From NCBI GenBank assembly GCA_016647705.1, contig CM028335.1, positions 18,516,905-18,580,904 on the forward strand: a stretch of 64,000 nt of DNA. The letters run 5' to 3'. Shown one piece after another: positions 1 through 64,000 of this stretch; position 1 is the first letter of the stretch, and each line of letters begins with the position of its first letter. The notes under the pieces were generated by a model. It was not told where the DNA came from and made no database searches. It saw only the letters and a list, made by a program, of their open reading frames with translations. Position numbers and translations under genes: made by a program. Origin of the DNA: Eucommia ulmoides. Taxonomy: Eukaryota > Streptophyta > Magnoliopsida > Garryales > Eucommiaceae.

Positions 1-1470
1 ATTAAAAAAATCCACTTTGACCCTTCAAAGTATGATAATTAGCAAAATATAAAATTTATTTTATTATTTTAAAATAAATTGTTATTTGTTTATTTTTTTT
101 GATTTAGTTAGTTAAATTTTAAGTTAAATTTAGTTAAATTTTAAGTTAAATTTAGGAATGTAGTTGTTTAATTTATAAATTTTAAATTAAAAATTGTGCA
201 CTTTGACCGCTCAAAATTATGCAAATTAGAAAAAAATATATATTGGTTTAAAATAAATTGTAAGTTAATTTGAGTTTAATTAAAAAAATCCACTTTGACC
301 CTTCAAAGTATGATAATTAGCAAAATATAAAATTTATTTTATTGTTTTAAAATAAATTGTTAGTTGTTTATTTTTTTTGATTTAGTTAGTTAAATTTTAA
401 GTTAAATTTAGGAATGTAGTTTTTTAATTTATAAATTTTAAATTAAAAATTGTGCACTTTGACCCCTCAAAATTATGCAAATTAGAAAAATATATATATT
501 GGTTTAAAATAAATTGTAAGTTAATTTGAGTTTAATTAAAAAAAATCCACTTTGACCCTTCAAAGTATGACAATTAGAAAAATATAAAATTTATTTTATT
601 GTTTTAAAATAAATTGTTAGTTGTTTAATTTTTTTTTATTTAGTTAGTTAAATTTTAAGTTAAATTTAGGAATGTAGTTGTTTAATTTATAAATTTTAAA
701 TTAAAAATTGTGCACTTTGACCCCTCAAAATTATGCAAATTAGAAAAATATATATATTGGTTTAAAATAAATTATAAGTTAATTTGAGTTTAATTAAAAA
801 AATCCACTTTGACCCTTCAAAGTATGATAATTAGCAAAATATAAAATTTATTTTATTGTTTTAAAATAAATTGTTAGTTGTTTATTTTTTTTGATTTAGT
901 TAGTTAAATTTAGGAATGTAGTTGTTTAATTTATAAATTTTAAATTAAAAATTGTGCACTTTGACCCCTCAAAATTATGCAAATTAGAAAAATATATATA
1001 TTGGTTTAAAATAAATTGTAAGTTAATTTGAGTTTAATTAAAAAAATCCACTTTGACCCTTCAAAGTATGACTATTAGAAAAATATAAAATTTATTTTAT
1101 TGTTTTAAAATAAATTGTTAGTTGTTTAATTTTTTTTTATTTAGTTAGTTAAATTTTAAGTTAAATTTAGGAATGTAGTTGTTTAATTTATAAATTTTAA
1201 ATTAAAAATTGTGCACTTTGACCCCTCAAAATTATGCAAATTAGAAAAATATATATATATTGGTTTAAAATAAATTGTAAGTTAATTTGAGTTTAATTAA
1301 AAAAATCCACTTTGACCCTTCAAAGTATGACAATTAGAAAAATATAAAATTTATTTTATTGTTTTAAAATAAATTGTTAGTTGTTTATTTTTTTTTATTT
1401 AGTTAGTTAAATTTTAAGTTAAATTTAGGAATGTAGTTGTTTAATTTATAAATTTTAAATTAAAAATTGT
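1..1470. repeat. AT-rich tandem array, unit about 258 bp, two-part monomers
   Basis: Six copies of a half-unit beginning CCACTTTGACCCTTCAAAG (near 11, 290, 546, 804, 1047 and 1306) alternate with five copies of a related half beginning GCACTTTGACCCCTCAAA (near 197, 453, 712, 955 and 1211). Each pair forms a unit of about 243-277 bp. The two halves share the CACTTTGACC..TCAAA head, a run of AAATATA, and TTTAAAATAAATTG, so the unit looks like an old dimer later amplified as a pair. The motif CTTTGA-CCCT-TCAAAG is a short inverted repeat. The array ends abruptly near 1470, about 95 bp before the MULE transposase start, and runs off the left edge. It could be the subterminal repeat zone of that MULE or an independent minisatellite. 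Confidence 0.9.
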
Positions 1471-1564
1471 GCATTGGTATAAGAACATACTTTTATGATT
1501 GAGTTTTAGTTGATGATATTATTTTCTTGTTTTGTTTTGCCTTTTGAAATGATAGTCGCTTGAA

Positions 1565-4297
1565 ATGGATCACGTCCGTTTGTTATTGTATTGGGGTGGT
1601 AGAATATTGGAAGGTACTGAATTCGGGATTAGTTACAGTACATCAGCTATAAAATCTTTGGTTGTCCATAGGGGAACAACCTTAGATGAATTAATTGAGA
1701 TGATAAAACCGTATGTTCTTGAGAATGAGACTGATGGGAATTTGAAACTGAAGTGTAGGATGCCGATGGCACTTTTCGGGGCGAATTGTAAATATACCCT
1801 ATTTTCTATCGGGGATGACTCAGCATTAAATCAAGTACTTGAGTTACCACTTTACATACTCTCGCTTCTTGCTGTTGAGGTGTATGTAGAGGTGGAACGA
1901 GCATTTGTTGATGGTTCGAATTTTTTCCCTGGAAGTGGTCATTTTACCAACTTATTGAGTCATAGTTTTAATCCGTACAGTAGCCAATCTGATGGCCAAT
2001 TTTTTGGCACCTTCCCCCAAGCAGTCCAGTCTAACTATATTGTCCCACCCCCTTACATTCCAGAACAATATCATTCCCACAGTACTCCCATGCCGCACCC
2101 CCAATCTGATCATGATCAGGGTACCAGCTCTGGTCTTCCACATCACCATTATTCACTGAATAGTCCACCACAACATGACACAAGTAATTATGGTGGTGAG
2201 TTTGATACAATTGATAGTCGTCATGATGTGTCAGAGGAAGAGTTAGATGCAGATGTTGCGTTTGACCCAGACGAAGTTGTAGATGCTGGGCCTAGTGGGC
2301 AAGGTAGTGAGAATCAACAATTGCCGTTGGAAAGGGATATTCCATTCTTCAATAACTTGGAATGGGGTGACGACGATGATATGGCAAAATACGAGCCAAA
2401 ATTGCGGAAAAAATTTTGGACACCAAAGATGGACGAATTTCGTGTTGGTATGGTCTTTAAGGATAAGGAACATGTGCAGCAAGCCGTTAAATATTACCAC
2501 GTGAAGAAAAACAAAGAGTTTCATGTGTTGGAAACGAACAAAAAGGTCTGGTCAGTTCATTGTTTGCATGGATGCAGTTGGAGATTGCGGGCGGGTAGGA
2601 AAAAAAGTCACGGCATGTTTCAGATTACGCAGTATGAAGGGCAGCACACATGTTTTTATAATCATACTGCTGTAGATCATAAAAATCTGGATTATGGACT
2701 CATTGCCAACCTAATACTTGGACAAGTCGAACAGGATCCAGAATTGAAGATTGGAGTGATTGTGGCTTACGTCAAGGAGTCTCAGGGATTCACCATCTCC
2801 TACTGAAAAGCTTGGATGGCTAGAGCTAAATCCATCGAGACCTTGTTTGGAAATTGGGACGAATCTTATCAGAAGTTGCCGAAGTTTATGTTCGCGTTGC
2901 AGCACTATAATCCGGGAATGATTGTCGAGTGGAGGACTGTGTCGACTGATATGCCTGCCTACAAGACGTTCGACATGGTATTTTGGGCATTCAAAGCTTC
3001 AGTTGACGGATGGCGTTATTGTCGCCCCGTAATCACCATCGACGGGACGCACTTGTATGGTAAATACGAGGGCAAGATTTTAATCGCCATTGGAATGACG
3101 CCGTCTAACAAGTGCTATCCATTGGCTTTCGCCATTGTACCGACAGAGGACTACCGATGCTGGCGATGGTTCATCTACATGCTTAAGAGGCATATTGTCG
3201 AAAATCGCCCTGAGGTAACATTGATATCGGACAGACACGGCGGCATTACTAGTGCGGTTGACAGTATCTGGCTTAATCAACAAAATGAGCCTGTCCGACA
3301 TCATCGATTTTGTTTGCGTCACCTTTGCAGCAATTTCAACAAGATTGCTAAAAATCAGAATCTCAAAGATCTTGCTTGGAATGCGGGTACTGCGACACAA
3401 ATTCGAAAATATAATGCTATCATGGAAGAGATAAAAAAAATTGATGTTCAGGCGCATGCATGGTTGAACAGTCATCCACCTTATAAATGGACCAGGGCAC
3501 ACGACGATGGTAAGCGTTGGGGAGTGATGACGACCAATTATGCAGAGGTATTTAACAACTGTTTGAAGGGTGCAAGAAATGTTCCAATTACTGCATCCGT
3601 GAAGATTACGTTCTACAGGATGGTTAAATACTTTGATATTGGTCGACAACAAGCTCTAAAGGACTCGGCCGATGGTTATGTATATGTTAAACACGTCGTT
3701 GAGAAAATACTGAAATCTTAAGCCAAGTCTAAAACATACGAAGTTCAAATATTCAATCGGTAATTTATTATTTTTTAATTATTTTCATGTTACATATAAC
3801 TGCATCGACACATATTTAATGTAATATAATTTTTTTTTTCTAGAGAGAACATGATCTACCATGTTAAAACTAGAAAGACTCTCATTGGGGGTCTGATCGC
3901 TCATGAAGTCACATTAGGTGATGACGCGAATTGCACATGTGGAAAGTATAAAATTTGGCGATATCCGTGCTCTCATATGCTTGCTGCCACCGAGTATAGT
4001 GGAGTTGATGCATTTCGCTATATTGCAGCTAAGTACACGATGACAAACCAATTGATGGCATGGGAGTCATCGTTTCGCCCGATTATTCACGAGGACTACT
4101 GGCCAGAGACCAATTTTCCAAACCTTATTCCAGATCATGACAGACTTCGGGTTGTTCATCGTGGTCGACCAAATTCCACTCGCATTCAAAACGAGATGGA
4201 TCAATCGCGGAGAATAATGACAAATCGTTGTGGTTTATGTTCTCAAACTGGACATGATAGGCGGAGGTGTCCATCCCGACCCCGTCATACGCCCAAT
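1565..4297 (+). pseudogene. Mutator-like (MULE/MuDR) transposase, decayed
   Basis: Likely start is ATG 1565; the N-terminal roughly 100 residues (MDHVRLLLYWGGR...) are the PB1-like domain common at the head of plant MULE transposases, followed by an acidic, proline-rich linker. The MuDR DNA-binding domain lies near codons 290-370. The MULE catalytic domain follows: first Asp in TIDGTHLYG (about 3040), second in LISDRHGG (about 3230), Glu in TTNYAEVFNN (about 3545). After an intron (3760-3843, GT..AG) come a SWIM zinc finger (CTCGKYKIWRYPCSHML) and a CCHC knuckle (CGLCSQTGHDRRRCP). Two in-frame stops, TGA 2804-2806 where relatives have Arg (ISY-R-KAW) and TAA 3719-3721, break an otherwise continuous frame. 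Cut-and-paste DNA transposition is the family role; this copy should not make full-length protein. Confidence 0.9.
3760..3843 (+). other. Intron of the MULE transposase
   Basis: Begins GTAATTTATT and ends with a T-rich tract and CTAG. Joining 3759 to 3844 keeps the reading phase (codon CG|A) and connects the catalytic domain to the SWIM zinc finger. Position and phase fit the flanking protein homology; splicing itself is inferred. Confidence 0.7.
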
Positions 4298-4300
4298 TAA

Positions 4301-4485
4301 TCTTGTCGGTTCATTATAATTATGTTTATGCTACTTCATTTGTTTGTTATGTCAACTTTTATATATTATAAATTCCATGCACACATTTCTTCATGATCAA
4401 TGCTATATTTTGTTTATAAATGTCATTAAATTTTAATTTCATACTAACAAATTTACCACAAGTGTTGACGGACCAAATTTCAGCC
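4301..4485. other. AT-rich spacer between transposase and MAIN-like gene
   Basis: About 185 bp of AT-rich DNA separates the transposase stop from the next gene on the same strand. It would have to hold the transposase 3' end and the promoter of the downstream gene; I see no clear TATA box or poly(A) signal that can be trusted in such AT-rich sequence. Confidence 0.5.
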
Positions 4486-6813
4486 ATGTCAATCCCTGGA
4501 CCAGAAGATGTTTCAGTTCTACATATGCAGGCGCAACATAGGTCTGAAGTAGTATGGGCAACACAGGTAAATATTTAGGCTATTGCATTATATTAATTTT
4601 TATATTTCAATTTTTAAAAAATTTAATGTTATTTATTGTGTCTTATTTAATGTTTCAGGATATTCGTTCTCTTGACTGTCCTGGATCCGATGGAGGAGAA
4701 TGGAGAGAAAACGTTCCCCCTCAAATTATACAATTAATAGAATCAGTCGGTTTCTACGGCCCGTTCAGGTTGTGGCCGAAGCGATTGGATAGGGCTCTCA
4801 TAACTGCATTGGTAGAGAGATGGCGTCCGGAAACCCACACTTTCCATCTACCCATTGGGGAGATGACCATCACATTACAGGACGTTGCCATCTTGTTGGG
4901 GTTACCCGTGCATGGGAAGCCGGTTATCGCCAATGAGCCAGCGCGAGCGGGACCCGAATGGCAAGCACTTTGCCTCCAGCTCCTTGGAGTAGTACCACCA
5001 GAGGCACATATTAGGAATGGGTGTTTGAAGCTCAAGTGGTTACGTAACACCTTTGCCGAAGTTCCTGAGGATGCCGACGAGGAAGTCATGCATTGCTACG
5101 CACGTGCGTATTACTTGCTTATACTTGGCCAGATGTTGCTGCCTGATAAATTGGAGAACAGCGTCAGGCTAATCTACCTCCCATTACTTAGTGACTTGAC
5201 ACCTAGCGTCAAGTATAGCTGGGGCAGTGCGACGCTTGCAGTCCTCTACCGCGAGCTATGTAAGGCGTCGAAGGCCAACACGAAAGACATAGCCGGTTGT
5301 CTATTTTTGTTGGAGTGTTGGGCCTGGGAGCGGTTGCCGAGACTTCAACCTGAAGTTATCCATGAACCCCAGTATGACATCGCAATCGCAGAGCTGGACT
5401 TCGGTAATGGTATGATGTTCCCAGCTGCTCCAAGGGGTGCTTGGTAACTAATTTGTATTTTATTTTTAATTTCATTTACCATGTAATAAATATTTATTTA
5501 TGGATATTAAACTTATGATTTATATGTTTGTTGTACAGGTGGACCCTCGAATTCAATTTAGAAAACTTGCCGATGCATGTTCTAGCGGTGTATCGCGATC
5601 AGTTAGATCGCTTGCAGAATGACGAGGTTACTTATTTATTTATATCAAAATTTAAATAAATTTATTTCTTTATTTATTTAAATAAATTTATATTTTGTTT
5701 TGACAGGTTATTTGGATGCCCTATATCTTGTCGACTTTGCCTCCATATACTACAGATGGAGAAGATATATGGATAGCATCGCTACCTCTCATTTGTTTCG
5801 AGGTCGTCGAATACACGTATCCCCTGCGCGTGCTACGACAGTTTAGTTATCGCCAAGGGGTTCCTCAGCCGGTAATTATGGATCGGGACTTGCACAAAAT
5901 GACTCGGCGATGATACTTTGGTGTAAACTGGACTGAGAAGCACCACGCACATATAGTTGCGTGAAATAGACGACGAGCACCAGATGTGCGCAGATTTCAG
6001 CAAGGGATAGGGGTTGACCAAGGATACATGGATTGGTATTGGAGAATCACACGAAGGATCTTGGTCAACCCGGTGTACCGACCTGAGTTTGGGTATCTAG
6101 CAACGGGAGGACGAGTTGTGTTAGAAGTATGGCCCCCATTTGATTGTACCATCTGTTTAGTTATATGAGTTTGATTATGTTGTTATTATTCATGTATTAA
6201 ATAACCAATTATATGTGTTTCGTAGGATACGGAGGTATCAAACCTGATACGCTTGAATGATCTAACTCTGCGGTCGGGTACTGCGGAATCAGGTATTGCA
6301 TTGTCTCATGCCATCAATGATGGCACCATTGGGAGGATGCACCGAGGAGTACCACGCCATGTGGCACCTGACGTTCCTCCATCTCCGTAGCCTGCACATC
6401 AGTCTCCTCATCAGCAATGGACTTCTGATGCCTACTATCCAGATAGTGTGGGTGATGTCGGACCATCCACATCGTACAACATGGGTGCTTATGACGGACC
6501 ATCTAGCACGTACGGATTGGGTGACGGTGCTGGGCCTTCCGACGTGTACCAGATGCACGACCCTTATTCGCATAAGCCATTGCAGCTGTCACCTTCATTC
6601 TTCACTCCTGCGATGGACGAAATTGTCTCAACTTCAGGCGTGAATCCTCCAATGGCATTTGTCCAACCGACAAGATTGGAAAGACAAGTGTCACCGGTGC
6701 CATGGTTGGGGGATGATGGACAAGTTACACAGCTTCATGACGAGATTGAGGAACCTCCGATTGCTCAACGCCGAGGGCGGAGGAACGTCCGACGTAGGCC
6801 TTGTGGTACATAG
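4486..6813 (+). pseudogene. MAIN-LIKE / plant mobile domain (PMD) gene, decayed
   Basis: Exon 1 (4486-4566, MSIPGPEDVS...) splices in phase to exon 2 (4659-5443), which carries the PMD core: GFYGPFRLWPKRLDRALITA, the ETHTFHLPIGEMTITLQDVA block, LLGLPVHGKPV and LKWLRNTF. Exons at 5539-5626 and 5707 onward continue the domain (DIWIASLPLICFEVVEY, LRQFSYRQGVPQP). Near 5996-6126 comes GYMDWYWRITRRILVNP, and after an acceptor near 6226 a Pro/Gln/Gly-rich tail ends at 6813. In-frame stops lie at 5911-5913, 5962-5964 and 6388-6390; at 5962 the context favours a former Trp. Phase across the last junction is not clean. PMD proteins occur both as host genes (MAIN, MAIL1: genome stability, silencing) and as passengers of MULEs; its place just downstream of a MULE transposase on the same strand suggests the latter. 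Confidence 0.85.
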
Positions 6814-7480
6814 TTAGTTAAATAGTAGATAGTTTAAGTATAGGATTGTAAATACAATTTTTTTGTAAATAATCCTTTTTTTTTTTTAACGTTTGTAGAG
6901 GTTAAAAAGTTGTTAATCTACCGTACATATTTATTCTTCTTGAATTTGAAAGAAAATTTTTCGAAGGTAGATATAATATAGACAAGGTATAACAAACGCA
7001 ATACATAACAAAGACAATACATAAAAAATAAAGTACATAACATCACGAAAAATAGTTGTCAAAAAAATATTAAAGTAACAAACTAACTAAGAAATTAAAC
7101 AAGTAATCTAACAAATTAAATTAACTAACTACTTAACAAATTAAATAAGTAAAGTAAATAACAAACAGATTAACTAAATAATAATTTATTCAAATTTTGA
7201 GATGTTAAAGTTCTTAATTTTTAATTAAATAACTAAATTAACAAATTAAATTAACAAAATAACTTAAAAAATAAATTAACTAAATTAATTATAAATTAAG
7301 TAAAAAATATAATAATCAAATTAACAAATATATTAAAATTACCTGAAAATCCGAGAGATGAAAGAGTTGTAAGAAGGGGTCGGTTGGAGAAGGTCGAGAG
7401 AGGAAAGAGTTCCAAACAGTTGCGAAAGGGGAAGGGGTTAGATTTGGCAGATTTTTTTTTTTTTTTTTTTTAAGATGGAT
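6814..7480. other. Gene-free AT-rich stretch
   Basis: No coding signal. From 7000 to 7330 it consists of short degenerate AACTAAATTAACAAATT-like words. A poly-T run of about 20 (7452-7471) directly precedes the hairpin cluster. Confidence 0.6.
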
Positions 7481-7738
7481 GGTCCCGGGGTTGGTAACCC
7501 CGGGACCCGTCAGCCGCCGTCGCCGGCTACGGCGGCTGTCCGGCATAACATCCCGAGATTACCAATCCCGGGATGGTCGCAGCTGAAGCTTGCACAGCTT
7601 GTGCAAGCTTCAGCTGGCTTATAGCTTGGTCCCGGGGTTGGTAACCCCGAGACCATTTGTCCAAAAAAAAAAAAAATCCGAAAATCTCGGGGTTGGCAAC
7701 CCCGGGATCTCAGTTCCCGAGGTTACCAACCCCGAAAT
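7481..7738. repeat. Cluster of seven consecutive GC-rich hairpins
   Basis: Seven palindromes follow one another in 258 bp. 7481-7507: 12-nt arms GGTCCCGGGGTT/AACCCCGGGACC, loop GGT. 7511-7538: arms CAGCCGCCGT/ACGGCGGCTG around GCCGGC. 7549-7575: CATCCCGAGATT/AATCCCGGGATG, loop ACC. 7580-7616: perfect 17-nt arms starting CAGCTGAAGCTTGCACA, loop GCT. 7628-7654: a near copy of the first. 7684-7708 and 7714-7737: shorter relatives. Five of the seven share the core CGGGGTT-GGT-AACCCCG in one or the other direction. The GC content contrasts sharply with the AT-rich surroundings. It is not coding in any frame I can recognise. It could be the end of the MULE-MAIN element or an independent foldback. 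Confidence 0.85.
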
Positions 7739-7760
7739 ACGTGGGTTCCGTAATTAAGTT

Positions 7761-8790
7761 AAAATAAATCTGTTGTCAGATTTTTTATTTTTTTTTATTT
7801 TTTATTTTATATTTATTACGTAAAGAACTCGATTGAAGAGATAGTTAATAGTTAACTCTCATTCATTACAAATCATGTTTTTCACTTTTAAATTTTACTA
7901 TATGATATGATATAAATATAATTTATCATTTTTATATTTGTAATTTTTAGAAATTTGTTTTTTAAAAAGTAAAATATATTTTTAATTCTTGCCACAACTT
8001 ATATGAGAAATAAAAACATAATTTTTTTTTAAATAAAAAGTCTAATTAGTAAATTATTTATAGTTTTTATTATTTATTGTAAAAAAAATATCTTTTATTT
8101 AAATAAAAAAATCTCACTATTTGAAATAGAAGAAAACTTTTAAAATTCTTTAAACCCATTATTGTAATAATAAATGACAATCAAATTCACTAAAATTATT
8201 ATATTAATAATAAATAATATTTAAAAATTAGAATTAATCTTAACCCTTCAAATAGGATTGGAGAGATAGAAAATCCTTGATTGTTATTCATTTTCAAAAG
8301 TTGACTTCCACATATAGATAACCTATAGATTATTATTTGTAATATTGGTTGGGGCACTTTGTATTGGCTCTTGTTTATCAAATATTCCCAAGTAAATATT
8401 AAAAGAATGTCAAGCTCTTGAAAACTGACATTTACATTTGTGTTATCTACTTTGGCAAATAACAAGTTTTTACCTAACTTAAAAATTAAATTACAATTTA
8501 ACATCTAATTCCTTTTGGATTTAATTGTATCAACTTAAAACAAAAAATAAAAATAAAAAATCAAGCAATATTAGAACGCTTTCAATATAAACAAGGGCCA
8601 TTTTTTGGGGCCTAAACCCACATTCTTCTTTTTATTTTATGAAAATTCTAATTTAAAAAATATATTATTTTTTATGACAATAATACCCCTCAATTAATTT
8701 TTTAATTATAAACATTAACTTTCGTTTTGGTACATAAAAGAAACAACAAAAACTAAGAGCACTTAACAAATGCCTCTGGGTCCATTTTCC
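7761..8790. other. AT-rich intergenic DNA, nothing recognised
   Basis: Homopolymer-rich, AT-rich sequence with short A and T tracts. No open frame with protein-like composition and no clear repeat structure was seen. Confidence 0.5.
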
Positions 8791-8793
8791 TAA

Positions 8794-9700
8794 ACAAGAA
8801 GTTCATCAGGGGGATTGAAAATTAGTTTAAATTCTTCCTTAATTTTTGTTCCTAAATTTGCTAGATAATTAGTGCATCGATTATTGTCTCTTGGCGCTAG
8901 TTGGACCATGTAACCATTAGCCTTCATCATTCTTTTACAGTTATTGATTCATGGCTTGAATTTGTGATTCTTTGGGCATTCTTCTAAAAATAGTTTTGTC
9001 AATTCTGTTGCATCAATCTTGACGATGATTCTTGGGTACCCTCCATTAGCCGCCATGGTTATGCCTTGATGGACTTCTCTTATTTCTACTTTTAGGTTGT
9101 TGCAACTAGTCACATGTCCATAAAAGCCAAAATACCAAACTCCCAGTTTGTCCCTCAACAATCTTCCATAATCTCATTTTCCGGTGTTTTTTTTAACACA
9201 TCCATTAGTGTTCAGCTTAAAGAATCCTGCACAAGGAGGTGACCATTTAGATGGCAACATTTACTTTTGGAGATGTTTTGGGGACAGAAAGAGTCAAGTA
9301 AATCATTTTTTAGTCTATTTTATTTTTTTGAACCACAATGCAGGTATCTCGGGAATTTCCTTCAATAACTTTATTGTTTCTGTCCTTCTAGATCTTTCAA
9401 ATAATAGCAATAAAAAAGTAAAAGGAAGAGGGAGACAACAACTTACCTTTCAAATTATTTTTAATCCAGCAACACAGATCTTTACAAAACTCTGCTCGAA
9501 TTGATGCAGACTAAAAAAAATTCAATTTTTCTTTGCTTTATTGCAAGTCCTTAGTACATGATCTATCGTTTCATTCACTTCCTTACTCCTTTGGCACATT
9601 GTAGTTATATCATTGGAGCAACTAGCAACATATTCATTTGTTACTAATTTTCCATGGAAGAGCAACTATAAAAATTATTTGGTATGAGAGAGAGACAAAA
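8794..9700 (-). pseudogene. LINE ORF2 C-terminal remnant (zf-RVT and RNase H)
   Basis: Read on the minus strand, the segment near 9540-9665 gives LFHGKLVTNEYVASCSNDIT followed by MCQRSKEVNETIDHVLRTC, the zinc-binding zf-RVT region that follows the reverse transcriptase in plant LINEs. Near 9190-9237 comes GFFKLNTNGCV, the start of the plant RNase H-like domain (RVT_3), continued by 9161-8949 (KLGVWYFGFYGHV, LKVEIREVHQGI, RIIVKIDATEL) and 8945-8797 (VQLAPRDNNRCTNYLANLG). Frame changes between the pieces show decay. The reverse transcriptase and endonuclease are absent, as expected for a 5'-truncated insertion, though a tail was not identified. Confidence 0.7.
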
Positions 9701-10199
9701 AAAGTTTGTGTATTTAGGATTTTTAACATTAGGAGTAATTTTGTCATTATATTTTTTTTGGGTGGAGTTAGTGTTGATTTTTCTTTTTTGGGTTATAAAT
9801 AATGTTTTATTTAATTGGTACTTAAAAAGTTTGATTTTAAAATTGGATTTATAGAAAAAAAAAAATCTTATTTTTTATATAAAGATATATAGAAAAAAAA
9901 ACAAATCCATAGATTGGTAAGCGTTAAGTGAGTCAAATAATAATAAATTTTAAAATTGCAGAACAATTATTTATAAGTGTTAAACAATAAAAATTTCTAT
10001 AATAAAAAGATACCTATTAAAAAAAAATAAAAAAATTACGATAATATTTGTAATAAAAACCCGTTGAAATATTCCCGTAAACTCTATGTTTTAATGATTT
10101 TATTTGGGTTTCATGGATACAATTTGTGATGTTTAAAGTAAACTAAACTGTATTTCAATTAAATATCGAGGATCTAAAATAAAATTGAGTGAAAATTTA
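9701..10199. other. Intergenic, no gene seen
   Basis: AT-rich with short poly-A and poly-T runs. No protein-like frame and no obvious inverted repeats. Confidence 0.5.
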
Positions 10200-10434
10200 A
10201 AGGGTGGAAAATGTCAATGAGATTAGGGTTTTAGGGAAAACTGTACAATTTTGGAGCGGGCGTTTTGGCACTTTCAATTTGCTCCCTTCTTTCAGACCAC
10301 CATGTTCTAGGGTTACAGTGGAGAAATCATGGAGGCCACCAGTTCCTTTCTCTGATCGTTTTTTATAGTGAAGAAAGAAATAAGGACTTCTGCAATTGTT
10401 ACCTCGCCGTCGCCGATTCTTCTTGGTAAGCCCT
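10200..10434 (+). other. Candidate 5' untranslated exon
   Basis: This stretch is richer in GC and pyrimidine than its flanks, with ATTAGGGTTTTAGGG, CTTTCAGACC, TTCTAGGGTTACAG and CGCCGTCGCCG, typical of plant 5' leaders. It ends in a consensus donor at 10434/10435 (TTCTTG|GTAAGC). The only ATG contexts give very short frames, so it would be a non-coding leader exon. Its coding partner is not proven; the nearest candidate on this strand is the small gene at 17924, which would require an intron of about 7.4 kb holding the copia fragments. Confidence 0.3.
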
Positions 10435-11039
10435 CTCTTTCTCCATTTTTTTCTTCTTGCGATTCTGCTTGTCGTTGAAGGCTTATTGTGACATTTTGTT
10501 TTTCTCTACTATCTGCTATCTTCGACGTTGTTATATCACATACGTAGTATATGTTCATCTCTCGTGAGATTTGCTCTGTTTGCATTGCTCGTAAAACGTG
10601 CCCATTTTGCTGATTTTGCTTTTTTTTTTGTTCTTTGATATTTATGTATTTTGGGCTTCATCCTATCTGGTGGATGCTTCTTTGTTTCTTGGTTTGGAGA
10701 GAGTTTTGGCTGAGTAAATATCTTTGTTTACTAGAATTGAGCAGTGTCTCCGTTTTTTCTGCAATTGTTTTTCCAGTTATCATTTAATTGGATGCTTTGC
10801 TTATAACAAGACACTGTGTATTGCTTATTTGTTAATGCTGAAGAGCGAAACAATATACGCATGCATGTTCTTGGTCTGAATTGGGTTTTTAAATGGTCTA
10901 ATTTGTCTGTTAATTGAAGAAATACTTCAATCTTGCATCAGTATGGCGGTATTTCTTTTTTCTTTTTAAGTAAAAATTTACAACTTTCATTGCTTTCTGT
11001 TGGACTATGGCATTTATTGCATTTATTTTAGTTTTTATT
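10435..11039. other. T-rich, intron-like stretch
   Basis: T-rich sequence following a consensus splice donor, with no coding signal. Consistent with the start of a long intron. Confidence 0.4.
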
Positions 11040-13365
11040 GTAGGGCTTTATTGTGAATATACAAAAATATTTCTCTCTTTCCCTACATCCTTTTTGTTAG
11101 TTACTAGTTAGTTTTTTTTTCCCTACCCAAAACCTAACCCCTGCTGGCCACCACCACCATCACTCCCGCAGCCTCCCCAACCCTAACAGCTCCCACCACC
11201 AGCCACGCCACCAACCAGTTTTTGCACCCCAGCCAATCACCACTAGAAGCACCAACCAGCTGCCGTACCCCAACCAATCACCACCAGTCGCGCCAAACAA
11301 TATTCACGCCTCCTGTAGCAATTGCGCGCGCCAGCACCAAAAGTTGCGCCCATCTGACGCGCCTCCAGCAGCTGTCGCGCGCACCAACCACTAGTAGATG
11401 TGCCGCCTTCATCGCGCGCACTACCCACCTCAGTCCGGGCAAACTGCCGTAGGCTGCCGTCCAACCCTGTCCTTTGCTGTCTAGCACCTGTCCCATGCTG
11501 CTCTTAACCGCATGTTGCAGTCTGTCCACAATAGCAAGCTTCAGTTTGTTTGCCGTCGATAAACCCCGCATGTCTGTTGCATCTCTCCACTTCCACATTG
11601 TGGTTCTACGGTTGTTGCCCATCATTGTTGTCCTACATCCGTTTGTGTTCTGGATGTCCTTAACATGCGGTAGTTCCTTCTATCTATTGTTTGGTTGGGT
11701 AACCATGGGTCTGGTTACCTTCGTCAGATTGTACCTTCTTTTTCCAGAACCCAGTTTGTCCTCTTTAGCATTTTCCAGATTGGTTTCCGGCTACAATCAC
11801 GTATCATCTGTACTCATGGCTTTTGGAAAAGGAGAAGTTGTCCAATCCTATATCTTTCCTGCTCCATAGCTACCCATCTGCTCAGTCCCTACTTGTGGAA
11901 ATGATGTCCCACTCTATCGTGTCATAACTATATTACTCAATGGGCGATTTTCCATGCGTGTTTTTGCTCCCTCCATTTGTACCTTGGTACAATACGCAAG
12001 ATCTGATGACTCCCAGGCATTGAGCTAAGACCAAATATCAACGATCTCAAGTTCGCCCAGTGGGATGCGGATAACTGTACCATCCTAGGGTGGATATTCA
12101 ATTCTATAGAGGAACAAATCTATAATATGTTCGTGTTCCACAAGATAGTAAACAAATTATAGTATGTTCTCACGAAGATGTATGCTCATTCTCGCAACGA
12201 ATCCCATATCTTCGAGCTTTATTGTGAGATCTCTCATGCCTCCCAAGCATCCCTGGGGCTATCAATTGCAGATTACTTCGGGTACCTTCAACTTGCGTAG
12301 TATGAACCTCTGAGAGAATTCTCCTAGAATGTTGCGAAGATTGAGTTCAAGCATCAGGATCGTCGTACCACATACCATTTCTTGATTGGTTTAAACCTTG
12401 AAGATGAGAATCTTCGCACTCAAATTTTAAACACATCCTTGATGCTTGACCTATATAGAGCATTCTCTATTGTCGATAGCGATTCAAAACGCTGATTCCT
12501 CCTCCCGCTTGAAATCACTTCCTTTGTCCCCGAGCAGATGACCTTTGCAACCCTTTCCAGTCCTTGCTCAACAGGATCACATCTATTTTGTTAGCACTTA
12601 CCACTGCCGAGGGTCTAGTCACCACATTGACCGCTGCTATAACCTCCACCCCTGAGTTGAAACTTTGGAACCCAGGAGATAGGAAAGGAAAAAGAGCACC
12701 ACATACTGGTGGTGTTGTTGATATCGCACTTGGTATGTTAGATCCACCACCAGCTCAATCAGATTTTACCCAAATGCAGGCCTTAATTGCCCAACTTTAG
12801 GCTTAGTTAACCAACTTGACATCGTCTTTTGGCCCTACGGCTGCTCTTGCCTCATGTACTCATACTGCGCTTCATGGTAAGTCTGGTCGTTTTGCTTGGA
12901 TTCTGGATGTTGGGGCTTATAATCACATGACTGGTGAGTTCTCTACCTTAGCCTCCCCTATGTCGTCTATCAATCAATTTGTGTGTGTCGTTGATGAGAC
13001 CTTTATCCCTATTTGTTGCCAAGGAGTTACCTGCTTATCCCCTAATATCACCCTTCACTTTCTTTACAATCTCACTAATTTTGCCTATAATATTCTATCT
13101 GTTAATCGCTTTGCTAAGAATCTTAACTGTGTTGTTGTTATTTTACCCAACCATTGTTTCTTGCAGGACCTAACTTCGAGAAAGATTTTTGGCAGGGGAT
13201 ATGAATACGATGGACTCTACTACTTCAAGAATCCTCCACCACTAAACGTAACACATTCTAGTATGCAAACCTCTATGCTACCTATTTTTTATCTTTCTAT
13301 CTGTTTGTTAAAAATTTAGACTTGTGGTATACCCGTCTAGGACATACAAGTTTTCAGGCGGCAAG
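11040..13365 (+). mobile_element. Ty1/copia fragment A (leader, gag, start of pol), 3' truncated
   Basis: Near 11040-11140 the sequence resembles the LTR end and leader of the copia element at 19866 (TTTCCCTACATCCTTTTTG, then CCTACCCAAAACC). A long Pro/Ser/Thr-rich leader follows, then a copia gag region (about 11900-12800) and the protease/GAG-pre-integrase region (about 12816-13355, with the RLGHT-type motif as TRLGHTSFQ). It stops within pol, where it abuts fragment B in opposite orientation. It is an old, heavily broken fossil with many breaks and no complete gene. Same family as the copia at 19866. Confidence 0.75.
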
Positions 13366-16300
13366 GTAACTAATTCCCATAGCTGATTCCATAGCGAGAG
13401 GGTGGACGACGTTGCCGAGTAGGGTAAAGAAGGGGAACCGAATAAGAAATTATAGGAGATGGAGATATACTTGATTTGGGAGAAAATGCCAGCAGAGGAT
13501 TTGAAGCACATGGACGACGAGAGTAAACACGTAATGGTGTGGGTGTGGGGTCAGGTGGTAAGTGTGGTGTGGGCGGTAAAAATATATCAAAGACATGAAT
13601 AGGGCGTGAAAGTAAGATATCATTCTCGGCAAGGGTTGCCTCGATAAGTGGAGAAGTATAGTACTTGAATAATAGGGGACAGTTTCGAGGAACGTAACAT
13701 GAAGAGAATGATAAATATGACGAGTGACCGGATTGTAACACCTATATCATTTGGACATGGAGGAATAGCCTAGAAAGACACATTAGATAGATTTATCATC
13801 AAACTTGGATCGAGTAGGACTTTGATTTAGGACAAAACATGTGCAGCCAAAGACACGTGTTAAGATAGGAAAAAAAAGTGCTAGTGGACCGCAGTATATG
13901 AAGGGGGGCTTTGCCCGAAAGGACATGACTTGGGATTCGATTAATGAGATAGGCAACAATAAGAACCGCCATGTGCTAAAAAGATTTGGGAACATTCATA
14001 CCTCGTAAAATATATTGAACTATATAAATGGTGTGAATGTTCTTATAATCCGCCACACCATTCTGTTGAGAGGTGTAGGAACAAGTAAGTTGTTGAAGGA
14101 TGTCTTGCTTATTAAGTCTTAACCCGAAAGTCATTGGATAAGTATTTCCGTCCATTATCTTACCTGATATTGCACACGACAATTTTGTGGTGGATTTTTA
14201 TCATTTGAAGCAAGTGGGCAAAATGTGTGGAGACTTCTAACTTGTGCTTCATCAAAGAAACCCAAGTACACTGACTGTAATCGTCTATGAAAGTGACATA
14301 ATAGGGATGTTTGGTAATAGCTGTAACAGGTGAGGGTCCCTAAGTACCATAATGAATGAGATCAAAGGCTTGGGATGCACAGTGTATGTGAGGAATGTAG
14401 GATGTGCAAGTGTGTTTAGACTGTTCACAAACCACACATATTTAAAATCCTTGGAAGTTTTATTAATAGAAGGAAACAACCAACATAAATACTAAAAATT
14501 TGTATGTCCTGAACAGACATGCCACAAGTCTAAAGTTTTTAACAAACAGATAGAACGATAAAAAATAAGTAGCACAAAGGCTTGCATGCTAGAATGTGGT
14601 ACATCTGGAGGTGGAGCATTCCCAAAGTAGTCAAGACCATTGTGTTCATATCTCTTGCTACAAATCTTCCTTGAAATCAAGTTCTGCTAGAAGCAACGGT
14701 CGATTAAGAAAACAATGGAACAATTAAGATTCTTAATAAAGTGATTAACAAATAGAAGATTATAGGCAAATTTAGAGACACAGTAAACAAAGTAAAGAGT
14801 GATGTTGGGGGACAAACAGGTATCTCTCTGACCGACAGACGAAACAGGGGAGGTCAAAGTAGAGAGCTCAACAATGATGTGATTATTAGCCCTAAAATCT
14901 AGAATCTAAGTAGGACGACCAAACTTATCATGAAGTGTAGTAGGAGTACATAAGGCAAGAGCAGCTGTGGGGCCGGAAGACGTTGTCAAATTGGTTAACT
15001 GAGCCTAAAGCTAGCAATTAAGGCCTAAATTTGGGTAACATCTGGTTGAGCTGGTGGTGGATCTATCGGACTGGGTGCAATATCAGTAACAACACCAGTG
15101 CGTAGTGCTTTTCTTCTTTTCCTACCTCTTGGGTTCCAAAGTTTCAACTCAGGATGGAGGTTATAGCAACAATTAATGTGGTGACCAGGCCTTTGGCAAT
15201 GCTGACAGAATGGATGCGATCCTGTTGGGCGAGGACCAGAGGGGGTAGCAAAGGCCATCTGCTCAGGTACAGAAGGAGTGACTTCAAGTGAGAGGAGTCT
15301 GCTTTTTGAATCGCTATCAATAATAGAGAATGCTCCATATAGGTCAGGCAACGGGGATGTGTTTAAAATCTGAGCGTGAAGATTCTCATATTGAGGGTTT
15401 AAACCAGAAATGGTATGTGTTATGACGATCCTAATGCTTAGACTCAATCTTTGCAACATTCTCGGGAAATTCGCTCAGAGGTTCATATTGAGCATGTTCC
15501 TCCCACCGAGTTTGATGGTACCCAAAGTAATCTGCAACTAATAGCCCCAAGGATGCCTGGAAGGCATGAGAGATCTCACGATAGAGCTCGGTGATCTTTT
15601 ATTCTTTGCGACAGTGGACATACATCTTCGTGAGAATAGACCATAATCCTTTTACTGTCTCGTTGAACATGAACATACTATAGGTCTGTTCCTCCATAGA
15701 ATTGAATATCTATCCTAGGATGGTACAATTATTTGCATCTCACTATGCGAACTTGGGACAATTATTATATGGCCTTGGCTCAGTGCCTACGAGCCATCTA
15801 GTGTTGCATTTTGCACCAAGGTAGAGACGGAAAGAGCAAGGCCATGCATGGAAATCCGCCCCATTGAGTTATACAATTGTGACACGATGGATTGGGGGAT
15901 CATTCTCACGAGTGGGGTTTGTGCAGGTGGGTAGCTATGGAGTAGTAATGGTCTGGGATTGGACATCTTCTTCTTTTCCGGAAGCCATGGATACAGATGA
16001 TATAAGATTGTAGTAGTAAAACAATCTGACAGCGGACTAACTAGGTGTTGGAAAAAGAAGGTACAATGTGACGAGGGTAACTAGAGACGCGGTTACCCAA
16101 CCATACAATAGATAAAAGGAACTACCGTGTGTCTAGAACATCCGGAACAGCAACAGATGTATAGAAAAATGGTGACGGGCAGCAACCGCAAAACAACGAT
16201 GCAGAAATAGAGAGATGTGACGAATAGTCGGGGTTTACTGGCGGCGAACAAGCCGTAGCTTACGGTAGTGGATAGACTGCAACGAGCGGTTAACACCAGC

Positions 16301-16510
16301 ACGGGATAGGTGCTAGATGGCAGCTCGGCGGGGTGCGCGGACTAAGGTGGATTGTGCATGGGGAAGGCGGCGCAGCTATTGATGGTTGGTGCGGAGCGTG
16401 ACGAGAACGGTGGCGCGGCTGGTGGCTGGTGCGCGTGACAAAGGCCGTGTGACTGCTGCTGGAGGTGCAGCTGGTGGTGATTGGTTGGGGCACTAATCCA
16501 TGGGATTGCA
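13366..16510 (-). mobile_element. Ty1/copia fragment B (leader, gag, pre-integrase, integrase), 3' truncated
   Basis: On the minus strand, reading from 16510 leftwards, the order is leader (16510-15960), gag with a zinc-knuckle region (about 15700-15000), protease and pre-integrase (about 14990-14500), and integrase (about 14480-13780). A Pro/Ser-rich segment that follows integrase in this family runs to about 13400. Both fragments are thus truncated at their 3' ends and meet tail-to-tail near 13365. Leader and gag sequences are clearly related to fragment A. No LTR was recognised at its 5' end, where sequence similarity stops near 16510. Old and heavily broken. Confidence 0.75.
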
Positions 16511-17877
16511 AATCTTAGTTGAGAGATATTTTTGCATTAAAAAGGCCAAGTAAGAAGTTTGAATAACTTCTGGAATTCTCATTAGTATCGAGGTAAGAAA
16601 TTGGCCAGGTTACTACCCACAAAGGACAGTCCCGGGGCTGGATGTTTGCCCCCCGTGGATAACCACGGGTTCTTGTTTATTGTAAGTGAGCTTCAAAGGA
16701 TCCTTTTCACGAGGAGCGAAGATGCCCCGATTCTTGGAAGTTTCTTCCTGCAAATTTTCAAGTTGACTCTTGTTTATCCACTTCTTCTTGCCGTGAGTTA
16801 TTTTCTGTGAAATACCCTGTTACAATGATCACCAAATTGTTAAAGGGTCAAAATATATGAAGGTAATTTCTTAAATGTATAGAGGACGTTACGTAGAATA
16901 GATCTAGAGAACTTGAGAAGGAAGAGAAAAGGTCGGTCAACTTGTCTAAGAGAGAGAGAGAGAGGGGTAAGTCATGTAGTCGGAATTGACTGTGTAATCT
17001 CTGACTTTAGACTGAAGGTTTACTTGATGGAAAGTTCAATGAGAATTTTCTCTTTCGTATGCCTTGGTGGTGGTGGTGTCTGTCCCAATTGCTTTCTGGA
17101 ATTAATTATTTATACGGCTGATTAGGGCAGGACAATAATTTAGTGTCATATTGAATACCAGTATATAACTAATAAATAGTTTCTTTACTTTAGCCTAAGT
17201 CCGAGGTCAAGTCCACCCAACCTTTTGACTTTGCCACTGCTTGTGGCAGAACTCTTCTTTATGTGCGAGTGGGTAGGGGGGCGTAGAGCACCGTGTTCCA
17301 TCCTCCATTCCACAATGTCCTTGAATCTTGAAATTAGTGAGTGTTTACCGCGGTTTCGATCTCTGGTTCTTTCCCTCTCTCAGTTACAAAGCATTGAAAG
17401 AGGGGTTACCAATGCTCTAGTTACAACTGGAGAAGTCATTTGAGAAACTTAGGCATCCTTAAAGAACATTTTTTAAAGTGCTTTGGCATTTGTTTGTATT
17501 ATAAAAGTACAAAAAATGAAAATAATACAAGTACGTTTCTTTAAAAAATGCAAAGAATAATTGTTTTTAATTACTTAGTTTTATATTTTAAGAGATTTAT
17601 GAATTAGGGTTTCTCTACTCAAATTACCCAAAAAAAATTTAGCCCTCGACGATTTTTTTTCTGATTAAAAGATTATCAAAACACTTGTAAATTCACTTCT
17701 GATTTTGAGAGAGAGTACTTTTTGTCTGAAAAATAAAAAATACTTGAGCGTTATCAAATGGTGCCATACATTTTTACCAGGCATTTACTATCAACTTTTA
17801 AACTCCAAAGAAAGGAATGGAACTTCTTTTCATCAACTAATTTTTTCTTTAATTATCTCCAATTACGATGGATTCTA
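16511..17877. other. Unassigned region with moderately GC-rich islands
   Basis: Two islands (16600-16800 and 17220-17450) are richer in GC than their flanks and hold frames of about 70 codons, but I recognise no domain in either and neither has convincing splice sites. They might be exons of an unknown gene or old repeat remnants. The rest is AT-rich. Confidence 0.35.
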
Positions 17878-17923
17878 ATTTGCATTGTTGCTGGATGAGG
17901 CTGGTGGTGCAGTGAATGAATTT

Positions 17924-18216
17924 ATGCTTGGGAAAATAAGAAACATGAGTCCTGGCCATAAGATCCTGTGGGTCTGGACCATTGGCACTGCTGCTGGTAC
18001 TCTCTCTCTCTCTCTTGTGCGCGCGCGCGCACACACATGCTGTTTTTCTCTTGTTTAAATTGGTTTGTTCACTTTCTTGCAGTTTTGGTTACAAGTGTGG
18101 CCAAGACTAGGATGAGAGACATGGAAAAACTCATGAAGGCTCAGGAACAAGCCTCCCAATCCTTAGAGTCTGTTCCGGTGGATAATTCTGGTGAAGTTAT
18201 AAGAGAAGACAAATGA
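17924..18216 (+). CDS. Small single-membrane-segment protein, unrecognised (2 exons)
   Basis: Exon 17924-17996 (MLGKIRNMSPGHKILWVWTI...) splices through a GT..AG intron (17997-18082) to exon 18083-18216, restoring phase at codon G|TT and ending in TGA. The product is 68 residues if ATG 17924 is the start; the open frame extends upstream to about 17879 (DEAGGAVNEF precedes the Met), so an upstream exon may add residues. One hydrophobic stretch (about residues 13-30, KILWVWTIGTAAVLVTSV) predicts a single membrane span, followed by a basic, then charged tail (KTRMRDMEKLMKAQEQ...). The intron holds a CT/GC/CA microsatellite. I do not recognise the family; the size and layout would fit a small organellar or ER membrane protein. 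Confidence 0.5.
18002..18038. repeat. Compound microsatellite (CT)n(GC)n(AC)n
   Basis: A run of CT, then TGTGCGCGCGCGCG and CACACACA, lies inside the 86-bp intron of the small gene, directly after the donor site. The alternating purine-pyrimidine part could adopt Z-DNA. Length variation here would change the size of a very short intron. Confidence 0.85.
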
Positions 18217-18538
18217 TGGGTTTGATGTGAAGGCCTTGTAAGATATTTATTTATTTATTATATTTTTTTAATCATTTGGTTTGGGTGGGGGTGGGGGGTT
18301 GTTGAAACCTTGTAGCGTATGGTTAGTGTGTGAAAAAAAAAAATTACGACATAGATTTTGAGGCCACGAGAATATTTGAATTAGATTTGAAGGAACTCGG
18401 TAAAATAGCCCCGTAACTTCGGGAGAAGGGGGCCTTCTCACAGAGGGGGTCGTAGTCACCATGCCCAAACGACTGTTTACCAAAAACACAGGTCTCCACA
18501 AAGTCGTAAGATCATGTATACCATTTGAAATCATTTAG
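18217..18538. other. Spacer between small gene and Rif1-like exons
   Basis: Contains a T/A-rich segment, a G-rich run near 18285-18300, and sequence without coding signal. It ends at a plausible splice acceptor (ATCATTTAG, 18538). The missing upstream exons of the Rif1-like gene are not here. Confidence 0.5.
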
Positions 18539-19483
18539 AAAGCTATGCCTACATCATTTACTAAGATTCTTGCTTTATCTAAAACTTGGCTGATGTCTTT
18601 TCATATTTTTTGTTCTCATAGTTCTGTTTCTGCTCCTGATTTCTGTGAAGTAAGCACTAAACAAACGGGTCCTTAATGCATTTTCCATTTAACCCTTTCC
18701 CTTTTAATTGTTTCTCCTCAGGCTATTTCAACCCCATTACTTCAGTGGCTATCACACTCAAAAATCAAAGACGAGAACACCATTCGTGAACTCCAACTTT
18801 TATGGAAAGAAATTCTCAATTCTTTGAAAATAAGTCAGCCGCCATTAACATTCGACTCCTCCTTCCAAGAGCTTCAGTCGCCCCTCCTTGAAACGACTCT
18901 CAACCACCCAAATCCCTTCATTTCCAATTTTACCGTAAAATTTTGGAATTCCACTTACGGGCAACAAACGAGCCTTAACTACCCCAAAAAATTAGTACCT
19001 TTATTAGATAAACTCTCAAGAAATGGAAAAATATTCATGTGCAACAGAACACGAAACAAAGTAGAAGTTCCTCAGAGATATAGTGTGAGAAGTGCAAATC
19101 ACAACATGATTACAAAAAGAGTTGAATTTGTGGAGGAACCGATTAATGGTTTGTCCAAACAAGGTGATAAGTCTTGCTTGGTTTCAAAAAGAGTTGAGTT
19201 TGTAGAGGAACCGGTTAGTGGGATGTTTGAACAAGCTGGTAAGTCTAGTTTTGGTTCAAAAAAAGTAGAATTTTTGGAGGAAACGGTTTACGGGTTGTTT
19301 GAACGAGGCGCTAAGTCTTGTTTGGGTTCAAAAAGAAAAAAATGTGAATTGACGGAGCATCAGAAGGAAGTGAGGCGAGCACAACAAGGAAGATCGAGGG
19401 ACTGTGACGGGCGTGGACCGGGGGTTCGGACTAACACTGGTGTAGATTTCTCTCAGGGGAATGAGGATTCACAGGATAGCTAG
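18539..19483 (+). pseudogene. C-terminal exons of a Rif1-like gene (fragment)
   Basis: Two exons remain. 18539-18649 (AMPTSFTKILALSKTWLMSF..) follows an acceptor and ends at donor GAA|GTAAGC. 18722-19483 continues in phase (ISTPLLQWLSHSKIKDENTI) to a TAG stop. The segment PLLETTLNHPNPFISNFTVK, the WNSTYG..NYPKKLVPLLDKLS block and the tail KKCELTEHQKEVRRAQQGR..DFSQGNEDSQ match, from memory, the C-terminal part of plant homologues of RIF1, a telomere/replication-timing factor. A three-fold repeat K(R/K)VEF(V/L)EE(P/T) occurs at about 19110, 19190 and 19270. The large N-terminal HEAT-repeat part is absent upstream in this window, so this is a duplicated or severed fragment. The exons themselves are open. 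Confidence 0.6.
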
Positions 19484-19788
19484 TAAACTATGAAGGCAGT
19501 AGCCATTTTTGTAGATGTTTGTGAAAAGATGGTAAATTTATATGACTTGTTTGCCCATGGTAGTGTTTGGTTGCAAAGAATTGAGACCTTCAAAATAGAA
19601 GTAAAAATGAACTTCAGAAAGAAAAAAAATTTTTAAGTTATTTTTAGTTTCAATTTCAAAAGCTCGAATTTCGTGTTTCCAAACGCTGCCCAAGTTAATC
19701 TTCCTGTGGTTTTGCTGTATGGATGAACCATAGTGCTTCCTGTAGTTCAATTTGTTGTACAATATGATGAATGCAGCATATTTGATTG
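19484..19788. other. Intergenic spacer with a possible short MITE
   Basis: Near 19558-19695, GGTAGTGTTTGG at one side and CCAAACGCTGCC at the other form imperfect terminal inverted repeats around about 110 bp, the look of a plant MITE. I could not confirm a target duplication. Confidence 0.35.
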
Positions 19789-20208
19789 TGTTACATTCTT
19801 ATTACAAATCGATTTGAGAGTTTTCAAAGTATTATATAAATTAAATGAGTTACTCTACTTGAAATTGTTGAAATACGATATTCATGTATTTGTTATTTTT
19901 GGTATCTTGATATTAGGGTATTATTAACTCATTCATTTCGGTGATATATTTCTTAATTTAGCCTGCTTCTGCGGCTATATAATTGGGAATATAAAACCCA
20001 TTCTGTACAATCAATATAATACAATATATTTTTCTTCTTTCTCCCTATATCCTTTTTGGTATTGAGAGCTAAATATTTTTTCCTACCCAAAATCACCACC
20101 AGCTGTTGTTGCCATTATATCCTGAAACCCTAGCTGCCGTTGCCATTATCTTTTGAAACCCTAGCCGCCACACCACCACGAACTAGCTGAACCCTAACCA
20201 GCCGTCGC

Positions 20209-23200
20209 TAGGGGTGTGCAGCGGGGCGGCTCAACCTGTAAAATCAACCCAAATCGCCCGAAATTTGAACCAGCCGAACAGACCCGCGCATTGCGTGGTG
20301 TGAACAGTGCCAACCCGCTGAGATTCAGAGCAGATCGCGGGTTTGGGTAGTGTGTTTCACGGGTTGATCGGCCCGCCCGCAATAATTGACAAAACGACGT
20401 CGTATTGCCTGGTATGTGTTCAAAGGATTCTTCTCATTCCATGTTCGCCGACGGCTAGGGTTCCCGTATCTCGTTTTCCCGTTTCCTTCCATAAATCTTT
20501 GATCTAGATGTCTAATTACCTTCCTAAAATTTTCGATTTCCAATTTCGATTATGGAAACATTGATGCTTTCTGATTCTGGATCTCTATAATACAATAGTG
20601 AAGTCCTATGAAGGCAAATCGCAAACTACACACTCGATTTCGATTTTGTTTTCGAAGACGAAGAGCTTCCGAATTCGATTCAATTTGGATTTCAATCCTA
20701 TACACATTCGATTTAAATTCCATACACATTCGAGTTCGATTTCGATTTTTCTTCATAGGTACGTATCTTTCCATCTTATGATTTTCTGCTTTTAATTTTT
20801 AAATTTGAAAGAGCAATTCCTACTAATATCCTGTTAAGGATCTAAAAAAATTGAGCATTGTTTCTGTTTGGTGAGTTTTTTAACTCTGTTTTTGTTTCTG
20901 TCTATTGTTTCATGTTTCTGATCGAATGAACCTGTGTTTATTTCATGTTTTCTGTTTTTGATTTTCTAAACCTAAAATCAATATGGTTATCTATTGATTT
21001 TCTTTATATTTTGTAATAATGTTGGATTGGATAAGATAGCAAAGAACCTATTTGAGAAATCTGGTTTTGAAATCATGCATCTGTTCATATTATGTTCTTG
21101 TTACGATCTTAGTCTGTTCTAATCTTATTATGTTCTGATTAGTTTATATTGTTCATGTTATGTTCTGAGTAGTGTTTATTGTTCATATTATGCTCTTATT
21201 TCTGTGTATGTTTGCATCATTTTCTATTTTCTGTTTTCTGTTTATGTTTGCATTATTGTTTCTGTTTTCTGTTTCTGTTTCTGCTTCTATTTCGGTTTGT
21301 CATTTTGCTTATCTTGGTTTATATTTTCTTTTAGTGATGGACACTACAGTAATAGATGAAGTGAAAGTGGACAGTCCGAATGGGAATATTGATTCGAATG
21401 GGCAACTTCCTCCTGAAAGTATGGTACGTAAAAGAAAAAAATCTGAAGTGTGGGCTCATTTTGTTGAATTTAAAATAGAGGGTGAACCGAAAGGCTCATG
21501 CAAATATTGTAAAAAAGTTTATAGTGCTAATTCAAAGATTCACGACACAAGTAGTTTAAGAAATCATTTGCATAATTGTCCTAAATATCCTTATAGAGAA
21601 CAACTTAAGGGACAAGCAACATTAGGTTTTAAACCTAAAAAAATTAGGGAAGAAGCTGGTCAACTTGTTGCACTAAGTTTTAATCAAGAGGACGCTAGAA
21701 AGGTTCTTACGGAGATGATCATAATTGATGAATTGCCTTTTAGATTTGTGGAAAATTATGGGTTTAGGAGGTTTTGTAATGCTTTGCAACCGAAATGGTT
21801 TAATATTTCTCGATACACAATTGCTCGCGATATAATGAAGATTTTTTATGTAGAAAGAGAAAATTTGAGAAAAATTTTGAAGGGTCGTAGGATATGTTTG
21901 ACTACGGACACATGGACGTCTATTCAGAATTTAAATTATATGTGTTTGACATGTTATTTCATAGATGATGATTGGAAACTTGAAAAAAGGATATTGAATT
22001 TTTGCATTGTTGACGATCATAAGGGAGAGACTATTGGTAATAAAATTGAGGAATGTTTGCTTGAATGGGGAATTGAAGGGTTTTTTACTTTAACAGTGGA
22101 TAATATTAGTTCAAATAATCTTACCATTAAATTTTTACAAAAGGTGACAAAAAGTTGGAAAGGTACAGTTTTAGGTCACGAGCTTTTACATATAAGATGT
22201 TGTGCTCACATCTTAAATTTGATAGTGGTGGAAGGGTTAAAAGACTTGGATGATTCTATTCAAAGGGTTCGTGGAGCAGTAGATATGTAAAATCTTCGCT
22301 TAGTAGACTTCAATCTTTCTTAAAATGCGTCAATATGTTGAAAATTGAGTCTAAAAGTCTTTTGTGCCTTGCTGTGCAAACAAGATGGAATTCCACCTAC
22401 AAAATGTTAGAGTCTGCTGGGAAATTTGAAAAGGCATTTGAGAGATTAGATGTTGAGGATCCTAGATTTCGTGCTTATTTTCTTAAAAAAGATATGAGTG
22501 ATATAACTGGATCTCCTTCGAATGATGAAGATTGGATAAGATGTCATGCATTTGTTAAATTTTTGAAATTGTTTTATAAGGCAACGAAACATTTCTCTGG
22601 TACTTTATATGTTACTTCGAACTTTTTTTTTTGATGAGATTTTTATAATTCGAAGTGCAATTGATCACTTAATCTTGAATCAAGATAATGGGGTGGCTAA
22701 AATGGCGACGAATATGAAATCAAAATTTGACAAGTACTGGGGAAATGGGGACAAGATTAATGTTATTTTGTATGTGGCTGTTTTGTTGGATCCAAGAAAG
22801 AAGCTTTCATATCTCCAATTCTGTTTTTCGAAAATGTATTCTATTGAAATTACAAATTTATTGATTGACAATGTAAAGATTGCTATAAATCGGTTGTATG
22901 AATGTTATTCTTCTATGGGGTCAATAAATACGCATGTTGAAACCAGGGGTGGAAGTGACCCAAATGGGAGTGGGAGCGGGGATGTGACATTTACGTCAAT
23001 TATGGACTTAGATATTATGAATGAAAATCCACATAAGTTAATTGCTTCACAATTTGAGAGTTTTATGGAAGGAAAAATGGATACGGGTGGGGAGTCTGAG
23101 GTAGAAAAGTATTTAAACGAATTACCTGAAAGGACTAAGGATGGAAATTTTAATATTTTGGATTGGTGGAAGGTTAATTGTAGTAGATATAAAGTGTTGG

Positions 23201-24073
23201 CTATGATTGCTCGTGATGTATTGGCTGTTCCTGTGTCGACTGTGGCGTCAGAGTCTGCGTTGAGTACTGGGGGACGAATACTAGATCCATTTTGTAGTTC
23301 ATTATCTTCTCAAATGGTTGAGCGTCTTGTTTGTGCACAAAATTGGTTATTATCTTCAGTGCCAATATCTCTTCGCAATATAATGGATGAAGTTGATGAA
23401 TTTGAAAAAGATATCGAATCAGGTTTGTATTATGTAAGTTTTTTATTTTATATAATTCAATTTTTTATTGTTCATAATGTTGAGATTAGATTTACTAATT
23501 ATTTGATTTAATTTATGACAAGGTCTAGATCAATCGGCTTCAAGTTCAACAAGCGGACAATCAAGTACCATTACAATTTGTTGATGACATGGATTATTAC
23601 TCCTTTGTTTCTGTTTTTGTGATGAATAAAGTTTTCATTTTCTATGCTGCTATTTATGTTGTTTGATGTTTCATGTTGTTTCTATTTCTTTATATTAAAT
23701 CTTGGTTATTTGGTTTATTTATTGTTGTTGACTTGTTTCATGTTGTTGTTTTTGTTTTTAGACTAATGAATGAAGTTTTCTTTTTTACTGTTTGTTGTTT
23801 CATGTTGCTATTTATGTATATTAAATCTTAGTTTATTTCTTGCATCATTCAAAGCAATAAAAATGTTATTTTATTTAAGTAATATTTATTAGTCCAACCC
23901 GAAACTCAAACCGCACATTATTGGGCGGTTCACGGATTGAAGTAGTCAACCCGCCCACTCCAACCTGCATACTATTGGGCGGTCTACGGTTCAAAATAAT
24001 CCAAACCGCATAATATCAGTTTGGTCTGCGGTTTTACCCCAAACCTCCCCAACCCGACCTCCGCACACCCCTA
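20209..24073 (+). mobile_element. hAT (Ac-type) DNA transposon, 3865 bp
   Basis: The ends are inverted repeats: TAGGGGTGTGC at 20209 and GCACACCCCTA ending 24073. They are flanked by 8-bp target duplications GCCGTCGC (20201-20208) and GCCGTTGC (24074-24081), one mismatch apart, exactly the hAT length. Both subterminal zones carry clustered GGGCGG/CGGGTTTGGG-type motifs (20215-20400 and 23895-24060), the usual binding sites for a hAT transposase. It carries one transposase gene on the plus strand. It was inserted into the leader of copia element C and is therefore younger than it. Confidence 0.93.
21337..23583 (+). pseudogene. hAT transposase (BED zinc finger, RICESLEEPER-like), two frameshifts
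   Basis: ATG 21337 lies just after a probable splice acceptor (CTTTTAG), with a T-rich 5' intron upstream. The protein opens with a BED zinc finger (VWAHFVEFKIEG, CKYCKKVYSAN, LRNHLHNCPKY), continues with the hAT core (LTTDTWTSIQNLNYMCLT, CAHILNLIV, QTRWNSTYKML, the LLDPRKKLSYL segment) and ends with the hAT dimerisation domain (FNILDWWKVN, AVPVSTVASESALSTGGRIL, MVERLVCAQNWL). A short last exon after an intron (about 23422-23522) gives a Ser-rich tail and TGA near 23583. One base is missing near 22281, and the T run near 22621-22632 shifts frame again; the second looks like slippage in a homopolymer. Otherwise the domains are complete, so this is a fairly recent loss. Confidence 0.9.
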
Positions 24074-27000
24074 GCCGTTGCCTACATAACCAAAACCCTA
24101 ACCGTCGCTGCCACCTAACCTAACCATGGCCATTACACCCTGAAACCCTAGCTGCTACCACCCAGCTCCAAACCCTAACCAGCTGCCACCTATATAGAAA
24201 CCCTAACAAGCTGCCAAAGCCACCACCTACTGCAAACCTTACAAACCTTCGAACCACCTTGAAATCTTAACCAACGACCTTACCATCAGTCGTCATTCGT
24301 TGTTGTGACCTTGCGAAATCCTTCACGACCAACAATCTCCCGAAACAAGACCTACGTGCACCATCTTGCGCGAACCAATCATGCTTGTTGTGTTCTGTTT
24401 GTCGCCGCTTGACATCAGGCAGTCATCTCACTACAGACTGCTCTTCATCTGTTTCAGTAAATTTTTGCTGCTCGTCGCTGTTGTTGTCCATCTGTCGGTG
24501 TTCCAGATGGCTTAAATACACGACCATCTTTTCTATTTATTAAATGGTTAGATAACTACATCTCTGGTTACCCTTCTCATATTGTACCTTTTTTTTTCCA
24601 GAGCCCAGTCAGTCTTCCGTAGCATTTGTCCTCTTGTTTCATTGCTACAATATCATCTCATCTGTATCAATGGCCTCCAGAAAAGAAGGTGATGTCCCAT
24701 CTCAGACCGTTCCTACTCCCGCCTGCTTAGATTCTACCCGTGCGCTTGAGGCCACGGTCCAACGTGTTACCACCGTCTTACTTAATAGAGCGAATTTCCC
24801 TGCCTGGTTTCACTCTCTCCGTCTTTACCTTGGTGGAAAGTGTAAGACTGGATGGCTTGACGGCATTGAGCCACGACCAGATATTAGTGATCTCTAGTGT
24901 GCTCAGTGGGATCTTGATAATTGTACCATTCTCGGGTGGATCTTCAATTTTATGGAGGAACAAATCTATTATATCTTCATGTTCCACGAGACTGTCAGAG
25001 GTTTGTGGTCTACTCTTACAAAGATGTATGCCCACTCTCGCAATGAATCACGGATCGTCGAGCTCTACCGTGAGATTTCCCATGCCTCCCAGGTATCCTT
25101 GGGACTTTTAGTTGCGGATTACTTCGGCTACCTTCAATCTCGATGGGAGGAACTTGCGCAAAATGAACCTCTGAGTGAATTCCCTGAGAATGCTGCTGAG
25201 ATTAAAGCCAAGCGCCAAGATCATCGTCACACATACCATTTCCTAATAGGTTTAAATTCGGAGTACGAGAATCTTCACACTCAGGTTTTAAATACATCAC
25301 CGATGCCAGACCTATATAGTGCATTCTCTACTATTAACAACGATTCAAAATGTCGGCTCCTTTTTCCACCTGAAGTCACTCCTTCAGTCCTTGAGCAAAT
25401 GACCTTTCCAACTCCCTTTGGTCCTTGTCCATCAGGCATGCGACCATACTGTTAGCACTGCTGAGAGCCTGGTTATCACATTGACCATTGTTATAATCTT
25501 CATCTTGAATTAAAACCCCGAAACCTAGGAGGAAGGAAAGGAAAATGAGGACCACGTACTGGTGCTATTGCTGATATTGTCCCCGGTCTGGCAGATCCCC
25601 CATCAGCTCCCCTAGATATTTCCCACGTTTAGGCCTAATTGGCTTAGCATCAGACTCAGTTAACCACTTTGGCATCGTCTTCCAGCCCCACGACTGTTTT
25701 TGCCTCTGGTACTCCTACTGCGCTTCATGGTAAGTTTGGTCGCCCAACTTGGATTCTGGATTCCGGGGCTAACAACCACATGATTGGTGAGTTTTCTACC
25801 TTTACCTCTCTTATTTTGCCCATCAACCAATTTGTTTGCATTGTCGATGGTACTTCTATCCCTATTCATTATCAGGGAGATGCCTGCTTATCCCCCTATA
25901 TCACTTTTCACGCCAATGTTTTCTTACTTGATTGTTGCTTCTTGCAGAACCTGACTACAAAGAAGATTTTTGGCAAGGGATATGAATGCGATGATCTCTA
26001 CTACTTTGGCAGTCCTCTACCTCTAGCCGTTTCACCTTTTAGTATACAAGCTTATACATTACATGTTTTTTATTCCTCTATCTGTTCTTTAAAAAATTTA
26101 AACTTGTGGCATGCCCGTCTGGGACATGCAAATTTTCAATATTTATGTTGGTTGTTTCTGTCTATTAATAAAACTTGCAAGAACTTTAAATTTCATTGTG
26201 CAGTTTGTGAATTATCTAAACGCATACGCATCTCTTACATTTCTCGTATGCACCGTGTCTCCCAAGCATTTGATCTTATCCATTATGATATTTGGAGACC
26301 TTCTCATGTTACAGCCGTTTCCAAACATCGTTACTATGTCACATTCATAGATGATTATAGTCGGTGCACTTGAGTTTATTTGATGAAGCACAAATTAGAG
26401 GGTTTCACTCACTTTACCCACTTCTTCCAAATGATAAAATCCAATATAAAACCGTTGTGTGTAATATCAGGTTAGATAATGGGCGAGAATACTTATCCGA
26501 TGAATTTCGGGTTGAACTTAATAAGCAAGGCATCATTCCTCAACTTACCTGTCCTTACACCCCTAAACAAAATGGTATGGCGGAATATAAGAACCATCAC
26601 ATCATGTAGTAGTTCATTGTCTTTTGCGAGGAATGAATGTTCCTAAATCTTTTTGGCACATAGCAGTTCTTACTGCTGCCTATCTCATTAATCGCACACC
26701 GAGCCCTGTCTTTATAAGAAAAAATCCCCTTCATATACTGCAACCCACTAGCACCCTTTTCCCTGTCTTACCCAGTGTCTTGGGCTGTACGTGTTTGTCC
26801 AAAATCGGAGCCTACTCGCACTAATTTAGATGATAAATCTATCCAGTGTGTTTTCCTCGGCTATTCTTCCATGTCGAAAGGATATAGGTGTTACGATCTA
26901 GTTATTCACTGTACTTACCACTTTCTCGATGTTACGTTCCTCGAGATTGTACCCTATTTTTCTGGTACTATACCCTCTCTACCTATTGAGGTAGCCATTA

Positions 27001-29359
27001 CTGAAGATCATACCCCACTTCCGCACCCTATTCTTGTATTAGATATATCTTCCCCGCCCACATTACACCTACCACCTAACCCCTCACTCCCCCCCTTACG
27101 AGTCTACTCTCGTCATCCACGTGTTTCACATCTCCTACCGTCATTTTCTCCGTACTCAAGTATATCTCCATCTCCCATTATCTCTGACCCTGTTCCTCCT
27201 CGTTACTCTACTCGGGGATGTCGCTCACCATCCCACTACTTTCTTTCATGTTTTACTAATCATCCCCCAAGTATTTGTCTTTTTAGGGTCTCTCGGATCA
27301 ATATAAATCCTTCATTGGACAAATTGATTCGGTTGTCATTCCTCGCTCCATTCATGAGGCCCTCCAGAATCCAAAGTGGATTACCGCTATGCAAGCAGAA
27401 ATGGATGCCCTACAGCGGAATCAGACATGGGAATTGGTTGACTTGCCGAGTAGTGAATGACCGGTTGGATATAAGTGGGTCTTCAGTGTCAAATATCTGG
27501 CTAATGGATCGATTGGTTGGTACAAAGCATGACTTGTTGCTAAGGGCTACACATAAATCCCAAGCAAAGACTTTGGTGCCACATTTGCCCTGGTTGCTAA
27601 GTTGACTACTGTTTGGTTCTTTGTTTCATTGGCTACATCCTATTCTTGGCCTCTGTACCAGTTGGATATCAAGAATGTCTTCCTTAATATTAACCTAACT
27701 AAGACTATCTATATGGAGCCTCAACAGGGATTTCGAACTCATGGGGAGTATTCGGGCAAAATATGTTTCAACTTCGAAAATCCCTCTATGTATTTAACCA
27801 GTCTCTTCATGCATGGTTCACCAATTCAGTGAAGCCATCCTCACTATACGGTGTCACTCAAATCATACCTACTTCATCCGTCGCCAATACCAGTGCATCA
27901 TTATCTTAATCTATGTGGGTGACATTATTCTCATGGGAGACGACGCACCTGGCATTTGACAGGTAAAGAAGGATCTCAGAAAGATTTTTAACATAAAGGA
28001 TTTGGGTCATCTTCGCTACTTCCTCGGTATTGAGGTTACTCGGTCTCGGAAAGGTATCTTTCTATCCCAGCGAAAATACGCTCTTGATCTTTTTCAAGAT
28101 ACTGAGATGCTTGGATGTAGACCCGCCTCTACTCCTATGGATCCGAAGCTCAAGTTAACAGCAGACTCGGGAGAATTATTATCAGATCCGTCAGTATATT
28201 AGCGACTTGTGGGTCGCCTCATCTATCTGACTAATACAAGACCAGATCTTATGTATGCTGTTAGTTTTCTAAGCCAGTTTATGCACTCACCATGTATATC
28301 ACATTTGGATGTTGTCTACCATATCCTTAAGCACCTCAAAACATGCCCTGGTTTTGGTCTCTTTTATATGACAGGGGCATAGAAATGACTCTCCTAGTTT
28401 ACAGATGTTGACCATACAGGATCGAATGGTGATAGATGCTCGACCTCTGGCCTATGCACCTTTAATGGAAGACACCTAATCTCGTGGAAGAGTAAGAAGC
28501 AATCCGTTATCTCTCGATCTTCTGCTGAAGCTGAGTATCGTGCCATGGCTCAAGAAACATATGAACTCCTTTGGCTACGCTCTCTTTTGACCGAGTTGGG
28601 ACTTCCCATGAAAAACTTATCTGAGTTGTTCTATAACAATAAGTCTGCCATAATATTATCCTTAGACTTTGTTTTTCATGAAAGGACGAAACATATTGAG
28701 GTAGATATCTACTTCATTCGTGAGAAAATCCGATCTAGAATCATCACACCTGCCTTCATCCCATCTTCCAAACGGTTTGCCAATATTTTCACCAAATGCA
28801 TAGGATGATCTCTCCTTCAGTCAGCTATTGGCAAGCTAGGACTCATTAATATTTTCGCCCCAGCTTGAGGAGGAGTGTTGAAATACAATATTTATGTATT
28901 TGTTAGTTTTGGTATATTGATTGTAGAGCATTATTAGCCCATTCATTTTGGTGATATATTTCCTAATTTAGCTTGTTCCTGGGGCTATACAATTGGGGAT
29001 ATAGAACTCATTCTGTACAATCAATAAAATACAATAGATTCTTCTCCTATCTCCCTATATCCTTTTGAAATCATTTGGTTTTAAGTTGGCGTCTCATGAC
29101 ATGATATCAGAGCTAAGGTTACGGGAATTTAATTCTTATTTCCTTGTAGTCAAATCATCCGTGCAAGCTGGGGTTATACATTTTTTTTTATCATTCTCTT
29201 GTAGTTAAATTATCAGTGCAAATTAGGGGTTGTATTTAAGGGCGAGTATTAAATTCCTATTCCACATTGATCACTTGAGAGTTTTTAAATTACTATGTAA
29301 GTCAAAGGAGTTATTCTATCTCCTATTTGAAATCATATGATTTTTAGTTGACACCTACA

Positions 29360-30507
29360 ATAAATATTTACCAGAATGAAGAAATTTTTGTTATCAAGAA
29401 ATTGGGATGGCTTTTAGTTACCATTTTTTGTTTTTGTTCTTAAATTTTGGAACAAAATACTCGATAAACGAACATAAATGGGTTTCGAGTTGTGAAATAT
29501 TAGTAATCTTAAGTTATACGAGAACCGCCAGTGATGCAAAGCTGTATCCAATTAATTATTGTTGTGTTTGGTACTACATAATTGAAGTCTTGGTATTGAA
29601 AATTAAAATAAATCCATGGAAATATTTTAAATTTATATGCGCTCATTCTATGTAAGTTTTAAAATTTTAATTTTGTACATCCGAAAACAAGGTAAGAGTT
29701 TTTAAATGCATCTCTGACAGTTAGGTCAAACTTAATGAGACATTTATCAAATATGACACATGAATAGTATTATGACACATTTAATTTGGAGTGAGTGTTC
29801 CAACAGACGTGGCAAAATTGATGTGTTATTTTTTTAGAAGTATTTTTATATCAAAATTAAAAATTAAAAATAACTTAGAATTAACTGTAGTTTTTAAATA
29901 TATTTTTGTATTAAAATTAAAAATAAAAGTTAACTTTAAAATATTTAATATTAATGGTTGAGAGGAGGTTGCTTCCGCAATTTGTGATGATTTGGAGGCT
30001 GCTCTAGGGTTTGCGAAGATTAAATGAGAAGGTTTTCTTCAAGAGGTGTGTGTGTATGCCTACTTAAAACGACGCCGTTTTTAGTAGGTCAATTTGGTTC
30101 GATGAACCAAACAATTATTTGACGAGAACCGAAGACCAACCTGGAGCCTTCGGTTTTGTCTCAGGCATAAATCAAAGTGGGAATTTTTTTTGGAAGATTT
30201 TGACTTTATTTTTGTTCGATTCAATTCAGTTTTTCTGTTCGATCAGTTTTGTACACATCCCTAATTCTAATAGGAAAGGATTATTCTCTGATTATAATTA
30301 TTAAAATTCAATCCTGTAATCCCCACCTATTCATTCTTCTCCAAAAAAAAAAAAAAAAAAAAAAAAAAAACAAAAAACAAAACAAAAAAAAATTCAATGA
30401 ACACCCTTATTTTTCATGTATATTATATAAGTAAATATATACACACTCGCCAGAAACACACAAAAATTTTAAAACTGAATAAACAAACCTACATATTTAA
30501 TATTTGC

Positions 30508-30553
<46 letters not shown>

Positions 30554-31159
30554 TAGTTTAAATCACTAGTATATTTTATATTTTAGGCACAAAACTAGTA
30601 TGTATATTATATTACTTATATCGTGCCATACCGGTTTATTATATTTTTATAATATATTGTATTTTTTTTAATATATCATATTTTATATGTAAAATATACC
30701 GTACTAATTGAGACCAAAATTTACTTTAAATAATTTTTTAGCATCATTTTTTCAATAATATAACATTGATTAACTATGAAGCATCACTATCTTTATAGTC
30801 ATTAAAAAGAATAAAACTCATATTTAAATTTGTGGCATTATATTTTAATTTTTTATCAATAAGTTTTATATATTTTCGACATACAACTGAGATTAATTTT
30901 AATCATCAATTTGTATGCTTTTACATGAGTTTTATTTTTTTGAGTTTAACATCGAAATTAGATATCAATGTACATTTGTGAGTAAATTTAAAAATAGGAG
31001 ATTTAAATGCTTCAAATTAAAATATGAGTCCCAAGGCCCACTATTATATTGATAGTATCCCCATTCATCGTTTATATTTAGTAAAAACCCCAAAAACATC
31101 CCGTGTCTTTCAACCCCTTGAATAAGCGCATGATGTGTGTGTATACATGGTAAGAGTTT
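29360..31159. other. Gene-free repeat-rich stretch
   Basis: Holds an AAAACGACGCCGTTTT palindrome near 30067, a poly-A run (about 30343-30370), a TA microsatellite (about 30508-30545) and long AT-rich tracts. Sequence ending TACACATCCCTAATTC near 30250 resembles the 3' end of a hAT-type element but no partner end was found. No coding signal. Confidence 0.5.
30508..30545. repeat. (TA)n microsatellite
   Basis: About 19 uninterrupted TA units followed by TGTATATATTAG. Simple-sequence repeat in AT-rich intergenic DNA. Confidence 0.95.
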
Positions 31160-31499
31160 TTGAGGGGGAAAAACCAAAATAAACACCTTCCATATTTGAG
31201 AAACCTTGAAGACTTCAGAGCATCGACTACTTCCTTTCCCTTTGCTGTCGTTTTTCATTGCCTTCGCCGTCATCCATCCAAACCACATCCATCACCGGCG
31301 CCGATCAAAACCCTATCCAACGCCATCGTATTTTATTTCCTTGGACGATGTCTTTGAGGCAGCTCGGTCCAGCAGCACATCGTAGCAGTCTCTCACCTGT
31401 GTGGTCCCTCATAGCAACCCAATTTCAATCAATTTTAGTCAATTTCAGAGATGAACAAAAAGGTAATAAAAACCCTAACAACCAATGTCAGTGAGTTGT
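31160..31499 (+). other. Gene-leader-like segment ahead of the 91-bp repeat array
   Basis: A GC-richer stretch (CCATCACCGGCGCCGATC, CTCGGTCCAGCAGCAC) among AT-rich DNA. It ends with ATGAACAAAAAG|GTAATA (ATG near 31451), which reads as a short coding start followed by a splice donor. It may be the first exon or a captured leader of the downstream Ulp1-like gene; there is no homology to support more. Confidence 0.3.
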
Positions 31500-32405
31500 T
31501 TTGTATTTTCCTCTTCTTTCTTTTTATTGTTGATATTTGGGTTGTTGAGATAGTTAATGTATAGCAAAAATCCCATATTGAAGTCTTATTCTTGAATTTC
31601 CCTCTGGTTTCTTTTCGTTGGTGATGTTTGAGTTCTTGAGATAATTACTGTGTAGCAAAATCCAATATCGAAGTCTTGGATTTTTGAATTTCCTTCTTCT
31701 TCCTTTTCATTGTTGATGTTTTGTGTTGTTGAGATAGTTAATGTGTAGCAAAAATCCCATATTGAAGTCTTGTTTTTGAATTTTCCTCTGGTTCCTTTTT
31801 GTTGGTGATGTTTGAGTTCTTGAGATAGTTCCTGTATAGCAAAAATCTAATATTAAAGTCTTGATTTTTTAATTTTCCTCTTCTTCCTTTTCATTGTTGA
31901 TATTTTGGGTTGTCGATATAGTTAATGTGTAGTAAAAATCCAATATTGAAGTTTTGCTTTGAATTTCCCTATGGTTCCTTTTCGTTGGTGATGTTTGAGT
32001 TATTGATATAGTTATTGTGTAACAAAAATCCAATATTGAAGTCTTGTTTTGAGTTTCTCTCTTGTTCTTTTTTCATTGTTGATGTTTGAGTTATTGAATT
32101 AGTTGCTATGTAGCAAAAATCCAAACTTGAAGTCTTGCTTTGAATTTTTCTCTTCTTCCTTTTCATTGTTGATATTTGAGTTGTTGAGATAATTACTGTG
32201 TAGCAAAAATCAAATATTTAAGCCTTGTTTTGAATTTTGCTATGGTTCCTTTTCGTTGATGATGTTTGAGTTTGTTGAAATTGTTTCTGTGTAGCAAAAA
32301 TCCAATATTAGAGTCTTGTTTTGAATTTTCCTCTTCATTCTTTTCATTGTTGATGTTTGAGTTGTCGAAATAGTTACTGTGTAGCAAAATCCAATATAGA
32401 GATTT
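31500..32405. repeat. Tandem repeat, ten units of about 91 bp in alternating types
   Basis: The anchor word GTAGCAAAAATCCAATATTGAAGTCTTG or a close variant recurs at 31563, 31654, 31747, 31838, 31931, 32021, 32112, 32203, 32293 and 32383, spacing 90-93 bp. For most of the array, units with TTTTCATTGTTGATGTTTG alternate with units carrying TTTTCGTTGGTGATGTTTG, so the higher-order period is about 182 bp. It immediately precedes the Ulp1-like gene of the second MULE and may be its subterminal repeat zone. Confidence 0.9.
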
Positions 32406-33101
32406 TTTTCCTCCTTGGTGCTTTTGTGTTTATACTTTAATCTTGTCTGTTATAAAAATTTTAATAGGAATTGTCTTTTTATTTTTTCTTTATTATCACG
32501 CTTTCATTGTACAAAGAAGCAATGGTGAGTTCCTTATTATCAAGCGTTCATTGGATCTGATTTGAGAGTAATAATAGTGGCCACCATAAAAAAGGTTGAT
32601 AACTACTGTATTGGGCACATTGTTTGATGCTTTATTTGTGGATGTTAGCATGATACCATTTTGTTCCTTTTAGGCATTGCATGCTGTAAGACACACCCTC
32701 TCTCTCAATACCATAAAGTTCAATCATTGCATTTGCATTTTCATGGTGTTTTTAGAACACAAAATAATTACTTATGCAACTTGTAGATGGTGATACAAGC
32801 TCGTACAATAAGATTTTGTAAAGAAGATTATTGTACAGTAAAATTTATTGACAAGTTGCAACCCATCATCGCTTTTTTTTTTTTTTTTGTAAATGTACCG
32901 AATCCATATCCCCCTATTCTCCCATATGTTTTGTTTTTGTTTGTTACTGTACGTCAACATTTTGTGAAAAGTTTACTATTCACTAGAAGTTTAGGGTTGA
33001 AATATGGTTAACTGTGGTTTGAAAAGTTTGTTACATTATAACTGTCTTCAAAATTTACTGTACATTAATTTTTTTGCTACACTGTAATTGTTTATCAGGA
33101 A

Positions 33102-36100
33102 ATGGCGGGTGTATCTGACGATCGGTATGAGAGACATACAAAATACGACAATGATCCAATATCACATAAGGAAGCTAGGGGTAAATAGTATAGATATAAT
33201 CTACAGAGCTTTTACAATGTTATGAGAAAAATTCAAAGGAAGTTTCGTCTAGCACACATTGATGTTATGTCGGTCACTTCGTTTTAGCCGTTCTTTAAGC
33301 CTTTTGTTGACGGTAATGTTGTGGTCCAACAATGTACTAAGAGCTACCAGGACATCTTGACACTATTTAAATATTATAATCGGTAAAAATTTTACTATTC
33401 ATCTCGTAAGATTCCGTTGCATTGATATTTACTATTTGACTTTAATTTTCTAAACATTGTTTTATTGTCTTGTTGACAATGTGCTTTTGCAAATGTAGGC
33501 GTGCTTTTGTGTTTGGCGGCAAGTGTATTACTTTGAGTTCAATGGATATATCATTAATTTTTGGGATAAAGAACGAGATCAAAGCAGCGTATGCAAAGAA
33601 GATTGGAAGTCCATTTGTTCAATGACGCTTTGCTGAAATAGACCAAGTCTCCACCAGAGTGATATTGGAGACAATCGACGAGATTATTGATCGGACAGAT
33701 CAAGACGATATCGAGGACGTTGTAAGATTTATATGTCTGTATGCTTTTGTGACGTGTTTCTTTGCAACCACGGGTACAAACATTGGATAGTCATTTGTGC
33801 ACATGGTGGAGGACATTCGTGCAATGTTTGAATACGCATGGACTAACACAATTACAAATGAGCTAAATGAGTCTATCTATAATAAAATCAAGAGCCCATA
33901 CATGATTCATGGCTATGTTATCACTATATTGATAAGTTGTTTATAGTTGCAGTAACAAATGTTTTATATCTTTCTATTTGTTGATATAGTAATTTTTCTT
34001 AATTTCTATATGTTACTCTTTGTATATGTTTTGTGAGCGTTCAACCTTATTAGATCTAGATTACAATCACCAAGGAGTGCCGGTGGGGGGAGACGTCAGC
34101 TGGATCGGCATTCTCCGTTTTACCAGGTGGAATTTACCTTCTCTAAAAAATGTACTTCATGGGGTTGATGAACTAAGTGGAGATTAGGTTAGTACCTATT
34201 GTATCTTTGTAATATTATATGTTTGTTGCAGAAGGGCTTGTTGCACAATTTAGGATAATTGTTATTATGCAACAATATTTATCACGTCCTCTCATTCAAT
34301 ACATTTTAAGAAAATTGATATGCATCAATAATTATGAACTCATTGTTGACACATATGTTGTTGTATAGTAGCTTTTAGTTGGTGTTATGTGATTGTTTAC
34401 TGTACATTTAAATTGCTATCAATTTTTTGGTGAAACTGTTTATTTTCTAGCATTGTTTAATTGTTTCTATATATTATATTGCATGTTCTAATATTTTTAG
34501 GTGATCTCCGATGATCTGGTGCCATTGGCCATTGAAGAAATTCATTTATTCAGGGTCCAACCAACAGTAGCAGTTGACCTACCTCCTCACAGACAATACC
34601 CTCCTGACGAGATCAGTGAAATCAAAAAACTGTTGGATGATGCTTTAAGTCATAATAGTGAGTTGGTTGTCGAAAATATACATCTTCGATCTGAGTTGAA
34701 GACTCGTGATGAGTTGATTTTATCGTTGAGGACACAACTGGATGATTTGGGAAAACGAACTGCCATTATTGATGTGGAATTGTTATGTGAAAAAAAATTC
34801 GCTACCAAATTAGTTCCATCTCCAAATATCAAAGGTCCTGAGCATGTCGAAATACAAACATCTATGGTCAGGAAGATCAAGTGGCAAAAGAGAAAACCAA
34901 CATAAAAATCAGTTTACGTGTACGAGGGAGCTAAAAAATAGAGTAAACAGGGTTGTGATTGGGCAGTGGTTGACGTGGATGATGTCTCGTTAATACATCA
35001 AATCGCTAGAAAGAAGCCAGAAAAACTCCCAAACAAAAATAGTTGTGCGGTGGCCAAATTACTTGACAAAAGTGCTTAGGATAAAATAAAATTCATAATG
35101 AAACACAAGATGATGCATATATATTTCTTATATTTACCTCTATTCATTTTTTACTTTTTTCTTCAAGTCATAATGTAGTATTTGAATTTACTTTTCTTCT
35201 TGTAGTTACCTGGTATATATTGGATTGGACGGCTTCCTAGGCGTCCGTTTCAGTGACATAATCGATCTCTTAAATGGAAGACAGTTGTCTAGTAGAGTAA
35301 GAAAATAAACTATATGTTGTATATTTTAGTAAATATATCAACTTGATTTTTTTTTTGCCTTATTTTTTTTATAGGTAATAGATATGTTTGCCGAGAAAAT
35401 ATACCATCGCTAATTTGAACTTTGTAATGATGGAACAAATATTGATGCTCTACATAGAGTATTTATTATACCTAATCTTTCTTGGGTAACTTCCTTTGCC
35501 GATATGCTTGATATGTTAATATTTTGGTGTATTATCTCTTTGTAGTTTAAGTGCATATTAAATTCTATATTAATTTTGATGATAAATTATTGTCAAAGAG
35601 AATAAAGACGCAATCACTTGGAAACAACTGGACACAAATTTCTATAAAGGTATTGCCAAGAGATATGTGACGATAATGTTCCCAATAAATACGCCTGAGA
35701 GAAAATCTAATTCATCGCACTGGACAATACTTGCCTTTAAGATGGAGTATAGGACATTAAATCACCACAACTCGCTATACAGTCTTAATTCACGTGATCC
35801 ACATTTTGAAAATGCCAAGCTTATAGTAAGATTTTATATGTTTTTCGCATTAATTGGTTGTGAGTTGATACTAATAAGTCTACAACGCTTGTTGCACGTT
35901 CTTGCAAAGTTGCTATACAGTTATACTTACCTAGTTACTGTGTTTGCAGCATTATTGTTATACAATAACATTCGCATCTCGTATCTCCCTATTCTCCTAC
36001 TATATTACTATTTCTTTGTTACTGCACAACAATATTTACTTCCATTCCCCCCACGTTTTTTCGGAGTTGCTGTACAGTTATAATTTGCCTAGTTACTGTG

Positions 36101-36470
36101 TTTACAACATTATTCTTGTACAACAGCATTCGCATCCCTATTTCGTTTGTTACTGTACAACAATATTTACTCCTATTCCTCCCAAAACACTCATTGTTTT
36201 TATGGTTTGAAATTTTACCCCCCCAAGTCCAATATCATATGCTGCTATTTTTATCGTTGTAGTTCATCAAAGTTTACTATCCCACATCCTACTATGTTAT
36301 GTTATTTAGCATTATTATGTGTTTAGTATTAACTAATGATTTCATGGTTTGCAAAATTTAGGAGGATTATATTACTAACTACGTTAATTGGTATGCCACT
36401 GAGTCGAGCACTTCAATTCAAGAAAGATCCATAACGGTGGAGCCCTGTTTTTGACATACTTCAGCAAAAG
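33102..36470 (+). pseudogene. MULE-borne Ulp1-like cysteine protease gene, decayed
   Basis: ATG 33102 (MAGVSDDRYERHTKYDNDP..) follows an acceptor. Exon 33099-33382 is followed by 33499 onward (RAFVFGGKCITLSSMDISLI, IKNEIKAAYAKKIGSP), the N-terminal region typical of these passengers. A linker exon 34501-34905 contains LPPHRQYPPDEISEIKKLLD and a coiled-coil-like segment. Further exons near 35205-35300 (DIIDLLNGRQLSS), 35375-35490 (VIDMFAEKIYHR) and 35610-35825 (VTIMFPINTPERK, SSHWTILAFKMEY) resemble the C48/Ulp1 fold, with the HW of the catalytic His. I could not place the catalytic Cys with confidence. Several in-frame stops make it a pseudogene. Ulp1 proteins remove SUMO; Kaonashi-type MULEs are known to carry such genes. 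The transposase lies downstream on the opposite strand. Confidence 0.65.
35905..36190. repeat. Direct tandem duplication inside the Ulp1-like gene
   Basis: Two copies of about 140-150 bp (from about 35908 and 36063) share GTTGCTATACAGTTATA/GTTGCTGTACAGTTATA, CCTAGTTACTGTGTTT, TACAATAACATTCGCATC and GTTACTGCACAACAATATTTACT. They lie between recognisable exons and are probably intronic. Confidence 0.8.
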
Positions 36471-37300
36471 AAAACCCGATAAGTGAGGTTTTGGATTTGT
36501 ATTAATTTTGTGAGTATATGCTTTGATATATTAGAATGTTATTGTGGAGTAATTGTTACGTATCGAGTGAGGTAGTTCGTTATTGGGCGACGAGCATACA
36601 TTTGTTTCACAAAGTAGTTGAGTGCGATGAGTTGGGCGACACTATGTTTTTTTCTTGTTTTTTCAATTCTTAAGAAAAACAAAGTTTCACGGGATTATTG
36701 GTTCTAACTTTTGTTGTGTTATTTCGATTTAATGGAGAACTTATTTCTTAATTTTTGTTGATGTGTGTAATTTTATGATGAATGTGGTTCATGATTAATT
36801 CTCTTTATTTCGGTGTGTTTCTTGTTACGTATGAATCAATTTGCATGAAATGTTTCAGATGAGTAAGATTTTAATGATACAAATTTTCATAGTTGTAACG
36901 AAATAAAAATATTCTCAGGCACAAAACTGTGTTTATTCAAAAGGTTACTGTGCATCAATAATCACTTATTGCATAAATTTACTGCACATAAATTTACTAT
37001 GTAGTGATATTCATGTGTCCTGTTAAAAACTTTCACTATGTTGCCGTGCAAAAAATATGTATCTCAAAACATTCTGCACAGTAAAATTAATGTAATATTA
37101 CGTGTTTTGGTGAAAAAATCGATACTTCATTTCACATTATTTTTTTGAGTTTTCACAAGAATATAAGCAAACATAAAATTAGCGCAACAAACTAGAAAAA
37201 TGTAATATCAATTAATAAAACGATGCACGTCATTAAACATCCACAAAATGTTGAATTATTCAAAAACAAAGTAACAATTTCTACCAAAAAATACAATGAA
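36471..37300. other. Spacer between convergent MULE genes
   Basis: AT-rich, with repeated words such as TTACTGTGCATCAATAA and TACTGCACATAAATTTACT. No coding signal. It separates the plus-strand Ulp1-like gene from the minus-strand transposase. Confidence 0.5.
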
Positions 37301-37319
37301 AGTCTAATAAATGTTGTCA

Positions 37320-39704
37320 TCTCATATGGATTCTTTATATGTTTTCCTGTTGTATCATTTCCTACCGCAACGACTACTTTTATATTTTTCCTTATTGAAC
37401 TCTCCTTTTGATAGGATCCTCATTTTCTTCGGGTGTCCCCTAGATCATTTTGTAACTGGCGACAGTATTACAATATCTTATTCTTTCGTCTATTTTTTGC
37501 CTGCAGTTGGCACAATAAAAATTCCATCCTCATAACTTAGACGGTAAAATGACATGTGGGAGTACTTCTCTACGTATGAGTTCAAATCTCGATCGGGCTT
37601 TGTAATTGCAGCGTAAGCACGTGTACATGGTATCCTGTTGTCCTTCTAATCGAAACAAAAACACATATGTTTTTTGAGGTCCACAAGTACAGAAGGATCC
37701 GATTAAACTTCAAATACTTCATTTACAAATTCGCACAGCACCCATATCTTGCATTCTTCCAATCTTTTTAGCATTTGTTTCTCAATTATTTCACAAAGCA
37801 TATTGTTCACCCCAGACGCCATATTACGTCGTTTTATTTGTTGTTCCATTAGGTCAACACGAATTCGATCAACAACCTTGTGAATTGGTAAGTATCTGGC
37901 TTCAACAATCCATCTATTGAATGTCTCTGCGGCGTTGGATGTCAATTCACTGTACCTTCGACTCTTGAAAAAAGCGTTTATCCAATTCACTAAAAGCAAA
38001 TCATCAACCCAATAAAAAATATACTTGGAACCCTCAGTTTTTAGTTCTACAAAGTATGTGTAAAAGTTGAACTCTATTTTTGCTTTGTAACAACTCACGT
38101 AACAGCTACAACAACAGTTGTTTTACCACCGATACGCGAGCTCCGATTTTTTCTTTGAAATTCATTGTTAAGTGGTTCAAACAAAATGAATGAAATGAAT
38201 CTGAGAAAATCTTCTTCACAACTTTTATTAACCCAGCATGTTGATCAGATACGAATGTCATGACTCATCCGGTGGTATAATATTAACTAGTTGTTTTAAA
38301 AACCATTTCCAGTGGAATTCCATTTCAGAGTCCACGATTCCAAAGACCAACGGATATATACCTATCAGAAATGATAAGAACTTTAGTTATTTAGATTGCT
38401 AATAACATTAGTGATGAGGTGTTTGACACTTATCGATACAATAACAATTGAAATGTTTATCGTACAACAAATATTACGTTTAAAATGACATTACTAATTG
38501 CATTGGTCAATCGACAACAATTGTTACATGGGATATAAGAACAAAATAAATGATTAACATGTCAAATACAAGTAGAATTTTTAACCCACTTACCATTATT
38601 CCCGTCTTTACTGATCGTGCCAAGTAGCGTGCCTTTATACTTTGTTTTAAAACACGTTCCGTCGAGAAATAGTAGAGGGCGTACATATTTAAAACCAGCA
38701 ATGCTAGCACCGAATGAAACAAAAAGTCTCTTAAAACAATCAGTACTCAAATCATATTCAATTTCAAAATATCTACTTGGGTTTGTCTCAATGCACGCTT
38801 CTTTATATCATCTCAACTCGTCATATCCTCTATGATAATCTCCAAATACATATTCTCTAGCCTTTTCAACTCCCCATCATGCATGGTCATAACTTATGTC
38901 CAACTCATAGTTTTTTTAAATTCTTTGACGATGCCAATAGGACGCTTTAGTGGTTGAACCTTTAACGAGTTTTTTATACAACTAGACACAACTTTAGAAT
39001 TAACCCAACCATTTTTTCTGGTTTGGAACGCAGCACCACATGTGTGAATGTTGTTTATTTTCATGAGGTAAAAATATTCATTCTTACTATCGACGCTCGC
39101 ACATATGAACCATTCGCATCCGCGCTCAAACTTATCTGCGCAAAATGCCACGACCCAAGATGGTTCATTCTTATAATAATCAAATTTAAACCCAATTTAA
39201 ATGGAATATTTTACTAAGCAATCCCTAAAATCATTAACCCCACCTTTAAATTTTTTTTCTTCCTCACGAATTAAATACGTCCAATCAGCAAACATTGTTG
39301 TTGACTTGTTTGAGCAGTACTGTATCAACACATTTGACCTTCGTTACTTTGTGAATTTTTGCTATAATACTCAGTGTCAGTTCTAGTTACAACTCTACTA
39401 CTCCCTCCAATGTGCGTTAATTATATAGATAAATCAATACATTCCAAATTATGACTTTTGAAATCTTACGGAGATTGCATAATGACTCCATGTCTCTTAA
39501 GTACCAATTTGGGTAGTTTGGGATTGAATAAGACAACTTGAAATTTTTCATGCCCAGACCCGTATACTTGTCGTACACGAGGTCATATAAATCCTCAATG
39601 GTCGATGTGCTATCAATACCAAAAATGTGTATGGTCCACATGTGTTTAGACACAAGTATGACGTTCGTCCAAATTTTTATTTCTTGGTCAAAATAAAAAT
39701 ACAA
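37320..39704 (-). pseudogene. Mutator-like transposase of the second MULE, decayed
   Basis: Read on the minus strand: N-terminal domain 39704-39417 (WTIHIFGIDSTSTIEDLYDL); DNA-binding domain 39151-38894 (FERGCEWFICAS, INNIHTCGAAFQ); catalytic domain with first Asp in RPLLFLDGTCFKTKYKGTL (about 38690-38630), second in VSDQHAGLIKVV (about 38255) followed by FHSFCLNHLTMNFK, and Glu in SNAAETFNRWIVEARYLP (about 37950-37890); C-terminal SWIM-type remnant near 37640-37480 (RIPCTRAYAAI, YVEKYSHMSFYRLSYEDGI). Pieces lie in different frames and several stops intervene, so it is not functional as sequenced. All three DDE-type catalytic residues are still visible. It converges with the Ulp1-like gene, the arrangement expected for Kaonashi/ULP MULEs. 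Confidence 0.85.
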
Positions 39705-40299
39705 CTCATTTGATTATCAGTAACACATATAAACAATGGTAAAAGTGCAAAACTGTGACATTTTACTAATTATTACTATACAGTAACATGCGTTACAATT
39801 AGACACTATTGCTGTATAGCAAACATTTGGATCTTGTATCCCCCAAATCCCTTGTTGCTGGTGAGTTTGTTGGTGTATAATATTATTTTAAATATTATTG
39901 TACAATAATATCTTAGCCATTTGGGACTAAAAGTGGATTTTTAGTTAAAATCCATGGGGTGCAAATCAACTGGCAAGGTGAAAAAAAAAAAGAAAAAAAA
40001 GCAAGAATAGTATCTAATACTTCTCACAAATGTAGTAACCATGGAGAAACGATAAAAAAATATCAAGAATTGAACCGAGCAAATTGGAAAACAATTAAAC
40101 TATGTAAATAAAATGCCAAGTTTTTTTGTTCGTGAGAGAGAGGGAGGTCGGACATACCGAAAGGAAGAAAAAATTAAAACCACCGGCAATTTATGTCAAA
40201 CATGTTTGTACACTATTGCTATATAGCAAAAAAATGCATCATGTATCCTCCAATCCTCCCCTATGTTGTTGTACAACAACACTAAAAATTATTGTACAA
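39705..40299. repeat. Non-coding zone with two copies of the MULE internal repeat
   Basis: Copies near 39780-39915 and 40195-40308 share CTATTGCTGTATAGCAAA, a stretch ATGTATCCTCCAATC-like, GTTGTTGTACAACAAC-like and TTATTGTACAATAATAT. Related words occur at 32840-33000 and 35900-36190. No gene. Confidence 0.7.
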
Positions 40300-40308
40300 T
40301 AATATTTA

Positions 40309-41552
40309 GGGAAAAGTACATTTTAAACCCTCTAGGTATTGACACATTTTAAAATTGTCCCTCTCCGTTTGGGCGTTTAATTTTAAACCCTGTAGGTATC
40401 AGCACATGTTTATTCGGTCCTTTTGTCAAAAAATCTGTCAAAATTAATTGAATTTTGAGGACAAAATAGTCTTTTTTCATATTTTTATTTTTTAATCTTT
40501 TTTCATTTTCTTTTATTCTTTTCTCTCTTTTGCTCCTTCTTTTTCCTCCCTCCCTCCTTCCTTCCTCTTTTCTCCCTCCCTGTTGTGGCCGGCGAGGAGA
40601 GAGAGGGAGAGAGAAGATGAGGGAAGAAGGAATAGAAAGAGAGGGAGGGAGGAAGGAGGAAGAGAGAGAGAGATAGAGAAATGTAGAAAAAAAAATAATA
40701 AAAAGAAAAAAAAATCATTAAAAATTAAAAATATATAAAAAAGACTAATTTACCCCTCTATTCTATTAGTTTTGACAGATTTTTTTTATAGAAGAACCGA
40801 ATAAAAACTTGCTGATACTTAGAGGTAGGGCTGACAAAACAGGTAACAGGTCGTGTACCAGGTCATTACATGATAACACAAAACACGATAAGACCCAAAC
40901 ACAAACACGACACGATAAATATATCGTGTCAGACTACCCAAACACGAACACAACACAAAAATTATCGTGTTAACACGACACGACACGATAATTTTTCGTG
41001 TCACACGATGACACAAAACCTATCAAGCAAACACGACACGATAAGACCTGATACGTTTCCATTACACATTAACCTACCCATTATACGTTAATGACGTGTT
41101 AACCTGTTAAGTTGACTAAATGAGTAGAGTTAGGAAAATGTGAATATATATATTAGGTACTAAATTATAATATTTGATTTTATAATATTTGATAATTTGG
41201 GGTTGTAAAAATAATTTATTAAATTAATGGGTAACCTATTAGATCTCAAGTTATCGTGTAACCTGAATATACGAAATTCTTATCGTGTCTTATCGTGTAA
41301 CCTATTGGGTTATCAGGTCAACCTGATAACCTGCACTATTTCTTATCGGGTTATCGGGTCTGACACGATAACGACCCGGTACCTGATAAGCAAAATCTAG
41401 ACCTGATAATTTCGTATTGATCTCGTGTCGTGTCATTGTGTAAATACCTGTTTTGCCAGTCTCACCTAAAGGGTTTAAAATGAAATGCTCAAATGGAGAG
41501 GGACTATTTAGAAATGTGTTAATACCTAGAGGGTTTAAAATGTACTTTTTCC
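40309..41552. mobile_element. Mutator-type foldback MITE, full-length inverted repeat, with nested hAT MITE
   Basis: Left end GGGAAAAGTACATTTTAAAC and right end, reversed, GGAAAAAGTACATTTTAAAC. Flanked by a perfect 9-bp duplication TAATATTTA (40300-40308, 41553-41561), the Mutator length. The two arms pair over nearly their whole length (for example ACCCTCTAGGTATTGACACA against its complement near 41515), and even the pyrimidine-rich middle (40500-40580) pairs with the purine-rich block (40595-40730); the turn is near 40585-40597. Removing the nested hAT-type MITE (40826-41464 plus its duplication) leaves about 597 bp. It encodes nothing. Such long hairpins are potential sources of small RNAs. 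Confidence 0.9.
40826..41464. mobile_element. hAT-type non-autonomous element (MITE), 639 bp
   Basis: Left end TAGGGCTGACAAAACAGG and right end, reversed, TGAGACTGGCAAAACAGG (15 of 18 match). The flanks CTTAGAGG (40818-40825) and CCTAAAGG (41465-41472) are an 8-bp target duplication with two differences. The interior is packed with ACACGATAA/TTATCGTGT words in both directions and has no coding capacity. It is inserted in the right arm of the Mutator-type MITE, so it is the younger of the two. Confidence 0.85.
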
Positions 41553-41595
41553 TAATATTTAAACCAGGAATAATGCAACGGGCTTAAAAATTGTT

Positions 41596-41975
41596 ATATT
41601 CAAATCAGTATGAATATAAAGCTGTATTTTTTAGTGGTATGGAAATTGTTGTACATCAAGGTTTAAGCTTGTTGTGTTGTCCTGGTTTTAAATATTGTTG
41701 TGCAACAATTTTTAATATTTCCTGGTTTGAATATTGCTAAAAGCCGAGGGTTCAGTTCCTAGTTTAATGTCGCTGTATTTTTTAGGGGAAAAATACAGCG
41801 ACATTAAACTAGGAACTGAACCCTCGGCTTTTAGCAATATTCAAACCAAGAAATATTAAAAATTGTTGCACAACAATATTTAAAACCAGGACAACACAAC
41901 AAGCTTAAACCTTGATGTACAACAATTTCCATACCACTAAAAAATACAGCTTTATATTCATACCGATTTGAATAT
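41596..41975. repeat. Near-perfect 380-bp palindrome (arms about 188 bp)
   Basis: The arm from 41596 (ATATTCAAATCAGTATGAAT) is repeated in reverse ending at 41975, turning at about 41784-41788 (TTTAGGGG). I count two substitutions and one homopolymer-length difference over about 188 bp. The arms contain copies of the TTGTTGCACAACAATATTTA repeat found elsewhere in this MULE neighbourhood. No terminal repeats or target duplication of a known element were found. Confidence 0.9.
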
Positions 41976-42784
41976 TCATATACTAGCCATCTTGTTTTTG
42001 CCAAACCAATTTATATAGATTGGTGTTAAATGACATCAAATTTTGAATCCATGATGATAAATGAAACTGGATATAATTGCTCCAATTTCAAACCTCCCAT
42101 TCTTATCAACCACACACTACCTTACTGATTCTAATTTTTCTGTTAATAACAATCAGAAATAGTCACATCCGATGCCATCCCTCAAATCGTGGATATCCTC
42201 AAGTTCCAAAGGAAAAAAAACAAAACAAACAATGAAAAAATAAATATACAATAAATGACGGAGAAATGGGTTACTTATGGCAACAAAGAATATTAACTAT
42301 AAGAAATTTGAACAAAGAGAAACAATGAAAGAAGGAAAAGATTGTCAAGTAAAATAACAAACAAATGAGTTTACTCATATTAACACGAAATATTGACTAT
42401 AAGCATTATTCATAATGTCTTAGCAGTCTAGGTCGTCGCCGTTGATTGTCGTCGCTGGTAGATTCCGTCTGAGCAGTAGTAGTTCTGTCGTCTCCGTTTA
42501 CCAGATTTTAGGTGTTTAGGGTTACCCACTTGGTTTCTTTGCAATTTAGGGTAATGAGGAATAAGAATAGAAGGTTTAATCACCCAAATCTCTTTCATTT
42601 TCGTAGCTTGAATGAATGAATTTGGTGGAGATTTCCTTATTTAGCTTGATGATTGTTTCCAAATATACCTAATGGGTTTCATAGTGGCAATCGTGCGTGA
42701 GGTTGAGTGATGAACCATCTTGGGTTTTTCCTAAAACATTAATAATTGATTGGAGTTTTCATTGTTTGGGTTTGTTTATTAGGG
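41976..42784. other. Spacer, no gene recognised
   Basis: AT-rich except for a short segment near 42420-42510 (GTCGTCGCCGTTGATTGTCG, CTGTCGTCTCCGTTTACC) that looks like a gene leader. No open frame with recognisable homology. Confidence 0.4.
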
Positions 42785-43236
42785 TCCATACAAAGAGTTT
42801 ACGTCATTTACCTCTCTTATTGTTTTGCACTATACCAGATACCTCCCATGTCCTTTTGCAAATACCAGAGACCTTCCATTGACCAACTTTTTTGTGTTAA
42901 AAGACATAAATACCCTTACTTCAATTTGAAAATTATTTTGAAAATTATATTTTTTACCCTTAATTTTTTTAAATAATTATATTTATCTTCCACCATCACC
43001 TCCACCACCCACCACTACCACCCACCGCCCAATGCTATCCCTATACCTTTTAAATTTTTTAATAGGGGTAATTTTATTTTCTATCTAAAATTTAAGGGTC
43101 AAGTGTGTAGTTTAGACAATATTCATCATCCTCTTCCTCAACCCAATCCTCTTCCTAACTCAAACATTCTCTTCTTCAACCCAAACGGTGGCTACTACTT
43201 CACTCACCACACTACCGACGACAACTGATTTACCAC

Positions 43237-45075
43237 TGATAGGTGTAAAATACTTACGTATTTTCAAACCGATTTTGTTAGTTTTCGAGTACGTTTATAG
43301 TTATTTTTATGTGTTTTAATATATTTTTATTCTTTTTGTATTAAAACAGGTGCGTGGGGTGAAAAGGTATGAAATTGGAACAAAAACGATGTGATCGAAC
43401 TAAAGCGAACGAAGTTACGGTGGATAAATGAGCAAGGAGGCAACATTGTGAAAGAATCCCATCGCCTAGGCATCCAGACCTTTGCCTAGGCTGTGAAGAT
43501 GCTGAAAACATTTCCAAGTCCACCGCCTACTTCTTCGCCTAAGCGGTCACCAAACCTGAAAAATCAGTACATGTGCTGTAACTTCAAGGCTATTTTGGAC
43601 TACGATGAAATATGATTTTGGAAACACTCAAAACATGGAAGTTATAGATCTGTTTCTTATATTTTCATAGGTTTTTGAATCACCTCAATCGAAGTTCGGA
43701 TAAAGAAGTTACAGTCAAAACAAAATGCAAACCTGCAGTTTCTCGGCCTAGGCGAAAAATTCCACCGCCTAGGCGGAAATCCGGCAGAAAGTTAACCAAC
43801 CTACCTGCGCCTAGGTGGAAAATTCCACCACCTAGGCAGAAATTTGGAAGAAAGTTAACCGACCTAACTTCGCCTAGGCGAAAACCTCTACACAGTGAGA
43901 TATTTTTGAGATATTTTTTGGCCTATTTATACCCTTCTCTCCTCCTCTCTTCTGATCTTCTTCAGCTCCTAAGGCCTTAGGCTATACTTTAGGGTTAGGT
44001 TAGGGATTTTTGAGGGAGAGCTCTCAACCCGAGGTGGAGGATGAAGAGGGAAGCAATTGGTGGACAGTTCTAGCGACTATTCTTCGGATATTGGCTAAGT
44101 TGCTCGTTTCTTCTCTTTGTTTTCTATATTTTGGTAGTTGTTGAGTATGTTTACGCCATTTTACATTGTATACATGGTTATGGCCATTGGCTAAACAGAG
44201 GTTGTATAGGGATTATTAATATAATTTATGAAAACGTTGTTTAGTTGAATTTGTGTTTTGTTTGCGATTGTTCTTCGTTATGTTGATTGTGTGTGCCATA
44301 TTGTTTGTTTATATTGCTTAGATTTACATATCAAGAATACGGGGTTTGACAAATCCCAGATTCGGACTAGAATAAACGAACGCCACAATCCTATAACCCG
44401 GTCGGGGTTTAGATTGTGGACAATCGATGACGTTGGGGCAAGACTCACATTACCTAGAGTCGTTAAGACGTTGAGGGGGACTTCGTTGTTGATGTGAAGT
44501 CACGTATTCCCTCGTCTTACACTCGGGAGAGGTGGCGAGAGAGTTTTAGAACGGAGATTGTCGATAGGGTAAACACAACGCGACGATCCAATATCCCGGG
44601 AGGGAGTTGAATTGTGTGCAATCAATGACGTTAGGCCAAGACTCACGCGGTCTAGGGTCGTTAAGACGTTGAAGGAGATTTTTTCGTTGACACGAAATCG
44701 CGTATTCCCCGTTTTACACTCGGAAGAGGTGGCAGAGGAGTTTACGAATTGAGATTGTCATATAAGTCGAACGTCGTTAACATAAACTAAAACAAGACTG
44801 AACACGTATTCGTAAACGAAACTAATCCCTAGACAACTTATTCTCTCAAAACTATCCCATATTAATATTAGTATTAGTATAGTTAAATTAGGCTATATTA
44901 GTATTAGTATTAATTAATTATATTTCATTTTTGTCGCCTAGATAAAGTTAGGTTATGACAATCGCGGTATTCGATAGTAACAACACCAATCTCTATGGAT
45001 ACGATACCCGACCGAAAGGTCCACTATACTAAAACTTTATCTGTACGCTTGCGGTGAAAGTGGCAGCGCTTATTT
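43237..45075. mobile_element. Non-coding LTR-retroelement-like block inside the Pack-MULE (candidate)
   Basis: Starts near TGATAGGTGTAAAATACTTA and ends near TACTAAAACTTTATCTGTAC followed by GCTTGCGGTG, the style of 3' ends of some plant non-coding LTR elements. The first part has repeated CGCCTAGGCG-type words (43465-43890); 44380-44770 is a direct duplication of about 190 bp (shared GGGTCGTTAAGACGTTGA and CGTATTCCC). No open reading frame. Boundaries and class are uncertain; no target duplication seen. Treated as a fossil. Confidence 0.4.
44380..44775. repeat. Direct duplication, two units of about 190 bp
   Basis: Both units carry GACAATCGATGACGTTGGGG/TGCAATCAATGACGTTAGGC, CAAGACTCAC, GTCGTTAAGACGTTGA, a TCGTTGA.GTGAAGTC-like word and ACACTCGG.AGAGGTGGC, in the same order. 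Confidence 0.8.
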
Positions 45076-45339
45076 AGCGGCCACCAACCACCATCTCCGA
45101 TCTCTCTCTATATATCTCTCTCTTCTCCCATCCCCTCTCTCTACCCAAACCCACTACTCTATCTCTCTCTATCACAATTCCTATTTTAATTGGGCTTAAG
45201 AAACTTCACCATTTTTGCCACTACTAGCGAAGGAAGAGAGAACACAGGACACAACCTGCGCACAAAAATACCACCATCTCCGTGTCCTCCACCATGGTAA
45301 CGTCCACCACCACCTCCGTAACCGTCACCACCTTCAAGG

Positions 45340-45516
45340 GGACAAATTGAAGTCAGTGGCGATGTTGTAGGTTACAAAGATAGATCAAAGGTTGTGATCG
45401 ATTTGAAGGACGTACCTCGTACCAAACTCGCTGAAGAGGGTTTGTGCGAAAAGCATGCAAGAATTTTCAAGAATTGGCTTCAAGAAAATCATGAATTTTC
45501 AGGGAAATATAGTTAG
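45340..45516 (+). pseudogene. Unrecognised captured coding fragment
   Basis: An open stretch of 58 codons with normal protein composition (GQIEVSGDVVGYKDRSKVVI, then DLKDVPRTKLAEEGL and KHARIFKNWLQENHEFSGKY) ends in TAG. It lacks an obvious start and stands between the retroelement-like block and the STELLO-derived fragment. I do not recognise the source gene. Its clean composition amid non-coding DNA suggests a second exon picked up by the Pack-MULE. Confidence 0.4.
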
Positions 45517-45654
45517 AGGACCACGTCTCAAAGCCAATAATTTTTAAATTAGAATTTAGAAAGTTACAAACCCATTGATTCTTGAACATCTTTCTCTACA
45601 GACCATAATGAGGCATGGACATCCATCGCCTAGTATAGTTTCAGATTCTTGTTC

Positions 45655-46133
45655 TAGAGAGAGAAATATGGTACCTTTGAGATTCCAATCTTTGGGTGTC
45701 TCAAAGTTGCTAATTGCAAAAACTTGCCATCCTTTGATTTTGGCGAGGTTTCGAATCGAATCAAAGGGGTAATTTGTGACGAAAACGACAATCCAATTTT
45801 CGGATCAGAAATTCGCGTGGGGGTGAATTTGTTAGTGATGGGTTTGATTGAGTTCCAATCGATTTTGGGGAATTCGAGTGATTGGAGGTGTTTAGACAAC
45901 TCGGATTGGAGGTAAAGGAAGGCGGCTCTGTCGCCGACATTGCGGAGGAAGAAGAGGTCGACGACGGTGGCAATTACGAGAAAGAGAGAGAGGATTTTGC
46001 AGAGGTGGTCAGAGACCCACGTTGAGAGATCTATTGATTCTGGCGGCTTGGAGAAGCAGTGGTAGAGAGTTGTCGGAAGTGATTTGCCGTTGCTGCTGTT
46101 CTGCGGTTTTGCGGACTTCGGTTTAGATGATGA
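45655..46133 (-). pseudogene. Captured 5' fragment of a STELLO-type (DUF288) gene
   Basis: On the minus strand from about 46133: KPKSAKPQNSS, LPTTLYHCFSKPPESIDLST, then a hydrophobic membrane anchor (CKILSLFLVIATVVDLFFLR) followed by NVGDRAAFLYLQSE and LEFPKIDWNSIKPITNKF. After a frame change near 45800 the next frame gives WIVVFVTNYPFDSIRNLAKI, KGWQVFAISNFETPKDWNLK and GTIFLSLEQE. From memory these match the start of plant STELLO1/2, Golgi type-II proteins that interact with cellulose synthase. The frame change and the loss of homology after LEQE (about 45655) mark it as a fragment; the source gene is elsewhere in the genome. No start Met or promoter is assured. Confidence 0.8.
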
Positions 46134-46147
46134 TCAAAACCATTAAA

Positions 46148-46228
46148 CAGAAAAATACACAATAGCCCCACAGGGGGGTAAAGTGTAGTTAATCCCAAGT
46201 TTAATGGGTTATTTGTGTATTTTACTTT
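46148..46228. repeat. Short foldback, about 80 bp
   Basis: AAAATACACAATAGCCCC at one end pairs with GGGTTATTTGTGTATTTTA at the other. It lies beside the STELLO-derived fragment within the Pack-MULE. The middle word TAAAGTGTAGTTAATCCC resembles the end of the MITE at 48014. Confidence 0.6.
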
Positions 46229-46431
46229 TTAATTATTTAATAATTTTTTAAATAGTTAAGGGTAAAAATTGTCATTACAATAAATTTTTTATCATTTTTA
46301 ATCAATAAGGGAGGTAAGTGGTTTTTGACCAAAAATATTAGGGTCTGATTGGTATTTACAAAAGGACAGGAAAAACATCTGGTATAGTGCAAAACGATAG
46401 AGGAGATAAATGGCATAAACCCTCCATACAA

Positions 46432-48004
46432 ATATCTATTGTAAAAATTGGTGTTTGATTAAAAATTCCTATTTTAAATCAATGATAATGAGATAGCTAA
46501 TGTAAAATTCTATCTGAGAAATTATAAAAGAAAAAAAAGAAGAAGATAAAACTGAAACAAATGCATATTTTCCATTCCTCAACGTTCAAGTAAAAGTAAG
46601 ACCAATTTCAAATAAACTACTACAAAAACAAAAGGGTAAAAAACAACCACATTTTTGACAGATATTACAAAAATTTAATGAAAATATTTTCTAAACTATA
46701 TACATAATGTCTACAACCTAAAATAATCATTCATAACAATCAATTAAATTAAAAACCCGCAAATTCTAAACAAAAATCGAAAACAACCCACTTTTCTATC
46801 AAAATCTTGCAAAAATTGAACGAGAAATTTTTTAAACCATAATCAAGACGCTAGCTATCATTACCGATAATCCGTTAAATTAAAAAGCCACAATTTCTAA
46901 AACAATGTTAAAAACTAGGGTTTTTTAATTTTTAGACCTAATTTGGCTCTCTCTCCTCAATTAACCTTTTAAACATAAAGTTTATTATTTAATCCTTTTA
47001 TTATTATTTAGTTTTTATTAGTTAAAAAGAAATTAAATGGACAAATGTAACCTTTTATAACTACTAACAAATGCTACCCCAAACCCTAATGTTAACCTCA
47101 TTTGTTCAGTCGTTCCTCCCTCTCCATTCTTCTGGCGCAAAATCACCTTCACTGAAGGTCGCCGCCGGTTGCTCGTCCTCTATCAGTGCTCGTCCATCAT
47201 CGTCCTCCACCAGTGATCGTCTGTTGTTCGTCATCGTCGTTCGTCTGTCCATAACCGAAGGCATCCCCCGCCACGCTGATCGTAGCTATTCGTCCAGATC
47301 TTGTGGCTATGGACGGCAGCAAAATCGACGCTAGCGAACGCCATTGCTGATTGGTTTGTCGGCGAAAATCAGATTTGTTCGTCCTGATCTATTCATCATC
47401 CAACGACGATCGTCCAGATCTATTCGTCCTCAGCCGTTCGTTCATCGTCGTTTGTCAGCGTTCGTTCCCAGCAATATTTTGACTTAATTTGATTTGATTT
47501 GATTTTTTATTCATGTGATCTTGTGTTATGTGGTTCTGTGAATTTTTTATTTGATTTTTTTCATGTGATCTTGTGTTATGCAAATTTCTATTGATTATTT
47601 TTGTATTCATGTGATTGTTGATTTTTTTTTTTGTTCTTTGTGAATATTCATATGGTGTATTTTGATGTATTTTCTATGTTTTGATGAAAGTAAATATCGG
47701 TGTGTGATTGTGAATATTCATATCGATGTTTTTTTTTATGAATGTTGTGTTTTGGTGAAAATATATATTGCTATGACTATTCATATGGTTGGTAATCAAA
47801 TTGAATTTTTTGATGGATCCAATCTAGACGGTGATGGAAATCACCATTTTGCCGCCACAGTTGTGATTTTGGTGGAGGTTGATTTATTGATTTTTTTTTT
47901 TTTTTATTATTTTGTGTTTGTGAATGTTCATTTATGGTGTTTTTGTGAATATTCATGTGGTTTGACAAAAACGATTACACTGATTTTGTTTTTGTTAATC
48001 TTGT
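46432..48004. other. Gene-free stretch with a repeated roughly 110-bp block
   Basis: Two direct copies near 46667-46770 and 46797-46900 share CAAAAATTGAACGA/ATTTAATGAAA, TTTTCTAAAC and TAACAATCAATTAAATTAAA-like words; a third copy lies at 48745-48850. 47090-47470 is GC-richer with repeated CGTCCAGATC(T)/TTCGTCC words and may be an old gene leader. Frames here have no recognisable homology. Confidence 0.5.
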
Positions 48005-48013
48005 TTTTATTTT

Positions 48014-48248
48014 GGGTTAATTACACTTTATCCCCTTGTGATTTGATCAATTTGTACTTACTTTCTTATAGTTTGAAAATCGTCACTTACCTTTTCTGTG
48101 GTCAAATATTTGGTGCACTTATCCCCCTACATCAGGGGGTAAGTGATTAAAAAATCTGACCACAGGAGGAATAAGTGACGATTTTCAAATTACAGGGGGA
48201 TAAAGTGCAAATTGGCTAAATCAAAGGGGGATAAAGTGTAATTAACCC
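48014..48248. mobile_element. Mutator-type MITE, 235 bp
   Basis: Left end GGGTTAATTACACTTTATCC and right end, reversed, GGGTTAATTACACTTTATCC, identical over 20 bases. Flanked by a perfect 9-bp duplication TTTTATTTT (48005-48013, 48249-48257), although in such T-rich sequence a chance match is possible. Nearly the whole element pairs with itself (GAAAATCGTCACTTA against TAAGTGACGATTTTC). No coding capacity. Confidence 0.9.
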
Positions 48249-48928
48249 TTTTATTTTTTTGTTAATGTTCTTGATTCAGTCGTTTTTTGGGGGAATCTTT
48301 ATTGTTTGATTTTTAGTGGTGCAATTGTGATTTTGGTTTATTGATTGTGATTGTGATTGTTGGATAGTTTTGAACATTCTTGGAAAATATTTATATCGGT
48401 GTTTTTCAATATTTTAGTAAAAATAAACATCGGTGTGTTTGATGAAATGTTCATACTGGTGTGTTTGGCAAAAGTTGTGAATATTCACAGCAATACAATC
48501 CGCCATAAGCACGTATTAAATATTAAAAAGTAGCAAAAATATAAATATACACGTTTTGATTTCTTTACCGAATGTCATTGTATGTAAATAATGAAAAAAT
48601 ATAGTTAATGAACAAATGATTATTTTTCTAAAAATCTATGAGGACTAAATTTTTTATTATGTTAGGTGGAGTTTTATTTTTCAATATATATATATTTCTT
48701 GAAGACTAAATAATAAATTTTCCTAAGAACAACTCATTTTGTTTAATCGAAATCTTGTAAAAATTGAACGAAAAATAAATAAATTAAACTCTATTCACAT
48801 TGTCTACAACCTAAAATAATCATTCCTAACAATCAACTAAAAGAAAAATTCACATATTCTTTATAAAAAAAAAGGGGTGAATTATCCAAAATCCTAACGA
48901 AACTTTCAGAAAAATTTCTTTAACTAAA

Positions 48929-50158
48929 TGTTGGAAAAGTTAGTACATAAATTAATTAAATAGTTATTTATTTTATTAATAATTAATTAGAAATATGAAG
49001 TAAAAAAATGAAGATCAAATAGATCAATGTTTTTTTTTTTGGTTATAGAAACATTCCAGATTAACAAATGATAATACTGAAAGACAGAATAAAGATTGAT
49101 ATTACAGTCTAATTATAAAATAGTAAGTGAAAAAATAAAATGAAGGTACTTACTATATTATCGAACAGAAACAAAAACAAAAATACTAGAAAAAAGGGGT
49201 AGAGACAATCGTTTGACGATTTCTCCTTAAAATATATTTCACCCCCGTTATGGTGCTTATGATTTAAGTGAGCATCTGTCTCTCGAGATGCAATGATCAA
49301 ACAACTACTGGTACTATCAGTGGAAATAAAAAACTCAACGAACTGGAAATATGTTGAACTCTCCCACGAACTCTCAAGAACAATAATGAAAACTCTAAAA
49401 AAACTTTTTGAAGAAATGTAATGCAAGCTTAAATATTGGACTCCTGTATGCCGAGAATGTCAACCCTTTTATAAGGAATAAGACAAGTAATTGAAGGTAA
49501 TGAAGAAGCCCGAAATTCCTAAATTAAGAGGGCACTAAAGAGGAAACAATAATTTTCTGTAGTTACACACCTGAACAGTCTCCAGGTTTATAACTCTCTG
49601 CAGTTACAAATCTATCTGAATAATTAGGCTTTTAGATTATGTTTGGACTTGGATTTTTGGATTATGTATAAAATAAACCTAGTCCACGACAAGCATTCCT
49701 CAAGACCCCAAGGTCACATACCTAGGTCGAGGACCTAGACCTAGGCCCAAGCCCGAGTCTCGCCCAGCCGGACAGGCAGTCGATTGGTCGGTTAGCGGTG
49801 GCGATACGCGCTCGTACAACTATTTATTTTATAGCCTACAGCCTACTTTTTGTCCATATGAATTCAACACCCTAAAAAGCTTACCTCTGAGAGATAACCC
49901 GATCCTTAATAAATGACTTTTCATATTCTTAAGTTACCAATGTGGAATAACTCACATAACACATTAATCAATAACTTCAAGTGGGTACTGTAATGAAGAA
50001 TTTTAATTCACCTTTTGAAATATTCTTACACAAATAAATATATCATATTCATATTCTCAACAAGAAAAATATATTGATATATTCATATGTCCCAAATTCA
50101 AATTGAATCCTACAAATAATTGGGTCACAAAATGCTCAAAAATTATTATTATATAACA
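48929..50158 (-). repeat. 3' LTR of copia element D (1230 bp)
   Basis: Aligns with 57034-58059; shared blocks include GGCAATCGTTTGACGATTTC-type sequence near 49206/57250 and ACAAATAATTGGGTCA near 50112/58012. Contains a (GA)n run near 50215 just outside its end. Confidence 0.88.
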
Positions 50159-53100
50159 TCCTCGACATAAATGAAAATTGATCGAATAAACATTCATATG
50201 AAATGAAGACTCAAGAGAGAGAGAGAGAGAGCTAAAAAATAAATAAACTACATCAGGATAGGTAACTTTTGGATTTGAACTGTTCGGCCGTTGGTGTAAA
50301 CCAAGACAATGGAAATTGCACAATTGTTTTCGAGACGCTTTTCGTTTTATGGTTGCATTCATTTTAACCTTGAACACCCTGGTACTTTATGAGTGCTTCT
50401 AGAGAATTTAACCTTTTCATTCTCCCAGAACCAGCCTAGTTCTCATTCATGTTTGTGATTTTCTATAAAGATTATTCTCCTATACCCCACCTGAAATTTC
50501 TAAGATATAGAAGTTATTAAAAGTCATACTTAACCTTAACCATATTACAGAGATCACTGTTATATCATAGGAATGAACTGTATATTTTGTCTACTCAGTG
50601 ATACACTCACAGTCACCTTCATAATTCAGTTGTCCCTTTGAACCTAGATCTTGGGATCTCCAATCAACTAGGGTTGGGTTGCCATTATGATGACTATTCA
50701 GTAATAGGCTTTAAGTCCATTCCACTCGATAAGTAGTTTAGTCTATCTTGTGTAAAACCTTTAGTTAATGAATTTTCAATATTATCTTTTGATTTAATAT
50801 AATCAAATGCGATAACTCTATTAGAAAGTAACTGTCTCTCAGTATTATGCCTTCAACATATATGTCGAGACTTATTGTTATATATACTACTCTATGTTTT
50901 TTCAAGTTTGATTGGTTATCACAATGTATGCAGATAGTTGGCACAAAACTTAGTCTACATTGGAATATCTTCCAAGAATTGTCGAAGCCACTTTGTTTCT
51001 TCTCCTGTTTTATCTAAAATAATAAATTCAGATTCTATTGTGGATTTGGAAATACAAATTTGCTTAGAGAATTTTCATGACACAATAGCTTCTTCTAATA
51101 TAAAGACATATTTGCTCCTGAATTTGATGTCTTTATTATCAGATATCCAACTTGTATCAATGTACTCTTCAAGTACTGTTAAATATCTCGTGTAATACAA
51201 ACCATGATTTTGAGTATATCTTAGATATCTCAAAAGTCTCACTATACCTTTCTAGTGTTCTCTACCTGGATTACTAGCGAACCTGTTTAATTTATTTATT
51301 GTGTAAGCAATATTAGGTCTTATACAATTTATTATGTATTAAGAATACTCAAACTGAGATATACTCTTACTAGTATTCTTAGAAAGATGTTGATTAACAT
51401 CTATGGGTGTTCTGGCTATACCTGAATCATCCTTATTAAAATTGTCAAGGATCTTCTGAATGTAATGAAATTGAGATAAGATCAATCATTCGGATATTCT
51501 TGAAATTTTAATTCCAAGAATGACAAATGTTTTTCCTAAATCCTTTATTTTAAATTTATTTGTTAACATTTGTTTGGTAGATTTGATAATCTATTCACTC
51601 CTACCAATAATAAGCATGTTATCTACATAAAAGTATACAATAACGTAACAAGACTCTGTTGTTATATACACACACACTTGTCATGTTTATTGATTTTAAA
51701 ATTATTTAACAATGTAATATTGTCAAATTTCTTATATCATTGTTTTAGCGCATGCTTTAATCCTTACAAGGATTATAAAATTTATCACACTTTATTCTCT
51801 TTTCCAAGAATCACAAATTCTTATGGTTGTTCCATATAGATTTCTTCATCTAATTCGCCATTCAAGAATGCAGTATTAACATCCATTTTATGTATCTTAA
51901 AATTATGCATAATTGCTATTGCTATTATGTATAGACGTGATTTTTGTTACTGGTGAATAAGTATCAAAATAATATATATCTTTTCTTTGCTTGTAACCTT
52001 TAACTACAAGTCTTATTTTATATTTGTAAATTGATCCATTTGCTTTCATATTTTTCTTAAAGATCCATTTACATCTTAGTGGTCTCGTTTCAGATGGAAG
52101 ATCCACTAATTCCCAAGTATGATTTTGTAAGACAAACTAAATTTTATTATTTACAACTTCTTTTGAAAGATGTGCTTCAAGCATAGACATAGCCTCCCCA
52201 AAAGTTTGAGGTTCATATCCTATTATATAGGTAAAAAAACCAGGACCAAAATATTTCAAAACTTTTTTTTTTACTACGTTTAGATTTAATTTCATCTTCT
52301 TGAAAATTACTAGATGTAGTATTACTAATTCACTTTAAAAAACTCAACTCAATAAGAGTCTTACAAAGAAAAATATTCTCAAAGAATGATGCATTTCTCA
52401 ATTCAATAATTTTGTTCTCATGCACATTTTTAATTTCTAATTTATGAACCAAAAATCGATATGTGCTACTACTTTTGTGCATGTCCAATGAATACACTAG
52501 TTTTTTTGTCTTATTTTAACCTGCTGGATTAGGTACCATTTTCGCAAGACACCTCTATACTTTAAAGTATGAATATAAGGCTTTCTGCCTTTCCACAATT
52601 CATAAGGGGTCTTATTTAATTTCTTGTGAGATAATTTATTTAAAACAAATTTCGTTGTTAAAAAATCCTTCCCCATAAGTTTTGAGATATACCAGAATTT
52701 ATTAACAAAGAATTCATTATTTATTTTAAAGTTCTGTTATTTCTCTCAACAATTACATTTTGCTGAGATGAATAAGATGTTGTAGTTTGGTAAATAATTT
52801 CATGTGGTGCACACAATTCACCAAAAGGTGAAACATATTCTCCACATTTATCACTACGTAACACTTTAATCTTTTTGCTAAGTTGATTTTAAACTTCAGT
52901 CTTATAATGTACAAACACTTCTAGTGCTTCATCTTTACTTCTTGAAAAATAAACGTAATAATATCTTTTACAATCATCAATAAAAGTAACAAAGTATTTT
53001 TTTCACCTCTAATTTGTACAAATTTTAAATCACAAACATCTATATGCATTAACTCTAGATGTTCTATTTTTCGTTCAATTGAATAAAAAGGAAGTTCAAG

Positions 53101-53275
53101 TCAATTTTGACTCCACACAACTCTCACATTTATGACTTATATTATCTTGACTTTAAAAATTAAATTCATATTAATTAATTTATGTAATGTAAAGTATCAT
53201 AATTAACATATTCTAAGCGATCATACCACACATCCAAAGACTCAATCAAATAAGTAGAAAAAATACTGATTTCAT

Positions 53276-53300
53276 TATTATTATTATTATTATTATTATT
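53276..53300. repeat. (ATT)n microsatellite within copia D
   Basis: About eight ATT units at 53276-53300 inside the pre-integrase area. Confidence 0.9.
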
Positions 53301-54485
53301 TGGGATTACAGTGATAACATTGAATTTGAAAAGAAATTCATTCATATAGAGTTTTTCAACATATGTGCCACTCTTAGTAAGTACAAATTTATCATACTCA
53401 ATTACTAGTATAAATCCCTTCTTACTCAGCAACAATCTAGAAATTAGATTCTTACGGATATTTGGTACATACAGTACATCATTCAAAGTAAGTTCCTTAC
53501 TAGAGTTCATCGTTAGCCCGACATTTCCCTGTCCTTCAACCTTAGAAGTTGAAGAATTTTCCATATATTGCTTATCCCTAGATTTTACCGGCTAATAAGC
53601 GGTGAACATCTTATTATCTGAGCATATGTGATGAGTAGCACTAGTATTCACATACGACTCTCTCGGATTGTCAATGAGATTGACTTCAGATACAATTATT
53701 AAGAAATTCATTTTGGAAACCTCATTAGTAAGATTTTCTACTTCAGTTACATGAGTCTAGTTATAGGTTTCTTACTATTCGGTATAACTTTTTTACGATA
53801 ATCTTGAGCACGATGTCCCAACTTTCCACAAGTACAACAGTTGTCCTTGAACTTTTTGTTCGCAGCTCCGTTGCTTAAGCTTGATTCAATTTACTTTCTT
53901 TTCTTGAAGGATTTGTGAGTGTCTATGACATGGGCTTTTGATATTATAGAATAACAATCCTCATGTTTATAAGAGATCTGGTACTCTTCTTAGATTTTCA
54001 ATTTGAGAAAAAGGTCTTCAAGAGTCATTTCTTTTCATTTGTGCTTGAGATAATTCTTAAAATTAACCTAAGATAATAGCTACTTCTCAATCACAGCTGT
54101 CGTTTGGAAAGACTCACTAAGATTCATTCCCTCTGCATGAATGACATGTAGTAGAACTTGGAGCTCTTTAGTCTATCTAATGACTATCTTTGAGTCCACC
54201 ATTTTATAGTCCAGAAATCTTTCAACAATGAATTCCTTAGTCCCAGCATCTTCAGTCTTATACTTCTTTTCTAGGAACTATCATAGTTCTTTAGCCAACG
54301 TGAACAAGCAATACACATTATAGAGTGTAATACTCAATTTATTCAGAACATAGTTCTTACATAGGAAATCAGAGTGTTTCCATGCATCAACAACAGCTAC
54401 AACCTGAGTATCAGACTGTTTAGTCATGGCAGGAGCATCTTCGAGGAGGAACCTTGCCAGGTTTAATATTGTCAGATAAAACAAC

Positions 54486-56759
54486 ACGTTGAATCCAAGA
54501 TTTTGATGAACAATTAAATATTGATGTTTTGGGTAGAACTAATTATTTTATCAAAGTGTTTCAGATTTATAAGTTCCAAACATGTGATTAAGAAGAAAGA
54601 CCTCATGAAGAAAACATAAAGGGTACAAGATGGATACAATTAAGATATGAAGAGTTTTGAAGATCCTGGAGGAAAATAGGTAAAAACAACTCTCTACTTA
54701 TATACTCTTAATGTAACCCGAATTAGGATCACACATGACACTTTAAATGAGTTAATTATATGTGTGTTATGATAAGAAATGATAAGTTCAAGATCTTAAA
54801 ATGAAATATTATATGTGCTCCTTATATAAAATGAAATTGATAATTGACCTAATTGGAAAACTTGTTCTAAAGTATAAAAAATTGTATTTTCGTGTGAATT
54901 TGGTCAACTGAGAAAAGCAATCGGTCAACCAAATCAAACAATGAGTTTTGGAGCTGAAATAAGGTGCTATTAATCTAGTCGGTTAACCGTTTGAAACAGT
55001 GGCTGAAGTGGCGAAGGAAGTGAGCATACTGATCCAATCGGTCAACCAAATGAAATGGGTCGGTTAACCATTTGAGTCAAAGGGAGAATTGAAGGAAAAT
55101 TGAATCACTTTGATCCAATCGGTCACCCGATTAGAGGTAGTCGGCCAACCGACTAGGCTAAAGCCAATGGTTGAAATATGGTGCGGGATTTATCGGTCAA
55201 TCGATCGTCAGGGCTCAGTTAACTAACTGAGTTGGTTGAGGTTTCGTGTGACTTGGTCTCTTGGTAAAAAACTATCCAATTTTTAGAATTCCAAGGGAGA
55301 GATTTGGGAGATTTGAACCTAATTAAAATATGATCTACCTATTCTATTATCCCTATTGATTTGGTCCACATACTTATGGATTCTCTTAATTTAAATAGAT
55401 TAATACTTTCTATTTGTATGGTTTTAAATTGAGAATTATTTTATGGAATTATTTGAGAGAATTGAAAGATATTTTCAAGTAAAATACTCCTAAATTGAAA
55501 TGTTATCATATATGGGTCCAAAAGTGTCTTTTAGAGGCATATATTTGAAAAACTAGCCGTTGGACGGTTTGATATTTGTTTATTAATATAGACATGCAGA
55601 AATTGAAATCAATACATCAAGAACAATCAGTTCAAGCTATTCTAAGAGTTATATTTTTACTGAGATTTTTGTGAGAGATTTATTTTACGTTCTTGATCTA
55701 AAGCGCTTGTAGTTTAGGGTCACCGACTTGTGTTCTATTGCGATACTATCATTATCTTCAGTGTTTCCCGGTAAGATCTTTTCAAACTTTGTTAGTTTCT
55801 TTGAAGTTATATTTTTATTTGATTGTTTGGTTTAAGATTGTTTAGAAAATTATTTTAAACTTAAAATCCTGAAATTCTTTTTAAACGATTTTATTTTATT
55901 AACTAATTTCGTGTTTTAAATTGTGCTACCCACTTTATTACAGATTTTATTTGCCACACATTATTTCTATCACGTAGTAATTATTCGGGACATTAATCGA
56001 ATATATTTGTATTGAGGTGGTAGAAGCTCCTTGTGGGAAGAAAGTTACATTTTTTTTATTTGTGAGTTTGAGCAGATTAGATATGTTTGGGACGGTGTCT
56101 AGTCAGGGTAATTAGGTTTCGATATTTTTTCTGTGAAAATGATTAGGGTTTGATCTTTGTCTTGCAAAAAAGTTTGATTATTCTTTTCCCTTGAAAAGAA
56201 TTAGGTTTTGATTTTTTCTATAATAGAATTAAGTAATTGTAAAGGTTCTTCCTAAATCAGAGAAAATGATAAGTGTAAAAGTGTAAGAAAGCGGTAGGTT
56301 TGATTTTTAACCTGTTAAAATAATTAAGTTTTGATCATTCCTATAATAGAATTAGGTTAGTCTTGAACTTGATAAAAAGATAAGATTCTTCCTAAGCCTG
56401 GGAAAAGGATAATTGTAAAGGTTGATTTTGAGCCTGTAAAAAGAATTAAAATTATAAGGGTTTGATTCCTACATGGGAAAAGAATCAGGGGTTTAGCGGA
56501 TTGCGAATCTCCGTGGAGCTCGGGGGGTAGGATGTAGGTAAAAGTAGCTTACCGAACTAGAATATATTATTGTGTACTGCATTTATTATTTTCTTATATT
56601 GTGTTTAGGTGTGCATTTAGTATTAAACACATTTCTGCTACGTATAAAGATAATAATCTATTTAGAAAAATTGATTATTTGTGTTTAAAAGAATAAATTG
56701 TTTAAATTTGGTAACTACCTAATTCACCTCCTCCCTCTTGGGTAACTCTTTGGGCCAAT
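54486..56759 (+). mobile_element. Probable solo LTR (copia, SIRE-like) inside copia element D
   Basis: A 2.27-kb block without coding capacity interrupts the gag part of copia D; the words ACAACA stand on both sides (54480-54485, 56760-56765). It has repeated TCGGTCAACC/TCGGTTAACC words (54900-55260), repeated AGAATTAGGTTTTGAT-like words (56140-56480), and an end ACCTAATTCACCTCCTCCCT + CTTGGGTAACTC, the typical close of SIRE-class LTRs. No internal region or partner LTR is present, so it looks like a solo LTR left by recombination. Class is inferred from style, not from coding sequence. Confidence 0.6.
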
Positions 56760-57033
56760 ACAACATCTTCTATTACCATCTCTTGAAGAAGTTTTCATTA
56801 AACTTCTTCGGCTTTTCTCCATATGAAGTAGGCATTGGACGCGCAACATGCACAATCACAGCAGGTGGTGTGACAGCTTAATTTGCATCTGCAATAGCGC
56901 TAACAACAATATCATTTGAAAAATACGTATTTCTTGAAATAAAGGTAATAAAAAATATATGAATTTTTATTACCGGAATGTTGATTCAGCAAAACCAGAA
57001 TTGTATATGAATATTAGAAATATACTTTAAGAT

Positions 57034-58059
57034 TGTTGAAAAAGTTAGTTCAGGAATTAATTAAATAATATATTAGAAATATGAAAAAATAAAGATGAAA
57101 CAGATCAAATTTACTTGTCAATTAACGTATGATAACACAAAAAAACATAATGGAGATTGATATTACGGTCCAATTATAAAATAATAAATAAAAAAAATAA
57201 GAACAAGGTATTTAGTGTATTATCAAATAGAAACAAAAACAAAACTACTAGAAAAAATGATCGAGGCAATCGTTTGACGATTTCTCCTTAAAGTACATTT
57301 CGCCCCTGCTACGGTGCTTACGGTTTAAGTAAGCGTCTGCCTCTTAGGATATAACGATCAAACAGTTGCTGATACCAGCACTGAAAACTAAAAACTCAAC
57401 AAATTAAAAATATGTTGAACTCTCACAATAACTCTCAAGAATAACAAGGAATTCTCTCAAAAAAATTATGCAGTTACACACCTGAACAGTCTCAAGATTT
57501 GTAACTCTTTGCAGTTACAATTTTTTTTTAACAGTAAGGCTTTTCAATTCTGTTTGGGCTCGAAGTTTAGATTATGTATATTACATACCAAGTTCAAACC
57601 AAACATTTCTCAAGACCCCAAGGCCACAAGCCCAAGACCTAGGACTCGGATCCGAGCTCAGCCTGGCCAGGTGGGCCAACGGGCGGTTGGTCAGCGGCGA
57701 TATGTTTGCCCGTGTGACTTTATCTATTTTATAACATATAGTCTACTTTATGTCTATATCAATTCAACGACCTAGAGAGCTTACCTCCAAGAGATAACTT
57801 AAGTCTTAAAAAATGACTTTTCATATTCTTCAGTTACTAATATGAGATAACTCACACAACACATCAATCAACAATTTCAAGTAGGTACTTTAGTGAACAA
57901 TTTTAATTCACACCTTAAATTATTTTTACATAAATAAATATTTCACATTCTTCGCCTCTCCAAGGAAAATGTATTAGTATAATCATATTTTCCAAATTAA
58001 GATTGAGTTTTACAAATAATTGGGTCATAAAATACCTAAAAAATTATTTTTACATAACA
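57034..58059 (-). repeat. 5' LTR of copia element D (1026 bp)
   Basis: See element D. This copy is about 200 bp shorter than its partner, lacking a segment that lies near 49400-49560 in the other copy. It is the LTR nearest the CNOT10-like gene, about 1.4 kb upstream of its start codon. Confidence 0.88.
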
Positions 58060-59140
58060 TTAAACACAATTCAAGCCAAATTCAACATAGAACACTGTAC
58101 TATCATCACAAGCAACTCAAAAAAAAAAACTTGCACGGTTCAATTGCAACAAAAAAAGGAGAAACTGAAGAAAAATCAATAAACTAGCCTAAAGTTCTGA
58201 AATGCCATGATATCCAAAGAAGAAGAAGCTAGGCAGAGATTGACCAACGACGAGGATAAAGATGAAAGATTACTACGACGATGATTGTTGGTTCAGATCA
58301 AGACGAAGAAAAAGAAGAGAAAAATGATGGAATGAACGAAGGTGATAGCATGACAAAGGAAATCTGGGCTTTATTAATCATGCAAAAACCACTATTCGAA
58401 TAACGCTTTCACTTAAATAAAAGATCTAATTGAAATAGTGCCTTTCATTCAAAAAACACTTAACCATGTTTAAAAAAATATGTTCTTATAGTAAAAAGCT
58501 CTATTTAAAATAGAGTTTTCTTCACGAAGATGCTATTTCAAATAATGCTTTAATTAAAAAAAAAAAAAAAAATTAGGTGGAAGCACTATTTAAGGTAGCG
58601 TCTTCTTGACACATGGGAAATAAATTCTCAAGTACCACCAATTGCACTATAAGCGGAATTGAAGTCGCGGTATTAGAATTTGGTACGAATGCACGTATTT
58701 TATATAAGTTCATTTTTTTTTGTTTTTTCAGGGAGGTGTGTCCGAATCAGATTATGCACATCTCCTTTAATCACTTTCCCAGGAGATTGAGATTGAATGC
58801 TCCCCAAAAAAATTAAATTTTAGTTGGCAAAAAAAATATTTTCCCGTGCGTATTCGACTAACCCCTTTGTTATTTAGATTCATTTCCAATTTCAAGTTTA
58901 AGATTCTAATTTTGTGTAACCAAACATTACTCAGGTAGATACAATTAAATAAAACATTTTTCTAATAAATCCCAGAGATCAACACCCCAACATCACAAAT
59001 TTTCTGTTCTTTTTCCTCATTTAATCATATTTATTAATTTTAATAATTTGTTTTGTTTTGTTTTTCTGGATTCTCCACCCAGAAATTACTCTCCTTTCTC
59101 CCTCTAGATTTTCTCTCTCTATCCCTACTCATTTTTCCTC
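58060..59140. other. Upstream region of the CNOT10-like gene
   Basis: Between 58390 and 58610 four or five related palindromic words recur (CACTATTCGAATAACGCTTTC, CTCTATTTAAAATAGAGTTTTC-like, GCTATTTCAAATAATGCTTT, GCACTATTTAAGGTAGCGTC), interrupted by a poly-A run. The last 100 bp before the gene are a C/T-rich patch (59070-59140, TCTCCTTTCTCCCTCTAG), typical of plant core promoters lacking a TATA box. Confidence 0.5.
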
Positions 59141-59431
59141 CCGTATATGAAAAATCCTACTCTCTATAAATCAACGCATCGCAGTCGATACGAAGGTTTG
59201 GCTAAACAAACGCCTACGTATCCAACTGTTCAATCTCCTTCTCTATTCGATGGCTTAGGGTTTCAAGTCTGCACGGTCTAAAAGTCTGTCGAATTTCAGA
59301 TTCGAATGTGAACGACTCTGTTCAGATTGTGTTTCCAGTTTGAATCGAGTCTTTGGAGTTTAAAGGTACGTTTTTTGGGGGTTCGCGCTAGGCATTTCAG
59401 TTTGTTGGGGATTAGATTGGCCGATCTGTGA
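59066..59431 (+). promoter_or_regulatory. Pyrimidine-patch promoter and 5' leader of the CNOT10-like gene
   Basis: A C/T-rich patch (59080-59145) is followed by a GC-richer leader with TTAGGGTTTCAAG and two short upstream frames before ATG 59432. The Y-patch is a common plant core-promoter feature; the start site itself is inferred. Upstream ATGs near 59148, 59250 and 59306 could damp translation. Confidence 0.45.
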
Positions 59432-62400
59432 ATGGATTCATCTTCGCCGTCGACCGCAAGGAGTGGTGTGAACAGAGAAACTTCGTCGTCGACTGAAGAT
59501 GACGGCGCTCTTCCCGTCACCGCGGGCCTCGCGAAGGAGGCCGGTGTGCTGTTCCAGTCTGGTAAGTTCGCGGACTGCGTCAAGGTGTTGAATCAGCTTT
59601 TGCAGAAGAAAGAGAATGACCTGAAGGTAATTTGTTTTGAGATTTTAAAGTTCTTTGTCGCTGGAGTATAGTGTTATTGAAATTTCGAAATTCTGTTCGA
59701 GCCCTGTTAGCTGTGAAGTTCTATTTTCACTGTTGGACTGCATTGATTGGTAATGTTCTGATTTGTAATGTCTTTTAATAGAAAATGTACATTGTTTGTT
59801 TTGGTTTGACTGAGTTTAGTTGATAAAATTAAGTATTTATTTGAATATTTTTTACTGATTCTTTGTTTTCATTTTATTGTTTATATCTTTTAATTCTTAT
59901 TCACCGCTTAACTCATAGTTCAACAACATTCTTGGCTAATGGTATCCCATGTTTCTCTTTTCCTTTTCGTACTTCATCTGGAAGAGTTTGATTATGAGGT
60001 TGTTGGTGTAAGATACTAGTTTTTTTTTACATTTTCTTTTGCTTGTGAACAGAGATTCGATATCACAGCTGAGGTAATAGTTGGTGTTTCTAGGTATTTA
60101 GAGTGAAACTGACAGCATTGATAAGAAATTGGTTTAACAATGCACATGATACTCTGGATTCCATTGGCAATGGGATATCTTCAGTTATAAAAGTAAACAT
60201 TAACTTGAAAGGGTTCATGTATTGTCCGGTCGTCTGACTGTCGGAGAATAAGAGAAGCTGTATTTAAATGAAGAGGAAGTTGGGTACAAGTTTATGACTG
60301 CATGTTTTAGTTCAGGGATAGAAGTATCAATAAGAAATATTGGGTTTGTTGGCTTTGTCATCTGGGTAATTGGCTGTATGGTTGAGCTAATGTGATGTCT
60401 TGTTAGAATGGTTCAATAATTGTATATTTATAGTTTATTTTACCATTACCTATTGAATAATTGTCATCTAAAGTGGTTTAATAGTTGTTATCTATTTGAT
60501 TATAATTCTGGGTGGTCGATATCCTTGGGTAATTTTAATGTTTTTAATCTCTCTTTTGTTAATTCCACTCGATGCTTCAGGTTCTACATAACATAGCTAT
60601 TGCCGAGAACTTCCAAGATGGTTATTCAGATCCAAAGAGGCTTCTTGAAGTTCTTAATAATGTTAAGGTATGTGTTTATACAATGATTAACCGTTTGGAT
60701 TATCATGATATGCTAAAAATTTGGTATAATATGGTAAATAAACTATTCTTCCCTACTTTATGTATTTTTTTCTATCGTCAATATAGAAAATCTGTACCTA
60801 TGTTTTCATAGTGCGATTGACAGATGGAGGGAGAGGAAGAAAAGGAGGATATTTTTAGCAATCTAGGTAGAAATTTTTAACAATGCAAGCCAGTAATGTA
60901 AGAGACTGAAAAAATTGAGGACATTAACGAAATAAAACCATCAGAAGTACTTAGGCAAAAAAAGAAAAAAAAAAATCATTAGAAGCACCGTTTACACCAT
61001 AGTGTTCCTACCAGTTATTCAGTTTTATTTTTGTTAGTTGTATACTTCTACTCTAAGTTGGCCATCTCATCTCATCCTTCCTTTTTGTTGCCTTTTTATT
61101 AATTTCTGAGCAGCTACTATATGTGTTTGCTATATCTATTATTTTAGTTACCAGTGTTGTCTTTTTCTGTTAGATATATACATGTCATGCTTGCCACTGT
61201 TGTGTTGTTCATTGGTAGGATTAGGGGAATCAAGGTGGTTGGATCTACTCTCAGATTAGATATTCGTTACAACCATTATAAATCTGACATGGTATCACCG
61301 TCCAATCAGGATTTAGTATTTGAATTAGTTTAATTGGAGTTGAATATTATGATTCATTGAAGCCTAGGGCATTTGGCATGTGTACTGCTGCGCCACCGTT
61401 GATCCTCCAGAGAGTGAAATGCCTCCTCTCTTTATGCTTTGTCTGTTGAAATTTCTGTACTTTTTGTTTTATCCTGTACTAATAGTGTTAGGACTTAGCC
61501 ACTTGGGACAACCTGTCATCCAACATTATATGTGTGATCAATTTATACTTTTGAACTATTTGTTTCCGTAATTTTTTTATTTTTATTTTTATTTTTGATA
61601 CAGTCTATGCATACTTGCCTCTCCATCTGATTCAGTTAGTGGTGATGGTTTGGCATAGCGATGCCCTGGCGGTGGTGATACCGTGATGGCTGTGGTGGTG
61701 GCGAGTATTCTAGAAAGGGAAGCTAGTAGGGTGGGTGGATTATAGGGGCATCAGAGGGTTCTGAGGGATATTTTTGGGGGTTGTTGAGTGTGATAAGGCC
61801 CCAAGAATTCAGATATTTGGGACATTATCGCTTCTCATATAAGAATTCCCAAAGTAAAACCCAATACTATTGAATTATTAATTTGTCCATTTTTGTTGGT
61901 AGCAGGCCCAAAACAAATCACATGAACCACCCTACTAAACATCCTAAACCAGAAAGTTGAATCAGTTGAAGTATAATTAACAAACAACTGAACTTATCTA
62001 TTTGCTTGATATTTTTGCCTGCAATTTGACCCATTACACATCAATATTAGCATGTCTTACTTTGCTCCTGCTCTAAGGTAGATTTAATCTGATTGTTTTC
62101 CCTTCACTTTGTTCCTCGAGGATTTTTCTTGTGTTTAGCTTTTTTTGGACATGGGTTTTGACCCTGGCAATCATCTTTAAAGTTCTTTTACTTTTGAGGG
62201 AAAAAAAAAAAAAAAAAAGAGTTGGCGATCACCATTAAAACATCTCTTTTGACATCTTAACTTAAATGCAATTTAAAAGGTTCTGGTTATGATTGTCGTC
62301 CTTGGTATGCGTAAACTATTTTGGTTATTACATATTTGTCAGCGGTGTTTTGTGTTTATTTTGGTTTAGTTCTTACTTTTTGTTATTTCCTTCATTTTTG

Positions 62401-64000
62401 GGTTTAGAAACGTAATGAAGACCATGTTCGTGCATCGGCAGAACAAGTAGAGCCTGTTAGCAACCTTGGGAGCAAAGCAATCACAGGAAGTAAAGCATCT
62501 AATAGTGTGGGAAATCAACTATTTGCACCAAATAGTTCACCAGCTGTATACACTGATGATTTTGACTCTTCTGTTGCAACTTACAACATAGTATGTGTGC
62601 TTGACGTTGCGATAATTTAGTGGCACTAAAGTGGTTTGGTTCTATCTTTTATATGCATGCATGTTCATGAGTATTCACACCTGTGTTGAACTTGGTCTTA
62701 CACAGGCAGTCACCTGGTTTTACCTCCATGAACATGAAAAGGCTTTCTCAATTTTGGAACCATTGTATCAGAATATTGAACCAATCGATGAGGTATGCTG
62801 TATAGTATTATTTGTATTTTGGCTTTGCAATTTCAGATGTGTATTAACATTTAAAGTGCGCATACAGGGGACGGCCCTTCGTATTTGCCTTTTGTTGCTT
62901 GATGTTGCATTACTTTCCCGCCATGCATCAAGATCAGCTGTAAGTCTCATTCTTATCAGGCTGATTACTAGCTTCGTTAATGCATGTTTTTATATAAAAT
63001 TGGCTGATACTTGCGACAATGATGATTCAAGATTTTATTTTACTAAAGAAATAGGGACCGTGAGGCTTACCACTAGGTCTCTTTCTGCTGTAGTTTATCT
63101 TGTCTTTTCAAATGGTGGTACCGGAGACGGTAATATATTGTGAATGGAGTGCTCTTATTGATATTAATTTAAAGACGTGCTTGTTTTAATTTGGTCATAG
63201 GTATTGTCTTCAGTCCTCATGTTGAGATTATTGTGTAAAGCTACCATTAGATGTGAATCTCATTGGTAGAATCAGTAGTTGGTTTCTCTCTAAAGTGATT
63301 TAATACTGACCTCCTTTTTGCATTTTCAATTTTTCCTCTTTGATTTCCCGTGCCATTCAGTGATTGTTAGAAATTCCAATGTGATCATACCACATTTCAG
63401 TCAATTTTTAACAGTTTCTGGAATAACGTAGAAGCTACGGCTGAAGTTAAGACCAATGCTGCACACATTTGTGTTTTGAATCTGAAATTTGGCTGTCCTA
63501 TTTTTCACCAGCTCTGATTATATGACTGCGAGGTTGAGGCACACATGCTATGCATTTGTAAATATATAGAATAAAGTAAATTGGATTATATAAACATTTA
63601 AGAATATATAATTAATTAAATAGACCGAGAGTCTGTGACAATCAAGGGCCTCTCCCTAATGAGCTCTAAAATATTTCTTTTACAGTGTAAGAAACTTTTG
63701 TCATGGTTCCTGTTTGATATTATTTGTGCTAATATTAGTGCATTAAAGTCTTTGGTATGAATCAAGAATATTGACTTTTACTAAATTTCTCTGTAAAAAT
63801 TTCACCACATATTAATAACATCTGGTTGGTTTGAATCTGATGGCAAGATCAGATTAGCTTTTGAGGCATGACTATATATTCTAAAGGAAAGTGAGTCCCT
63901 CTTCTACTAAAAATGGTTTATCTTGCTATCATCCCCTCATACAGTTGTCTATATAGCCTGGGTGGCAAAACATATTGGTGACTTAAAAACTACGAAGCAC
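59432..64000 (+). CDS. CNOT10: CCR4-NOT complex subunit 10 (CNOT10-like), 5' part
   Basis: Five exons with GT..AG borders, all in phase 0: 59432-59626 (MDSSSPSTARSGVNRETSSS, then AGLAKEAGVLFQSGKFADCV), 60581-60667 (VLHNIAIAENFQDGYSDPKR), 62408-62590 (KRNEDHVRASAEQVEPVSNL), 62706-62792 (AVTWFYLHEHEKAFSILEPL) and 62868-62939 (GTALRICLLLLDVALLSRHA). Together they give 208 residues of the N-terminal TPR region of plant CNOT10, a scaffold subunit of the CCR4-NOT deadenylase that shortens mRNA poly(A) tails. The first helix pair AGLAKEAGVLFQSGKFADCV and HEKAFSILEPL are TPR-like. No stop or frame break is seen. The next exon is beyond the window, so the gene is partial here. The gene is probably active: clean splice sites and open exons contrast with everything around it. 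Confidence 0.92.
60668..62407 (+). other. Intron 2 of the CNOT10-like gene (1740 bp)
   Basis: Starts GTATGTGTTT and ends GGGTTTAG. Contains poly-A runs (60964-60975, 62203-62219) and ordinary AT-rich sequence. I saw no embedded gene or clear element. Confidence 0.8.
62940..64000 (+). other. Intron 5 of the CNOT10-like gene, continuing past the window
   Basis: Starts GTAAGTCTCA after codon Ala of SRSA. The following roughly 1060 bp hold no segment matching the expected next part of the protein, so the intron extends beyond the window. Confidence 0.7.

Follow-up and report, generated by a model that had tools for sequence, protein, structure and literature searches.

MULEs that have captured a PMD gene carry a MULE transposase and a PMD together, and in grasses and Amborella PMD-C forms fusions with MULE transposases, according to passages of PMC5418596. 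The same passages call the use of PMDs by MULEs in anti-silencing a "tempting speculation"; "hairpin" and "palindrom" are absent from the main text of that paper. The window studied here, the whole 64,000-nt (64-kb) stretch of Eucommia ulmoides DNA that was analysed, likewise holds MULE and PMD domains, which lie in the same orientation directly upstream of a block of successive GC-rich hairpins.

The maize element MuDR likewise combines a MuDR-type transposase with cis-sites and promoters near its ends (excerpts of PMC3440606); the excerpts describe no palindrome cluster, whereas at the present locus no terminal repeat was observed in the window. Arabidopsis VANDAL21 and VANC offer a similar combination of a MULE-type element, an extra protein and repeated noncoding cis-motifs, there tandemly repeated in introns and upstream sequence (portions of PMC5735166 and PMC10398659). 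In those portions the VANC21 motifs of VANDAL21 share one orientation, whereas the motifs here are palindromic. The VANC21 motif YAGTATTAY does not occur in positions 1-29764 and has six matches in the 64 kb (3.4 expected); none of the six falls in 1-9000 and none in the MULE, so the motif arrays of the VANDAL/VANC21 system were not found at this locus. The citrus non-TIR MULE CitMule likewise has short degenerate inverted motifs near its ends, but the sections of PMC4334395 that describe it, which also give 9-11 bp for the MULE target site duplication, mention no hairpin cluster at the ends. The Tm1 Mutator/Foldback elements of root-knot nematodes resemble the locus in their Mutator-type transposase and composite foldback ends (extracts of PMC3169594), but the composite TIRs and 9-bp duplications of Tm1 were not seen here in the window.

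A prokaryotic or viral origin was rejected. The exact 17-nt core of the hairpins described below was found in five stretches of viral contigs and a degenerate palindrome in three, and at 8/8 places the match was isolated and without an array when the 251-701 bases around each (~315 for L001) were read by eye. These matches represent about five independent places, since L002 and L003 appear to be one sequence found twice, as do L006 and L007, and L001/L004 have related context. The exact 21-nt core had no match in prokaryotic genome contigs, and comparison of 7450-7800 with plasmids gave a single match of 28 nt (E 0.3). Mitochondrial double-hairpin elements and the mobile GC clusters of yeast also consist of short, GC-rich hairpins set in AT-rich DNA; these are organellar, whereas the block adjoins a nuclear-type transposon. 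The PMD-related 'DOWN' motif CATGCAGTTT, linked to MAIN and MAIL1 in parts of PMC9899485 and PMC7156037, has no exact copy on either strand of the window. In the open-licence literature, judged mostly from listings, no description of the seven-hairpin layout was found, and core-derived strings searched as text occurred in 0 papers.

The MULE and PMD genes and the array-type DNA around them

The transposase region (1565-4300, plus strand) encodes DBD_Tnp_Mut, MULE and SWIM in one frame (Pfam matches PF03108 at 1.4e-10, PF10551 at 1e-16 and PF04434 at 1.3e-7), and is thus that of a MULE with both DNA-binding and SWIM domains. The frame is broken by one stop at 2804 and by five more within 3719-3827, where there may be an intron. 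Adjoining the transposase is the PMD gene region (4554-6813, plus strand), in which the ORF 4554-5447 covers positions 12-196 of the 347 in the PMD profile; its match to PF10536 (plant mobile domain) in 4554-5444 reaches 1.2e-59, which makes this a PMD-carrying MULE. Later ORFs of the PMD region extend to 6813; among them, 6448-6813 gave no match to Pfam.

Upstream of the transposase lies a tandem array with a period of 257 (1-1473, plus strand; TRF 130-1473, 5.3 copies), whose similarity runs to the start of the window. An inverted and diverged copy of the 257-bp array unit is present on the other side of the genes, just inside the hairpin block (7193-7339, minus strand), and aligns with 66-218 at 73% over 154 columns (E 4e-14). 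When 7190-7345 was compared with the 5' array the inverted score was 76, with a mean of 36.3 and a maximum of 52 in 200 shuffles; in direct orientation it was 37 (shuffle maximum 43). Seven control stretches from 7740 onward (GC 0.17-0.32), which are less AT-rich than 7190-7345, gave inverted scores of 22 to 34, and 7050-7200 scored 40, within its own shuffles (maximum 48). A 21-nt array marker, picked after that alignment had been seen, has five exact occurrences in the array and a single inverted one with three mismatches, at 7193-7213 (0.02 expected in all). Outside the block, the T-rich 7759-7800 shows a weak direct-sense match to the array (E 5e-5).

Array-type DNA thus lies on both flanks of the genes, in opposite senses, and the hairpins sit just outside the 3' stretch. 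Being related to the 5' array unit in inverted sense, 7193-7339 reads as a putative 3' subterminal inverted repeat of the element, which would place the block outside that repeat and thus where the terminal region would be expected. Neither a terminal inverted repeat nor a target duplication of the MULE was seen within the window, nor was the element's actual end found there; at the 5' side, a mirror image of the block would fall to the left of base 1. The ratio of observed to expected CpG is 0.93 in the block, 0.90 in 1565-6813, 1.12 in 7345-7450 and 0.49 in 7738-9200; the argument from CpG is uneven, since the 5' array, supposedly element DNA, stands at 0.11.

Between the inverted repeat and the hairpins there is a pyrimidine-rich stretch (7343-7445, minus strand) that ends in a splice-donor-like CAG/GTAA at 7343/7342. 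Pyrimidines make up 74% of the minus strand over 7345-7445, a bias equalled on either strand in 0.6% of sampled 101-bp windows, but the donor-like 7-mer is no rarity, with nine occurrences in the window, counting both strands. The stretch is a possible 5' leader of a minus-strand transcript from the 3' end. If the leader is real, transcription would begin next to the hairpins and the product would be spliced into array-type DNA, and at the 5' end the transposase transcript might be spliced into array-type DNA in a similar way. The TIRs of maize MuDR, in which passages of PMC3440606 place the MURA site and promoters, provide a precedent.

Architecture of the hairpin block

The block (7481-7738, 258 bp) consists, as had been noticed in a preliminary description, of seven successive palindromes. 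Six are strong, with Watson-Crick pairing at 72/75 arm pairs, and one (H7) is decayed, with 7/11, giving 79/86 for all seven together. Five of them, H1, H3, H5, H6 and H7, were correctly recognised as variants of one 17-nt core in either direction, CGGGGTTGGTAACCCCG (CGGGGTT-GGT-AACCCCG), which is exact in H1 and H5, has one mismatch in H6 and H7 and three in H3. H1 (7481-7507) has perfect 12-bp arms and the loop GGT; H3 (7549-7575) carries the core palindrome in the inverted sense, with the loop ACC and 11/12 pairs; H5 (7627-7655, 12/13 pairs) shares 96% identity with H1 across 28 nt; H6 (7684-7708) has the loop GGC and 10/11 pairs; and the decayed H7 (7714-7738) is again in the inverted sense. 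The core is missing from H2 (7511-7538), which is GC-rich with perfect 10-bp arms, and from H4 (7580-7616), the hairpin already singled out for its perfect 17-nt arms, which has the loop GCT. The spacer is 3 nt in six of the seven palindromes and 8 nt in H2.

The palindromes are nested in larger ones. The T-run with H1 pairs with H5 and the A-run in a foldback (7459-7676) whose 49-nt arms, 82% complementary, enclose H1-H5, and an imperfect 8-nt direct repeat lies around the block; a foldback transposon would have long composite terminal inverted repeats at its two ends and a target duplication on either side. H6 and H7 together form a palindrome with 27-nt arms. T and A homopolymers had been said to flank all the hairpins; there is in fact a single T20 to the left of the block (7452-7471) and a single A14 between H5 and H6 (7663-7676). 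The surroundings had also been described as AT-rich, which holds for the right flank (7739-7999, GC 0.18 against 0.58 in the block) but not for the left neighbour (7345-7450, GC 0.48). The many CG and CCGG sites, which the preliminary description linked to a possible replication or methylation hotspot, are there, with 20 CG and 7 CCGG, and the block also holds five of the seven CCCGGG in the window.

A search of the 64 kb on both strands, allowing up to three mismatches, placed 8/8 matches to the core inside the block (0.04 expected). The block has six hairpins with arms of at least 11, loops of 3-4 nt and at most one mismatch; 2000 dinucleotide shuffles of its sequence averaged 0.0085 such hairpins and never held more than 1. 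Among sampled 258-bp stretches that do not overlap the block, the best had three (at 41625, within another palindrome). When the hairpins were folded singly as DNA, H1, H2, H4, H5 and H6 were each matched by 0/200 shuffles and H3 by 2/200, while H7 was weak (-2.1 kcal/mol, equalled by 26/200). The fold of a 276-nt strand gave z = -12.9 as DNA, -14.7 as minus-strand RNA and -13.6 as plus-strand RNA; folds of either strand are much more stable than those of shuffles. Of the seven arm mismatches one is T-T, and the other six set C against A or T against G, which is what single transitions would produce. Three core pairs vary on both sides across the five copies with pairing kept, but this covariation is weak and suggestive only, its five measures being reached by 27, 98, 29, 355 and 29 of 500 shuffles.

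Possible origins and roles of the block

The best explanation, tentative and close to evenly balanced, takes the block for a cis module of the PMD-encoding MULE, terminal or on the promoter side, made up of palindromic protein-binding sites. Each palindrome would most likely be a symmetric site for a dimeric protein, be it the transposase, the PMD protein or a host factor; together the palindromes would mark the element end for transposition and/or serve an inward-reading promoter. Cruciform extrusion is eased by AT-rich flanks, and the arms here may extrude as small cruciforms beside AT-rich, easily melted DNA; fold-back copying may keep the arms matched. In favour of a cis module are the five core palindromes, in both senses and confined to the block within 64 kb, along with the MULE and PMD domains upstream, the inverted array match, the core pairs that vary with pairing kept, the CpG ratios of block and genes, the pyrimidine-rich stretch and the MuDR precedent. 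Against it are H2 and H4, which lack the core, the inverted array copy, which is ~73% identical and AT-rich, the low inverted score of 7050-7200, the direct-sense match at 7759-7800, and the two 8-mers that precede the T-runs at 7452 and 7781, whose 7/8 agreement points to a separate insertion. Among the three ideas of the preliminary description, a foldback module of a MULE-MAIN element end is the best supported, inasmuch as the MULE and PMD domains are real and the block lies outside the putative 3' subterminal repeat; we infer, beyond this, that the element includes the block itself. If a palindromic cluster does lie at the end of a PMD-MULE it would offer a concrete DNA target, and the end of a MULE would be made of repeated small hairpins and not of one long inverted repeat. 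A wider proposal, that PMD-MULEs own a palindromic cis-array at each end which the PMD protein recognises in order to escape silencing, so that the array of hairpin sites would be a second anti-silencing system parallel to VANC, is judged very unlikely as a whole.

The main rival, somewhat unlikely, is an independent small insertion in or next to the MULE, either a retroposed structured RNA or a foldback element. On the minus strand it would read as a hairpin-rich body ending in A20, since the T20 at 7452-7471 becomes a poly(A) tail, with the imperfect direct repeat before the two T-runs as a short target duplication. Only one of the four T-run pairs that span the block agrees at 7/8 (the others at 2, 3 and 2), and among T-run pairs of the window separated by 200-450 bp 4/423 agree, or 2/415 once that pair and those inside the array are left out; the chance of such a flanking repeat is ~2% for four pairs, in a test chosen after the repeat was seen. 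The step in GC from the block to its right flank is also as expected of an insertion, but the left neighbour is GC-richer too, the block has no Rfam family match at gathering thresholds, and the internal A14 and the nested foldbacks are ill-suited to one simple retroposed RNA. Generation of the palindromes by template switching or fold-back repair, which would also keep them matched as a neutral and functionless by-product, is unlikely; it would account for the nesting of palindromes in larger ones and for another 380-bp near-perfect palindrome in the same window (41596-41975), but one core recurs here five times and in both senses, and a process acting only locally would not have to draw repeatedly on the same core. 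It is distinctly unlikely that the block is a source of structured or double-stranded RNA, the folded transcripts of which would feed small-RNA silencing of the MULE, although portions of PMC10398659 state that siRNA often originates from long TIRs of Mutator-like elements. The folds are very stable on both strands, and five of the seven arm mismatches become wobbles in minus-strand RNA, with one in plus-strand RNA and one in neither, numbers too small to weigh. The stability, however, follows directly from the palindromes, which are present on both strands, and the individual arms, at 10-17 bp, are short substrates for Dicer-like enzymes. The structured RNA of the preliminary description thus gains nothing beyond the palindromes themselves.

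Several other features of the window were recorded. The 380-bp palindrome at 41596-41975 has an opposite-strand self-match of 97% and is perhaps a foldback or MITE-type element. The only Rfam match in the window at gathering thresholds is a fragment of bacterial-type LSU rRNA (18388-18553), perhaps organelle-derived DNA in the nuclear genome. A further tandem array, at 31496-32397, has a 91/181-bp unit in 9.9 or 5.0 copies. Short inverted repeats of the GCCTAGGC type occupy 43464-43884, with a 63-bp tandem unit at 43746-43884, and many short ACACGA/TCGTGT and GGTTATC/GATAACC motifs in both senses were seen by eye in 40900-41440.
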